Shown here one piece after another: positions 1-64,000 of a stretch of 64,000 bases of DNA; positions within the stretch are counted from its first letter, which is position 1; each line of letters starts with the position of its first letter. Under the pieces are notes generated by a model. The model was not told where the DNA came from. It worked only from the letters and a program-made list of their open reading frames with translations, and did no database searches. The DNA is from Pseudomonadota bacterium (lineage in GTDB: Bacteria; Pseudomonadota; Gammaproteobacteria; QQUJ01), in the NCBI GenBank assembly GCA_008501635.1, contig QQUJ01000010.1, positions 558,001 through 622,000 of the forward strand. The letters run 5' to 3'. A program made the translations under genes and the position numbers.

Positions 1-590
1 TAGTAACCCTGTTGGCGACGGCTGATAGCGGCCACCTGCACACCCGGTTTGCCCAAGGTGGTCAATGCCTTGGTGAGCTCCAGCTCGCGCCCGGCATTGG
101 CGCCGTTGAGCACCTGCAGCCGAGCCAGGGGCAGCCCGGCGGCGGCCTGCGTGGCCGTGGGTGTGGCTTCGGCAACGGCTTTTTCCGCGGCTTCAGCCAT
201 CGCGGCATCCTCTTTCGAACTTGGCTGCGAAGCGAGCGACTCGGTGTTCGCCGCCGAGGGCCGCATGATGAGCGTTTGCTCGAAATCGGGGCTGGAGGTC
301 GCCGCTTCGTTAATGTACTTGAGCTCGTGCTTGCCGATTCCGATCACATCGCCGTGTTTCAGCGCGTACTTCTTGATCGGCTTCTTGTTGACGAATGTTC
401 CGTTGGTGCTGTCCAGATCTTCGAGGAAGGAGTCGTTGAGGATGGTAAGCACCAGGGCGTGATGGCCGCTCACGGCGAGGTTATCGACGTGGATGTCGTT
501 ATCCTGCAGGCGCCCGATCGTGATGCGTTCCCGGTTGAGCGGGAACTCACCCAGAATTTTGCCTTGTATGCTCAGAACGAGTTTTCCCAT
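1..590 (-). CDS. FHA-domain protein, partial (C-terminus beyond window)
   Basis: The reverse strand from an ATG at 590 translates without a stop to the window edge, giving 196 residues. Residues about 5-95 form a forkhead-associated domain, a phosphothreonine-binding fold, with the family pattern IGRLQDNDI, SGHHA and DSTNGTFVN. An Ala/Glu-rich linker follows. A second module begins near residue 150 (ARLQVLNGANAGRELELTK) and runs off the edge. It lies just downstream of a PP2C phosphatase and a Ser/Thr kinase on the same strand, so it probably reads threonine phosphorylation made by that kinase. The domain call is secure; the partner assignment is inferred from the neighbours. Confidence 0.85.
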   Translation of the reverse strand, partial: MGKLVLSIQGKILGEFPLNRERITIGRLQDNDIHVDNLAVSGHHALVLTILNDSFLEDLDSTNGTFVNKKPIKKYALKHGDVIGIGKHELKYINEAATSSPDFEQTLIMRPSAANTESLASQPSSKEDAAMAEAAEKAVAEATPTATQAAAGLPLARLQVLNGANAGRELELTKALTTLGKPGVQVAAISRRQQGY

Positions 591-652
591 AATCCTGTCC
601 TGTTATGCGCGTTACAGTCGCAGCCGATTCGCTGGGTGACGCCGGCCCTCAA

Positions 653-1477
653 TCAGTCGAACCAGGCTACGATCTTGCTCAACCAGCCTTTTATGGCTGA
701 ACGGCTGATCTTGGGGCGCACCAGAATCACTGAAACGTTGTCGCGCCCCCCCGCGGCGTTGGCTTGACGAATCAATTCTTCGCCTATTTTGTCAAGATTA
801 CCACCAAACATCCTGAGTGTAGTAAGAATTTTTTCGTCCGAGATCATGTCGTTCAAGCCATCTGAGCACAGGAGGTAGAGATCGCCGGGGAGAATGATCT
901 CCTCCTGCAGGTCGACCTGAACCGTCGCTTCGGTGCCCAGCGCCCGCGTGATTACGTTGCGATTGAGTGAGGCCTCGGCCTCTTCCTTGGTGTAGAAACC
1001 GCGGTCGACCAACTCCTGCAGCAACGTATGGTCGGTGGTGACCTGCTCGAGCTGATTGCTCCGCACACGGTAAAGGCGCGAGTCGCCCACATTGGCGACA
1101 GTGACGCGATCCTCGTAATAGAGTGCGGCCACCAGGGTTGTACCCATGCCCTGGCAGTGCGGCTGGTCGTTGGCGGCTTCATGGATCTCCCGGTTTGCCT
1201 TCTGGATGGCGTCATGGATCAGCAGTGTGCCGTGGGAGTACCCGGACTCCTCATCGATGGTGGCGGTATGGGTGTGAGGGATGCTGTTGCGCAGCGCATC
1301 GACGATGCTGGAAACGGCCATTTCACTGGCGATTTCACCGGCGTTATGTCCACCCATGCCATCGGCCAGAATCACCAGGCCGATATCTGCGGCGCTGCCG
1401 ATCGCGTCTTCGTTATGGTCCCGGACGATGCCTGCATCAGTGAGTCCCGAGATTTCCAGTGTCAGCTTTTTATCCAT
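653..1477 (-). CDS. PP2C-family serine/threonine phosphatase
   Basis: This 274-residue protein carries the PP2C metal-binding and catalytic motifs in order: RDHNED near the N-terminus, DGMGGHNAGE, MGTTLVAAL, VGDSRLYR, LCSDGLNDM and a final DNVSVILV. It should be a soluble Mn/Mg-dependent phosphatase that removes phosphate from Ser/Thr. I place the start at the ATG at 1477 (MDKKLTLEISG), because family alignment begins there; an in-frame upstream start at 1519 adds 14 unlikely residues. It lies 63 bp after the CHASE2 kinase on the same strand, and probably reverses that kinase's action. Confidence 0.93.
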   Translation of the reverse strand: MDKKLTLEISGLTDAGIVRDHNEDAIGSAADIGLVILADGMGGHNAGEIASEMAVSSIVDALRNSIPHTHTATIDEESGYSHGTLLIHDAIQKANREIHEAANDQPHCQGMGTTLVAALYYEDRVTVANVGDSRLYRVRSNQLEQVTTDHTLLQELVDRGFYTKEEAEASLNRNVITRALGTEATVQVDLQEEIILPGDLYLLCSDGLNDMISDEKILTTLRMFGGNLDKIGEELIRQANAAGGRDNVSVILVRPKISRSAIKGWLSKIVAWFD

Positions 1478-1540
1478 TTTTGACCCTAGTACTGGAATAC
1501 GCTGGGCGCATGGCTGCATCCAAGCGCTGTGCAGCTACCG

Positions 1541-4213
1541 TCAACCATTGGCATCGCGCTCGGCCTTACGCGTGGATTGCGCCATGACGCGACGGGCGCA
1601 GGCACGCAGGTCGCGCGCCATTTCGGCGCCACTCTGATAGCGCCACTTGATCTCTTTGGAGAGCGCCTTATCGAGAATGGCATCGATACAGGGCTCCAGT
1701 TCGGTGTTGTGCGAGATTGCGGGTAGATGGGCCTCGTTGGTGATCTTGAACATCAGGCTGGCCATGGATTCTGCCTGAAACGGCAACTGGCCGGTCACCA
1801 GCTGATAGAACATGACCCCCAGCGAGAAGATGTCCGAGCGCCCGTCCAGGTGTTTGCCGGCGAGCTGCTCCGGCGACATATAGGCGGGTGTGCCCAGCAC
1901 GGTACCGGTACGGGTCTTACTTGAGTCGGTGATTCGGGCGATGCCGAAATCGGTGATCTTCACGTCCCCGCTCTTGGGTTCGAAGATGATGTTGCCGGGT
2001 TTGATGTCGCGGTGGACCACGTTCTGGCTGTGCGCATATTCCAGTGCCTCGGCAGCCTTGATGACGATATGGAATACGGCGGGCAATGGCAGCAGGGAAT
2101 TGGGTCGCGTGTAACGCGTGAGGTCGTGACCGATGAGGAACTCCATGGCGATGTAGGCGAGATCCTGCTCTTCGCCGGCATCGTAGATCGTGACGATGTT
2201 GGGGTGGTTGAGCCGTCCCGCGGTCTCAGCCTCTCGGAAAAAGCGATTTTCTACCTCCTGCAGCTCATCCCCTTCAAACTCCTGTGCCAGCGCCAGGGTT
2301 TTGATGGCGACCACGCGATTGATCTTGGGATCGCGTCCCTGATAGATCACCCCCATGGCGCCGCGTCCCACCACGCGCTCCACCTGATAACGCCCCAGCA
2401 TCGGTTTCTCGACGCCATCCACATCGAGCATTATGGTGTCGGCCCCCTTTGAAGGGCCCGACTGCTGGAGCAGGCCGGTCTCTTCCATATGGCGCGCGCG
2501 ATCGATGCGTTTTTGCAGATCCTTGTACTCCGAGTCGTGCTGCGCCATGTATTCGTAGACTGTGCTTGCCTTGCCATACTGACGTTTGCGCTCGTAGTCG
2601 CCCGCCAGGTTGTAGAGCAGATCCATCAGCGAATCATTGAGCGGACACTTGCGGAACTTCTCGAAGGCCAGATCCAGCTGTCCCTGGCCCTGGAAGGCAA
2701 GACCGAGCATGCGGGTGTTCTCGGCGGATTCGGCATCGGGCTGGGCCCGGAAGCGCTCGGTCAGGAGCATACGTTTACCGAGCAGCAGGAGGTGGCCCAG
2801 CAGCAACAGCAGTGCCGGGGTCATCAATTGCAACCATACCCCCTGGTTCATCAACAGCAGGAAATGGGAGTCGATCAGAACGTTCAACAGAATCAGTGTC
2901 GATATCACCCCGATCCCGGTGCGCAGGCGCGGCAATACCACGACCAGGTAGAGCAGCACCAGCAGGAAGGCGCCCCACTCGATCGGTAATGACCATTCGG
3001 GGATCACGAACGAATGGCGATTGAGGATGCTTGCCACGGTATGAGCCAGGGTGATTACGCCAGGCTGGGAGAGGGTGATCGGTGTCGAGTAGCGATCTCC
3101 CACGCCGCTGGCGGTTGGGCCTATCAGCACCAGTTTGTCCTGAAAGCGTTGTGCCGGCACGCCGCCCTTGAGTACTTCGGCAAAGGAGTAGATGGGGAAC
3201 GCGGGCTGTCCTCCGCGATCGCCGTAGAAGTAACTCAGCATGTGCAGCGTGTCATCCGTGGCGAGGGTATGCTGATCGAGGACAATCCCGCTTCCGGGCT
3301 TGACCGTGATCGCGCCGGTATCGATGCCGCGATAGCGGCTTGCCAGAACCAGGGGCAGAGCGGGTAACGACTGGTCGGCGTAGCGCACGACCAGGGGGAT
3401 TCGACGCGCATCGTGCGGGCTGTCGTCGATGCTGGGGCGAACGCCAATCGCGCTGGCGTGCCGACCAAAGTCGGGAATCGGGGGGTGGATGCGCTCGAGT
3501 GAGGGGACATTGCCTGCGATGGGTTGCAGCGTATGGACGGCGATGTAATCAGGGAGGGTGGCATCCGTCGGCGATTCACCCAGCACCGCGGGCATGGCGA
3601 GAACCACGTTACCGGCATTTTCGAGGCGCTCGGCAAAGATCCGATCCATATTGAGTTGGCGTTCGGCCTGACGCAGCATGCGATTCATCGCCTGCAGCTC
3701 CTGGGGCAGCTTACGGCGCAGGTTGGAGCGGGAAAACTGCCTGTCGAGCTTTTCAATCTCCTGACCCAGCGCACGATCCGCCGCCAGGACGCCGCGATTG
3801 CGGAGGTTGTCCATGGCCTGATCGAGGCTGCGGATCTCACCGGGCGCCTGGCGCGCGAGGCTGGAGGAGGCAAAGAACTGGATGAGCTCGTTGACGAAAT
3901 CGAGACCGGGATCGACCTTGGGTTCGGTGAAGGGCACGTCATAACCGATGATCTTTGCGCCTGCCCCCTCGAGTACCTCGATCATGTCGGCATGCAGGTC
4001 GCGTGACCAGGGCCAGCCGCCCAGGCTGCCGAGGCTGGCGTCGTCAATGGCGATGACGACGATATCGGCACCCGGGGTGCGCGAGGTAAGCCGGACACCG
4101 AAATCGTAGGCGCCGCGCTCGAGATCCTGAGTCAACGAGGCCTGTGCGGCCACGAACAAGGCCACGCCGGTAACCAGCGCAAGAAACCAGTCGGTGACCC
4201 AGAAGCGTTTCAC
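1541..4213 (-). CDS. CHASE2-domain transmembrane serine/threonine protein kinase
   Basis: The 890-residue protein starts at a GTG. An N-terminal membrane segment (about residues 8-25) is followed by a CHASE2 sensor domain to about residue 400, which is expected outside the inner membrane. A cluster of hydrophobic helices follows at about 408-480, then a TPR-like linker (about 495-590). The C-terminus is a Hanks-type kinase domain (about 605-870) with the glycine loop GRGAMGVIY, the VAIK lysine, HRDIKPGN, DFG and GTPAYMSPEQL. All catalytic residues are present, so it should be active. It heads a kinase-phosphatase-FHA group; the signal it senses cannot be told from sequence. Confidence 0.95.
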   Translation of the reverse strand: MKRFWVTDWFLALVTGVALFVAAQASLTQDLERGAYDFGVRLTSRTPGADIVVIAIDDASLGSLGGWPWSRDLHADMIEVLEGAGAKIIGYDVPFTEPKVDPGLDFVNELIQFFASSSLARQAPGEIRSLDQAMDNLRNRGVLAADRALGQEIEKLDRQFSRSNLRRKLPQELQAMNRMLRQAERQLNMDRIFAERLENAGNVVLAMPAVLGESPTDATLPDYIAVHTLQPIAGNVPSLERIHPPIPDFGRHASAIGVRPSIDDSPHDARRIPLVVRYADQSLPALPLVLASRYRGIDTGAITVKPGSGIVLDQHTLATDDTLHMLSYFYGDRGGQPAFPIYSFAEVLKGGVPAQRFQDKLVLIGPTASGVGDRYSTPITLSQPGVITLAHTVASILNRHSFVIPEWSLPIEWGAFLLVLLYLVVVLPRLRTGIGVISTLILLNVLIDSHFLLLMNQGVWLQLMTPALLLLLGHLLLLGKRMLLTERFRAQPDAESAENTRMLGLAFQGQGQLDLAFEKFRKCPLNDSLMDLLYNLAGDYERKRQYGKASTVYEYMAQHDSEYKDLQKRIDRARHMEETGLLQQSGPSKGADTIMLDVDGVEKPMLGRYQVERVVGRGAMGVIYQGRDPKINRVVAIKTLALAQEFEGDELQEVENRFFREAETAGRLNHPNIVTIYDAGEEQDLAYIAMEFLIGHDLTRYTRPNSLLPLPAVFHIVIKAAEALEYAHSQNVVHRDIKPGNIIFEPKSGDVKITDFGIARITDSSKTRTGTVLGTPAYMSPEQLAGKHLDGRSDIFSLGVMFYQLVTGQLPFQAESMASLMFKITNEAHLPAISHNTELEPCIDAILDKALSKEIKWRYQSGAEMARDLRACARRVMAQSTRKAERDANG

Positions 4214-4501
4214 GTATCAGCAGTCAGTGGCGTTATGGTTATCGTGCGGTGACCTTGTGGCAGATGTCACCGGCTTACCGGCGCGAGGTGCAGATCCTCT
4301 GCACCCCGTGGCCGCGTCGTAACCCGTTACCCAAGCGGTTTGGCCCGGTTCAGGTGCAAGGACGATGCGGCAAGTATAAGGAAATCAATCGTTTGTTTCG
4401 AGAACGAATTATCAGGTTTAAGTAATCGACGCAATTGATTGGAAAAAAGGGTGGGCACGGGAGGGGCCACGGGCGGTGCTTTCTCGGTTCTCAGCCCTGA
4501 A
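4214..4501. other. Intergenic region between kinase start and lipA end
   Basis: This 288-bp stretch should hold the promoter of the minus-strand kinase operon and the 3' end of the lipA transcript. An AT-rich patch at about 4375-4445 is the only compositional change. I see no open reading frame with coding character, no RNA gene and no convincing terminator hairpin. Confidence 0.5.
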
Positions 4502-5464
4502 TCACTCGCTCAACGCCCGAACGGCCTGCTGATCGGCGTGATACGAGGAGCGCACGAGCGGCCCGCTCGCCGCATTGGCAAACCCGATCGCTTGCCCGTA
4601 GCGCGCAAGCTCGCGAAATTCCGCCAGCGTTGCATAGCGCTGCACGGCCAGGTGATGAAGCGCGGGCTGCAGGTACTGACCCAGGGTGAGCATGTCGCAA
4701 TTGTGGGCACGCAGATCACGCATCACCGCCCGCACCTCCTCGTTGGTCTCGCCCAGGCCCAACATCACCCCGGATTTGGTGGGAATGCTGGGGTGGCGGG
4801 CTTTGAAGTTTTTCAGGAGTTGCAGCGACCAGTGATAGTTCGCGCCCGGGCGCACCTGGGCGTAGAGCCGTGGCGCCGTTTCCAGGTTGTGGTTGCAGAC
4901 ATCGGGCGGGGTCGCGCCGAGGATCTCGATGGCGTCTTCCGTGCGGCCGCGAAAATCGGGCACCAGGGTCTCGATCTGGATGCCCGGAATGCTGCGCCGC
5001 ACGGCGCTGATACAGGCGGTAAAATGGGCGGCGCCGCCATCGCGCAGATCGTCGCGATCGACCGAGGTGATCACCACGCAGCGCAGGCCCATGGCGGCGA
5101 CGGTTGCGGCCAGCTGCCGGGGTTCTTCGGTATTCAGCGGCGCGGGGTGGCCATGTCCGACGCCGCAGAAGGGGCAATGCCGGGTACAGAGGTCTCCCAT
5201 GATCATGAAGGTGGCTGTGCCATGGGAAAAACACTCTCCGATATTGGGACACGTTGCCTCTTCGCAGACCGTATGCAGCTGGTGATCACGAAGGACACCT
5301 TTCAGCCGTTCCACCGCTCCACAGTTGGGCATGCGGACCCTGATCCAGTCGGGTTTGCGCAGCGGTTGTGCAGTGCTTGCCACCGGAATCGGGATGCGCG
5401 CGACCTTCGCGGCACCCTTCTGCTTGACGCTGCGGTCCGATTTGCGGGTAGTGTGATTGCTCAT
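4502..5464 (-). CDS. lipA: Lipoyl synthase
   Basis: This 320-residue radical-SAM enzyme inserts two sulfur atoms at C6 and C8 of octanoyl groups on lipoyl domains. Both cluster motifs are intact: [12 protein letters not shown] for the auxiliary [4Fe-4S] cluster, which is sacrificed as sulfur donor, and CTRHCPFC for the radical-SAM cluster. The C-terminal RSSYHA serine motif that ligates the auxiliary cluster is also present. Length is normal for the family. It follows lipB by 16 bp on the same strand, so the two lipoylation steps are probably co-transcribed. Confidence 0.98.
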
Positions 5465-5480
5465 CAGTATTGCCGTTCGA

Positions 5481-6140
5481 TCAGGGTGCGGCCGCCGTGT
5501 CGGCCGCCAGACGCGGCATGTAGTTCAGATGGCGCGCCAGGTGCGGGAGTAGCGCAGCGGCGGCCTCTGCCACGCTCAGATCAATCGCAAGGTCGCGCAG
5601 CTGGGTCATCTCCAACGCCGGATATCCGCAGGGATTGATGCCCCCGTAGGGCGCCAGGTCCATGTCCACGTTGAGACTCAGCCCGTGGTAGCAGCGTCCA
5701 CGGCGCACCCGCAGTCCCAGAGAGGCGATTTTACGTTCACCGACGTAGACTCCCGGGGCATCGGCGCGAGCACGAGCCTGCACCTCGTAGTCGGCCAGTA
5801 GATCAACGATCGATTGTTCCAGGGCGCTGACCAGTTGACGAATACCCATCCTGTGCCGGGGCAGGTCGAGGAGCACGTATGCCACCAGTTGGCCGGGACC
5901 GTGATAGGTAACCTGGCCGCCGCGATCGATCTTGATCACCGGGATCCTGCCGGGATCGAGCAGGTGTTCGGGGCGTCCGGCCTGCCCTTGCGTGAAGACC
6001 GGAGGATGCTCCACCCACCAGAGTTCATCGGGGGTGTCAGGACCGCGGCCGGCGGTAAAGTGTTGCATTGCCTCCCATACCGGCACGTATTCCCGCAGAC
6101 CGAGCTGGCGGACGAGGAGTTCCGAGGTGCCTGAGTTCAC
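5481..6140 (-). CDS. lipB: Octanoyl-[ACP]:protein N-octanoyltransferase
   Basis: LipB moves octanoate from acyl carrier protein to the lysine of lipoyl domains, giving LipA its substrate. The 219-residue product has the family blocks [30 protein letters not shown] and [19 protein letters not shown], then the [11 protein letters not shown] region that holds the catalytic cysteine, with the partner lysine in the GERKIAS block. The start is a GTG at 6140 that overlaps the stop of the upstream YbeD gene by 4 bp, which implies translational coupling. Confidence 0.97.
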
Positions 6141-6403
6141 AAGGCGAATTTGACCCGCTCGCTGGCAGTCAGTTCACGGTAGATCGCATCCAGCTGCGCG
6201 CGGCTGGTGGCATCGATAGTCACGGTAACGGCAATGAATCGGCTGCCGGTGCTGTCACGGCTACGGACGGCGTCCGCCGGCAGATCCGCGACATGGCGCT
6301 GCACCAGCGTGCGGACATGGCCGACGAAATCGTCTTCGGCGGCGCCTATCGCCTTGATAGGAAAGCGGCATGGAAACTCAAGCGGTGTGTCTGGGTGCGG
6401 CAT
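6137..6403 (-). CDS. ybeD: DUF493/YbeD-family small protein
   Basis: From the ATG at 6403 ([20 protein letters not shown]) the protein has 88 residues, the usual YbeD length. It is predicted to be an ACT-like alpha/beta fold, with the FPIKAIG beginning and the [20 protein letters not shown] block typical of the family. An in-frame upstream start at 6511 would overlap the transaminase gene and is not supported. YbeD is regularly found beside lipB in gammaproteobacteria, as here with a 4-bp overlap, and is suspected of a lipoate-related regulatory role. Its biochemical function is not established. Confidence 0.9.
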
Positions 6404-6419
6404 TGCGGTAACGATGACC

Positions 6420-7292
6420 CTATTCGATCTCTCCCGCGCTGACGGCGCGTTTGTAGTCGCAGTAAATTGAATAGACACGCTGCCAGAGCGGACCGGCCTT
6501 GCCGCTGCCAACCGGCTGATCGTCCACGCGTATCACCGGCATTATTTCGCGGGTCGAGCTCGTCACCCACACTTCGTCGGCGCGGCGCAACAGGTCCTCG
6601 GGCACCGATCGCTCTTCGCAGGCGATGCCGTTGGCTGTGGCGAGTTCCACCACCAGATCCCGTGTAATGCCGGGGAGCAGCAGGTTGCTCTTGGGAGGCG
6701 TGATGAGTGTGCCGGCGCTCACCACAAAGAGATTGCTCGCTGAGCCTTCGGTGACCTCGCCGTTGCGAATCAGTAGCGCTTCGTCGGCGCCGCTGTCGCG
6801 GGCCTGCTGCTTCAGCAATACGTTGGGCAGCAGCGTGATGGCCTTGATGTGGCAGTGGTCCCAGCGGATGTCGGGTACCGTGGCGACGCGAATACCGCGC
6901 TCCAGGATTGCGGGATCGGGTGTCGTCAGCGGCGTAACCATGGCGAACACCGTGGGGTGTATCGGGTCTGGAAACGCGTGATCGCGCACCGGTGCCGCGC
7001 CGCGCGTTACCTGCAGGTAGAGCGACTGCTGACCTCCGCCGTTACGGTCGACCAGATCCTTGAGCATGGTCGCCCAAGCGTCTCGTGTCAGCGGATCGGG
7101 CAGGCGGATCAGTTCCAGGCTCTGCGCGAGCCGGTTGAGGTGTTCGCCGAGACGGAACAGACGGCCGCCGTAGACCGGAATCACCTCGTAAACACCGTCG
7201 CCAAACAGAAACCCGCGATCCATGACCGAGATGCGCGCCTCGGCAAGGGGCAGAAACTGGCCGTTGAGATAACAGAGGCGGTCGCTGGTCAT
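6420..7292 (-). CDS. dat: D-amino acid aminotransferase (class IV PLP enzyme)
   Basis: The 290-residue protein belongs to fold-type IV transaminases. Signature parts are DRGFLFGDGVYEVIPVYGG near the N-terminus, the presumed PLP lysine in HIKAITLLPN and the EGSASNLFVV cofactor-binding block. The overall pattern matches D-alanine transaminase more than branched-chain transaminase. It would interconvert D-alanine and D-glutamate with their keto acids, supplying or recycling murein D-amino acids. It sits between the carboxypeptidase dacC gene and ybeD on the same strand, a common order in related gammaproteobacteria. Aminodeoxychorismate lyase is a less likely alternative. Confidence 0.88.
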   Translation of the reverse strand: MTSDRLCYLNGQFLPLAEARISVMDRGFLFGDGVYEVIPVYGGRLFRLGEHLNRLAQSLELIRLPDPLTRDAWATMLKDLVDRNGGGQQSLYLQVTRGAAPVRDHAFPDPIHPTVFAMVTPLTTPDPAILERGIRVATVPDIRWDHCHIKAITLLPNVLLKQQARDSGADEALLIRNGEVTEGSASNLFVVSAGTLITPPKSNLLLPGITRDLVVELATANGIACEERSVPEDLLRRADEVWVTSSTREIMPVIRVDDQPVGSGKAGPLWQRVYSIYCDYKRAVSAGEIE

Positions 7293-7325
7293 GGTGGATA
7301 CCTAAAGTTCTGGAAGGTTGGGGGT

Positions 7326-8483
7326 TCAGTGGAACCAGAGTCGCACACTGTCCATCAGGCGCTGGACCAGACTGCCTTCCGCCACGTCCTGCAAGGCCAC
7401 CAAGGGACGCTGGACCCTGGTTTCTCCTTCGAGGGTCACGTTGACGGTGCCGTAGGTCTGGCCCTTTTGTGCGGGCGCCAGGATATTGGTGTTGAGATCC
7501 ATCGATGCTTTGAGCGCTTTGTAAGTGCCCCGCGGGATGGTGATGTAGAGGTTGTCCAGGAGTCCCAGTGGCAGTTCCTGCACAGCGCCTTTCCAGACGC
7601 GCGCGTGCGCCAGGGGGTTCCCGGCTGCGTAGAGCCGGTGGGTTTCAAAAAATCGGAAACCGTAGTTGAGCAGTGCCTGGCTCTCGCGTGCACGCGATTC
7701 TTCGCTTTCGGTACCGAGTACCACCGAGACCAGGCGCATCTGTTCGCGTTTCGCCGAAGCCACCAGGCAGTAACCGGCCGACTCGGTGTGGCCGGTCTTG
7801 ACACCATCGACGCTGGGATCCCGCCACAGCAGTTTGTTGCGGTTCCACTGCGAGATGCCGTTGTAGCTGTACTTCTTCTCGGCATACCACGCATATTGGG
7901 TAGGAAACTCGCGGATCAGCGCGGCCGCCAGCGTGGCGATGTCGCGGGCGGTCATATAGTGCTCGTCATGAGGCAGTCCGGTGCTGTTGACGAAATGCGT
8001 ACCCGTCATGCCCAGCTGCTCGGCCTGAAAGTTCATCAGTTCGGCGAAAGCTGTCTCGCTGCCGGCCACATGCTCGGCCAATGCAACGCTGGCGTCGTTT
8101 CCCGACTGGATGATCATGCCCTTCAATAACTCCTCGATCGAGACCTGTTTGCCGGCCTCGATGAACATCCGTGATCCCACCATACGCCAGGCCTTTTCGC
8201 TGACCGTGGCTTGATCGGTGAGCTGGATTTTCCCCGCACGCAGTTCGCGCAGGACGATAAAGGAGGTCATCAGCTTGGTGATGCTGGCGGGTTCCACCCT
8301 CTGGTCGGCCATCTTCTCGGCCAGTATCTCACCGCTGTCGAAATCGATCAGCAGGTAGCTCGGTGCCTTGATCGTGGGCGGTGCCGGCACCGGGAGCGGA
8401 GCGGCTTGGAGGGAGAGCGCCGGTAGCGCGAGTGAGAGCGTGAACAGCAGGGACAGAAAGCGATTTAGGTGCTTGATGATCAT
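7326..8483 (-). CDS. dacC: D-alanyl-D-alanine carboxypeptidase (PBP5/6 family)
   Basis: The 385-residue product starts with a signal peptide (hydrophobic core LFTLSLALPALSLQA) and has the three penicillin-binding motifs of the DacA/DacC family: SITK, SGN and KTGHT. A C-terminal domain and an amphipathic tail (about the last 18 residues, LVQRLMDSVRLWF) probably anchor it on the periplasmic face of the inner membrane. It removes the terminal D-Ala from pentapeptide stems. A good ribosome site (GAAGAG) precedes the ATG. Whether it matches DacA or DacC of E. coli is not resolvable by eye. Confidence 0.95.
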   Translation of the reverse strand: MIIKHLNRFLSLLFTLSLALPALSLQAAPLPVPAPPTIKAPSYLLIDFDSGEILAEKMADQRVEPASITKLMTSFIVLRELRAGKIQLTDQATVSEKAWRMVGSRMFIEAGKQVSIEELLKGMIIQSGNDASVALAEHVAGSETAFAELMNFQAEQLGMTGTHFVNSTGLPHDEHYMTARDIATLAAALIREFPTQYAWYAEKKYSYNGISQWNRNKLLWRDPSVDGVKTGHTESAGYCLVASAKREQMRLVSVVLGTESEESRARESQALLNYGFRFFETHRLYAAGNPLAHARVWKGAVQELPLGLLDNLYITIPRGTYKALKASMDLNTNILAPAQKGQTYGTVNVTLEGETRVQRPLVALQDVAEGSLVQRLMDSVRLWFH

Positions 8484-8618
8484 AGTCTCTTCAGGGGGTT
8501 TTATTATGCCGCGGCCTGCTGGGGCCGGCCGATGGAGGGTGCATTCTAACGCGATGCCGGCAATCGGGTTAACCCATTGTGCCGGTTGCCGGCGCAGGGG
8601 GCGGGTGCCATGCGAGCT

Positions 8619-9446
8619 CTATTCAACCACAATGTGGGGTTCACCATAGCCCAGCCCGGTCAGGGTTTCGGCCAGCTGGTCGGCCCGCTCGACATTACCG
8701 ATGGGTCCCAGGCGGACCCGGTAGACGGCTTGGTCACCGGCATTTGTCGGTTGGATATAGACGCGGCCGAGATTCGATTGGGCGAGGCGCATCTGCAGGC
8801 GTTCAGCGTTGTGGCGACTGACAAAGGCCCCCACCTGGAGGTAGAGGCCGGGTCGCGTGCCCGTGGACGCCGATGCGGTTGGAGCGGCGGGGGTGACCTG
8901 AAGTGGTGCGGCCGGCGGGTGGCCCGGGGTAATCGCCTCAACCTCGACCAGGCCTGTGCCATTGGCAGCAATACCCAGTTTCTTTGCCGCCGCGTACGAG
9001 AGATCGATGATGCGGTTGGGATGGAAAGGTCCGCGATCGTTGACGCGTACGATGGTGGTGCGCCTGTTCTGCAGATTGGTGACCCGCACATAGGCCGGCA
9101 ACGGCAATGATTTGTGAGCCGCCGTCATCGCGTACATATCGTAAGGCTCCCCGCTGGAGGTGCGTCGACCGTGAAACTTGGTGCCGTACCAGGAGGCAAT
9201 GCCGCGTTCGCGATACCCGACCGCCGTGTCCAGCAGGTGATAACGGCGACCGTTGACGACATAGTTGGGCGGGTTGCCGGATCGCGACCGCGGCTCGATG
9301 CGTGGTACGGCATCGGGAATGGCGGCGACGTCGATGTCGCCGGCGGGTGCGCCGTCTTCTGGAGCGAATGGGCCCACGCTGCTGCAGCCGCTGATCAGCA
9401 ACAGCGTTGCGATGGGTAGCGCAGCGTATGTACGGGAGCCTGCCAT
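8619..9446 (-). CDS. rlpA: RlpA septal/cell-wall lipoprotein, lytic transglycosylase with SPOR domain
   Basis: The 275-residue protein has a lipoprotein signal with the lipobox LISGC, then the double-psi beta-barrel domain at about residues 75-170 (GIASWYGTKFHGRRTSSGE, VRVNDRGPF, DLSYAAAKKLG). A Pro/Ala-rich linker leads to a C-terminal SPOR domain (about 195-275) that binds denuded glycan at division sites. RlpA enzymes cleave glycan strands lacking stem peptides. The gene is 6 bp from mltB and in line with the rod-shape genes, as in many gammaproteobacteria. Confidence 0.95.
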   Translation of the reverse strand: MAGSRTYAALPIATLLLISGCSSVGPFAPEDGAPAGDIDVAAIPDAVPRIEPRSRSGNPPNYVVNGRRYHLLDTAVGYRERGIASWYGTKFHGRRTSSGEPYDMYAMTAAHKSLPLPAYVRVTNLQNRRTTIVRVNDRGPFHPNRIIDLSYAAAKKLGIAANGTGLVEVEAITPGHPPAAPLQVTPAAPTASASTGTRPGLYLQVGAFVSRHNAERLQMRLAQSNLGRVYIQPTNAGDQAVYRVRLGPIGNVERADQLAETLTGLGYGEPHIVVE

Positions 9447-9452
9447 ACGCTG

Positions 9453-10463
9453 CTAGCCGCTCCTCGCCTGGGGGTTGGCGCCACGCTGTGCCATGATCTC
9501 CTGGCTCAACTGATACACCGCCATGGCGTAAAGGATGCTGTGATTGTAACGGGTGATGACGTAGAAGTTTTTCAAACCCACCCAGTATTCCGGATCGCCT
9601 CGGGTGTCCAGACGAAAGAGCGTGGCGGGCTGATCGTCTGCCAGTGGCGCGTCGATACGCACGCCCTGCGCGTGCAGTTCGCCTATCGTGCGATCGGTTC
9701 TGGGTGAACTGCTCAACACTTGGTTGAAACCATCGCCTTCCACGGTCGCGCGATAGGTGACCGGCTCGCCGCTTTGCCACCCATGACGGGCAAAGTAGTT
9801 GGCCACGCTGCCGATGGCATCGGCATCGTTCTGCCACAGATCGCGGAAACCGTCACCGTCGAAATCGATAGCGTAGCGGCGATAGCTGCTGGAGATAAAC
9901 TGAGGTCGTCCCATCGCGCCTGCATAGGAACCTACAGGTTGTAAGGGATCGAGATTCTCTTCGCGGGCGAGCAACAGAAACTGCTCCAGTTCGCTGCGGA
10001 AAAAGGCACTGCGCGGTGGATAGTTGAAGGCCAGTGTGGCGAGCGAGTCGATAACCCTGAACCCGCCCTTGTGGCGCCCGTAGCGGGTCTCCACGCCGAT
10101 AATGGCGACGATGATTTCGGGTGGTACGCCGTAGACCTCTGCCGCTCGATTCAGCGTCGCCGCATTGGCATTCCAGAACTCAATGCCTTCCCTGATGCGC
10201 GATTCAGTGACGAAGATCGGTCGGTAGGCGTACCAGGGTTTTGCTTCCGCCGGGCTGGCAATGGCATCGAGAATGCGCTGCTGTTTTTGCGCTGCGCCCA
10301 AAAGCAGCGCGAGCGAGGCCTTGTCGAAGGTATGTTTGGCGGCCATCTCCTCGACAAAGGTGTTGATCTGCTCGGGTTGGATAGCCTTGTCGATAGCGCC
10401 GGCCGGTAAGGCGGTGACTGTAAAAGCCACGGTGCACATTGCACCCCGCAGGTATTTTTTCAT
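9453..10463 (-). CDS. mltB: Lytic murein transglycosylase B
   Basis: The 336-residue protein has an N-terminal secretion signal without an obvious lipobox, then the MltB fold: the catalytic glutamate in IVAIIGVETRYGRHKG, the SYAGAMGRPQF block and the DFDGDGFRDLW calcium-binding-like loop. It cleaves murein glycan with formation of 1,6-anhydro-muramic acid in the periplasm. The absence of a lipobox (ALPAGAIDKA at the cleavage region) suggests a soluble or signal-anchored form rather than the E. coli lipoprotein type. It lies 10 bp after rodA. Confidence 0.95.
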   Translation of the reverse strand: MKKYLRGAMCTVAFTVTALPAGAIDKAIQPEQINTFVEEMAAKHTFDKASLALLLGAAQKQQRILDAIASPAEAKPWYAYRPIFVTESRIREGIEFWNANAATLNRAAEVYGVPPEIIVAIIGVETRYGRHKGGFRVIDSLATLAFNYPPRSAFFRSELEQFLLLAREENLDPLQPVGSYAGAMGRPQFISSSYRRYAIDFDGDGFRDLWQNDADAIGSVANYFARHGWQSGEPVTYRATVEGDGFNQVLSSSPRTDRTIGELHAQGVRIDAPLADDQPATLFRLDTRGDPEYWVGLKNFYVITRYNHSILYAMAVYQLSQEIMAQRGANPQARSG

Positions 10464-10473
10464 AACGACCCGA

Positions 10474-11619
10474 TTACCTCGCCAACAGTTTGCGGTGGGT
10501 GTGAATGGACATCAGGATACCGAAACCGGCCATGATGGTCACCATGGAGGTGCCTCCGTAGCTGATCAGTGGTAACGGCAATCCCACCACTGGTAAGAGC
10601 CCTATCACCATGCCTGTGTTGATGAACAGGTAGACGAAAAAGGTGAGCATCAAACCGCCAGCCAGCAGGCGCGAGAAGGTATCCTGCCCCTGCGTTGCGA
10701 TGTAGAGGCCGCGCATAATGATCAGTAAGTAGAGCACCAATAATCCAACGCAGCCTACCAGCCCCAGTTCTTCGCCAAGCACGGCGAAAATGAAATCAGT
10801 GGAGCGTTCGGGAAGGAACTCCAGGTGCGATTGAGTTCCGTTCAGCCAGCCTTTGCCGTAAACACCCCCGGAGCCGATCGCGATTTTGGATTGGATGATG
10901 TGGTAACCCGCCCCCAGCGGATCGGACTCGGGGTTGAGAAAGGTGAGCACCCGCTGGCGTTGGTAATTGTGCATGAAATACCACACCACCGGCGCGGTTG
11001 CCGCAGCCAGCACACCCCCGGCGATGATGTAGCGCCAGCTCAGTCCGGCGAGAAACAGGACCATCACCCCGGAACTCAATACCAGAATCGAGGTGCCGAG
11101 GTCGGGTTGTTTCGCAATCATCAGTACGGGAACCACAATCAATAACACACTGAAGATGATGCGCTTGGCATCGAGCGGCAGTGGCTTGTCGGCAAGATAC
11201 CAGGCCACAATCATGGGTAGTGCGAGTTTGGTGAGTTCGGAGGGCTGGAAGCGAAACAGGCCGAGATTGAGCCAGCGCTGCGCACCCTTGCCGATATCCC
11301 CGATGATCAGTACCGCGAGCAGCATGCCCAACGAGGCGACGAACAGCCAGGGCGTGACGAGGCGCAGATAGTGGGGTGGTATCTGGGCAATGACCAGCAT
11401 GGCAAGAAAGGCTAATCCGAGGCGCAGCAGTTGACGGTTGATCAGGGCCTGGTTCTGTTCACTGGCGCTGAACAGAATGAGCAGCCCGACTCCACAGAGC
11501 AGCAGCAGCAAAAACAGTAACGGCAAATCAAGGTGCAGGCGGGCGAGAAGACGCTTGAGGAAATCGCTGCGTGCGCTGTCGATGGGGCCGCGGCTCAGGG
11601 TACCGGTGTCGGTCTTCAT
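10474..11619 (-). CDS. rodA: Rod-shape SEDS glycosyltransferase RodA
   Basis: This is a 381-residue polytopic membrane protein of the SEDS family with about ten hydrophobic segments. Conserved parts include the QPSELTKLALPMIVAWYLA block, KQPDLGTSILVL, which carries the catalytic aspartate, and the C-terminal LPLPLISYGGTSM. It polymerises lipid II glycan chains during elongation together with PBP2. Its start overlaps the mrdA stop by 4 bp, which fits stoichiometric production of the RodA-PBP2 pair. Confidence 0.98.
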   Translation of the reverse strand: MKTDTGTLSRGPIDSARSDFLKRLLARLHLDLPLLFLLLLLCGVGLLILFSASEQNQALINRQLLRLGLAFLAMLVIAQIPPHYLRLVTPWLFVASLGMLLAVLIIGDIGKGAQRWLNLGLFRFQPSELTKLALPMIVAWYLADKPLPLDAKRIIFSVLLIVVPVLMIAKQPDLGTSILVLSSGVMVLFLAGLSWRYIIAGGVLAAATAPVVWYFMHNYQRQRVLTFLNPESDPLGAGYHIIQSKIAIGSGGVYGKGWLNGTQSHLEFLPERSTDFIFAVLGEELGLVGCVGLLVLYLLIIMRGLYIATQGQDTFSRLLAGGLMLTFFVYLFINTGMVIGLLPVVGLPLPLISYGGTSMVTIMAGFGILMSIHTHRKLLAR

Positions 11620-13466
11620 GGTTTGGCTGCGAACTCGAAATAGGCGTCCATTACCTTGCGCGCGATGGGCGCGGCAACTGAACCACCGCTGCCGCCATGC
11701 TCGGCGATCACAGCCACTGCGATCTTGGGATCGTCGGCAGGAGCGTAGGCAATGAACAAGGCATGATCGCGCAGTTTATAGGCGACATCTGCCGCCTCGT
11801 ACTCCTCATCCTGTTTGATCCCGAAGACCTGCGCGGTGCCGGTCTTGCCGGCGATGCGATAGGGTGCCTTCTCACCAATGCGCCGTGCCGTGCCCCGCAA
11901 GCTGTGCGTGACGTCGACCATGGCCTGTTTGATGAGGTTCCAGTTGGCCTCGTTCACGATGCCCACCGGTTCGCGCAGTGTGGTTTCAAGGGGGTAGCGC
12001 TCGCGGTCACCGGGGCCTGCCATGGTGTTCACGACCCGCGGTTCCAGACGCAGGCCGTTGTTGGCCAGAATGGCCATGGCGTGCGCGAGTTGCAAGGGTG
12101 TCGTGAGTGTAAAACCCTGGCCGATGCCGGTAATCAAGGTCTCGCCCGGAAACCATGGCAGATTGCGATCACGCCGTTTCCAGGCGCGGGAAGGCAACAG
12201 TCCGCTCATTTCGCCTGCCAGGTCGATGCCGGTACGCTGACCCAGTCCAAACCGGCTCAGGTAGGTGTGAATCCGGTCGATGCCCATCTCCAGGGCCAGT
12301 TCATAAAAGAATACATCGCACGATTCAACGATTGCCTTGGACAGATCGGTGTGTCCATGTCCTTCCCGTTTCCAGTCGCGGTATTTGCGCTCGTCGCCCT
12401 CCAGCTGATAGTAGCCGATACAGAAGCTGCGACCTGCAGCGTGACCCACGCCCTGCTCCAGGGCACCGAGACCCAGGAGGGGCTTGATGGTCGATCCGGG
12501 AGGATATTGGCCGGCAAGCGCACGGTTGAAGAGCGGGCGGTCGGGGCGTTCCTGGAGTTCGCGGAAATCGCGGCTGCTGATCCCGGTAACGAAGAGATTG
12601 GGGTCATACGCAGGCTTTGACACCAATGCCGCCACGGCGCCGCTCTTGACCTCAATGGCCACAATCGCACCGTCGTGCTCTTCCAGGGCTGCCAGCGCGG
12701 CGCGCTGCAGATCGAGATCCAGATTGAGATTCAGATTGCTGCCAGGGCTGGAGGGATCCTGCTCGAGAACGCGCAACACGCGACCTTCGGCGTTGGTTTC
12801 GACTTTGCGCGAACCCACATGTCCGTGCAGCAGCTCCTCGTAGCTCTTCTCGACGCCCACCTTGCCGATAAACCGGGTTGCGCTGTAGTCGGTCGTGTCG
12901 ATGGTATTGAGTTCGTCCTCGTCGATGCGGCCGACATAACCGAGCACGTGAGCGGTCAGTTCTCCCTGCGGATAGTTGCGAATCAATCCCGCTTGAACGT
13001 CGATTCCCGGAAAGCGATGGCGGTTGATGGCAAAGACCGCCACCTCTTCCTCGTTCATCTGGACCCGGATGGGCAGTGGTTCGAAGCGGCGATTGCGTTT
13101 GCGCAGTCGATGAAAGCGTTCCAGATCGTCTTCGGTGATCGAGACGATCTGACCCAGCTGGGCGAAGGTTTCCTGCAGATTCGCTACCCGCTCAGGAATG
13201 ACCTCCAAGCTGAAAGAGGGGATGTTTTCGGCGAGTATGCGCCCTTTTCGATCGTAGATAAGCCCGCGGGTTGGCGCCACCGGCTCCAGTTTGACGCGAT
13301 TGTTCTGCGACAGAGTCGTAAACAGATCATGACTCGCCACCTGCAGATAAAACAGACGACCAATCAGCAGCACCAGCAGCGCTCCGATAATCGCCATGGC
13401 GGCGATGGCGCGACCCTGGAAGAGTCGTGCCTCGAAGTGATGATCTTTGAGGTAATCGCGGGCCAT
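11616..13466 (-). CDS. mrdA: Peptidoglycan D,D-transpeptidase PBP2
   Basis: The 616-residue product has one N-terminal membrane anchor (about residues 20-42), a pedestal domain with APTRGLIYDRKGRILAEN, and a transpeptidase domain. The three active-site motifs are STIK, SCD and KTGTAQV. It cross-links the side wall during elongation with RodA and MreCD. Length is normal for gammaproteobacterial PBP2. It is placed between mreD and rodA in the classical order, 14 bp downstream of mreD. Confidence 0.98.
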   Translation of the reverse strand: MARDYLKDHHFEARLFQGRAIAAMAIIGALLVLLIGRLFYLQVASHDLFTTLSQNNRVKLEPVAPTRGLIYDRKGRILAENIPSFSLEVIPERVANLQETFAQLGQIVSITEDDLERFHRLRKRNRRFEPLPIRVQMNEEEVAVFAINRHRFPGIDVQAGLIRNYPQGELTAHVLGYVGRIDEDELNTIDTTDYSATRFIGKVGVEKSYEELLHGHVGSRKVETNAEGRVLRVLEQDPSSPGSNLNLNLDLDLQRAALAALEEHDGAIVAIEVKSGAVAALVSKPAYDPNLFVTGISSRDFRELQERPDRPLFNRALAGQYPPGSTIKPLLGLGALEQGVGHAAGRSFCIGYYQLEGDERKYRDWKREGHGHTDLSKAIVESCDVFFYELALEMGIDRIHTYLSRFGLGQRTGIDLAGEMSGLLPSRAWKRRDRNLPWFPGETLITGIGQGFTLTTPLQLAHAMAILANNGLRLEPRVVNTMAGPGDRERYPLETTLREPVGIVNEANWNLIKQAMVDVTHSLRGTARRIGEKAPYRIAGKTGTAQVFGIKQDEEYEAADVAYKLRDHALFIAYAPADDPKIAVAVIAEHGGSGGSVAAPIARKVMDAYFEFAAKP

Positions 13467-13480
13467 GAGGTCGCGTGCTG

Positions 13481-13975
13481 TCAGTTCACCTTATAGCGGC
13501 GCCGGACTTCGCGCATGATGATGAAGGTCCAGGGCCAGAGCAGCGTGCCGGTCAGCGAGGCGGTCCAGTAGGTCCAGCTTTGGGGTGGATAGCCCGTGAC
13601 ACCCATTATCCACAGCAGCAGCAGTTGGTTGAGCAGCAGCAGCACCAGGACGGTGAGAGCCTGCTGGCGGACCGGTGCGACGCGTATGCGTTGGTGCATG
13701 ACCAGCGTCAGATAGGCGATGATCGAAAAGCCCAGCGCGTGCTGGCCGAGCAGGGTGCCGGTCACCACATCGAGCAGCACTCCCACCGTAAAAGCAGTCC
13801 CCACACCGACGCGCTCGGGCAACGCCAGACACCAGTAGATCAGCACCAGTGCACTCCATTCGGGGCGAAAAGGGCGGGCGTACTCGGGAATGGGCAGCAG
13901 GGTCAGCATGAAGGCCAGTACGAAACTGAGCAGGATCACCCAGCCACCGCGATGCTTCCGGGTATGGGGCGTCAT
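13481..13975 (-). CDS. mreD: Rod shape-determining membrane protein MreD
   Basis: The 164-residue protein is almost wholly hydrophobic, with about five membrane segments, and has the MreD features RPFRPEWSALVLIYWCLALP and GVGTAFTVGVLLDVVTG. MreD is an inner-membrane partner of MreC in the elongasome. Its ATG overlaps the mreC stop (ATGA), so translation is probably coupled. The assignment rests on family pattern and position. Confidence 0.96.
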   Translation of the reverse strand: MTPHTRKHRGGWVILLSFVLAFMLTLLPIPEYARPFRPEWSALVLIYWCLALPERVGVGTAFTVGVLLDVVTGTLLGQHALGFSIIAYLTLVMHQRIRVAPVRQQALTVLVLLLLNQLLLLWIMGVTGYPPQSWTYWTASLTGTLLWPWTFIIMREVRRRYKVN

Positions 13976-14865
13976 TGCGCCTCCCCTTCGGGAGAGGCGG
14001 TGTTCGGCGTGGTTGCGGACTCGGGACCGGGGCTGTCGGGCAGGCGATCGGCGGGCCAGACCAGCAGAATTTCCCGGCTGCGGTCGATGCGCGCGGTGGG
14101 CTTGGCTTCGACCGTGGCGAAGGGGGCGCCGGGATTCTGACTGACGACCGTCACCTCGGCCACCGGATAACCTCGGGGGAAACGGCCGCCAAGTCCCGAG
14201 GAGATCAGCAGATCGCCGGGTTGTATATCGGCATTGTTCGGCAGAAAAGGCAGGTTGAGCCTTTCGGTCGAGCCGGTGCCGGTGGCGATGGCGCGCAGTC
14301 CGTTGCGGTTGATTTGCACGGGAATGGCATGGGCGGGATCGGTCAACAGCATGACCGTGGACGACAGCGGGCCGGTGTGAATCACCTGACCGGTAACTCC
14401 CAGGGCATCGACCACCGGTTGTCCGGCATAGACCTTTGATTGAGTGCCCTTGTCGATCAGCACCTTGTGCCGGTACGGATCGAGATCGACCGCCAGCAGT
14501 TCGGCCACCAGCACCTGGTCTCCCAAACGGAATGACGAGTCGAGCAGTTCGCGCAATCGGATGGTTTCCGCTTCCAGCGCGGCATATTTCTGTGCCTGGG
14601 CGCGCAGGGTTTGAAGTTCAGCGCGTTGCGCCGCAAGTTCCTCCTGGAGCTGGGCGCGGGTCTGCAGGCTCTCGTTGACCCATGCCGCCAGATCAACCGG
14701 GAGGTTGACGGCGTATTGTAAAGGGTAGATGAGGACGGAGAGCGCGCCGCGTACCTGCTCCAGACGGTGCTGGCGGTGATCGACCGCCATGAGGATGATG
14801 GCGCCGAGGACGAAGATCACCGCCCGAATACTGAGGGAGGGGCCTTGTGTGAAAATCTGCTTGAT
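13972..14865 (-). CDS. mreC: Rod shape-determining protein MreC, apparent ATC start
   Basis: MreC is a bitopic protein: a short cytoplasmic tail, one membrane helix, a coiled coil (about residues 70-110) and two periplasmic beta domains ending in a Pro/Ser-rich tail. The reading frame opens at a GTG at 14820, but the conserved family N-terminus (KQIFTQGPSLSIR) lies upstream in the same frame. An in-frame TGA stops the frame further up, and between it and 14820 there is no ATG, GTG or TTG. The best start is an ATC at 14863-14865, eight bases after a GAGGAG ribosome site, which would give 297 residues. A base error, or a start at 14820, remains possible. Confidence 0.9.
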   Translation of the reverse strand: MKQIFTQGPSLSIRAVIFVLGAIILMAVDHRQHRLEQVRGALSVLIYPLQYAVNLPVDLAAWVNESLQTRAQLQEELAAQRAELQTLRAQAQKYAALEAETIRLRELLDSSFRLGDQVLVAELLAVDLDPYRHKVLIDKGTQSKVYAGQPVVDALGVTGQVIHTGPLSSTVMLLTDPAHAIPVQINRNGLRAIATGTGSTERLNLPFLPNNADIQPGDLLISSGLGGRFPRGYPVAEVTVVSQNPGAPFATVEAKPTARIDRSREILLVWPADRLPDSPGPESATTPNTASPEGEAQ

Positions 14866-14933
14866 GGTGGTTCGCTCCTCAACCGACAGTGGCAGTCACC
14901 GGACGGAGGCTGCAACGATGATTCGTACGCCGG

Positions 14934-16109
<1,176 letters not shown>

Positions 16110-16111
16110 CT

Positions 16112-16399
16112 ATGTCCCTGACCCGTTCCGACGTGGAAAGCATCGCTCATCTGGCACGCTTGTCGATACGCGAAGAGGACATTCCGGACTACACCCGCAA
16201 CCTCTCGGACATCCTCGATTTCGTGGCGCGCATGAGTGCGGTGGATACCACCGGCGTCATCCCGATGGCCCATCCGCTCGATGCCAACCAGCGGTTGCGC
16301 AGCGACGAGGTCAGCGAGACCGACCAACGCGATCTATTCCAGCAGGGGGCGCCGCGGGTCGAAGCAGGGCTCTATCTGGTGCCCAAGGTGATCGAGTGA
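16112..16399 (+). CDS. gatC: Asp-tRNA(Asn)/Glu-tRNA(Gln) amidotransferase subunit C
   Basis: The 95-residue GatC wraps around GatA and stabilises the GatCAB complex. The product starts [17 protein letters not shown] and has the [10 protein letters not shown] helix and the [16 protein letters not shown] strand typical of the family. A strong AGGAAGG ribosome site precedes the ATG. It is divergent from mreB, with 131 bp between the two starts that must hold both promoters. It is first in a gatC-gatA-gatB cluster. Confidence 0.97.
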
Positions 16400-16443
16400 T
16401 CCCAACCGCCAATTCCGAATAATCCAACACCGGATCGCACCGT

Positions 16444-17898
16444 ATGTACACCAAAACACTGGCCGAGCAGGCGCGAGCCCTGCGGGCGCGTGAACTGTCC
16501 AGCGTCGAGTTGACCCGCGCGTATCTGGAGCGTATCGAGCGGCTGGCGCCAGAGCTCAACTGCTTTATCACGGTCACCGCAGACGACGCCCTGGCAGCGG
16601 CTGAGGCGGCGGATCTGCGCATCGCCGCCGGCGAGGCGGTTGCGCTTACGGGGCTGCCCATTGTCCACAAGGATATTTTCTGCACCGCCGGGGTGAAAAC
16701 GAGCTGCGGTTCGCGGATGCTCGATCCTTTCGTTGCGCCTTACGATGCCACGGTGGTGTCCAGGCTCAAGGCGGCCGGCACCGTCATGCTGGGTAAGGCC
16801 AATATGGATGAATTCGCCATGGGGTCCTCCAACGAGACCAGTTTCTACGGGCCGGTGCGCAATCCCTGGGATCTGGCGAGCGTGCCAGGCGGTTCGTCGG
16901 GTGGTTCGGCGGCTGCGGTGGCGGCACGTTTGTGTGCTGCCGCGACGGGTACAGATACCGGAGGATCGATCCGGCAACCCGCCGCAATGTGCGGCATCAC
17001 CGGGCTCAAACCCACCTACGGGCGTGTCTCACGCTGGGGGATGATCGCCTTTGCCTCGAGCCTCGATCAGGGCGGACCCATGACACGCACTGCCGAGGAT
17101 GCCGCGCTGCTGCTGGGCGGTATGGCCGGGTTCGATGAGCGCGATTCCACCAGTGTCGATTGCGAAGTGCCCGATTACACGGTCACCCTCGACAACCCGC
17201 TCGCAGGCCTGCGCATTGGCATGCCGCGCGAGTATTTCGGAGCCGGCTTGGATCCGCAGGTCGCCGCGGCGGTGGAAGAGGCAGTAGGCGAAGTGCAGAA
17301 GCTGGGCGCGGTGGTGAAATCGATCAGCCTGCCCAACACGGAGCTGGCCGTGCCGACCTATTATGTCGTCGCTCCGGCCGAGTGCTCTTCCAACCTGTCG
17401 CGCTTTGACGGCGTGCGCTTCGGGTATCGGTGCACCGATCCCAAGGACCTCGAAGACCTCTACAAGCGCTCGCGCGGCGAGGGCTTCGGTGCCGAGGTCA
17501 AGCGACGTATCATGGTCGGCACTTATGCACTGTCAGCGGGCTATTACGATGCCTATTACCTCAAGGCGCAGCAACTGCGGCGTCTGATCAGCGACGATTT
17601 CCGGCAGGCGTTCACCGAGGTGGATGTGATTGCCGGACCGACCACGCCGACTCCGGCATTCGGCATTGGCGAGAAGACGGCTGATCCGGTGACCATGTAT
17701 CTGTCTGACATCTACACCATCGCAGTGAATCTTGCGGGGCTGCCCGGTGTGTCGCTGCCGTGCGGTTTCGCCGGCGGCAAGCCGGTGGGCCTGCAGCTGA
17801 TCGGCAACTACTTCGATGAAGCGCGGTTGCTCAACGTCGGCCACCGGTACCAGCAGGTGACGGATTGGCATCAGCGTGTGCCGGAAGGTTATGAGTAA
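16444..17898 (+). CDS. gatA: Asp-tRNA(Asn)/Glu-tRNA(Gln) amidotransferase subunit A
   Basis: GatA releases ammonia from glutamine and passes it to GatB. The 484-residue protein has the amidase-signature catalytic triad: lysine in IVHKDIF, serine in TGGSIRQPA and serine in the [15 protein letters not shown] block. Length is normal. The complex amidates misacylated Glu-tRNA(Gln), and in some organisms Asp-tRNA(Asn). Its presence suggests that at least one of GlnRS or AsnRS is missing or supplemented in this organism, which the window cannot settle. Confidence 0.98.
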
Positions 17899-17906
17899 CG
17901 GCATCG

Positions 17907-17993
17907 AACGCAGAGGCGCAGAGGGCTTCGGGTGATCTTGATCGTTGGGAATCTTTTTTCGCTGACTCCTCTGCGCCTCCGTGTCCCTGTGTT
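17907..17993. repeat. Inverted-repeat element between gatA and gatB
   Basis: The 113-bp gatA-gatB gap is mostly a palindrome. The left arm at 17907-17924 (AACGCAGAGGCGCAGAGG) pairs with the right arm starting at 17968 (CCTCTGCGCCTC), a 12-bp perfect core. The sequence looks like a small dispersed repeat rather than operon spacer. It splits an otherwise tight gat cluster and could act as an RNA hairpin. I recognise the style of repeat but cannot count its copies here. Confidence 0.7.
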
Positions 17994-18011
17994 GAAAAAG
18001 AGGTCTCGGTA

Positions 18012-19442
18012 ATGACATGGGAAACAGTGATCGGGCTCGAGGTCCACGCACAGCTCGCAACCCGATCGAAGATCTTTTCGGGCGCGGCCACCGCGTATGG
18101 CGCAGCGCCCAACACCCAGGCCAGCGCAGTGGATCTCGGATTACCCGGCGTGCTTCCGGTGCTTAACAAGGAGGCGGTGCGCATGGCGGTGATGCTGGGG
18201 TTGGCGACGGATTCGCGTGTGGCGCCACGCTCGGTATTTGCGCGCAAGAACTACTTCTATCCGGACCTTCCCAAGGGCTACCAGATCAGCCAGTATGAAT
18301 TGCCGATCGTGCACGATGGGCATCTCGATATCACGCTGGAAGACGGCACCGTCAAACGTATTGGCATCACCCGTGCGCATCTGGAGGAAGATGCCGGAAA
18401 ATCGCTGCACGAGGATTTCCACGGCATGAGCGGCATCGATCTGAACCGTGCCGGAACCCCGCTGCTGGAAATTGTCTCGGAACCCGATTTGCGCTCGGCC
18501 AAAGAGGCCGTCGCTTACCTGAAAACGCTGCACTCGCTGGTGCGCTATCTGGGTATCTGTGATGGCAATATGCAGGAGGGTTCGTTTCGCTGTGACGCCA
18601 ATGTCTCGGTGCGTCCTCTGGGCGACACGAAATTCGGTACTCGCGCCGAGATCAAGAACCTCAACTCGTTTCGTTTCATTGAGCGCGCGATCAACCACGA
18701 GGTGGAGCGCCAGATCGAACTGATCGAGGCCGGCGGCAAGGTGGTGCAGGAGACGCGTCTTTTCGATCCCGAGCGTAATGAGACCCGGTCGATGCGCGCC
18801 AAGGAGGAGGCCAACGATTATCGCTATTTCCCCGATCCCGATCTGCTTCCGGTGGAGCTGGATGCGGCATACATTGAGGCGGTGCGCCGGACACTGCCCG
18901 AGTTGCCGGCACAGAAGCGCCAGCGATTTCAGGAACAGTATGCTTTGACCGCTTATGACGCCAATGTGCTTACCGCGACACGTGAACTGGCAGATTACTA
19001 TGAGGCGACCGTGGCGGAATCGGCTGAACCCAAGCTGGCGGCCAATTGGGTCATGGGCGAGCTTTTGGGCGCGCTCAACAAGGCGGGATTGGAGATCGGT
19101 GGTTCACCGGTGAGCGCGGTGCAACTGGGCGGTCTACTCAAACGTATCGTCGATAACACAATCTCGGGAAAGATCGCAAAAGAGGTCTTTGAGGCGATGT
19201 GGAACCGTGTCGGAGATGCCGATGCCGTCATCGCAGCGCGCGGTCTCAAACAGATCTCCGGAGCGGACGCCTTGAAGCCCATCGTCGAGCAGGTGCTGGC
19301 GGACAATCCCGGGCAGGTCGAGCAGTACAAGGCGGGCAAGGACAAAATGCTCGGTTTTTTCGTCGGGCAGGTGATGAAGGCCACCAAAGGGCAGGCAAAT
19401 CCCGAGCAGGTCAACCAGCTGATCAAGGAGTTGATCGGTTAG
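18012..19442 (+). CDS. gatB: Asp-tRNA(Asn)/Glu-tRNA(Gln) amidotransferase subunit B
   Basis: The 476-residue GatB binds the misacylated tRNA and carries the ATP-dependent kinase and transamidase site. The start METGLEVH-like block reads [11 protein letters not shown], followed by [23 protein letters not shown] and the [10 protein letters not shown] motif. The C-terminal tail (about residues 330-476) is the helical YqeY-like tRNA-binding region. Length is normal. The inverted repeat upstream separates it from gatA, but all three subunits are in line. Confidence 0.98.
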
Positions 19443-19461
19443 TGGGAAGAGCGGGAAGGAT

Positions 19462-19590
19462 TTTTTCACCACAAAGGACACGAAGTACACAAAGTTTATT
19501 CGAGCCGTGAAGCGGGCGCAGCGCCCAGCCTTGCCCGTACGGGAATGAATATTTTTGCTTTGTGAACTTCGTGTACTTAGTGGTCATGGA
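19462..19590. repeat. Palindromic repeat between gatB and hslO
   Basis: The left arm at 19468-19494 (ACCACAAAGGACACGAAG and onward) and the right arm at 19558-19584 are inverted copies matching at 24 of 27 positions. Both arms are flanked by an outward run of T residues, at 19461-19466 and 19591-19596. The central loop is about 63 bp. This is a typical small non-coding dispersed palindrome seen in bacterial intergenic gaps. The right arm lies just before hslO and covers an alternative ATG at 19586, so it may affect hslO expression. Confidence 0.75.
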
Positions 19591-19621
19591 TTTTTTCAGA
19601 ACAAGCGAAACCACCACCGCA

Positions 19622-20494
19622 ATGAGAACCACCGACAGCCTGCACCGCTTCCTGTTCGAGGGCAACCAGGTCCGCGGCGAGATCGTCCGGCTCGACGCAA
19701 CGTGGCGTGCGCTGCAAGGCTCGCAGGATTACCCCGCTGCGGTGCGTAATCTGCTGGGTGAGGCGGCGGCCGCTTCGGCGCTGCTTACACCGACGCTCAA
19801 GTTCGAAGGCAAGCTGACCTTGCAGGTGACCGGCGAAGGGCCGGTGCACCTGTTGGTGATGCAGTGCACGAGCGCCAACACGCTGCGCGGCCTGGCGCGT
19901 TGGCACGGCACGCCCGACAGCGATTCGCTGGGAGCGCTGATCGGTGGTGGCCGCATGGCGATCACCATCGATCCGGTCAAGGGCCGCGAGCGCTATCAGG
20001 GCATCGTCGAGGTCCGGGGCGATCTCCTGGCGCATGCCCTCGAAGCCTATTTCCAACAGTCCGAGCAACTCGACACGCGGCTGTGGCTCGCTGCCGACGA
20101 ACAACGCGCCGTCGGATTGCTGCTGCAGCAGCTGCCCGGCGAAGCCGACGATGCCGATGCCTGGAACCGTGTGCAGCAACTCGGCGCCACCCTCACACGC
20201 CGCGAACTTTTGGAGGTGCCGCCGCAGGATCTGATGTACCGCCTGTTTTCCGAAGAGGATTTGCGTGTTTTCGAACCGACGCCGCTCAGTTTTCGCTGCG
20301 GTTGCTCGCGCACCCGGATTGAGTCGGTACTGCGTGGATTGGGTTATGCGGAAGTACAGTCGATTTTGTCTGATGAGGGCACGATCAAAGTGGACTGCGA
20401 GTTCTGCGGGCACTCCTATGAATTTGATGCCGTAGATACCGAGAATCTTTTTTCAGGAGATGGGCCGGCTGCGATTTCTCCAACTCGGCACTAG
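19622..20494 (+). CDS. hslO: Redox-regulated chaperone Hsp33
   Basis: Hsp33 is a cytoplasmic holdase switched on by oxidation of a zinc-bound cysteine cluster. The 290-residue product from the ATG at 19622 starts MRTTDSLHRFLFEG as in homologues. The zinc switch at the C-terminus is complete: FRCGCS and VDCEFCGHSYEFD, a CxC plus CxxC set. An in-frame ATG at 19586 would add 12 residues coded by the flanking palindrome and is less likely. Confidence 0.96.
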   Translation: MRTTDSLHRFLFEGNQVRGEIVRLDATWRALQGSQDYPAAVRNLLGEAAAASALLTPTLKFEGKLTLQVTGEGPVHLLVMQCTSANTLRGLARWHGTPDSDSLGALIGGGRMAITIDPVKGRERYQGIVEVRGDLLAHALEAYFQQSEQLDTRLWLAADEQRAVGLLLQQLPGEADDADAWNRVQQLGATLTRRELLEVPPQDLMYRLFSEEDLRVFEPTPLSFRCGCSRTRIESVLRGLGYAEVQSILSDEGTIKVDCEFCGHSYEFDAVDTENLFSGDGPAAISPTRH

Positions 20495-20647
20495 GGTCTC
20501 TTGTGGGCAACGGCCTGTAGGCGCGACCAGCGGAAGACCCTCCCTGCAGCCGGTTTTCGCCGGTCGGTCGTGGGTATTGCATTGACCATGTCATCGTCGT
20601 GCCGAAGCAGCAAAGGGCCTGAAATGCGACCACGCACCGCTTGATCG

Positions 20648-20842
20648 TTAACTCGGGTTTTCCCTGGCGCCCGCTTTGCGGTTGAGAAAATGCTGTGTCA
20701 GAAACTCCTCATCCGCAGGCGAGAGGTCGAAGCGTACGGCAGCCTCCTCGATGCTGCACGCGCTGAAATCACTCTGCTCGATCAACCAGGCGAAGGCGCG
20801 CCGCAGTTCCTCGTGATCCGGCAGTAGGGGGTGGTGCTTCAT
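20648..20842 (-). CDS. Small uncharacterised protein next to JAMM protease
   Basis: This is a 64-residue acidic, probably helical protein (HEELRRAFAWLIEQSDFSACSIEEAAVRFDLSP). It starts 4 bp after the stop of the JAMM gene on the same strand, so it looks like the third gene of a MoeB-JAMM operon. I do not recognise the family. It has no membrane segment and no C-terminal Gly-Gly that would mark a ubiquitin-like sulfur carrier. Tight spacing and a clean frame support a real gene. Confidence 0.65.
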   Translation of the reverse strand: MKHHPLLPDHEELRRAFAWLIEQSDFSACSIEEAAVRFDLSPADEEFLTQHFLNRKAGARENPS

Positions 20843-20846
20843 GCGG

Positions 20847-21269
20847 TCACTGGATGGTGAGTTCCACCGGATGCATCGCCTTATCCGCCCAGCGGAAGCC
20901 CTGCAGCTCGAGGACTCCTTTGGTGTTCAACGAAACGATGAGATAGAGCGCGTCGGGATAGCTGAGGCGTTTGATATCTTCGGCCGAGGGCACGGCAGGA
21001 CTCTCGGGATGGGAGTGATAGATGGCCCACAGCTCTTCGCCGCGTTCGCGCATGGCGCACTGGGCGGTGATCTGCTCGCGGGGGTCCATTTCGTAGCGAG
21101 TGCGGGGATCGGTGGCGACGTTGGTGACCGGGTAGAGACTCGTTGGCACCCCTTTAATGCCGCCAATGAGCCCGCATACCTCGCGTTCGACGTGACACTG
21201 CGCATGGTGCAGGATCTGATTGACGAGCGGGCGGGGCAGAGTGATGGAGGCGAGCTGCTGGGTGCTCAT
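20847..21269 (-). CDS. JAMM/Mov34 (M67) family metalloprotease
   Basis: From the ATG at 21269 the protein has 140 residues. It shows the JAMM zinc-peptidase pattern: the glutamate in REVCGLIGG, then HSHP with the downstream serine and aspartate in SAEDIKR. Bacterial members cleave after the diglycine of small ubiquitin-like sulfur carriers or release products made on them. Its ATG overlaps the stop of the MoeB-like gene by 4 bp, which strongly links the two. An in-frame start at 21344 would overlap MoeB by 79 bp and is not favoured. Confidence 0.92.
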   Translation of the reverse strand: MSTQQLASITLPRPLVNQILHHAQCHVEREVCGLIGGIKGVPTSLYPVTNVATDPRTRYEMDPREQITAQCAMRERGEELWAIYHSHPESPAVPSAEDIKRLSYPDALYLIVSLNTKGVLELQGFRWADKAMHPVELTIQ

Positions 21270-22033
21270 GGGGTGGGCTTCTCCTTGCCAGCGGCTGCGC
21301 AGAGCGGGCAGTGGGGATCCTTGCGCAGGCGAACACTGCGCCACTCCATCGCGTGGACATCGAGCAGCAATAAACGCCCGATCAACGGTTCGCCAACACC
21401 GATCAGAAGTTTCAGTGCCTCGGCGGCCTGTGTAGTGCCGATCATCCCGACGACCGGTGTGAACACGCCGGTTTCGCTGCAGCGCTCGTTGGGCTCGTTT
21501 TCGTCGCGGTAGAGACAGCGGTAACAGGGGCTGTCAGCGACTCGCGGATCGAACACGGTCACCTGCCCCTCGAAGCGGATTGCGGCCCCCGAAACCAGCG
21601 GTTTTCCTGCCGTCCAGCAGATATCGTTGAGCTGGAATCGGGTGGCGAAATTGTCGCTGGCGTCGATGACGACATGCGCCTGTTCGACCTGGGTTCGCAG
21701 CGCGTCTCCCTCCAGTCGATGGGCGATAGGTACCACATCGATCAGGGGATTGATGCGCAGCAGGGTATCCCTCCCCGATTCCACTTTGAGTCGGCCTACG
21801 TCGTCCGTGGCATGGAGGATCTGACGCTGCAGATTGGAAAGATCGACGGTGTCGAAATCGACCAGCGTAATCTGGCCGACCCCGGCGGCGGCCAGGTACA
21901 TGGCCACGGGCGAACCCAATCCCCCGGCGCCGACAATCAGTGCGTGGGAATCAACGAGGCGCTGCTGGCCGTCGAAATCGACCTGCGGCAGCATCATTTG
22001 CCGGTTGTAGCGTAAGAGCTGAGCATCATCCAT
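21266..22033 (-). CDS. moeB: MoeB/ThiF/HesA-family adenylyltransferase (E1-like)
   Basis: The 255-residue enzyme activates the C-terminal glycine of a ubiquitin-like sulfur carrier by adenylation. It has the nucleotide loop GAGGLGSPVAMYLAAAGVG, the VDLSNLQRQ block, the paired zinc cysteines CYRC and CPLC, and the RCSETGVFTPVVG region with the presumed reactive cysteine. No rhodanese domain follows. No MoaD or ThiS gene is in the window, so the partner, and hence molybdopterin, thiamine or cysteine synthesis, is unresolved. The symbol follows overall similarity. Confidence 0.88.
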   Translation of the reverse strand: MDDAQLLRYNRQMMLPQVDFDGQQRLVDSHALIVGAGGLGSPVAMYLAAAGVGQITLVDFDTVDLSNLQRQILHATDDVGRLKVESGRDTLLRINPLIDVVPIAHRLEGDALRTQVEQAHVVIDASDNFATRFQLNDICWTAGKPLVSGAAIRFEGQVTVFDPRVADSPCYRCLYRDENEPNERCSETGVFTPVVGMIGTTQAAEALKLLIGVGEPLIGRLLLLDVHAMEWRSVRLRKDPHCPLCAAAGKEKPTP

Positions 22034-22146
22034 AGGAGTAGAGCGTAGAGGGGGAAGGGGAAAGATGAAAGGTGGTATGGACAGAAGCAGACAACGGTAC
22101 TCACGGAGCCCTTAGCGCCTTACATTGCTTTTGCCTGGGTCCCGGG

Positions 22147-22557
22147 TCAGAGGTACTTGCGCCAGTGCTCGGGACGGTCGTCGCGACAGCCATGGCGCAG
22201 ATGGCGATAACGGTTAATGAAGACCTCGGTGGTATCGAGGAAGGTGTGGTTGGGCAGCTGCAGGTTCTCGAATTCCACCTGTTCGGTGTAGTGGTAGAGC
22301 GAGCGCTTCATGCGCGCCATGAGGCTGTTGTCAAGGTGGAATCCGGCGCGATCCAGCATCGTATTGATGATCTGCAGACGGATGCGACGCAGGTCATACG
22401 TAACCTCGATACGGTGTTTCCCAAGGCGGCGTATGGAATCGATCTCGTCCATTCCGCTCAGATACAGTAGCGCGGTGTGGGCCTGTTCCGGATCAGGGTG
22501 GAGATGGCAGAAACTGATCTCTCGGCGCTTGATGATCTCTAGCTGGTGCTGCTTCAT
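22147..22557 (-). CDS. Uncharacterised conserved-looking protein
   Basis: From the ATG at 22557 (MKQHQLEIIKRREISFCH) this is a 136-residue soluble protein, rich in His, Arg and Leu and probably alpha/beta. It opens with a strand-like segment, then RIEVTYDLRRIRLQIINTMLDRAG and a basic C-terminus (NRYRHLRHGCRDDRPEHWRKYL). I do not recognise the family. The VTYDLRRI...IINTMLDRAGF pattern resembles the fold of small metal- or RNA-binding ferredoxin-like domains, but this is only an impression. It stands alone, with gaps of 113 bp on the moeB side and 161 bp on the prmC side. Confidence 0.7.
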   Translation of the reverse strand: MKQHQLEIIKRREISFCHLHPDPEQAHTALLYLSGMDEIDSIRRLGKHRIEVTYDLRRIRLQIINTMLDRAGFHLDNSLMARMKRSLYHYTEQVEFENLQLPNHTFLDTTEVFINRYRHLRHGCRDDRPEHWRKYL

Positions 22558-22718
22558 AAGCCGGAATGATGACCACTTAGGGGGTGATAAATCAAGGAAA
22601 ACACTCACGAAAACGCCACGATAGCGTGTTGCGACGCAGCAGATTGGCGGTGCACAAGATTAGTCGGTCATGGGCGGCTGGACCTTGATGCGGGTCAATT
22701 GCCGGCGTATCGGGCGGT

Positions 22719-23561
22719 TCAGTCGGGCGCCTGACCGAGGCTCGTACGCTCTATCCCCCCGAGATCGCGATGCGTCTGCACATCGATCAGCCCCGTGTAT
22801 TGCAACAATCTGCGCACCGCCGTGCCCTGCGTAAACCCATGTTCGAGCAGCAGCCATCCCCGTGGTTGCAGGTGATCGATAACGCGCGTGGCGATGGTGC
22901 GAATCGCGTCCATCCCATCCGGCCCCGATTCCAGTGCGGCACGGGGTTCACGGGGTAGATCACCCTGCACCAGGTGCGGGTCATCTTCGGCAATGTAGGG
23001 GGGGTTGCTGACCACCATGTGGAAACGCTGCCCGGCAAGTGGTGTCCACCAATCGCCGTGAACAAAGCGGATGTTCTCCAGGTGCAATCGTCTCGCATTG
23101 ACCGCTGCGGTGGATAACGCCGCCACCGAGTTATCGCTTGCCGTGATCCGGCACCGAGGGCGTTCGCTGGCTATGGCCAATGCGATTGCGCCGCTGCCGG
23201 TGCCGAGGTCGGCGATCGCCCAGTGGGCATCTGCGGGGATTTTCGCCAGAGCAAGCTCCACCAGCAGTTCGGTCTCAGGGCGCGGGATCAGGGTATCAGG
23301 AGAGATGGCGAGTTCGAGTGACCAGAACTCGCGCGTGCCTGTGATGTGGGCGATCGGCTCGCCATGGACACGGCGCTGTAGCAGGTCGTGATACCGCGCA
23401 TTGGCTTCGCGGTCGGGCCGGCTGTCCGGCCAGGTATGCAGGCGGGTTCGGCTCCAGCCGAGCGCATTGGCCAGCAGTATCTCCGCTTCGAGCCGGGAAA
23501 TGGATTGCGCCTCGGCCGAGGCCAGCAGTTCGCGCACCGTGGGCGCCGGTTGATCGCTCAT
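22719..23561 (-). CDS. prmC: Release factor glutamine methyltransferase
   Basis: PrmC methylates the glutamine of the GGQ motif in RF1 and RF2. The 280-residue protein has a helical N-terminal domain and a Rossmann methyltransferase domain with [15 protein letters not shown] and the substrate motif VSNPPY. It overlaps the prfA stop by 4 bp, so enzyme and substrate are translationally coupled, the usual arrangement in gammaproteobacteria. Confidence 0.97.
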
Positions 23562-24640
23562 TCTCCCAGCGCGGCCAGCAGGTCCGCCTGATACTCGTTG
23601 GTCAAAGGATCGATGACGGGGTCGAGATCCCCCTCAATGATCTCGTCGAGTTTGTAAAGGGTCAGATTGATGCGATGGTCGGTCACACGTCCCTGGGGGA
23701 AATTATAGGTGCGGATGCGCTCCGAGCGGTCGCCGCTGCCCACCAGTTTGCGGCGGGCCTCGCTCTGCTCCGTGGCCTGCTTGTCCCGTTCGCTGTCGAG
23801 CAGTTTCGCTTGCAGCAGCGTCATGGCCCGAGCGCGGTTTTTATGCTGCGAGCGTTCATCCTGGCACTCGACCACAATGCCGGTGGGCAGGTGGGTGACA
23901 CGCACCGCCGAATCGGTGGTGTTGACGTGCTGGCCGCCGGCGCCGGATGAGCGGTAGGTGTCGATCCTCAACTCGGCAGGATTGATCTCGACCTGGTCGA
24001 TCTCGTCCGGCTCGGGCAGCACCGCAACGGTGCATGCCGACGTATGGATTCGACCCTGCGATTCCGTTTCGGGTACCCGCTGAACACGATGCGCTCCCGA
24101 TTCGAACTTGAGCCGGGCGTAGACCTGGTCGCCGGATACCCGCAGGATCACCTCCTTGTACCCGCCGTGCTCGGCAGCACTGGCACTGATAATCTCGGTG
24201 CGCCAGCCGCGTTCCTCGGCATAGCGGGTATACATGCGGTAGAGGTCGCCGGCAAACAGCGCCGCCTCGGCGCCGCCCGTGCCTGCGCGGATCTCAAGAA
24301 AGACGTTGCAGTTGTCGTTGGGATCGGAGGGCAGCAGGAGAATCTGCAATTCGCGCTCCAGCGACTCGATCTTCTGTTGGGCCGTCTGCAGCTCCTCCTC
24401 CGCCAGGGCGCGGATCTCGGGATCGGGATCCTTGCGCATTGTCTGCGCCGATTCCTGTGCCTGGTTGGCGGCACGATAGTTGCGGAAACAGGCCACCACG
24501 GGATCGATTTGCGCGTACTCGATAGAGAGGTTGCGGAACTGGGTTTGATCGCCGATCACATCGGGGTCGGCCAACAATGCCGCTACTTCTTCATAGCGCT
24601 CGGACAGCGACTCCAGCTTGTTGCGGATAGACGGTTTCAT
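23558..24640 (-). CDS. prfA: Peptide chain release factor 1
   Basis: RF1 ends translation at UAA and UAG. The 360-residue protein has the GGQ catalytic loop in [19 protein letters not shown] and the PET recognition tripeptide in [12 protein letters not shown]. Length is standard. It lies 23 bp from hemA in the conserved hemA-prfA-prmC order. Confidence 0.98.
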
Positions 24641-24663
24641 GGGGAGGGGATGGTACCGAAAAT

Positions 24664-25917
24664 CTAACGCTTGAGCCGGAAAAGTTCGCGGGCGGCTTCC
24701 AGTAGTTCATCCTGTCCATCCATACCCGCCTCGCGCAGACGCGTGCTGGGCGCGTGAATCAGCTTGTTGGTCAGTGAATGCGCCAGCCACTGGAGGACGA
24801 GGGCCGGATCGTTACCACGTTGCAGTCGCCGCATAGCCGCGTTCAACACCTCCTGGCGGACCGCATCGGCATTGTCGCGATAGGTGCAAATCGTTGCGAT
24901 TGCCCCTAGCGAGCGCAACCAATTCATAAACTGCGAAGTCTGTACATCGATAATCTCCTCGGCCTGCTTCGCCGCCTCACGCCGTGAACGCAGGTTCTCC
25001 TCGATGACTTCCTGGAGGTCATCGACGGTGTAGAGGTAGACATCGTCCAGTTCGCCAACCTCGGGTTCGATGTCACGAGGTACCGCGATATCCACCATGA
25101 GGATGGGTCGGTGTTTGCGCTGTTTGATGGCGCGCTCCGCAGCACCTTTGCCGAGGATGGGCAACTGACTCGCCGTGGAAGAGATGACGATGTCGGCTTC
25201 CGGGAGGTGCGTAGGCATCTCCTTGAGTGCAATCGCATAGCCATCGAATTGTGCCGCGAGTCGGTGGGCGCGTTCGGCGGTGCGATTGGCGACGATCATG
25301 CGACCGATCTGGTTCTCGTGCAGGTGACGCGCCACCAGTTCGATCGTCTCTCCGGCGCCGATCAGCAGCGCGGTCTGACGGCTCATGTCGCCGAATATCT
25401 GTTTGGCGAGGCTCACCGCCGCAAAGGCTACGGAGACGGCGCTGGTACCGATGGAGGTATCGGTTCGGACCTGCTTGGCGACTGAAAAGGTGTGCTGGAA
25501 GAGCTTGCCGAGCAGCCTTCCCAGGGTGCCGGCATTACTGGCCGTGCGATAGGCGTCTTTGACCTGGCCGAGGATTTGCGGTTCGCCGAGGATCATCGAG
25601 TCGAGGCCGCTTGCCACGCGCAGGATGTGACGCACTGCCTCGCTGTCGGGGTGGCGATAGAGAAACGGCTCGATTTCGGCGCGCGAAAGCGAATGGTAGC
25701 GTGACAGCCAGTCGATGACGGCTGTGTCGTCGAGATTTTCCAGCCCGCAGTAGAGTTCGGTGCGGTTGCAGGTGGATATGATCGCCGCCTCGTTGACCGG
25801 CCCGACACCCGTCAGTTCACGCAACGCATCCGCCATACGTTCCGGCGCAAAGGCGATCTGTTCGCGCAGCGCGACCGGGGCGGAGGTGTGGTTGATTCCT
25901 ATGGTTAACAGCGGCAT
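24664..25917 (-). CDS. hemA: Glutamyl-tRNA reductase
   Basis: HemA reduces the glutamyl group on tRNA(Glu) to glutamate-1-semialdehyde, the first committed step of the C5 haem pathway. The 417-residue protein has the N-terminal catalytic domain with STCNRTELY (active-site cysteine), the NADPH-binding block [16 protein letters not shown] and a C-terminal dimerisation helix region. I start it at the ATG at 25917 ([14 protein letters not shown]); a TTG one codon upstream is less likely. It is divergent from the TPR lipoprotein gene. Confidence 0.97.
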
Positions 25918-26201
25918 CAAAGTCGGACCTGCAGGGCTAAACAGAAAAATTCTGCGTTATGCCCGGTAGGAATACAAGCGGCCCATGTTTTGGCGGTACC
26001 GGATCAAACACGGGAACCCCGGCTGTCAGGGAGTATCGAACCCCTTGTGCCAGCGGTGTTGAAGGGGCCGTGCTGACCGTTTCCGGTATCTTCGGTATAG
26101 TGCGTCTGTGGTCGCTGCACAGGAGTCTGTGGCTGCCGGATCTGCTGATGGGCCTGATTCCGCCGAGCTTCTCCCTAGTTGTTTTTGCCCGAGTCCGAAA
26201 T
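25918..26201. other. Divergent intergenic region, hemA / TPR lipoprotein
   Basis: This 284-bp gap separates two divergent starts and must contain promoters for both. The plus frame of the TPR gene is open through it but lacks coding character. I see no RNA gene and no clear sigma-70 box pair that I would name. Confidence 0.45.
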
Positions 26202-27920
26202 ATGCGCTTAGTCAATCCCTGGATTCTGCTATCTGCCGCGCTGGCGGTGCTTACCGGCTGCGCGACCGCCGATAGTCCTGTCCCTGCTGCGATGGACCGC
26301 CCCGCACCTCCTTCGCGAGCGGCGGCCAGCGGCGAGCTCTCGCAGGAAGTACTTTACGACATTTTGGTCGGTGAGCTCGCTCACCAGGAGGGCGATTTGA
26401 CCCTGGCCGTGCGCCACTACCTCCACGCGGCCCGCAAGTCACGCGATCCCGAGGTGGCAGAGCGAGCCGCCAGGTTGGTGCTGCAAGCCAGGGATCATCC
26501 CGATGCACTTGAAGCCGCACGTCTCTGGCTTGCCCTGGATCCCGATAATCTGGAGGCGCACCAGGCGGTCGCAATGCTCTATCTGCAAGAGGGAAATGCA
26601 CCGCAGGCAATTCTGCACCTGCAGTATCTGCTCGATGGCGTTGAGCAGCGGCGCAAAGGGGCGGGTTATCTCCTGGTAACCAATTTATTGCAGCGCGGGC
26701 AGGATAAAGCGCTGGCGCTGAAAGTAATCGAGAGGCTGGTCAGTGCGCGAATGGAGGAGCCGGATGCGCTTTTTGCTTACGCGGTGCTCGCGCTCAACGC
26801 CAAACGCAACGACCTGGCGGTGGAACAGGCGGCGCGTGCCATTGCCTTGCGTCCCGACTGGCCCGGCGCCTGGGCGCTGTATGTGCAGGGAATGGCCGCA
26901 CAGGAGAAGTTTGACCTCGCTCTCGCAGAGTTGCAGCAAGCGGTCGAGCGCCATAACGACAACCCGCGTTTGCGCGTCGTGCTGGCGCGCGCGTTGGTGG
27001 AGAACAAACGTTACGAGGCGGCCAACACCCAGTTTGAACTGCTGCTCGAGTTGAGCCCGGACGATGTCGAGGTGATATATCCACTGGCACTACTGGCGCT
27101 CAATATGCGTCACGAAGCCACCGCTGAGCGTTACCTGAAACGACTGGTGGAACTGAATCACCGCGCGGACGAGGCGCATTTCTACCTTGGACAGTTGGCC
27201 GAGTCGGCGAAGCGTTACCCGCAGGCGCGGGACTGGTATCAGAAGGTGGGCGGCGATCAGCATGGTGTCGAGGCGCGTATCCGATCGGCGGTCGTTACCG
27301 CCAAGGAGGGTGATGTCGAAGCGGCGCGCACCCTGTTGCAGTCCCTGCGCTCAGAAAACCGCGACCTGGCGGTACGTCTTTATCTGGCCGAGGGCGAGGT
27401 GTTGCGCGAAGCGGGACGTGTCGAGGCGCAGATCGAGGTCTTGACGGCCGCACTGACCGAATACCCCGGCAACGAGGATCTGCTCTACGCGCGCGCACTC
27501 ACGGCGGAGAAGCTCAATCGCATCGATTGGCTGGAACGCGATTTACGCGAGATTCTCGCCGCCGACGCGGACAATGCCGCAGCGCTCAATGCGCTCGGCT
27601 ATACACTGACGGACCGTACCGATCGTCACACCGAAGCTTTGGGTTACATCCAGCGCGCCCTGGAGTTGGAACCCGATGATCCAGCGATTCTCGACAGTAT
27701 GGGATGGGTGCTCTATCGCCTGGGCCGCAATGTCGAGTCGATTGAGCATCTGCGCAAGGCGCTGGCGTTGGGACACGATGCCGAGATCGCCGCCCATCTG
27801 GGGGAGGTGCTGTGGGTATCCGGCGAACAGAGCGAGGCGCGGATGATCTGGAATAAAGCGCTGGAAAACGCGCCTGATGCGGTGGCAATCCACGAGACGA
27901 TGAAGCGGTTACTGCGCTGA
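26202..27920 (+). CDS. Tetratricopeptide-repeat outer-membrane lipoprotein
   Basis: I start this at the ATG at 26202, where a lipoprotein signal begins (MRLVNPWILLSAALAVLTGC), giving 572 residues; the frame is open for 81 codons upstream without a signal sequence. The mature protein is a string of TPR-type helix pairs from about residue 40 to the end, for example ALNALGYTLTDR and LEPDDPAILDSMGWVLYRLG near the C-terminus. Lipidation and TPR content suggest a periplasmic scaffold on the outer membrane. It overlaps lolB by 1 bp, a common pairing in gammaproteobacteria, but its role is unknown. Confidence 0.9.
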   Translation: MRLVNPWILLSAALAVLTGCATADSPVPAAMDRPAPPSRAAASGELSQEVLYDILVGELAHQEGDLTLAVRHYLHAARKSRDPEVAERAARLVLQARDHPDALEAARLWLALDPDNLEAHQAVAMLYLQEGNAPQAILHLQYLLDGVEQRRKGAGYLLVTNLLQRGQDKALALKVIERLVSARMEEPDALFAYAVLALNAKRNDLAVEQAARAIALRPDWPGAWALYVQGMAAQEKFDLALAELQQAVERHNDNPRLRVVLARALVENKRYEAANTQFELLLELSPDDVEVIYPLALLALNMRHEATAERYLKRLVELNHRADEAHFYLGQLAESAKRYPQARDWYQKVGGDQHGVEARIRSAVVTAKEGDVEAARTLLQSLRSENRDLAVRLYLAEGEVLREAGRVEAQIEVLTAALTEYPGNEDLLYARALTAEKLNRIDWLERDLREILAADADNAAALNALGYTLTDRTDRHTEALGYIQRALELEPDDPAILDSMGWVLYRLGRNVESIEHLRKALALGHDAEIAAHLGEVLWVSGEQSEARMIWNKALENAPDAVAIHETMKRLLR

Positions 27921-28543
27921 TGCGAATACCGAGCACTGGCCTGCTGCTGGTCCTGCTGGCGGGCTGCGCCGCAACGCCGCTACCACCGCCAGCCATGCCC
28001 GCCGAGCAGGCATGGCTGCAGCGCGAGACCGAGCTGCGCTTGCTGGAGAGCTGGACCTTGAGCGGTCGTCTGGCAATCAGTAATGGGGATGAGGCCTGGA
28101 ATGCGAGCCTGTATTGGTCACAACACCCCGAGGGTTACGAGATTTCAGTTGTCGCACCCCTGGGCGGCGGAAGTTTGCAGCTGCGCGGTGGTGCCGGGGG
28201 CGTGGTGCTGCAAACGTCTGATGATGGGTTGTATCAGGCGCAAGACCCCGATGCACTGATTCTGGAGGTGTTGGGTCTGCAGATTCCTGTTTCGGGGCTG
28301 CGCTACTGGGTGCTGGGTATGCCGCAATCAGGTGTTGCACGGACAATCAGTCTGGACCCCTGGGGGCGACTGGCGGAGCTGCAGCAGGCGGATTGGCGAG
28401 TTGAGTTCCTCCGCTATCGCGAAACCAACGGCGGCAGCCTCCCCGACAAACTGTTCATGCGCAACGAGCATTTCGAGGTGCGGCTGGTGATCAGTGACTG
28501 GGAATTACCTGCCTTGCCCCTGCCCGCCCAGGCAAGGCGCTAG
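27920..28543 (+). CDS. lolB: Outer-membrane lipoprotein receptor LolB
   Basis: LolB takes lipoproteins from the periplasmic carrier LolA and inserts them in the outer membrane. The 207-residue product has a signal with the lipobox LLAGC, then the LolB fold with WTLSGRLAISNGDEAWNASLYW and the GLRYWVLGMPQ block. The start overlaps the preceding stop (TGATG). It lies directly before ispE, the usual order. Confidence 0.96.
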   Translation: MRIPSTGLLLVLLAGCAATPLPPPAMPAEQAWLQRETELRLLESWTLSGRLAISNGDEAWNASLYWSQHPEGYEISVVAPLGGGSLQLRGGAGGVVLQTSDDGLYQAQDPDALILEVLGLQIPVSGLRYWVLGMPQSGVARTISLDPWGRLAELQQADWRVEFLRYRETNGGSLPDKLFMRNEHFEVRLVISDWELPALPLPAQARR

Positions 28544-28547
28544 CACC

Positions 28548-29390
28548 GTGTCGTTCTCCGCTCGGTGGCCGGCCCCGGCCAAGCTCAATCTGATGCTGCA
28601 TGTTACGGGGCGGCGTACCGATGGTTACCATGAGTTGCAGACCGTATTTCAGTTCCTCGATTTTGGTGACTCTCTAACCTTTACGCTGCGCGAAGATGAA
28701 CAGGTGCGCAGGGTCTCTGAAATCGGTGCTGTTCCCGCCGCCCAGGATCTCGTTGTTCGCGCCGCACGACTACTGCAGGCCCAGACCGGGTATCGATGCG
28801 GTGTGGACATCGCCATTGAAAAGCGCATTCCGATGGGGGGCGGGTTGGGCGGGGGCAGCTCGGACGCTGCGACCACCCTGGTGGCTTTGAACACGCTCTG
28901 GAAGCTGGGGCTTGGAGTTGACGCGTTGGCCCGATTGGGCCTGCAACTTGGGGCGGATGTCCCCGTCTTTGTGCGGGGGTCTGCCGCCTGGGCGGAAGGT
29001 GTTGGCGATCAGCTGCAAGTCATTGATCTGCCTGAACCTTGGTATTTGGTGATTTCTCCTGATTGTTCCGTGTCTACCGCTGCTGTTTTCGCGGATCCAG
29101 AATTGACACGGGATACGGTGCCAATCAAAATAGCCGACTTTCTTTCGGCCGGCGGCCGGAACGACTGTGAGGCAGTCGTTCGCGCCCGTTACCCGGCGGT
29201 GGCCGCGGCGCTGGATTGGCTCGATCAATACGCGGTAGCGCGGCTCACAGGGACGGGCAGCAGTGTCTTTGCCTCATTCGCCGACAAGCGCTCAGCCGCA
29301 GACCTGCTGGCGCATCTGCCACCGGCCTGGCAGGGTTTCGTCGCCAAAGGCTGTAATCGATCGGCGTTGCTGGACCGGTTGGCGGGCTAG
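28548..29390 (+). CDS. ispE: 4-diphosphocytidyl-2-C-methyl-D-erythritol kinase
   Basis: IspE phosphorylates CDP-methylerythritol in the MEP isoprenoid pathway. From a GTG at 28548 (SFSARWPAPAKLNLMLHVTG) it has 280 residues. The GHMP-kinase ATP loop PMGGGLGGGSSDAATTL and the C-terminal LTGTGSSVFASF are present. The upstream open frame to 28494 overlaps lolB and lacks homology. It stands 4 bp after lolB. Confidence 0.97.
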   Translation: MSFSARWPAPAKLNLMLHVTGRRTDGYHELQTVFQFLDFGDSLTFTLREDEQVRRVSEIGAVPAAQDLVVRAARLLQAQTGYRCGVDIAIEKRIPMGGGLGGGSSDAATTLVALNTLWKLGLGVDALARLGLQLGADVPVFVRGSAAWAEGVGDQLQVIDLPEPWYLVISPDCSVSTAAVFADPELTRDTVPIKIADFLSAGGRNDCEAVVRARYPAVAAALDWLDQYAVARLTGTGSSVFASFADKRSAADLLAHLPPAWQGFVAKGCNRSALLDRLAG

Positions 29391-29403
29391 CGACTCGCCT
29401 GGG

Positions 29404-29457
29404 CGCTGCGACGCTGGCCCCGCAGGGGCGAGGGCCGAAGGCCCGAGTAATCCTGGC
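29404..29457 (+). repeat. Partial core of the tRNA-linked repeat, upstream of tRNA-Gln
   Basis: Positions 29408-29457 closely match the right-hand core of the unit downstream of tRNA-Gln (GCGACGCTGGCCCCGCAGGG, then GAGGGCC, and TAATCCTGGC at the end). Only nine bases of the Gln-type tail (AATCCTGGC) remain before the sequence diverges. No tRNA lies immediately upstream, so this may be a relic of an older tandem copy. Confidence 0.75.
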
Positions 29458-29499
29458 CGGTCATGTCATGCCGGGGCAGGATCGAGAGGGAGGTTCAGT

Positions 29500-29574
29500 T
29501 GGGGTGTAGCCAAGCGGTAAGGCACTGGTTTTTGGTACCAGCATTCCCAGGTTCGAATCCTGGCACCCCAGCCA
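29500..29574 (+). tRNA. tRNA-Gln (TTG)
   Basis: A full cloverleaf of 75 nt can be drawn. The acceptor stem TGGGGTG pairs with CACCCCA, the anticodon stem CTGGT/ACCAG encloses the loop TTTTGGT with anticodon TTG, and the T-arm is CCAGG-TTCGAAT-CCTGG. The CCA end is encoded. It lies between ispE and prs, a frequent tRNA-Gln position in gammaproteobacteria. Confidence 0.97.
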
Positions 29575-29760
29575 AATTTAGTGATCACCGCCAGAAACGG
29601 CAAGGTTGATTCAGGCGGTGAGGTTGATTGGTGCCAGGGTTTGAACCGTGAAGGTTCGACAAGCCGCCGCGCAGCGGTGGCGAAGAACAGCGACGCGAAA
29701 GCGACGCTGGCCCCGCAGGGGTGAGGGCCACAGGTCCGAATAATCCTGGCACCCCAGCCA
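29556..29760 (+). repeat. tRNA-linked 186-bp repeat unit with duplicated tRNA-Gln 3' end
   Basis: The last 19 nt of tRNA-Gln (29556-29574) occur again exactly at 29742-29760, 186 bp downstream. At 29630-29647 lies an inverted copy of the T-arm and acceptor strand (16 of 18 positions match). The segment 29653-29741 is a GC-rich core shared with the Tyr locus (GCGAAGAACAGCG, AGCGACGCTGGCCC). The unit has no coding character. It ends 79 bp before prs and may be transcribed from the tRNA promoter. Confidence 0.85.
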
Positions 29761-29839
29761 TATTGAGGCAGTACCGCTTTAATATTAAGCGTTCGATTGA
29801 AGCAGTCCGCCGCATCATCCGCCCTATGGGGAACAGTCA

Positions 29840-30793
29840 GTGCCTGAATCGTCGATGATGGTTTTCTCCGGTAACGCCAATCCCGATCTGGCGCGCGCGG
29901 TTACCAGCCACCTTAATCTGCCCCTGGGCAAGGGGGTGGTCAGCCGGTTCAGTGACGGCGAGATCATGGTCGAGATCATGGAGAGTGTGCGTGGCCAGGA
30001 TGTGTTTATCATTCAACCCACCTGTGCGCCGACCAATGACAACCTGATGGAACTGCTGTTGATGGCGGATGCGGCGCGCCGCGCATCGGCCTCGCGGTTG
30101 ACGGCGGTGATCCCCTATCTCGGCTATTCGCGCCAGGACCGGCGGCCACGCTCGGTAAAGGTGCCGATCTCGGCAAAAATGGTTGCCAACATGATCTGCA
30201 GGGTGGGTTTCGACAGGGTGTTGACGGTGGATTTGCACTCCGACCAGATCCAGGGGTTTTTCGATATACCCGTGGACAACGTCTACTCATCCCCCATTCT
30301 GTTGGGCGATATCTGGCGTCAGAAGCACCCGAATTTGATCGTGGTTTCGCCGGATGTGGGTGGTGTGGTGCGCGCCCGGGCGATCGCCAAGCGCCTCGAT
30401 GATGCCGATCTGGCCATCATCGACAAACGTCGTCCGCGTGCCAACGAGTCTGAGATTATGCACATCATCGGCGATGTGAAAGGTCGCAGCTGCGTGATCG
30501 TGGACGACCTGGTCGATACTGCGGGTACGCTGTGCAACGCCGCCAAGGCCTTGAAAGAGCGCGGCGCATTGAAAGTGGTGGCGTACTGTACGCACCCGGT
30601 ACTGTCGGGCAAGGCGATCTCCAATATCGAAAACTCGGTGCTGGATGAGCTGGTGGTGACCGATACCATCCCGTTGCAGGGTGCTGCGCATGAGTGCCCC
30701 CGCATTCGTCAGTTGAGCATCGCCGGAATGCTGGCCGAGACCATACGCCGCATCTCGCAAGACGAATCGGTCAGTTCGATGTATATGGATTAA
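29840..30793 (+). CDS. prs: Ribose-phosphate pyrophosphokinase
   Basis: Prs makes PRPP from ribose-5-phosphate and ATP for nucleotide, histidine and tryptophan synthesis. The 317-residue protein has the family parts [40 protein letters not shown] and the PRPP loop [17 protein letters not shown]. The start is a GTG at 29840 behind GGGGA; an ATG five codons in is possible. It leads the prs-rplY-pth group. Confidence 0.97.
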
Positions 30794-30914
30794 CGGGGTA
30801 TGCCGAATACCTGAAGGTGTTCGGCGACCCTGTTGTGATGCCTCCCTTGGTCGCGGGGGAGGGTATTTGGCCGCCGCGAGGCGGATTTAGCGTTACTGTT
30901 AGGAGTGAAATGCA

Positions 30915-31571
30915 ATGACAACTGATTTTACGTTGAGCGCCGAGTTGCGCCAGGACGCGGGGAAAGGTGCGAGCCGCCGCCTGCGTCGTGCCGACCGCGT
31001 GCCAGCCATCGTTTACGGCGCCGACAAGGCACCGACCACCATCACGCTGGATCACGATCAACTGCTGCACAACCTGGACAATGAGGCCTTCTACTCGCAT
31101 ATCCTCAGTCTCGAGGTGGCGGGCAAGAAGGAGCAGGTCATTCTCAAGGATCTGCAGCGTCACCCCTATAAGCTGCGTGTAATGCATGTGGATCTTCAGC
31201 GTGTCAGCGCCAAAGAGAAAATTCGCCTCCACGTGCCGTTGCACTTCATCAACGAGAGCCAGGCGCCCGGCGTGCGTGAGGGTGGTCTGGTTTCGCATCA
31301 GATGCCGGATGTCGAAATCCAGTGTCTGCCGAAGGATCTGCCCGAGTACATCGAGGTCGATCTTTCGAGTTTGAATCTGGGTGATACCCTGCACTTGGCA
31401 CAGCTGGTGGTGCCCAAGGGAGTCGAGATCTATGCTTTGGCCCACGGTTCCGCGGGTGACGAGCCGGTGGCATCAATTCTGAGTCGTGGTAGCGCCGAAG
31501 AAACTGACGAAGGAGAGGCCGCCGAGGGTGTGGATGAAGGCGAAGGCGAAGGCGAAGGTGAGGTCGAGTAA
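30915..31571 (+). CDS. rplY: 50S ribosomal protein L25, long (CTC) form
   Basis: This 218-residue protein has the 5S-rRNA-binding L25 domain (about residues 5-95) and the TL5/CTC beta domain (about 100-185), so it is the general-stress CTC type, not the short enterobacterial form. It ends in an unusually acidic Gly/Glu tail, encoded partly by a GAAGGC hexamer tandem at 31536-31559. A good AGGAG ribosome site precedes the ATG. It sits in the standard prs-rplY-pth order. Confidence 0.96.
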
Positions 31572-31601
31572 GACCGCGCGCTTTCTTCTGCCATCAGTGA
31601 A

Positions 31602-31640
31602 GCGGGGCCGGTTGCCTACCAGGGTACCGGCCCCGCCTGT
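31602..31640 (+). terminator. Hairpin terminator after rplY
   Basis: A perfect 11-bp stem, GCGGGGCCGGT at 31602-31612 with its complement at 31626-31636, is followed by CTGTTTT. It lies between rplY and pth and probably ends or weakens the rplY transcript. The T run is short. Confidence 0.7.
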
Positions 31641-31671
31641 TTTAGCGTATGCGAGATAGGATGGAACTCAT

Positions 31672-32247
31672 TTGGCCATTGAGTTAATCGTCGGACTCGG
31701 AAACCCCGGTAGCGAATACCGGGACACTCGCCACAATGCCGGCTTCTGGTGGCTCGACGATGTAGTCCGATTGAGTGACGCAAACATGCGCCCGGAAGCA
31801 CGGTTTCATGGTGAAACGGCACGCGCCTCGGTACATGGTCACGCTGTCCGCTTGTTGAAACCGACCACCTATATGAACCGCAGCGGCCAGTCAGTTGCAG
31901 CGCTGACTGGTTTTTATCGCATTCCGCTCGAATCGATTCTTGTGGTGCACGACGAAATTGATCTGGAGCCGGGTATCGTCAGGCTCAAGCAGGGCGGTGG
32001 GCACGGTGGACACAACGGATTGCGTGACATCATCGCCGCATTGGGGAGCAAGGAATTCTACCGCTTGCGACTGGGTGTCGGTCATCCCGGGCACAGCGAC
32101 GATGTGGTCGACTACGTGTTGCGTAAGCCCCGCTCGGAAGAGAAGCAGGAGATCGAGCGTGCGATGGACAAGGCGCTACGCTGGTTGCCGGAGATAGTTG
32201 CAGGTCAGATGCAACGCGCGATGACGGGGTTGCACACGCCCGATTAG
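31672..32247 (+). CDS. pth: Peptidyl-tRNA hydrolase
   Basis: Pth releases peptides from prematurely dropped peptidyl-tRNA. The 191-residue product has LIVGLGNPGSEYRDTRHNAGFW, with the catalytic histidine, KPTTYMNRSGQSV and GGGHGGHNGLRDI. The start appears to be TTG at 31672, because no ATG or GTG lies in frame before the conserved N-terminus; the ATG at 31661 is out of frame. It is preceded by an AGGATGG ribosome site. Confidence 0.96.
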   Translation: MAIELIVGLGNPGSEYRDTRHNAGFWWLDDVVRLSDANMRPEARFHGETARASVHGHAVRLLKPTTYMNRSGQSVAALTGFYRIPLESILVVHDEIDLEPGIVRLKQGGGHGGHNGLRDIIAALGSKEFYRLRLGVGHPGHSDDVVDYVLRKPRSEEKQEIERAMDKALRWLPEIVAGQMQRAMTGLHTPD

Positions 32248-32257
32248 AGGCGACACG

Positions 32258-33118
32258 ATGTCCGATTTTCTGATTCACTACGAGAGCTGGGTTCGTTTGA
32301 GCGTCTTTTTTGGCGTTTTCGCGGTCATGGCGTCCTGGGAACTACTAGCCCCGCGCCGCCAACTCACGGTGGGCAAGGCCGGTCGCTGGGCGAGCAATAT
32401 CGGTATTGTGGTGCTCAATACGGTGCTGTTGCGTCTGCTCTTTCCCGCTGCTGCGGTCGGCATGGCGTTGGCGGCGGAACAGGGCGGGTGGGGATTGTTG
32501 AATCACTACGCGGTTCCCCCGTTGCTGGCCTTCGCGGGCTCGGTCGTGCTCCTCGATTTCGCCATCTATATGCAGCATGTGATGTTTCATGCGGTGCCGG
32601 CACTGTGGCGGCTGCATCGCGTGCATCACGCTGATCTCGATTTCGATGTCACCACCGGTGCACGCTTCCACCCGCTAGAGATCATCCTCTCGATGCTCAT
32701 CAAGTTCGCAGTGATCGCAGTGTTGGGCCCCCCCGCGGCCGCGGTAGTCGCATTTGAGATCGTGCTCAACGCCACGGCAATGTTCAATCACTCGAATGCG
32801 CGTTTGCCATTGGTGATCGACCGACTGCTGCGCATGGTGGTAGTCACCCCGGATATGCACCGCGTCCACCACTCTATCGAGGATGACGAGACCAACAGCA
32901 ATTTCGGATTCAACCTGCCGTGGTGGGATAGGTTGTTTGGAACATATCGCGCCCAGCCGCGCGGCGGGCATGAGGGGATGATCATCGGTATCCGCACCTT
33001 CCGCGATCCGCGGCAGTGCGACCGATTGTCTGCCATGCTGTGGTTGCCGTTCGCAGCGCCGGTGACAGAGTACGCCATCAACCGCCGTCAGTGGGGTGGG
33101 AAGGATGAGCGTTCGTAG
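32258..33118 (+). CDS. Fatty acid hydroxylase/sterol desaturase-family membrane protein
   Basis: The 286-residue protein has about four hydrophobic segments and the eight-histidine di-iron pattern of the family: HVMFH, HRVHHAD and, after the last segment, NHSN with HRVHH. It starts 11 bp after pth, where ychF is often found in other gammaproteobacteria. Such enzymes oxidise lipid chains in the membrane. The substrate cannot be told from sequence. Confidence 0.9.
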   Translation: MSDFLIHYESWVRLSVFFGVFAVMASWELLAPRRQLTVGKAGRWASNIGIVVLNTVLLRLLFPAAAVGMALAAEQGGWGLLNHYAVPPLLAFAGSVVLLDFAIYMQHVMFHAVPALWRLHRVHHADLDFDVTTGARFHPLEIILSMLIKFAVIAVLGPPAAAVVAFEIVLNATAMFNHSNARLPLVIDRLLRMVVVTPDMHRVHHSIEDDETNSNFGFNLPWWDRLFGTYRAQPRGGHEGMIIGIRTFRDPRQCDRLSAMLWLPFAAPVTEYAINRRQWGGKDERS

Positions 33119-33215
33119 TCTCATGCGACCCCTGCTGTTGGTTGGGCTGGTAGCCGCCGTCGCGAGTGCGGTCGTTTGGCGCGACCATCTCGACATAGTG
33201 GCTCCGCAAGTTTGA
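33105..33215 (+). pseudogene. Truncated N-terminus resembling a TVP38/TMEM64 (DedA-like) protein
   Basis: A 36-codon frame starts inside the end of the hydroxylase gene and reads MSVRSLMRPLLLVGLVAAV, then VVWRDHLDIVAPQV before a TGA. This pattern of one hydrophobic segment followed by WRDHLD is what I know from the beginnings of TVP38/TMEM64 membrane proteins, whose remaining 180 or so residues are missing here. I therefore read it as a deletion remnant. It could also be a small membrane protein. The family link is from memory of the pattern and should be treated as tentative. Confidence 0.5.
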
Positions 33216-33427
33216 ATAGCGGTGAGGGTGGCCGTTGTGGTGTTGGATGCCGTGGTGACGGTGTTCCTGATGGCGCTCAGCACAGCCGTATGGACGAACT
33301 TGCGAAGTGAACACTGGAATGTGACAGGATGCCTGTCTTTTGAAGATTCAACGCAGGAGCAAATTGTTTTCCGTTCAGGCACAATATCGATTCATTGTTT
33401 ATTACCTGTGGGTGGGAGGAAAAAACT

Positions 33428-33934
33428 ATGTACGTGAAATATGCAGTAAAACGTTTCTTCGCAGTCATGCTTGCCTCAATGGTCTTTATGGGGGTCGCAA
33501 ATGCTGCAAAGCCCAACGATGCCGATGCCTTGAAGGGCGTCAGCGAAGGCCGGGTGGTGTGGGATATCACCAAGGGTGACCCCAAGAGTTTGCTGCTGTT
33601 TCTCAAGGTGATCGAGGAGACCTACGACGATCTCAAGCGCCAGAATGTGACGCCTGACATGGTCTTTACCTTCCATGGCCCGGTGGTGAAGCTGATCTCC
33701 ACCGCGCCACAGAATCTGCCGCTCGACGACGAGGAGGCGCTGGAGGAGATCGTCGCCCTGCTGCAGCGGATGAATCAACGTCCCGGTGTCCGAATGGAGT
33801 CCTGCTCGGTGGCGACACGGCTTTTCGGTATCGACAACAAGACCATCCTCAAAGGCATCAAGCCGGTGGGTAACACCTTTGTCTCGCTGATCGGGTATCA
33901 GAAACAGGGCTATGCACTGATCCCGATCTACTGA
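33428..33934 (+). CDS. Periplasmic DsrE-family protein
   Basis: The 168-residue product from the ATG at 33428 has a signal peptide ending VANAA. The mature part resembles DsrE/DsrF-like proteins: VVWDITKGDPKSLLLFLKVI, a central PDMVFTFHGPVVKLI strand and a C-terminal half with one cysteine in RMESCSVATRLFGI. DsrE proteins take part in sulfur relay. An exported version with a single cysteine is likely to act in periplasmic sulfur handling, but this is inferred. Its start is well placed behind GGGAGG. Confidence 0.8.
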   Translation: MYVKYAVKRFFAVMLASMVFMGVANAAKPNDADALKGVSEGRVVWDITKGDPKSLLLFLKVIEETYDDLKRQNVTPDMVFTFHGPVVKLISTAPQNLPLDDEEALEEIVALLQRMNQRPGVRMESCSVATRLFGIDNKTILKGIKPVGNTFVSLIGYQKQGYALIPIY

Positions 33935-33968
33935 GCCACGCAATAACAACAGGCAAAGGGGCGTTCTT

Positions 33969-35147
33969 ATGACCGATGAACTCAACCAAACCGGCCTGGC
34001 GACGCGCTGCGTGCATGCGGGCGAGCTGGACGACGCCCACGGCAGTCCGCACTCGCCGATCTACACCAGCACCACCTTCGCCTTCGATTCCACCCAGGCA
34101 GTACTCGATGTGGTCGAGGGGCGCACCACGGGCAGCCTCTACACGCGGTATGGTCTTAACCCGACAATACGCAGTCTCGAAACCAAGCTTGCCGCCCTGG
34201 AAGGGGCGGAAGCGGCCTGGGCATTTTCTTCCGGCATGGCGGCCGAGACGGCACTGTTCCTCACTCATGGCCGCGCCGGCATCGTCTGCATCGGCGACGC
34301 CTACGGCGGGACGCTGGAGCTGATCGGCGAACAGCTGCCGCTGCTCGGGATCACCACCCACCTGATCCTGGGTTCCGAGCTGGAGCGGCTCGATGGCCTG
34401 CTCGGGGAAGGGGCGCGGCTGGTTTTTCTGGAAACGCCCACCAATCCGACGCTGGAGATACTCGACATTGCCGCCCTGGCCGAACAGGTTCACGCCCATG
34501 GCGCGCTGCTGGCGGTGGATAACACCTTCGCCTCGCCGGTCAACCAGCAGCCCCTGGCGCTGGGGGCGGATCTGGTGGTGCACAGCGCCACTAAGTACCT
34601 CGGCGGTCACAGCGACCTCACCATGGGCGCGCTGATGGGCCCGGCTGAACTGCTGGCGCCGGTGTGGGGGTGGCGCAAGAATCTCGGTTCCATGCCGGCC
34701 CCCGAGACCTGCAATCTGCTGGCGCGCAGCCTGCGTACGCTGGTGCCGCGGGTGCGCCAGCAGAATGCCTCCGCCCAGGCGGTCGCTGAGGCGATGGCGC
34801 GGCACCCACGCATCCGCCGTGTGCTCTATCCAGGCCTGCCGGCGTTCCCTGGGCACGCCCTGGCCGCGCGGCAGATGTCGGGTTTCGGCGGGATGCTAAC
34901 CCTGGAGTTGGCCACTGACTTTGCCGGAACCGCCGCCTTCGCCGATCGGCTGCAGCTCTTTACTCTTGCCGCCAGTCTCGGTGGCGCGGAGAGCCTCGCC
35001 ACCCAACCGGTGACCACCACTCACCATGGGCTGTCGCCCGCGGAGCGCCAGCGTCGCGGTATCTCCGACGCGATGGTGCGACTCTCGGTGGGATTGGAAG
35101 ACGTCGCCGATCTCATCGCCGATCTGGAGCTGGCGCTAGCGTCATGA
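33969..35147 (+). CDS. Trans-sulfuration PLP-dependent enzyme (Cys/Met metabolism family)
   Basis: The 392-residue protein belongs to fold-type I trans-sulfuration enzymes. It has YTRYGLNPTIRSLE, FSSGMAAETALFL, ETPTNPTLEILDI, the PLP lysine in HSATKYLGGHSD and the C-terminal LSVGLEDVADLIADL. Candidate activities are cystathionine gamma-synthase, cystathionine lyase, methionine gamma-lyase or O-acetylhomoserine sulfhydrylase; eye inspection cannot decide. It follows the DsrE gene by 34 bp, which hints at a sulfur role. Its stop codon lies in the left arm of a palindromic element. Confidence 0.9.
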   Translation: MTDELNQTGLATRCVHAGELDDAHGSPHSPIYTSTTFAFDSTQAVLDVVEGRTTGSLYTRYGLNPTIRSLETKLAALEGAEAAWAFSSGMAAETALFLTHGRAGIVCIGDAYGGTLELIGEQLPLLGITTHLILGSELERLDGLLGEGARLVFLETPTNPTLEILDIAALAEQVHAHGALLAVDNTFASPVNQQPLALGADLVVHSATKYLGGHSDLTMGALMGPAELLAPVWGWRKNLGSMPAPETCNLLARSLRTLVPRVRQQNASAQAVAEAMARHPRIRRVLYPGLPAFPGHALAARQMSGFGGMLTLELATDFAGTAAFADRLQLFTLAASLGGAESLATQPVTTTHHGLSPAERQRRGISDAMVRLSVGLEDVADLIADLELALAS

Positions 35148-35290
35148 TTCATCCGTTCGTCATCTTGAAGAGCCCCGTAAACGGGCCAACTCGGCGTTGC
35201 ATCCCTTGAAAAGTGCACGCCATTCCCTGCGGGATGCGCCTTGCCGCAGCACCGTCCAGCTGCGCTGAAAGGTGGTTAACGGATGATTCA
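35145..35290. repeat. Palindromic repeat element with terminal inverted repeats
   Basis: A 146-bp segment is bounded by 13-bp inverted repeats, TGATTCATCCGTT at 35145-35157 and its near-complement at 35278-35290 (12 of 13). Inside are two further hairpins: CCCGT/ACGGG at 35174-35185 and GCATCCC/GGGATGC at 35199-35237. No coding frame of note is present. It looks like a small non-autonomous element placed at the exact end of the PLP enzyme gene and 10 bp before a broken cysteine desulfurase. Confidence 0.75.
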
Positions 35291-35299
35291 GGCACGCAG

Positions 35300-35450
35300 A
35301 TGAAATCGATCCATCTCGACTACAACGCCACGACCCCGATCGATCCCGAAGTGCGCGGCGGTGGAGCCGTATTTGCGCGGGCGCTTCGGTAATCCTTCGT
35401 CGAGCCATTCTTACGGCTGGATCGCACCCGCCGCAGTGTGGCGTGCCTGC
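35300..35450 (+). pseudogene. Cysteine desulfurase remnant (N-terminal fragment, frameshifted)
   Basis: The ATG at 35300 opens MKSIHLDYNATTPIDPEVR, the typical beginning of NifS/IscS-type cysteine desulfurases. After about 20 codons the frame shifts, and the family sequence continues from about 35361 in another frame as EPYLRGRFGNPSSSHSYG. Homology fades after about 35450, and the remaining 330 or so residues, including the PLP lysine and active cysteine, are absent. It is a dead 5' fragment that once followed the sulfur genes upstream. Confidence 0.85.
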
Positions 35451-35671
35451 GGTTCCGCAGGCCATTGCCAGCGCCGTCGAGCATTCCGCTGGCGGCCGGC
35501 GATTCGTTTCAATCAAATGCTACGCGCGGTGATGAGGCTTCACACATTCGGCAAAAGGCAACAGCGTGTCCGATTTTCTAGTCCCATACCGATGCAATAG
35601 GGTTCAAGTCGACTGAGACATACACCGCACCCCCACCAGCGGAACTGGCGGAGGTGCGGCATCGGGAGCGA
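35451..35671. other. Decayed intergenic stretch with hairpin after the porin gene
   Basis: No coding sequence is supported here. Positions 35625-35659 form a long hairpin (CCGCACC arm with GGTGCGG, extended by an inner CCGCCAG/CTGGTGG stem on the minus strand) just downstream of the minus-strand porin. It may act as that gene's transcript end, although no T run follows. Confidence 0.5.
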
Positions 35672-36994
35672 TCAGAATGTCCAACCCCAGCTGGCCTCGA
35701 CCTGCCACTGGTTCATTTTGAGTTCGATGGCTTGCTCGCCGGTTGGATTTCCCGAAACGGAATTCTCCAGCGCATGCATAACCGCAAAATTGAATTCGCT
35801 ATCCTTGCCGGTCTGTCTGGTGAAGCCGAAGGTGACGTGATCTTCGATAACGGCGGGCGCCAGGATATTGAAGACCAACTCGGAGGTGGGGATCGGTTGA
35901 TCGCCATGGCTGTAGCCGAGGCGCCAAGTCATCTCCGGGCTGGTTTGCCACTGATAGCCGAGCTTGAGAATGGTCATATCGTCCCATCCAAAGCCGATGC
36001 CGTTGTCGCCGCCCAAACAGTAGCTCGCCATTGCCCCCATGCAATTAGTGATATTGGGTGAAATAGGGTTTCCGACGGCTGCGATGTCGCTATAGCCTAT
36101 CCATTGGAGGTCAGCAACCAGGGTCGACTTGTCGGAGGTCTTCCAGGCAATGCCAATGGTGGCGTTGGCCGGGACGTCGAAATCACCCTGCTCGGCAAAG
36201 AGTCCCGCGTATTTGTCGAATTCCTGCATGTAGACGCGGGTTTGGTATGAAGCGCCAAAAGTGACTGCCGGGCTGACCTGAGCCAGGATGCCTACTCGCG
36301 CACCCAATCCAAACGAGTCATCGTGGCCGTTGTTGGTGAGTTTGGTCGCATCTGTGGAGAGACCACCGTAGTTCATCAGGCCTTTGGCGGCGAATCGCTG
36401 ATAGGCGACGATGGCGCTGGCGCCCCAGGTAAATTTATCGCTGACCTTCTTGGCATAGGTCGGGGCAACGAAAAGCTGCATCAGGTCCACCCCTGCGTCG
36501 CCGGCCGGCGACATGGCGTTGCCGAATGTCCCGTACCCTCCTGGTGTGTCGCTTGCCTTGTATTCGGTGTTCATGCCCCCGTTGCCGTAGACAGTGACAC
36601 CGAAAGTGCTGTTGTCCGAGCGCGACCAGTTGCGACCAAAATGAGGCACCAGGAATAGTGTGTTATCGCTTTCAATGGTGGTGCCGTTGCCGTTGGCTAA
36701 CCCGGCCCCGCCTCCATAACCGGTAGCCCCCGTAGGCATTGCGGGGGTGTACTCGCGGTTGGGGTTGAACAAGCCCACACCGAAATCCATGCGGTCCCCG
36801 ACCCAGGCCATGCCCGCCGGATTGGTAGCCGCTGCCAGCGAGTCTTGGGGAAGTGCGACACCCGCCCCCGCCAGCGCGTTGTTCTTGGTGCCGTACCCAT
36901 GCGCAAAATAGCCGTTGGTGGCCAGAACAGGACCAGAAAAACAGACCAAGCCGGCTAATACGCCTTGAATCGCCCGATGGGTAAATCGATGCAT
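35672..36994 (-). CDS. FadL-family outer-membrane hydrophobic-compound transporter
   Basis: From the ATG at 36994, behind a strong GAGGAGGAG ribosome site, the protein has 440 residues with a signal peptide ending PVLA. The mature protein begins TNGYFAHGYGTKNNALAGAG, the N-terminal FadL/TodX pattern including the conserved N-P-A block TNPAGMAW. It ends in an aromatic C-terminal phenylalanine (WGWTF), as outer-membrane barrels do. It would carry long-chain fatty acids or other hydrophobic compounds. It stands alone on the minus strand. Confidence 0.93.
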   Translation of the reverse strand: MHRFTHRAIQGVLAGLVCFSGPVLATNGYFAHGYGTKNNALAGAGVALPQDSLAAATNPAGMAWVGDRMDFGVGLFNPNREYTPAMPTGATGYGGGAGLANGNGTTIESDNTLFLVPHFGRNWSRSDNSTFGVTVYGNGGMNTEYKASDTPGGYGTFGNAMSPAGDAGVDLMQLFVAPTYAKKVSDKFTWGASAIVAYQRFAAKGLMNYGGLSTDATKLTNNGHDDSFGLGARVGILAQVSPAVTFGASYQTRVYMQEFDKYAGLFAEQGDFDVPANATIGIAWKTSDKSTLVADLQWIGYSDIAAVGNPISPNITNCMGAMASYCLGGDNGIGFGWDDMTILKLGYQWQTSPEMTWRLGYSHGDQPIPTSELVFNILAPAVIEDHVTFGFTRQTGKDSEFNFAVMHALENSVSGNPTGEQAIELKMNQWQVEASWGWTF

Positions 36995-37200
36995 GTGCTC
37001 CTCCTCAAATAGCATAAGCGTTTATTTATAGGTTGATGCATTTGTAGTCAGCTAATTTCTAGCACGCCCAGCAATCCAAGACATACCCAAGGGGAGATAA
37101 GGGCATTACCCCCATGCGGGGGAGGGTGATGCCAGCGGACAGGGATCGAGACGACGACAGACGTCGTTCCCGGTGAGTTGACTTTAAATGGAGTTGGCTG

Positions 37201-37229
37201 TTGACACGTCATTGTTCCAACAGCAAAAT
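37201..37229 (+). promoter_or_regulatory. Probable sigma-70 promoter of the tRNA-Tyr/tuf cluster
   Basis: A perfect -35 box TTGACA (37201-37206), a 17-bp spacer and a weak -10 box CAAAAT (37224-37229) lie 20 bp before tRNA-Tyr. The spacing fits a start near 37236. Confidence 0.6.
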
Positions 37230-37248
37230 ACACGGCTTGCGTTTTCCC

Positions 37249-37333
37249 GGAGGGGTTCCCGAGCGGTCAAAGGGATCAGACTGTAAATCTGACGGCTCAG
37301 CCTTCGGAGGTTCGAATCCTCCCCCCTCCACCA
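37249..37333 (+). tRNA. tRNA-Tyr (GTA)
   Basis: An 85-nt class II tRNA: acceptor GGAGGGG with CCCCTCC, anticodon stem TCAGA/TCTGA with loop CTGTAAA (anticodon GTA), a variable arm and the T-arm GGAGG-TTCGAAT-CCTCC. The CCA end is encoded. It is first of the tRNA-Tyr/Gly/Thr/tuf/Trp cluster. Confidence 0.97.
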
Positions 37334-37645
37334 AGTAGCGGGTACGGCCGTGTGTAATTCCGGCATTGAGCTTCGGATCGCCCTCCCCGGGGGAGGATGA
37401 GAACCGAGCAGAGGTTTGACGAGCCGACGCGTAGCGGCGGCGAAGAACAGCGGAGCGCAGCGACGCTGGCCCGGAGGGCGGAAGGCCAAAGGCCTGGAGT
37501 AATCCTCCCCCCTCCACCAAGTAGCGGGCACGGCCGTGTGTAATTCCGGCATTGAGCTTCGGATCGCCCTCCCCGGGGGAGGATGAGAGCCGAGCAGAGG
37601 TTTGACGAGCCGGCGCGCAGCGACGCTTGCCCGGAGGGCGGATAT
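37315..37645 (+). repeat. Tandem tRNA-linked repeat with duplicated tRNA-Tyr 3' end
   Basis: The last 19 nt of tRNA-Tyr (37315-37333) recur exactly at 37501-37519, a 186-bp period. Unit 1 (37315-37500) carries an inverted copy of the T-arm/acceptor strand at 37389-37405 (15 of 17 match) and a GC-rich core from 37413 that resembles the unit after tRNA-Gln. Unit 2 begins at 37501, repeats unit 1 closely for about 110 bp, then lacks roughly 26 bp of the core and fades near 37645. The remaining bases to tRNA-Gly at 37743 show no feature. Confidence 0.88.
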
Positions 37646-37742
37646 CCCCTCTCGACCGTTGATGAGTCTAGCAGGTGCTGAATTGGTAAGTCTGCGGCAA
37701 GGTCCGAGGTGGCTGATCCCGCAATAATTTTAGGTTGGCTGT

Positions 37743-37816
<74 letters not shown>

Positions 37817-37912
37817 AAGGACAGGAACAAGGCGAAGGGGTAGAGGGCAAAGGATTTAGTCAACGCTCTCTATTGAGTATCTTTCACCTTTTCTTCTTTG
37901 CTTTGCGGTTAG

Positions 37913-37988
<76 letters not shown>

Positions 37989-38087
37989 TATTTTTGAATG
38001 GTTGTAGGTAGTGGGGCTAGACGCTGAAGTGGTTCAGCGGCTGGCTCGGACGAAAACTAGCAAACTCGAGTCTGGGGAGTTCGTACG

Positions 38088-39278
38088 ATGTCCAAAGGAA
38101 AATTCGAACGTAAGAAGCCGCATGTGAATGTGGGGACGATAGGTCACGTAGACCATGGTAAGACGACGCTGACGGCGGCGATTACCAAGGTGATGGCGGA
38201 GACGCACGGCGGCGAGTTCAAGGCGTTTGACCAGATTGACAACGCCCCGGAAGAGCGGGCACGCGGGATCACGATTGCGACGGCCCACGTGGAGTACGAA
38301 TCGACCGCGCGTCACTACGCGCACGTTGACTGTCCGGGGCACGCGGACTACGTGAAGAACATGATCACGGGTGCGGCGCAGATGGACGGAGCGATTTTGG
38401 TGTGTTCGGCCGCGGATGGTCCGATGCCGCAGACGCGCGAGCACATTCTGCTGGCCCGTCAGGTGGGCGTACCCTACATCGTGGTGTTTTTGAACAAGGC
38501 CGACATGGTTGACGATGCCGAGTTGCTGGAGCTGGTGGAGATGGAAGTGCGTGATCTGCTCTCGAGCTACGATTTTCCGGGTGACGACACCCCGATCATC
38601 ACCGGTTCGGCGCTCAAGGCGCTGGAGGGTGACGCGAGCGAGATCGGCGCCCCGTCGATCATCAAGCTGGTCGAGGCGATGGACTCCTACATACCGGAGC
38701 CGCAGCGCGAGGTTGAGAAGCCGTTCCTGATGCCGATCGAGGATGTGTTCTCGATCTCGGGTCGCGGCACGGTGGTGACCGGGCGCGTCGAGCGCGGGGT
38801 GGTGAAGGTTGGCGAGGAGGTTGAGATTGTCGGCATCCGCGACACCACCAAGACCATCGTCACCGGGGTGGAGATGTTTCGCAAGCTGCTCGATCAGGGG
38901 CAGGCGGGCGACAACGTGGGCGTGCTGCTGCGCGGGACCAAGCGCGACGATGTGGAGCGCGGGCAGGTGCTGTGCAAGCCCGGATCGATCACCCCGCACA
39001 CCAAGTTTGAGGCCGAAGTCTACATTCTGTCGAAGGAGGAGGGTGGTCGTCACACGCCGTTCTTCAACGGCTACCGTCCGCAGTTTTATTTTCGCACGAC
39101 CGACGTGACCGGTGCCTGTGATCTGCCCGAGGGGGTGGAGATGGTGATGCCGGGGGACAACGTGAAGATGACGGTGTCGCTGATCGCGCCGATTGCGATG
39201 GAGGACGGACTACGTTTTGCGATTCGCGAAGGTGGCCGAACGGTCGGCGCCGGCGTCGTCGCTAAGATTATCGAGTAA
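38088..39278 (+). CDS. tufB: Elongation factor Tu, copy 1
   Basis: EF-Tu brings aminoacyl-tRNA to the ribosome. The 396-residue protein has the GTP motifs [27 protein letters not shown] and NKADMVDD, followed by the two beta domains. It starts at ATG. The protein equals copy 2 at 54712, and the DNA appears identical from the second base of the start codon to the stop. Position after tRNA-Thr and before tRNA-Trp-secE matches the tufB locus of E. coli. Confidence 0.98.
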
Positions 39279-39309
39279 CCAGTTCAGCAAAATTGTTGAT
39301 TGCAGACAG

Positions 39310-39331
39310 CAGGGAGCTAGTGCTCCCTGTT
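39310..39331 (+). terminator. Hairpin after tuf copy 1
   Basis: An 8-bp perfect stem, CAGGGAGC with GCTCCCTG, encloses a TAGT loop 31 bp after the tuf stop. Only TT follows, so termination is likely partial, or the hairpin is a processing site before tRNA-Trp. Confidence 0.45.
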
Positions 39332-39356
39332 GCCGCATCGGGTGAGTGTGTTCTGT

Positions 39357-39432
39357 AGGCCAGTAGCTCAATTGGCAGAGCGGCGGTCTCCAAAACCGCA
39401 GGTTGGGGGTTCGATTCCCTCCTGGCCTGCCA
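39357..39432 (+). tRNA. tRNA-Trp (CCA)
   Basis: A 76-nt cloverleaf: acceptor AGGCCAG with CTGGCCT, anticodon stem GCGGT/ACCGC with loop CTCCAAA (anticodon CCA), and T-loop TTCGATT. The 3' CCA is encoded. It lies between tuf and secE in the usual order. Confidence 0.97.
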
Positions 39433-39507
39433 TCTCCTGCAGAGTGCACACCGACGGCTGCAAGCACATAGCTGACTCACGCATAACGGGAAGCGTTAGC
39501 GTCATTC

Positions 39508-39885
39508 ATGAACACCAAGGTCGAAGCTGAAGAGTCCCGGTTCGATACCGTCAAGCTGGGGTTGGTCCTGCTGCTGCTCGCTGGTGGAATAGCAGCCTTT
39601 TACTATTTTGCCGAGCAGTCACTGCTGATCCGCGTCGGCGGGCTCCTGGTCGTGGTCGCGGCGAGTGCGGCGATTGCCTACACCACCGATCTCGGACGGC
39701 GTTTCTGGGGGTTGGCCCAGGATTCGCGCAATGAGGTGCGCAAGGTGGTATGGCCGAGCCGCCAGGAGACGGTGCAGACAACCCTGCTGGTGATGGCGAT
39801 GGTCATCGTGGTGGCGCTGATCCTGTGGGCACTCGATGCCTTTTTAGGGTGGGGTGTGAAGCAGTTGATCGGGCGAGGAGGCTGA
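39508..39885 (+). CDS. secE: Preprotein translocase subunit SecE
   Basis: SecE is the small clamp subunit of the SecYEG channel. The 125-residue form has three membrane helices (about residues 17-35, 38-55 and 90-115), as in E. coli, with the conserved cytoplasmic amphipathic stretch [19 protein letters not shown] between helices two and three. It lies 2 bp upstream of nusG. Confidence 0.96.
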
Positions 39886-39887
39886 GC

Positions 39888-40421
39888 ATGACCAAACGGT
39901 GGTATGTGGTTCACGCCTACTCCGGGTTCGAGAACCAGGTGAAGAAATCGCTGCTGGAAGGCATCAAGCGCACCGGCATGGAAGACTCGTTCGGTGAGAT
40001 CCTGGTGCCCACCGAGGAAGTGGTGGAGATGCGCGGTGGTCAGCAGCGCAAGAGTGAGCGCAAATTCTTCCCCGGCTATGTGCTGGTGCAGATGGAGATG
40101 AACGATCAGGCCTGGCATTTGGTCAAGGATACGCCGCGCGTCATGGGTTTTATCGGCGGTACCAGCGATCGCCCGGCACCGATCTCCGACAAGGAGGCCG
40201 ATGCGATTTTGCAACGTGTCCAGGACGGTGTCGAAAAGCCGCGGCCCAAGGTGCTTTTCGAGCCGGGCGAGGTGGTCCGTGTAACGGATGGCCCCTTTGC
40301 CGATTTCACGGGCGTGGTCGAAGAGGTCAATTACGAGAAGAGCCGCCTGCGGGTGGCGGTATTGATTTTTGGTCGCTCAACACCAGTCGAACTGGAGTTC
40401 GGTCAGATCGAGAAGGGGTAG
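39888..40421 (+). CDS. nusG: Transcription termination/antitermination factor NusG
   Basis: NusG bridges RNA polymerase to Rho or the ribosome. From the ATG at 39888 ([20 protein letters not shown]) it has 177 residues: the NGN domain with [17 protein letters not shown] and a C-terminal KOW domain with [24 protein letters not shown]. Length is typical. The upstream open frame overlaps secE and is not used. Confidence 0.98.
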
Positions 40422-40439
40422 CAATAGATTTTTTCAAGC

Positions 40440-40466
40440 CGCCGCGGAGTGCCATCTGCGGCGGAT
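40440..40466 (+). promoter_or_regulatory. Leader hairpin before rplK
   Basis: In the 114-bp nusG-rplK gap a stem CCGCCGC/GCGGCGG with a 12-nt loop can form. It has no following T run, so it is not a plain terminator. The rplKA operon is often under L1 control through its leader, but I cannot draw the L1 site with certainty. Confidence 0.35.
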
Positions 40467-40535
40467 CAGTCACAACCGGGGAGCCCGAAACGCGGTTCGT
40501 TGCTGAGTACGGCGCTAGCACCCAAGGAGTCCATC

Positions 40536-40967
40536 ATGGCAAAGAAAGTTCAGGCTTATATTAAGCTGCAGGTCAAGGCCGGTCAGGCCAACCCCAGCCC
40601 ACCGGTCGGACCGGCACTGGGTCAGCACGGCGTCAACATCATGGAGTTCTGTAAGGCTTTCAACGCTCAGACGCAGAACCTGGAGGCGGGATTGCCTACG
40701 CCTGTGGTGATTACGGTCTACAGTGATCGCAGTTTTACCTTTATCACCAAAACGCCACCCGCCTCGGTCCTGCTCAAAAAGGCGCTGGGACTTCAGAGTG
40801 GATCCGCCGTGCCCAATCGTGACAAGGTCGGCAAGGCGACGCGCGAGCAGTTGGAGGAGATCGCCAAGATCAAGATGCCGGATCTCAACGCCAACGATCT
40901 GGATGCCGCCGTGCGTATCATCGCCGGCAGTGCGCGCAGCATGGGCATTGATACGGAGGTGGTATAA
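40536..40967 (+). CDS. rplK: 50S ribosomal protein L11
   Basis: L11 (143 residues from ATG 40536) forms the stalk base with 23S rRNA, binds release and elongation factors and is needed for RelA activation. The sequence [37 protein letters not shown] is the standard N-terminal domain; only short parts are needed for recognition, such as [11 protein letters not shown]. The C-terminal rRNA-binding domain ends GTARSMG-like ([13 protein letters not shown]). Confidence 0.98.
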
Positions 40968-40970
40968 GCC

Positions 40971-41663
40971 ATGGCCAAGTTAACCAAGCGTGTCAAGGCC
41001 GCTCGTGAACTTCTGCAGTTCGGCAAGCTCTACACCGTGGACGAGGCGCTGGCGCTATTGAAAGAGGTGCCAAGCGCGAAATTCCGCGAGTCGGTGGATG
41101 TGGCGGTCAACCTGGGTGTTGACCCGCGCAAATCCGATCAGGTGGTTCGCGGTTCGACCGTGCTGCCGCGTGGTACCGGCAAGGCGGTGCGTGTCGCGGT
41201 TTTCGCCCAGGGCGCGGCAGCCGAGGCCGCCAAAGAGGCGGGTGCCGATATTGTCGGCATGGACGATCTGGCGGAGAAGGTCAAGGGCGGCACTATGGAT
41301 TTCGATGTCGTCATTGCTGCTCCCGACGCGATGCGTGTTGTCGGTCAGTTGGGCCAGATCCTCGGCCCGCGTGGGTTGATGCCCAACCCCAAGGTCGGCA
41401 CCGTGACCTCCGACGTCGCGGGCGCGGTGAAGAATGCCAAGGCGGGTCAGGTGCGTTACCGCACCGATAAGGGCGGCATCATCCACTGCACCATCGGCAA
41501 GCTCGATTTCGAGGTGGCGGCACTGAAAGAGAATCTGGATGCGCTGATGGGTGACCTGAAGAAGGCCAAACCGAGCGCTTCCAAGGGAATTTATGTCAAG
41601 AAAATTACCGTCTCCACGACCATGGGGCCGGGTGTAGCCGTCGATACCAGTACGGTTGCATAA
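40971..41663 (+). CDS. rplA: 50S ribosomal protein L1
   Basis: L1 (230 residues) builds the mobile L1 stalk that guides deacylated tRNA out, and represses its own operon by binding its mRNA. Family blocks GRGTVLP-like ([20 protein letters not shown]), [16 protein letters not shown] and [19 protein letters not shown] are present. It lies 3 bp after rplK, so the two are co-translated. Confidence 0.98.
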
Positions 41664-41699
41664 CAGACTTTGGGGCGCCGCGTCCGGGTCGATCAGATC

Positions 41700-41850
41700 C
41701 TGGCGCGGCGACCGTCAAAGACCGCAGGTGTCGCCGGATCCATCCGGTTGACTTAATGGAGCAACTCCAGCCTGCGCAGACGGTGGCTCCCGAATCAGAT
41801 TTCTATCTGGTGACGGTCGCCGTTAGGTGTGGACAGTCGAGCAGCATGGC
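41700..41850 (+). promoter_or_regulatory. Ribosomal protein L10 mRNA leader
   Basis: The 250-bp gap before rplJ contains the two halves expected of the L10 leader: GACCGCAGGTG at about 41720 and CCTGCGCAGACGGTG at 41771-41785, close to the E. coli L10-leader sequence. In this RNA the L10-L12 complex binds and represses translation of rplJL. The exact ends are uncertain. Confidence 0.75.
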
Positions 41851-41913
41851 TGTCTGCGAAACCACGGAGGCAAAGGCAGCTGCCTGAGCTGACGTCATTT
41901 AGGAGGTGAACTG

Positions 41914-42441
41914 GTGAGTCTTAACCTTGCGCAAAAGCAAGCTGTCGTTGCTGAAGTTGCCGAGGTTGCCAGCAGCGCGTTATCTGCGGTTGCCGCAGAG
42001 TATCGTGGTCTGACCGTCGCGCAGATGACCGAATTGCGGGTGAAGGCCCGTGACGCGGGCGTCGCTATTCGCGTCGTGAAGAACACGTTGGCGCGCCGCG
42101 CCTTCGAGGGGACCGAATTCGAGTGCATGGGTAGCGCACTGGTCGGTCCCTTGGTGCTTGCATTCTCGCAGCGGGATCCAGGTTCGGCGGCGCGTGTCGT
42201 GCGCGATTTCGTCAAGTCGAACGACAAACTGGTACCCAAGGTCATCGCCATCGGTGGTGAACTGGTCGACGCTGCGCAGATCGAACGGGTGGCGAGTCTG
42301 CCGACCCGTGAGGAGGCTCTCAGCTTGCTGATGGCCGTCATGAAGGCACCGATCGAAAAGTTCGTGCGTACACTCAACGAGCCAACAGCCAAGATGGTTC
42401 GCACGTTCGCGGCAATCCGGGATCAGAAGCAGGCCGCCTGA
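41914..42441 (+). CDS. rplJ: 50S ribosomal protein L10
   Basis: L10 (175 residues, GTG start after a strong AGGAGG) anchors L7/L12 dimers to the stalk base. The N-terminal domain has EYRGLTVAQMTELRVKARDAG and VVKNTLARRAFEGT; the C-terminal helix binds L7/L12. With the leader upstream it forms an autogenously controlled unit with rplL. Confidence 0.98.
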   Translation: MSLNLAQKQAVVAEVAEVASSALSAVAAEYRGLTVAQMTELRVKARDAGVAIRVVKNTLARRAFEGTEFECMGSALVGPLVLAFSQRDPGSAARVVRDFVKSNDKLVPKVIAIGGELVDAAQIERVASLPTREEALSLLMAVMKAPIEKFVRTLNEPTAKMVRTFAAIRDQKQAA

Positions 42442-42511
42442 ACCAAGGCGTTACCGAAACGTTACATCCGGTACGCCCTGCGGCCGGAAAGTGAGATAGG
42501 AGTTGTTTACC

Positions 42512-42892
42512 ATGGCTGTATCCAAAGAAGACATTCTGGAAACCATTTCCAACATGAGCGTTATGGAGGTTGTTGATCTGATCTCCGCGATGGAAGAGAA
42601 GTTCGGTGTTTCCGCCGCCGCTGCCGTGGCCGCCATGCCGATGGCTGCCGCCGGTGGTGGTGAAGCCGCTGCCGAAGAGAAGACCGAGTTTGATGTTGTG
42701 CTGGCCAGTTTCGGCGCCAATAAGGTGGGCGTCATCAAGGCGGTACGTGCTATTACCGGTCTGGGCCTGAAAGAGGCCAAGGATCTGGTCGAAGGTGCAC
42801 CGTCCGCCGTCAAGGAAGGCGCCGGCAAGGACGAGGCAGCGGAGATCAAGAAGCAGTTGGAAGAGGCGGGAGCGACTGTCGAGCTCAAATAA
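42512..42892 (+). CDS. rplL: 50S ribosomal protein L7/L12
   Basis: The 126-residue stalk protein has an N-terminal dimerisation helix ([20 protein letters not shown]), an Ala/Gly-rich hinge (about residues 37-55) and the C-terminal factor-binding domain with [21 protein letters not shown] start at the ATG at 42512; three codons upstream in frame are not conserved. Confidence 0.98.
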
Positions 42893-42927
42893 GTTTGACG
42901 CGCTTTTGCATGACTGTGGCAGTACCC

Positions 42928-42964
42928 GGCTGGTGGCCCCAGGGCCACCGGCCTTTTCCCTTTT
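42928..42964 (+). terminator. Attenuator-type hairpin between rplL and rpoB
   Basis: A 12-bp stem (GGCTGGTGGCCC at 42928-42939 with GGGCCACCGGCC at 42942-42953, one G-T pair) is followed by TTTTCCCTTTT. It lies 36 bp after rplL and 130 bp before rpoB, the place of the partial terminator that sets the ratio of ribosomal protein to polymerase mRNA in E. coli. Confidence 0.8.
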
Positions 42965-43096
42965 GTGATGTCACTGGCGGCAAGCGATCCCGTCAGTGGC
43001 TGACGAGTCAGCAGATGTCCACGCGCGCGCTCGGCGCCAGCCTGGACAATTGAGATGACTCGGCAACCGAATCGAACGCAGAGCTGAGGAATTCCG

Positions 43097-46000
43097 ATGG
43101 GCTACTCCTACACCGAGAAAAAACGCATTCGCAAGGATTTCGGTAAGCGTCCCAGCATCCTCGAGGTGCCCTACCTGCTGGCTATCCAGCTTGATTCTTA
43201 CAAGAAGTTTCTGCAGACCGACAAGGCTGCGGAGAGTCGCAACGACATTGGTCTGCATGCCGCTTTCAAGTCGGTATTTCCCATCGCCAGTTACTCCGGC
43301 AATGCAATGCTGGAGTATGTCAGCTACCGGCTGGGTGAACCTGTCTATGATGTCAAGGAGTGTCAGCTGCGTGGCATGACCTACGCGGCGCCGTTGCGCG
43401 TCAAGGTGCGCCTGGTCATTTACGACAAGGAAGCTTCCGGCACCCCGAAACCGGTCAAGGATATCCGCGAGCAGGAAGTCTACATGGGTGAACTGCCGCT
43501 GATGACCGAGAACGGGACTTTCGTGATCAACGGTACGGATCGTGTCATCGTCTCGCAGCTCCACCGTTCGCCCGGCGTGTTCTTCGAGCACGACAAGGGC
43601 AAGACCCACTCATCCGGTAAGCTGCTGTTTTCGGCGCGTGTGATTCCTTACCGCGGCTCGTGGCTCGACTTCGAATTCGACCCCAAAGATTGCGTCTTCG
43701 TGCGCATCGATCGCCGCCGCAAGTTGCCGGCGACCATCCTGCTGCGCGCCTTGGGCATGGACAACGAACAGATACTGAGCGTCTTTTTCGACACCAATCA
43801 CTTTACCCTGGCGAAGGGAAAATTCGGTCTGGCGCTGGTGCCCGAACGCCTGCGTGGCGAGACGGCCCGTTTTGATATCAAGGTCAAGAGCAAGGTGATC
43901 GTCGAAGAGGGGCGCCGCATCACCGCACGCCACATTAAGGAGTTGGAAAGCGCAGGTGTCAAAAAGCTGGAAGTGCCGCGCGAGTACCTGATGGGAAAAA
44001 CATTGGCACACAATGTGGTCGACACCGAGAGCGGTGAACTGCTGGCCGCGGCCAATGACGAGATCACCGATGAGCTGCTCGAGAAGCTGCTCGAGAGCGG
44101 TACCAAGGAGATCCGTACCATCTACACCAACGATCTCGACTGCGGGCCGTATGTCTCCGATACCCTGCGCATCGATTCCACCTCGACCCAGATGGAGGCG
44201 TTGGTGGAGATCTATCGCATGATGCGCCCCGGTGAACCACCTACGGTCGATGCGGCTCAGAATCTGTTCAACAACCTGTTCTTCTCCGAAGATCGGTACG
44301 ATCTCTCCGCCGTCGGACGCATGAAGTTCAATCGTCGCGTCGGTCGCAAAGAGATCGAGGGCGGCGGCGTGCTCTCCAGCGACGATATACTGGATGTCAT
44401 CCGCACGCTGATTGAGATCCGTAACGGCAAGGGCACGGTGGATGACATCGATCACCTGGGTAACCGTCGCATCCGTAGCGTCGGCGAAATGGCGGAGAAT
44501 CAGTTCCGCATCGGCCTGGTGCGCGTCGAGCGCGCCGTCAAAGAGCGCCTGAATCTGGCCGAATCCGAAGGCTTGATGCCGCAGGAGCTGATCAACGCCA
44601 AACCGGTCTCGGCTGCAGTCAAGGAGTTCTTTGGATCCTCGCAGCTGTCGCAGTTCATGGATCAGAACAATCCGCTCTCCGAGGTGACGCACAAGCGCCG
44701 TATCTCGGCCCTGGGCCCGGGTGGGTTGACCCGCGAGCGGGCAGGCTTCGAGGTGCGCGACGTGCATCCGACCCACTATGGCCGTGTCTGCCCGATCGAG
44801 ACGCCCGAAGGCCCCAATATCGGTCTGATCAACTCGCTGGCGGTCTACGCGCGCACCAATGACTATGGTTTCCTGGAGACGCCCTACCGTAAGGTGGTCA
44901 ACCAGAAGGTGACCGACGAGGTGGAGTTCCTCTCGGCCATTGACGAGCCGCACTTTGTCATTGCGCAGGCGAATGCCACGCTCGACGACAAGGGCAAGCT
45001 GGCCGACGAGTTGGTCTCCTGTCGCCACCAGAACGAGTTCACTCTCTCGACGCCGGATCGCGTTGAATATATGGACATATCACCGCGCCAGATCGTCTCG
45101 GTGGCGGCGGCGCTGATCCCGTTTCTCGAGCACGACGATGCCAACCGCGCGCTGATGGGTTCGAACATGCAGCGCCAGGCGGTCCCGACGCTACGTGCCG
45201 AGAAACCGCTCGTGGGTACCGGGATCGAGCGGACGGTCGCCATCGACTCAGGTGTCACGGTTGTTGCGCGGCGCGGCGGCGTGGTGGATTCGGTTGACGC
45301 GGCACGTATCGTGGTGCGTGTGAACGACGATGAGACCATCGCCGGCGAACCCGGTGTCGATATCTACAATTTGACCAAATACACTCGCTCCAACCAGAAC
45401 ACCTGTATCAACCAGCGCCCTTTGGTGAAAGTCGGCGATCAGATCAGCCGCTTTGACGTGCTGGCCGACGGACCCTCGACGGATCTTGGCGAGCTGGCAC
45501 TGGGACAGAATCTGCTGGTCGCCTTCATGCCCTGGAACGGCTACAACTTTGAGGATTCGATCCTTATCTCCGAGCGTGTGGTGCAGGAAGATCGCTACAC
45601 TACCATCCATATCGAAGAGCTCGCCTGCGTCGCGCGCGATACCAAGCTCGGTTCCGAAGAGGTTACCGCCGACATTCCCAACGTCGGTGAAGCGGCGCTC
45701 TCCAAGCTCGATGAGTCTGGCATTGTCTATATCGGTGCCGAGGTCAAGGCGGGCGATATCCTGGTGGGTAAGGTGACGCCCAAGGGTGAGACACAGCTAA
45801 CCCCCGAGGAGAAGCTGCTGCGCGCCATCTTTGGGGAGAAGGCATCCGATGTTAAGGACACCTCGCTGCGGGTACCGACCGGTATGGAAGGCACGGTCAT
45901 CGACGTGCACGTGCTGACCCGTGACGGAGTCGAAAAGGACGCACGCGCACTGCAGATCGAAGAGGCCGAGCTGAGTCAGGTGCGCAAGGACCTCAAGGAT

Positions 46001-47176
46001 CAGCTGCGTATTCTCGAAGAGGACGTCTTCCAGCGCATCGAGAAGATGCTGGTCGGCAAGGTGGCTGAAGGCGGACCCAAGGGGCTCAAGGCGGGCGCCA
46101 AGCTGACCAAGGCCTACCTTGATGAACTGCCGCGCGACAAATGGTTTGAGATCCGCCTCAAGAATGACGAGGCCAACGGGCAGTTGGAGAAGGCCGCCGA
46201 GCAGCTCAAACAGCAGCGCGAGGAAGCCGATCACAAGTATGAGGAGAAGAAGCGCAAGATTACCTCGGGCGATGATCTGGCGCCGGGCGTGTTGAAGATG
46301 GTCAAGGTCTACCTGGCCGTAAAACGCCGCATTCAGCCGGGGGACAAGATGGCGGGCCGGCACGGCAACAAGGGTGTTATCTCCATCATCGTCCCGGTGG
46401 AGGATATGCCGTACATGGAGGATGGCACACCTGTTGATGTGGTACTCAATCCGCTGGGTGTTCCCTCGCGAATGAATGTCGGGCAGGTGCTCGAGACCCA
46501 TCTCGGTTGGGCCGCCAAGGGACTGGGCAACAAGATTGGCGCCATGCTCGATGCTCAGGCCAAAACCACCGAGATTCGCAAGTTCCTCGATCAGATCTAT
46601 CACACCGGTGGTAACCGCAAAGAAGATCTGAAGAGCATGGACGATGCGGAGATCGTCGAGCTGGCGGATAATCTGCGCTCCGGCGTGCCCATGGCGACCC
46701 CGGTATTCGACGGCGCCAGCGAAGCGGAGATCAAGCAGATGCTGGCATTGGCAGACCTCCCGGGGTCGGGCCAGACGACGCTCTACAACGGGCGGACCGG
46801 TGAGGCCTTTGAACGTCCGGTTACCGTCGGCTACATGTACATGCTGAAGCTCAACCACCTGGTCGACGACAAGGTGCACGCGCGCTCGACCGGTCCCTAC
46901 AGTCTCGTTACCCAGCAACCGCTGGGCGGTAAGGCGCAGTTCGGGGGGCAGCGCTTCGGCGAGATGGAGGTATGGGCCCTCGAGGCCTACGGCGCCGCCT
47001 ATACCCTGCAGGAGATGCTCACCGTCAAGTCCGACGATGTGGCGGGTCGCACCAAGATGTACAAGAACATTGTCGACGGCGATCACCGTATGGAGGCCGG
47101 CATGCCCGAATCCTTCAACGTGCTGGTCAAAGAGATCCGCGCGCTGGGTATCAACATCGAGCTGGAGCAGGATTAG
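43097..47176 (+). CDS. rpoB: RNA polymerase beta subunit
   Basis: The 1359-residue beta subunit carries the fork and rifampicin pocket. The rif region reads [22 protein letters not shown], with the wild-type residues at the usual resistance sites. The C-terminal region has the [16 protein letters not shown] and [20 protein letters not shown] blocks. Length matches gammaproteobacteria. It is followed by rpoC after 68 bp. Confidence 0.99.
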
Positions 47177-47244
47177 TTGCTGGGAAAAGTGACGAACCTC
47201 GTAACCAACGACCACGGTAACTTTTTCCGCGGGTAGGAGAGATC

Positions 47245-51465
<4,221 letters not shown>

Positions 51466-51480
51466 CTGAGCCGTAAATCA

Positions 51481-51518
51481 CCGGGCCCGCCGGTTCTGGC
51501 GGGCCCGGTTTTTTTTGC
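51481..51518 (+). terminator. Rho-independent terminator of the rpoBC operon
   Basis: A perfect 13-bp GC stem (CCGGGCCCGCCGG arm with its complement after a short loop) is followed by eight T residues. It is the clearest terminator in the window and separates rpoBC from the str operon. Confidence 0.95.
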
Positions 51519-51568
51519 CTGATCCCTGGAGGATTTTAGCGAGATACCGGGTTATTCTCGGGGTTCCC

Positions 51569-51597
51569 TTGACACCCCAGGGCAGGGTGCATAGAAT
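51569..51597 (+). promoter_or_regulatory. Strong sigma-70 promoter of the str operon
   Basis: A consensus -35 box TTGACA (51569-51574), a spacer of exactly 17 bp and a -10 box TAGAAT (51592-51597) lie about 75 bp before rpsL. Near-consensus boxes fit the high expression expected for rpsL-rpsG-fusA-tuf. Confidence 0.88.
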
Positions 51598-51608
51598 TCC
51601 GCTTCTTT

Positions 51609-51637
51609 CGACAGGCCGGACCGGCCTGTCGTTTGTT
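51609..51637 (+). promoter_or_regulatory. Terminator-like hairpin in the rpsL leader
   Basis: CGACAGGCCGG pairs with CCGGCCTGTCG and is followed by TTTGTTT, right after the predicted start of the str transcript and about 35 bp before rpsL. It has the form of an intrinsic terminator inside the leader, so attenuation or mRNA protection is possible. Confidence 0.65.
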
Positions 51638-51653
51638 TATAGGCTTTGTCTAG

Positions 51654-52046
<393 letters not shown>

Positions 52047-52075
52047 TCCAGAAAGATTTTTCAAGAGTAGGACTT

Positions 52076-52546
52076 ATGTCGAGAAGAAGATTAGCAGAGC
52101 CAAGGCAGGTACTCCCGGATCCCAAGTTCGGAAGCGATATGCTGGCCAAGTTCATCAATATGCTGATGGTCAGCGGTAAGAAGTCGGTCGCCGAGATGAT
52201 CGTCTACGGGGCGCTGGATCGCGTCACCGAAAAGGGTAGCGCCGATTCGCTTGCCGCACTGGAAAAGGCCTTGGATAACGTTCGCCCCTTGGTCGAGGTC
52301 AAGAGTCGCCGTGTGGGCGGCGCCACCTATCAGGTGCCCGTGGAGGTTCGCCCGCGTCGTCGTAACGCGCTGGCGATGCGCTGGATGATCGACGCTGCGC
52401 GCAAGCGCGGTGAGAAGACCATGGCGCTGCGTCTCGCCGGCGAGATCATGGATGCTGCGGAGAGTCGCGGTAACGCCGTGAAGAAGCGCGAAGACACACA
52501 CCGTATGGCAGAGGCCAACAAGGCCTTCTCGCACTACCGCTGGTAA
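52076..52546 (+). CDS. rpsG: 30S ribosomal protein S7
   Basis: S7 (156 residues) starts assembly of the 30S head and binds 16S rRNA at the 3' major domain. Family blocks are [22 protein letters not shown] and [18 protein letters not shown], with a C-terminal [21 protein letters not shown]. In E. coli it represses the str operon by binding the rpsL-rpsG gap; here that gap is only 29 bp. Confidence 0.98.
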
Positions 52547-52584
52547 TCGAACAATTATTGGATTTGTTGTAAGGACTGAAGGCT

Positions 52585-54678
<2,094 letters not shown>

Positions 54679-54711
54679 GACAGACCAAAGATACAGAAGG
54701 GGTTTAGCGCC

Positions 54712-55902
54712 GTGTCCAAAGGAAAATTCGAACGTAAGAAGCCGCATGTGAATGTGGGGACGATAGGTCACGTAGACCATGGTAAGACGACGCTGACGGC
54801 GGCGATTACCAAGGTGATGGCGGAGACGCACGGCGGCGAGTTCAAGGCGTTTGACCAGATTGACAACGCCCCGGAAGAGCGGGCACGCGGGATCACGATT
54901 GCGACGGCCCACGTGGAGTACGAATCGACCGCGCGTCACTACGCGCACGTTGACTGTCCGGGGCACGCGGACTACGTGAAGAACATGATCACGGGTGCGG
55001 CGCAGATGGACGGAGCGATTTTGGTGTGTTCGGCCGCGGATGGTCCGATGCCGCAGACGCGCGAGCACATTCTGCTGGCCCGTCAGGTGGGCGTACCCTA
55101 CATCGTGGTGTTTTTGAACAAGGCCGACATGGTTGACGATGCCGAGTTGCTGGAGCTGGTGGAGATGGAAGTGCGTGATCTGCTCTCGAGCTACGATTTT
55201 CCGGGTGACGACACCCCGATCATCACCGGTTCGGCGCTCAAGGCGCTGGAGGGTGACGCGAGCGAGATCGGCGCCCCGTCGATCATCAAGCTGGTCGAGG
55301 CGATGGACTCCTACATACCGGAGCCGCAGCGCGAGGTTGAGAAGCCGTTCCTGATGCCGATCGAGGATGTGTTCTCGATCTCGGGTCGCGGCACGGTGGT
55401 GACCGGGCGCGTCGAGCGCGGGGTGGTGAAGGTTGGCGAGGAGGTTGAGATTGTCGGCATCCGCGACACCACCAAGACCATCGTCACCGGGGTGGAGATG
55501 TTTCGCAAGCTGCTCGATCAGGGGCAGGCGGGCGACAACGTGGGCGTGCTGCTGCGCGGGACCAAGCGCGACGATGTGGAGCGCGGGCAGGTGCTGTGCA
55601 AGCCCGGATCGATCACCCCGCACACCAAGTTTGAGGCCGAAGTCTACATTCTGTCGAAGGAGGAGGGTGGTCGTCACACGCCGTTCTTCAACGGCTACCG
55701 TCCGCAGTTTTATTTTCGCACGACCGACGTGACCGGTGCCTGTGATCTGCCCGAGGGGGTGGAGATGGTGATGCCGGGGGACAACGTGAAGATGACGGTG
55801 TCGCTGATCGCGCCGATTGCGATGGAGGACGGACTACGTTTTGCGATTCGCGAAGGTGGCCGAACGGTCGGCGCCGGCGTCGTCGCTAAGATTATCGAGT
55901 AA
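54712..55902 (+). CDS. tufA: Elongation factor Tu, copy 2
   Basis: This copy encodes the same 396 residues as the gene at 38088 and starts with GTG instead of ATG. All DNA stretches compared are identical, including third codon positions; the shared tract ends at the start codon on one side and the stop codon on the other. It is last of the str operon and only 5 bp from rpsJ, so str and S10 operons are probably transcribed together. Confidence 0.98.
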
Positions 55903-55907
55903 AAGAG

Positions 55908-56219
55908 ATGACTGGCCAGAAGATCCGTATTCGCCTTAAAGCATTTGATCATCGCTTGATCGATCAGTCGGCGCGCGAAATTGTAGAGACAGCCAAGCGT
56001 ACCGGTGCTACAGTACGCGGCCCGATTCCGCTGCCCTCAAAGAAAGAGCGATTCACGGTGTTGATTTCCCCGCACGTGAACAAGGATGCGCGGGATCAGT
56101 ACGAAATTCGTACGCACAAGCGGTTGATGGATATTGTTGATCCCACCGATAAGACGGTCGACGCGCTGATGAAGCTCGATTTGGCCGCAGGTGTGGACGT
56201 TCAGATCAAACTGAGCTGA
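55908..56219 (+). CDS. rpsJ: 30S ribosomal protein S10
   Basis: S10 (103 residues) is a 30S head protein and, as NusE, an antitermination factor. The product [20 protein letters not shown] and the [23 protein letters not shown]-type loop are standard. It starts 5 bp after tuf with no separate leader, unlike the long S10 leader of E. coli. Confidence 0.98.
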
Positions 56220-56246
56220 ACGTGTAGTAGTGGCGCTCCGGTGGGT

Positions 56247-56264
56247 CGATACCGCCCGGTATCG
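56247..56264 (+). promoter_or_regulatory. Hairpin in the rpsJ-rplC gap
   Basis: CGATACC and GGTATCG form a perfect 7-bp stem with a GCCC loop in a 114-bp gap that is unusually long for this operon. It may be a regulatory or processing structure; no T run follows. Confidence 0.45.
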
Positions 56265-56333
56265 GCGAGATCGGAGCAAGTCTGGCGATAGCGGCGTTTG
56301 AGTGCGCTTTCGTGTCAATGGGGTTACAGAGCA

Positions 56334-56972
56334 ATGACGATTGGAATTGTCGGTCGTAAGCGCGGCATGACGCGTGTATTTACCGAGGAAGGCGTATCGG
56401 TCCCCGTCACGGTGGTCGAGGTCGAGCCGAATCGCATCACCCAGGCCAAGACCGTCGACAGTGACGGCTACCGCGCCGTGCAGGTGACCGTCGGCGCGCG
56501 CCGCCCTTCGCGGGTCACCAAGCCGGCCGCTGGTCACTATGCCAAAGCGGGTGTCGAGGCGGGGCGCGGCCTGTGGGAGTTTCGCCTCGCGGACAATGAG
56601 GGCGAAGAGCTGGCGAGCGGTGGTGAGTTGAAAGCGGACCTGTTTGCGCCGGGACAGAAAGTCGATGTGACCGGCACCACCATCGGTAAAGGGTTCGCTG
56701 GCGTCGTCAAGCGTCACCATTTCCGCATGCAGGACGCGACCCACGGTAACTCATTGTCGCATCGCGCGCCGGGTTCGATTGGTCAGAACCAGTCTCCGGG
56801 GCGGGTATTCAAAGGCAAGAAGATGGCTGGGCACATGGGCAACGCGAAACGCACGGTGCAGAACCTTGAGGTGGTGCGTGTCGATGTCGAGCGTAACCTG
56901 CTTCTGATCAAAGGGGCTGTGCCGGGCGCTGAAGGCGGCGATGTCATCGTGCGTCCTGCGGTAAAGGCGTAA
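56334..56972 (+). CDS. rplC: 50S ribosomal protein L3
   Basis: L3 (212 residues from the ATG at 56334, [16 protein letters not shown]) nucleates 50S assembly near the peptidyl-transferase centre. The [25 protein letters not shown] segment and the [17 protein letters not shown] loop, which holds the glutamine/methylation area, are recognisable. The longer open frame upstream is not conserved. Confidence 0.98.
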
Positions 56973-56982
56973 GGAGTCGACG

Positions 56983-57603
56983 ATGGAACTGAATCTGGTG
57001 GCGACTGGTGGCAGTAAGGCCGGAGCGGTCACGCTCTCAGACGCCGTATTCGGAAAAGATTTCAACGAGGCGTTGGTGCACCAGGTGGTAACGGCCTATC
57101 TGGCAGGCGCCCGTCAGGGAACGGTGGCGCAGAAGACGCGCTCCGATGTTTCCGGTGGCGGTACCAAGCCGTGGCGGCAGAAAGGTACGGGCCGCGCCCG
57201 TGCCGGCACCATCCGCAGCCCATTGTGGCGCGGGGGTGGTGTGACCTTTGCAGCGCGTCCGCAGAATTACGAACAGAAGGTCAATCGCAAAATGTATCGT
57301 GCCGCGGTGCGCTCGATACTTTCCGAATTGGTGCGCCAGGACCGCCTGGTCGCAGTCGAGAATTTTGCAGTGGAAGAAGGTAAAACCAAGGTGCTGGTGG
57401 CCAAGCTGAAAGCAATGGGCCTGGAGGGCAACGTGTTGGTCGTGACCGACGAGTTGGACGAGAAGCTGTATCTGGCGGCGCGCAATCTGATCGGTATCGA
57501 TGTGCGCGACGTAGTCGGCCTCGATCCGGTTAGCCTGGTCGCCTTCGATAAAGTGGTCATGAGCGTAGCGGCACTGAAGCAGATCGAGGAGAAGCTGGCA
57601 TGA
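56983..57603 (+). CDS. rplD: 50S ribosomal protein L4
   Basis: L4 (206 residues) has a globular domain and a long loop reaching the exit tunnel ([20 protein letters not shown]). In enterobacteria it represses the S10 operon. It overlaps rplW by 4 bp. Confidence 0.98.
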
Positions 57604-57896
57604 ATGAAGAGCGGCTTGCCAAGGTACTGCTGTCACCGATCATCACCGAAAAGAGCGCGGGTTTGGCGGATGCCAATCATCAGTTTGCCTTCCGGGTGTT
57701 GAGCGATGCCTCCAAACCCGAAATCAAAACAGCGGTCGAGAAGCTGTTTGAGGTCGAGGTGGCGCACGTTCAAGTGGCCAACATGAAGGGTAAGAAAAAG
57801 CGTTTCGGGGCCATCCATGGTTGCCGCAGCGACTGGAAGAAGGCCTACGTGACCCTCAAGCCTGGTCACGATATCGATTTCATGGGTCAGGGTTAA
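57600..57896 (+). CDS. rplW: 50S ribosomal protein L23
   Basis: L23 (98 residues) lies at the tunnel exit and is the docking site for trigger factor and SRP. Features are [22 protein letters not shown] and the MKGKKKRFG basic loop. The ATG overlaps the rplD stop. Confidence 0.97.
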
Positions 57897-57926
57897 GGCA
57901 AGCGAACAGGTAACGGGTAGCGAACG

Positions 57927-58754
57927 ATGCCAGTTGTCAAAACTAAACCGACGTCTCCGGGCCGGCGCTTTGTCGTCAAGGTGGTTGAGCCTTCTTTGCA
58001 CAAAGGCGAGCCGCATCAGGCGCTGATCGCCAAGAAGGCCAAGACCGGCGGACGTAACAATCACGGCCGAATCACCACGCGTCACCATGGTGGGGGTCAC
58101 AAGCAGCGCTATCGCATCGTCGATTTCAAGCGCGACAAGGACAATATTCAAGGTCGTGTCGAACGCCTGGAATACGATCCAAACCGCAGCGCCCATATTG
58201 CCTTGGTGCTCTATAGCGATGGTGAGCGTCGCTACATCGTCGCACCGAAGAACGTGGCCGCAGGCGCGGAATTGATGTCCGGATCGGATGCGCCGATCAA
58301 ACCGGGTAACAGCCTGCCGTTGCGCAACATTCCGGTGGGCTCGCTGATTCACTGCGTTGAGATGAAGCCGGGCAAGGGCGCACAGCTCGCGCGTAGTGCG
58401 GGAACCTCGGTGCAACTGGTTGCCCGTGAAGGCCAGTACGCCACGTTGCGACTGCGTTCGGGGGAGATCCGCAAGGTTCACTCCGATTGCAAGGCTACGA
58501 TCGGCGAGGTAAGCAATTCCGAGCACAATCTGCGCTCATTGGGTAAAGCGGGTGCTCAACGCTGGCGTGGTAAACGTCCCACCGTCCGCGGTGTGGTAAT
58601 GAACCCGGTGGATCACCCGCACGGTGGCGGCGAGGGCCGCTCCTCCGGTGGCCGGCACCCCGTATCACCCTGGGGTGTGCCCACCAAGGGTTATAAGACA
58701 CGCAAGAACAAGCGGACCGATCAATTGATCGTCCGTCGTCGGAACAAGAAGTAA
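57927..58754 (+). CDS. rplB: 50S ribosomal protein L2
   Basis: L2 (275 residues) is required for subunit joining and peptidyl transfer. The conserved C-terminal stretch [20 protein letters not shown] includes the key histidine. N-terminal [19 protein letters not shown] is also standard. Confidence 0.98.
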
Positions 58755-58772
58755 CGGATAGGGGTCGAGAAA

Positions 58773-59048
58773 GTGCCACGATCAGTTCGAAAAGGTCCGT
58801 TTATCGATCTCCACCTGATGAAAAAGGTGGATGAAGCTCGCGAGACCAACAGCAAGCGCCCGATCAAGACCTGGTCGCGCCGTTCAATGGTGTTTCCGGA
58901 TATGGTCGGTCTGACGATCGCCGTGCACAACGGCCGTCAGCACGTCCCGGTTCTGGTCAGCGAGAACATGGTGGGGCACAAACTCGGTGAATTTGCACCG
59001 ACGCGTACCTATCGTGGTCATGCGGCCGACAAGAAAGCCAAGCGCTAA
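58773..59048 (+). CDS. rpsS: 30S ribosomal protein S19
   Basis: S19 (91 residues, GTG start) sits in the 30S head beside S13. It has [18 protein letters not shown] and [22 protein letters not shown], the usual blocks. It lies 18 bp after rplB. Confidence 0.97.
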
Positions 59049-59069
59049 GCGGGTATACGGAGAAGAGTG

Positions 59070-59402
59070 ATGGAAGTCGCAGCAACACTTCGCTTTGCAC
59101 GTCTCTCGGCCCAGAAGGGCCGGTTGATCGCTGACCAGATTCGCGGTCAGTCGGTCGATCGTGCGCTCAACCTACTGAAATTCAGCCCGAAGAAGGCGGC
59201 GCACATCATGCGCAAGGTGCTCGAATCGGCGGTTGCCAATGCCGAGCACAATGAGGGTGCTGATATTGACGAGCTTAAGGTGGCGAAAGTTACGGTCGAT
59301 GAGGGCCCGACCCAAAAACGCATTCAGGCGCGTGCCAAGGGGCGGGCTAACCGGATTATGAAACGGACCAGTCACATTACTGTGACGGTCGCGGACAAGT
59401 AA
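59070..59402 (+). CDS. rplV: 50S ribosomal protein L22
   Basis: L22 (110 residues) lines the exit tunnel with its hairpin loop ([20 protein letters not shown]). I choose the ATG at 59070 over the GTG directly before it, because [16 protein letters not shown] matches the family start and the GGAGAAG ribosome site is well spaced. Confidence 0.97.
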
Positions 59403-59416
59403 GAAGAGAGGCCGTA

Positions 59417-60091
59417 ATGGGTCAAAAGGTACATCCAACAGGCATACGCCTCGGCATCGTCAAGGATTGGACGTCCAAGTGGTATGCGGACTCCAAGCAC
59501 TATGCCGAATATCTGAATTCGGATCTCGCGGTGCGGGATTTCCTGAAGAAGAAACTTCATCAGGCATCGGTTAGCCGTATCCAGATTGATCGCACCGCCA
59601 ATACCGCGCACATCACCGTCCATACGGCACGGCCCGGCGTGGTTATCGGCAAGAAGGGCGAGGATATCGATGCACTGCGCAAAGAGGTGTCGCAGCGCAT
59701 GGGTATCCCGATCACCATCAGCATCGAGGAGATCCGCAAGCCCGAATTGGATGCCCAGTTGGTTGCCGAGAGTGTGGCCCAGCAGTTGGAGCGGCGCATC
59801 ATGTTCCGGCGTGCCATGAAACGCGCGGTGACCAACTCCATGCGCATAGGCGCACAGGGTATCAAGGTCCACGTGGCCGGCCGCCTGAACGGCGCGGAGA
59901 TTGCTCGCAGCGAGTGGTACCGTGAGGGCCGCGTGCCGCTGCACACGTTGCGCGCTGACATCGATTATGGGTTCGCCGAGGCGAATACCACTTACGGTGT
60001 CATAGGCGTCAAGGTGTGGATCTTCAAGGGTGAGGTCTTCGGCGAAGGCGAACAGCCGACCGAAGCGTCGGAAAAATCGGCGGCGAGCTAA
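59417..60091 (+). CDS. rpsC: 30S ribosomal protein S3
   Basis: S3 (224 residues) forms the mRNA entry site. The N-terminal [18 protein letters not shown], the KH-domain motif [11 protein letters not shown] and the C-terminal domain with [22 protein letters not shown] are all present. Confidence 0.98.
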
Positions 60092-60106
60092 GGAGATACG
60101 CGAACC

Positions 60107-60520
60107 ATGCTGCAGCCCAAACGTACCAAATTCCGCAAAACCCAAAAGGGGCGGAACCGCGGATTGGCCCAGGTTGGCAACAAGGTCAGCTTTGGCCAGT
60201 TCGGCATCAAGGCGACGACTCGCGGACGTGTAACTGCGCGCCAGATCGAGGCCGCCCGTCGCGCTATCACGCGCCACGTCAAGCGCGGCGGAAAACTGTG
60301 GATCCGTATATTTCCGGATGTGCCGATCACCAAGAAGCCTATCGAAGTGCGCATGGGCAAGGGTAAGGGTAACGTCGAGTATTGGATCGCTCAGATTCAG
60401 CCTGGACGCGTGCTTTATGAAATCGAGGGCGTGACCGAAGAGGTTGCCCGCGAGGCATTCGATCGCGCAGCAGCCAAGCTGCCGGTGCAGACGGCCTTTG
60501 TTTCCCGGACGGTGATGTGA
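60107..60520 (+). CDS. rplP: 50S ribosomal protein L16
   Basis: L16 (137 residues) helps position A-site tRNA. It begins [19 protein letters not shown] and has the [17 protein letters not shown] block with the usual arginine site. It overlaps the next start by one base (TGATG). Confidence 0.97.
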
Positions 60521-60717
60521 TGAAAGCCAGCGAATTGCGAGAGAAGTCGACCGAAGAGTTGCAAAAAGAGCTGAACAGCCTGCTGCGCGAACAGTTCAAT
60601 CTGCGCATGCAGAGGGGCTCCGGGCAGCAGCCGCGCCCGCATTTGTTTAATCGCGTGCGCAAGGATATTGCCCGCATCAATACGGTGCTGAACGAAAAGG
60701 CAGGTGGTGCGTCATGA
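60520..60717 (+). CDS. rpmC: 50S ribosomal protein L29
   Basis: L29 (65 residues) is a two-helix protein near the tunnel exit, with [19 protein letters not shown] and a C-terminal [21 protein letters not shown] use the ATG at 60520 rather than the GTG before it. It overlaps rpsQ by 4 bp. Confidence 0.95.
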
Positions 60718-60974
60718 GTGAGGTTGCAAAGAGTGCTCGCACCCTGACCGGGCGCGTGGTGAGTAACAAGATGGATCGCACCATCACGGTGTTGGTCGAA
60801 CGCCGCGAACCTCACCCGATTTACGGGAAATACATTCGCCGCTCGACCAAATTGCATGCGCATGACGCCAACAATGAATGCAACGAGGGCGATACGGTAA
60901 CGATAGAGCAGTGCCGGCCCATCTCCAAGACCAAGGCCTGGTGCCTGGTCGAAGTGCTGGTGCGGGCTCGTTAA
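60714..60974 (+). CDS. rpsQ: 30S ribosomal protein S17
   Basis: S17 (86 residues) is an OB-fold primary binder of 16S rRNA. It has [20 protein letters not shown] and the [19 protein letters not shown] block. It is the last gene of the S10 group, followed by a 74-bp gap before rplN. Confidence 0.97.
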
Positions 60975-61048
60975 GAGTAGGTATGTGGCGAAGTCTCGAA
61001 GCCGAGTCTTGCGCCCGATAACGGTTAAGAAAGCGATCGGACACAGCC

Positions 61049-61417
61049 ATGATTCAGATGCAGACGAGTCTGGAGGTTGCGGACAACAGCGGTGCCCGCA
61101 GGCTGCAGTGCATCAAGGTGCTCGGGGGCTCGAAGCGCCGGTACGCCGGTGTCGGTGACATTATCAAGGTTACCGTGAAAGAGGCGAACCCGCGCGGCAA
61201 GGTCAAGAAGGGCGAGGTGTACAACGCCGTCGTCGTGCGCACCCGTAAAGGTGTGCGCCGCAACGACGGGTCGGTCATCCGCTTTGATACCAATGCGGCG
61301 GTATTGCTGAACAATCAGTTGCAGCCCATCGGTACCCGTATCTTTGGCCCGGTCACGCGTGAGCTGCGCTCTGAGCGGTTCATGAAGATTATCTCGCTGG
61401 CCCCCGAAGTTCTGTAG
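61049..61417 (+). CDS. rplN: 50S ribosomal protein L14
   Basis: L14 (122 residues) begins the spc group and forms an intersubunit bridge. The core [20 protein letters not shown] and [20 protein letters not shown] are standard. The ATG at 61049 matches the family start. Confidence 0.98.
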
Positions 61418-61432
61418 GGTGGAGAGTTAGCA

Positions 61433-61750
61433 ATGCGTAAGATCAGAAAGGGTGACGAGGTTGTCGTCATAACCGGCAAGGACAAGGGTAAGCGCGGTAC
61501 CGTGTTGAAGGTATTGGCTGAGAACCGCGTCGTGGTCGAAGGCGTCAACATCGTCAAGAAGCACGTGCGTCCCAACCCGAACCGCGGGGAGACCGGCGGT
61601 ATAGTGGAGAAGGAGGCAGCGTTGCAGGTTTCGAACGTGGCGATTTTCAATCCACAAGCCAACAAGGGTGATCGTGTCGGTTTCCGCACGCTCGAGGATG
61701 GCCGCAAGGTGCGCTTCTTCAAGTCGAACGGCGAAGTCGTCGACGTTTGA
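61433..61750 (+). CDS. rplX: 50S ribosomal protein L24
   Basis: L24 (105 residues) starts 50S assembly at 23S domain I. It has a KOW motif [21 protein letters not shown] and the [20 protein letters not shown] stretch. It lies 15 bp after rplN. Confidence 0.97.
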
Positions 61751-61770
61751 ACTCATCTGGATAGCGAACG

Positions 61771-62310
61771 ATGGCAAGACTACAACAGCATTATCGCGAG
61801 ACGGTTGTCCCGCAGCTCCAAGAGCGCTTCGGTTACAAGAGCATCATGCAGGTACCGAAGATCACCAAGATCACCCTCAATATGGGTGTCGGTGAGGCGA
61901 TTGGTGACAAAAAGATTATCGATCATGCCGTGGGGGATATGACCAAGATTGCGGGTCAGAAACCCGTGGTGACCATGGCGCGCAAATCCGTGGCCGGTTT
62001 CAAGATTCGTGAAGGCTGGCCGATCGGCTGCAAAGTCACGCTGCGCCGCGAGCAGATGTATGAATTTCTCGATCGACTGATCTCGGTCGCTATACCGCGT
62101 ATCCGTGATTTTCGCGGCCTCGACGCCAAAGCCTTCGATGGGCGTGGGAACTATACGCTTGGCGTGAAGGAACAAATCATCTTTCCTGAGATCGATTACG
62201 ACAAGATTGACGAGCTGCGTGGTCTGGACGTTTGTATAACGACCACTGCTCGGAGTAACGAGGAAGGCCGTGCCCTGCTCGAGGCGTTCCGCTTCCCGTT
62301 CAAGAACTGA
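61771..62310 (+). CDS. rplE: 50S ribosomal protein L5
   Basis: L5 (179 residues) binds 5S rRNA and contacts the P-site tRNA. Family parts are [38 protein letters not shown] and the [20 protein letters not shown] end. Length is standard. Confidence 0.98.
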
Positions 62311-62322
62311 GAGACCGAAATT

Positions 62323-62628
62323 ATGGCAAAAAAATCGATTGTCGCGCGCGAACTCAAGCGTGTCCGCACCGCACAGAAATACGCGGTGAAGCACGCAGAG
62401 CTGAAGGCCAGGATCAAGAGTGTGAAGACCAGCGAGGAAGATCTGGCGCTGGCGCTGGAGCAGTTGCAGAAGCTGCCGCGCAACGCCAGTCCCGCACGCC
62501 AGGTGCGCCGCTGCCGGCTGACCGGGCGCCCGAGAGGCAGTTACCGCAAATTTGGTTTGGGTCGAAACAAGCTGCGCGAGGCGGCAATGCGCGGCGATAT
62601 TCCCGGTCTGGTCAAGGCCAGCTGGTAG
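62323..62628 (+). CDS. rpsN: 30S ribosomal protein S14 (zinc-free form)
   Basis: S14 (101 residues) is the long C- type: the four zinc cysteines of the short form are absent, with [20 protein letters not shown] in the equivalent region. This is the usual type at the gammaproteobacterial spc locus. Confidence 0.97.
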
Positions 62629-62651
62629 GCAACACGGAGCAGAACAGCACC

Positions 62652-63047
62652 ATGAGCATGACAGATCCCATTGCAGATTTTCTGACCCGCATCCGTAACG
62701 GTCAGGCTGCCGGCAAGGCGGAGATTACGGCACCGGCCTCGAAGGTGAAGACCGCGATCGCCAGCGTACTTCGTGACGAAGGTTATATCGTCGATTTTGC
62801 GGAACAGAGCGCCGACGGCAAGCCGACGATCGCTGTGAGCCTGAAGTACTACCAGGGGCGGCCGGTCATCGATCGCATCGATCGCGTCAGCCGTCCCGGA
62901 CTGCGCCGTTACACTAGCAAAAACGACCTGCCAAAGGTCGATGATGGTTTGGGTATCGCCATCATCTCCACGCCGAAAGGTGTGATGACCGATCGCGCCG
63001 CGCGCAAGATTGGCGAAGGCGGCGAGATCCTGTGCTACGTATCGTGA
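62652..63047 (+). CDS. rpsH: 30S ribosomal protein S8
   Basis: S8 (131 residues) binds the central 16S domain and in E. coli represses the spc operon at rplE. It has [20 protein letters not shown] and the C-terminal [21 protein letters not shown]. Spacing to rplF is 13 bp. Confidence 0.97.
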
Positions 63048-63060
63048 TAGGTGATAGCAG

Positions 63061-63588
63061 ATGTCCAGAGTAGCTAAGAATCCGATTACCCTTCCCAAAG
63101 GGGTCGAGGTGAAACTCAACGGCTCGGAGCTTGTGGTCAAGGGCTCCAAGGGCGAGCTGCGCCACCAGATTGCCGATGGCATCACGGTGACGAGCGAGGA
63201 CAACACACTCAAGGTTGCGCCCAGTAACGATAGCCAGTGGGCCATGGCCGGCACGACCCGCGCTCTGGTCAGTAACATGGTGACCGGCGTCAGTGAGGGT
63301 TTCGAGAAGAAGCTGCAGTTGGTTGGTGTTGGCTATCGTGCCCAGGCCAAGGGTGCGGTGCTGGATCTGACCTTGGGTTTTTCGCATCCGGTGAACTATT
63401 CGGTACCTAAGGGTATCGCCATTGAGACTCCCAGCCAGACCGAGATCGTGGTCAGGGGTATCGATAAGCAGCAGGTCGGCCAGGTGGCCGCGGATATTCG
63501 TGCCTACCGTCCGCCAGAGCCGTACAAGGGCAAGGGCGTTCGTTATGCGGATGAGCATGTCGTCCGTAAAGAGGCCAAGAAGAAGTAA
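63061..63588 (+). CDS. rplF: 50S ribosomal protein L6
   Basis: L6 (175 residues) has two repeated domains near the factor-binding site. Recognisable parts are [30 protein letters not shown] and [20 protein letters not shown]. Confidence 0.98.
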
Positions 63589-63605
63589 TTCAAGGGTAAC
63601 GACCA

Positions 63606-63959
63606 ATGGATAAAAATGCAGCTCGTGCGCGCCGCGCCCGTCGCGCCCGCTTCAAGATCCGCGAACTGGGTGGGTATCGCCTCAGCGTGCATCGCACGCC
63701 GCGACACATCTATGCACAGGTAATCGCGCCGAACGGTTCCGAGGTGATCGCCTCGGCATCCACGGTGCAGAAAGATCTGAGCAGTGGCGTCAAGTACACC
63801 GGCAACAGCGACGCGGCGGCAGCGGTAGGAAAGGCAATCGCCGAGCGCGCCAAGGCGAAGGGCATTACGCAGGTCTCCTTTGATCGCTCCGGGTTCAAAT
63901 ACCACGGGCGGGTCAAGGCGCTGGCGGATGCAGCACGTGAAAACGGACTGGAGTTCTAA
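63606..63959 (+). CDS. rplR: 50S ribosomal protein L18
   Basis: L18 (117 residues) binds 5S rRNA. It has the basic N-terminus [20 protein letters not shown], the [19 protein letters not shown] stretch and the C-terminal [26 protein letters not shown]. Confidence 0.98.
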
Positions 63960-63969
63960 GGATTAAGTT

Positions 63970-64000
63970 ATGTCGAATGTGAACGCACAGCCAAACAGTG
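63970..64000 (+). CDS. rpsE: 30S ribosomal protein S5, first codons only
   Basis: An ATG 10 bp after rplR opens a frame of ten codons (MSNVNAQPNS) that runs off the window. Position after rplR in the spc order predicts S5; the visible residues belong to its variable N-terminus and prove little by themselves. Confidence 0.7.
   Translation, partial: MSNVNAQPNS

Follow-up and report, generated by a model that had tools for sequence, protein, structure and literature searches.

An RtT-type unit behind tRNA-Gln in a gammaproteobacterium is probably an extra tRNA 3' end carrying a structured core in its T-loop

RtT repeats are known from Escherichia coli, where they follow tRNA-Tyr and are represented in Rfam by the RtT/rttR family of tyrTV (RF00391). 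In strain K-12 the repeats, each 178 bp long, follow tyrV; their tails (ATCCTTCCCCCACCACCA) stand at +160, +338 and +516, and they have an antisense strand (GCGGGGAAGGAT). The first of these repeats is labelled rttR in RefSeq. A fourth RtT copy (L222) fills the tyrT-tyrV spacer and is absent from the RefSeq annotation. PMC4986893 relates second-hand that in E. coli an RNA of approximately 171 nt is reported to be excised from the transcript of the tRNA and to influence the stringent response. The paper itself assigns two Northern-positive sRNAs of Actinobacillus pleuropneumoniae, Arrc20 and Arrc21, to the RtT family and places them beside tRNA genes. RtT-like elements have also been reported in enterobacterial attenuator clusters, and rtT shows similarity to BIME-embedded elements (PMC2965389). 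Our literature searches found no account of a wider RtT-type family. REP/BIME elements are, like RtT, short, hairpin-rich and non-coding, but RtT units differ from them in being linked to tRNA genes, in having host-specific tails and in not being dispersed in the genome studied here. A second comparison is with tRNA-targeting integrative elements that use a tyrosine recombinase, which share with RtT units a direct repeat of the tRNA 3' end and a junction in the T-loop. RtT units have no recombinase, are under 200 bp, show covariation of the kind expected of RNA and occupy other insertion sites too.

The stretch of DNA analysed here (the window, 64,000 nt) contains a 186-bp unit within the gene order lolB-ispE-tRNA-Gln-unit-prs (Table 1). 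The original prediction described this unit as a copy of the tRNA's own 3' end in both orientations, and every coordinate it gave was borne out on re-check. The 3'-terminal 19 nt of tRNA-Gln (AATCCTGGCACCCCAGCCA) recur exactly, with a period that runs from T-loop position 58 of the tRNA (29556) to the equivalent position of the tail (29742). Compared with the reverse complement of the T-arm and acceptor strand, the antisense strand agrees in 16 of its 18 positions, and G:U pairing can accommodate both mismatches; the closing stem predicted to enclose about 120 nt spans 124 nt. Comparison within the window sequence confirmed that the GC-rich core is common to the unit after tRNA-Tyr. The linker stem occupies the place held by a terminator behind other tRNAs. 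Upstream of the tRNA, a truncated core copy lies directly 3' of the ispE stop and ends in the first letters of the tRNA-Gln tail; this copy, which the original prediction does not mention, is probably what is left of a second, interrupted tRNA that once lay upstream. Elsewhere in the window, two stretches of 300 nt (38089-38388 and 54713-55012) are 100% identical and form the starts of two EF-Tu-like (tuf) genes, of which two copies are common in Gammaproteobacteria.

Table 1. Features of the unit and its surroundings (window positions), and core-interrupted tRNA copies found at other loci. R1 is the covariance model described in the text.
Feature	Position	Strand	Evidence or remark
R1 match over truncated upstream core copy	29314-29468	+	39.6 bits
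Truncated upstream core copy; remnant of the tail, ATCCTGGC, at 29450-29457	29404-29457	+	90% over 50 nt to 29701-29750
tRNA-Gln(TTG), host gene	29500-29574	+	ARAGORN; Rfam RF00005, 65.4 bits
Linker stem CACCGCC...GGCGGTG, without T-run	29586-29620	+	sequence; no terminator found
Whole RtT-type unit as matched	29618-29760	+	RF00391, 35.8 bits; R1, 97.5 bits
Antisense strand, GGTGCCAGGGTTTGAACC	29630-29647	+	pairs with tail (P1 5' strand 29630-29640) and with 29653-29659 (P2 5' strand)
GGTTCGA: T-arm 5' motif, P2 3' strand, left flank of insert	29653-29659	+	
Core insert, 83 nt, between GGTTCGA and ATCC	29660-29742	+	fold; covariation
Core hairpins P3, P4, P5, P6	29663-29681, 29688-29709, 29710-29722, 29725-29737	+	fold; covariation
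Tail, exact copy of last 19 nt of tRNA-Gln (P1 3' strand 29743-29753)	29742-29760	+	
prs (ribose-phosphate pyrophosphokinase), next gene downstream	29840-30793	+	Pfam
tRNA-Tyr(GTA), second host gene in window	37249-37333	+	ARAGORN
Complete RtT-type unit after tRNA-Tyr, tail 37501-37519	37334-37519	+	RF00391, 40.2 bits; R1, 88.1 bits
Second, truncated unit after tRNA-Tyr	37520-37661	+	96% repeat; R1, 19.4 bits
Core-interrupted tRNA copies: Ser-GGA (L164, L367), Gln-TTG (L284), Ser-TGA (L299), Arg-CCT (L300)			
Core-interrupted tRNA copies: Ser-GCT (L315), Arg-CCG (L348), Ser-CGA (L361)			

The original prediction knew of no named family with this design; one exists, the RtT/rttR family introduced above, and the window unit is a divergent RtT-type unit, an ordinary member notable for what it reveals of the family. 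The gathering score of RF00391 is 45 and the window was searched at a relaxed threshold; its Gln-TTG unit and its complete Tyr unit scored below the cut-off; the sister unit after Gln-CTG in the same genome exceeded it (45.6 bits), the Ser-GGA units of that genome gave 31-32 bits, and units of other genomes 50.9-58.4 bits. Moreover, we derived a covariance model (R1) from 26 units of the window genome and other genomes, with E. coli left out; it scored the four E. coli rttR copies at 77.1-82.3 bits, against 97.5 for the window unit. Both the E. coli repeat and the window unit follow a tRNA and end in that tRNA's 3' tail through CCA (19/19 nt in the window), with an antisense strand that pairs with the tail around a multi-hairpin core of identical hairpin order, and the motifs GGTTCGA and GAGTAATCC are shared. 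Tandem copies occur in both; the window genome has two after Tyr and three after Ser-GGA. The differences lie in length (186 bp here, 178 bp in E. coli), in the score below the Rfam cut-off and in the hosts, which here include Gln, Ser, Tyr, Arg, Glu, Pro, Val and other tRNAs, with tail and antisense matched to each, unlike the Tyr-only description from E. coli. Matches to sX4 (RF02223) over the tRNA and its trailer were weak and all under the cut-off, and this family was rejected.

R1 copies (E<=1e-4) were found in 161 of 369 genomes of Gammaproteobacteria, representing 127 of 272 genera. A sample of the phylum searched at 1e-8 gave copies in 73/399 genomes; 40 of these lie outside Gammaproteobacteria and nearly all belong to one family, probably Mariprofundaceae, since Mariprofundus turns up in the scan of named genomes. 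Named hosts include Thioalkalivibrio, Idiomarina, Rheinheimera, Marinobacter, Microbulbifer, Salinisphaera, Lysobacter, Luteimonas, Serratia, Pantoea, Citrobacter and Escherichia albertii. The window genome itself has 13 R1 matches, among them Ser-GGA (three and a truncated one), Gln-TTG, Gln-CTG, Tyr (two), Ser-TGA, Arg-ACG, Phe and one orphan. Decayed pieces were also seen at Pro-GGG, Ser-GCT and Ser-CGA. An orphan core-like array in this genome (L265, C10:409630-409749, minus strand; R1, 29.1 bits) adjoins no tRNA, and a tandem array of three RtT units at another locus (L364) has no tRNA detectable in the ~1.7 kb searched upstream. Carriage by phages was rejected, as 2.9 million viral contigs gave only three matches to the core pattern, two on contigs without a tRNA and the third with tRNAs more than 3 kb away.

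Tail and antisense strand both follow the host tRNA. We compared 92 first units, from the window genome and other genomes, whose hosts were tRNAs for Gln, Ser, Tyr, Glu, Arg, Pro or Val. In these the last 18 nt agreed with their own tRNA at 17.1/18 positions and with tRNAs of other isotypes at 10.8 ± 0.13, and 71 of the 92 tails were perfect. When only the 11 variable nt of the tail were counted, the values were 10.5 for the own tRNA and 5.0 for another isotype; the best 16-nt window of the antisense strand gave 13.9 and 11.5, respectively. An independent scan by core pattern alone, with no use of the tail, found a same-strand tRNA within 700 nt upstream of 91/130 cores (within 150 nt for 76), and 64 of these 91 tRNA-linked copies had a tail of at least 16/18, against 0% of controls; some core copies lay far from any detectable tRNA. 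The original prediction was to fail if cores had no tie to tRNA genes or carried tails foreign to their neighbour; it passed, as core copies do keep to tRNA genes and end in the tail of the one beside them, and the isotype-swap control rules out chance or low complexity. The antisense strand takes two forms. After Gln, Tyr, Pro and Glu it covers the acceptor and T-stem 3' strand and pairs with the tail, whereas after Ser and Arg it is shifted to the T-loop, the 5' T-stem and the variable arm. As a consequence of this shift P1 is only 4-5 bp there, and tail pairing cannot account for all of the antisense identity.

Single units folded as a junction of helices P1-P6, and the window unit alone folds at -80 kcal/mol. 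As had been proposed, the antisense strand can pair with either the tRNA 3' half or the tail, and these two pairings compete in the fold of the window transcript; the MFE fold of the whole transcript favours antisense:tRNA over antisense:tail. In a model-fitted alignment of 129 distinct units, 90.1% of pair cells held standard pairs (70.6% when shuffled), covariation was 0.470 (0.151 when shuffled), and both sides changed in 32 of 38 pairs. Shifting the partner by one column lowered the covariation score to 0.05. Because this alignment is fitted to the model, the unfitted first MAFFT alignment provides the fairer test, and it gave 0.297 (0.130 when shuffled). RNAalifold recovered only P2 and P5 from the MAFFT alignment, the remaining helices being assigned by hand and then confirmed by counts. 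G:U cells outnumbered A:C cells (189 vs 86), which favours an RNA read in the direction of the tRNA. At the level of sequence, covariation strongly supports a six-helix RNA closed by antisense:tail pairing. The earlier suggestion of a transcribed RNA that would mimic a tRNA tail fits this part of the evidence. Mimicry of the whole top half of a tRNA was rejected: P1 ranges from 4-5 to more than 15 bp among units, so no fixed minihelix is conserved.

We consider it likely that the RtT-type repeat is an extra tRNA-Gln 3' end with a structured core of 72-83 nt in its T-loop, preceded by an antisense strand and read as RNA in the direction of the tRNA. The core would have inserted between T-loop positions 58 and 59 of the extra copy, and the antisense strand ahead of it is the complement of that end of the tRNA. 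The RNA, read with tRNA-Gln and prs, would close into the junction through P1 (antisense:tail), P2 (GAACC:GGTTC) and the core helices P3-P6. Units would be gained and lost by recombination through the 18-nt direct repeat, leaving the tRNA intact, and the core would pass from one tRNA locus to another by inserting into hairpin loops. The tail may stay identical because P1 must pair and because recombination passes through the 18-nt repeat.

Similarity continued beyond CCA (at least 90% over the next 30 nt) in 34/80 units, indicating that the tail began within a longer duplication. The 29 units whose next 30 nt had diverged to background nevertheless retained tails that are 98% identical, 23 of them perfect, and such tails point to upkeep by pairing or by recombination. 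In E. coli K-12 one unit separates tyrT from tyrV, and precisely this unit is missing from strain MS15236; the junction there falls at CCA and is followed by an identical TCTCAAGCATTACCT spacer, with the tRNA intact. This difference is consistent with recombination through the tail. Among 5426 E. coli genomes none was detected in 715, and matching genomes had 1-14 places each. Plain tandem duplication, whereby unequal crossing-over by the tRNA multiplies the segment from T-loop to core as neutral DNA and the tail is identical simply because the duplication is recent, would agree with this variation in array copy number and with the inclusion of post-tRNA sequence in 34 units. We think it unlikely, as exact tails persist beside background-level flanks, the same 58/59 junction recurs after many tRNA types, and the strong RNA covariation already weakens it.

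In the preferred reading, the tail is what lies beyond an inserted core. In the usual units the core sits precisely between positions 58 and 59 (GGTTCGA^core^ATCC). Upstream copies of tRNAs are also interrupted by it (Table 1), and excising the core from these restores a tRNA that is exact to the base at 58/59, the right-hand boundary being uncertain by 0-3 letters in a few of them. Ten interrupted copies were examined, and in eight of them an intact copy of that isoacceptor follows 33-116 bp downstream. In L164, L299, L300, L348 and L367 the 5' parts are identical to those of the intact copy; the counts for these five are 59/59, 59/59, 70/70, 72/72 and 73/73. Interrupted copies have degenerate 3' ends. 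Set beside a group I/II intron, which has a catalytic core and is spliced from the tRNA, the insert is just 72-83 nt long. Arrc20 and Arrc21, which the sections of PMC4986893 on them place upstream of Asn and Lys tRNA genes, unlike the window unit, and describe without tails or insertion boundaries, may correspond to such upstream copies. One locus (L351:180-380) is a chimera with the 5' part of a Gln tRNA, then the core, then a Ser-type tail.

Other loops also hold the core. D-loop insertions in three families (L092, L167, L408/L414) place it after GGCTGA in a truncated tRNA-Ser(GCT) copy directly upstream of the intact Ser-GCT gene. The P3 loop of the Gln-CTG unit in genome G227 houses a complete nested core (CAAAATTGTTTGGA^ACAATTTTG). 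Its orthologue in G326 reads straight through as CAAAATTGTTTGGAACAATTTTG, an empty site; this filled/empty pair is the single clean one of its kind. The Arg-CCG unit of G326 holds a nested core 90% identical to that of G227. In genus g111, loci L253 and L256 have cores within the P3 loops of other RtT units, and L254 has an orthologous empty site. Dispersed copies of the nested core numbered one each in G227 and G326 and none in G110, so this single-copy state speaks against a burst. In G014 the Gln and Val cores are 95% identical and their tails unrelated, and over all pairs core identity is only slightly higher within than between genomes (0.73 vs 0.68). The left junctions of the listed inserts all read GA^C, and the next base in the empty site is A, once G.

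The placement of the core exactly at 58/59, and also in near-complete tRNA copies, in the D-loop and in the loop of a unit, indicates that the tail is the remainder of an interrupted tRNA end. What is new is that the RtT core behaves as a discrete insert with exact boundaries. The idea of a small mobile unit that restores the tRNA end is partly supported, in that the core is discrete and that one-unit gain or loss leaves the tRNA intact with a junction at CCA, but it is more fitting to see in the tail the 3' part left over from a core-interrupted extra tRNA copy than an end made to restore the tRNA. The core may be mobile, although clean filled/empty pairs are few; we found no recombinase or other mobility protein linked to the units. 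We put forward only tentatively that it is a mobile element of an unrecognised kind, with GA^A (or GA^G) as its target in hairpin loops (chiefly T- and D-loops of tRNA gene copies and loops of its kin), preserved as a folded RNA, spreading between tRNA loci and taking up the local tail and antisense.

The T-loop is one crossover class of tRNA-targeting tyrosine-recombinase integrases. A non-autonomous element of this type, with the tail as attR at the T-loop crossover and the antisense and core as its minimal body, would account for the T-loop junction, the attR-like tail, the tRNA end repeated in direct orientation on either side and the exact one-unit difference between two E. coli strains. 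It is nonetheless improbable: there is no integrase in or near the window units (the 186-bp unit has no ORF of integrase size and its neighbours are ispE and prs), terminators are duplicated along with the tail, the D-loop and P3-loop sites share no long identity with the T-loop, and pairing rather than sequence is conserved.

Lastly, the transcription context of the units was considered. None of 19 Gln-TTG units has a terminator between tRNA and unit, and in at least 11 of them prs lies within 200 nt downstream, several others having too little flank. No promoter or terminator was detected between the genes of the lolB-ispE-tRNA-Gln-unit-prs stretch. Given the missing terminator and the nearby prs, the window unit probably belongs to the tRNA-Gln-prs transcript, and sequence context makes co-transcription with both the most likely arrangement. 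Terminator function was rejected; the window unit contains neither terminator nor promoter, and at other loci the terminators stand apart from the unit. A role as cis-regulatory leader or attenuator, in which pairing of the antisense with the T-arm or the tail switches tRNA maturation or prs expression, would suit the two competing pairings, the position ahead of prs and the RtT-like elements reported in attenuator clusters of enterobacteria, but it has little chance of being correct, because 12/13 Gln-CTG units lie behind a terminator, which makes a common cis role unlikely, and many units have no gene just downstream and share no regulon.

RtT, formerly a little-noticed side product of a single tRNA operon in E. 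coli, is now a class-wide family associated with many tRNA types. If the core is mobile, it would be among the smallest known structured elements that target tRNA loops. The exact insertion boundaries, the filled and empty loci and the copy-number polymorphism in E. coli make the role of RtT testable.
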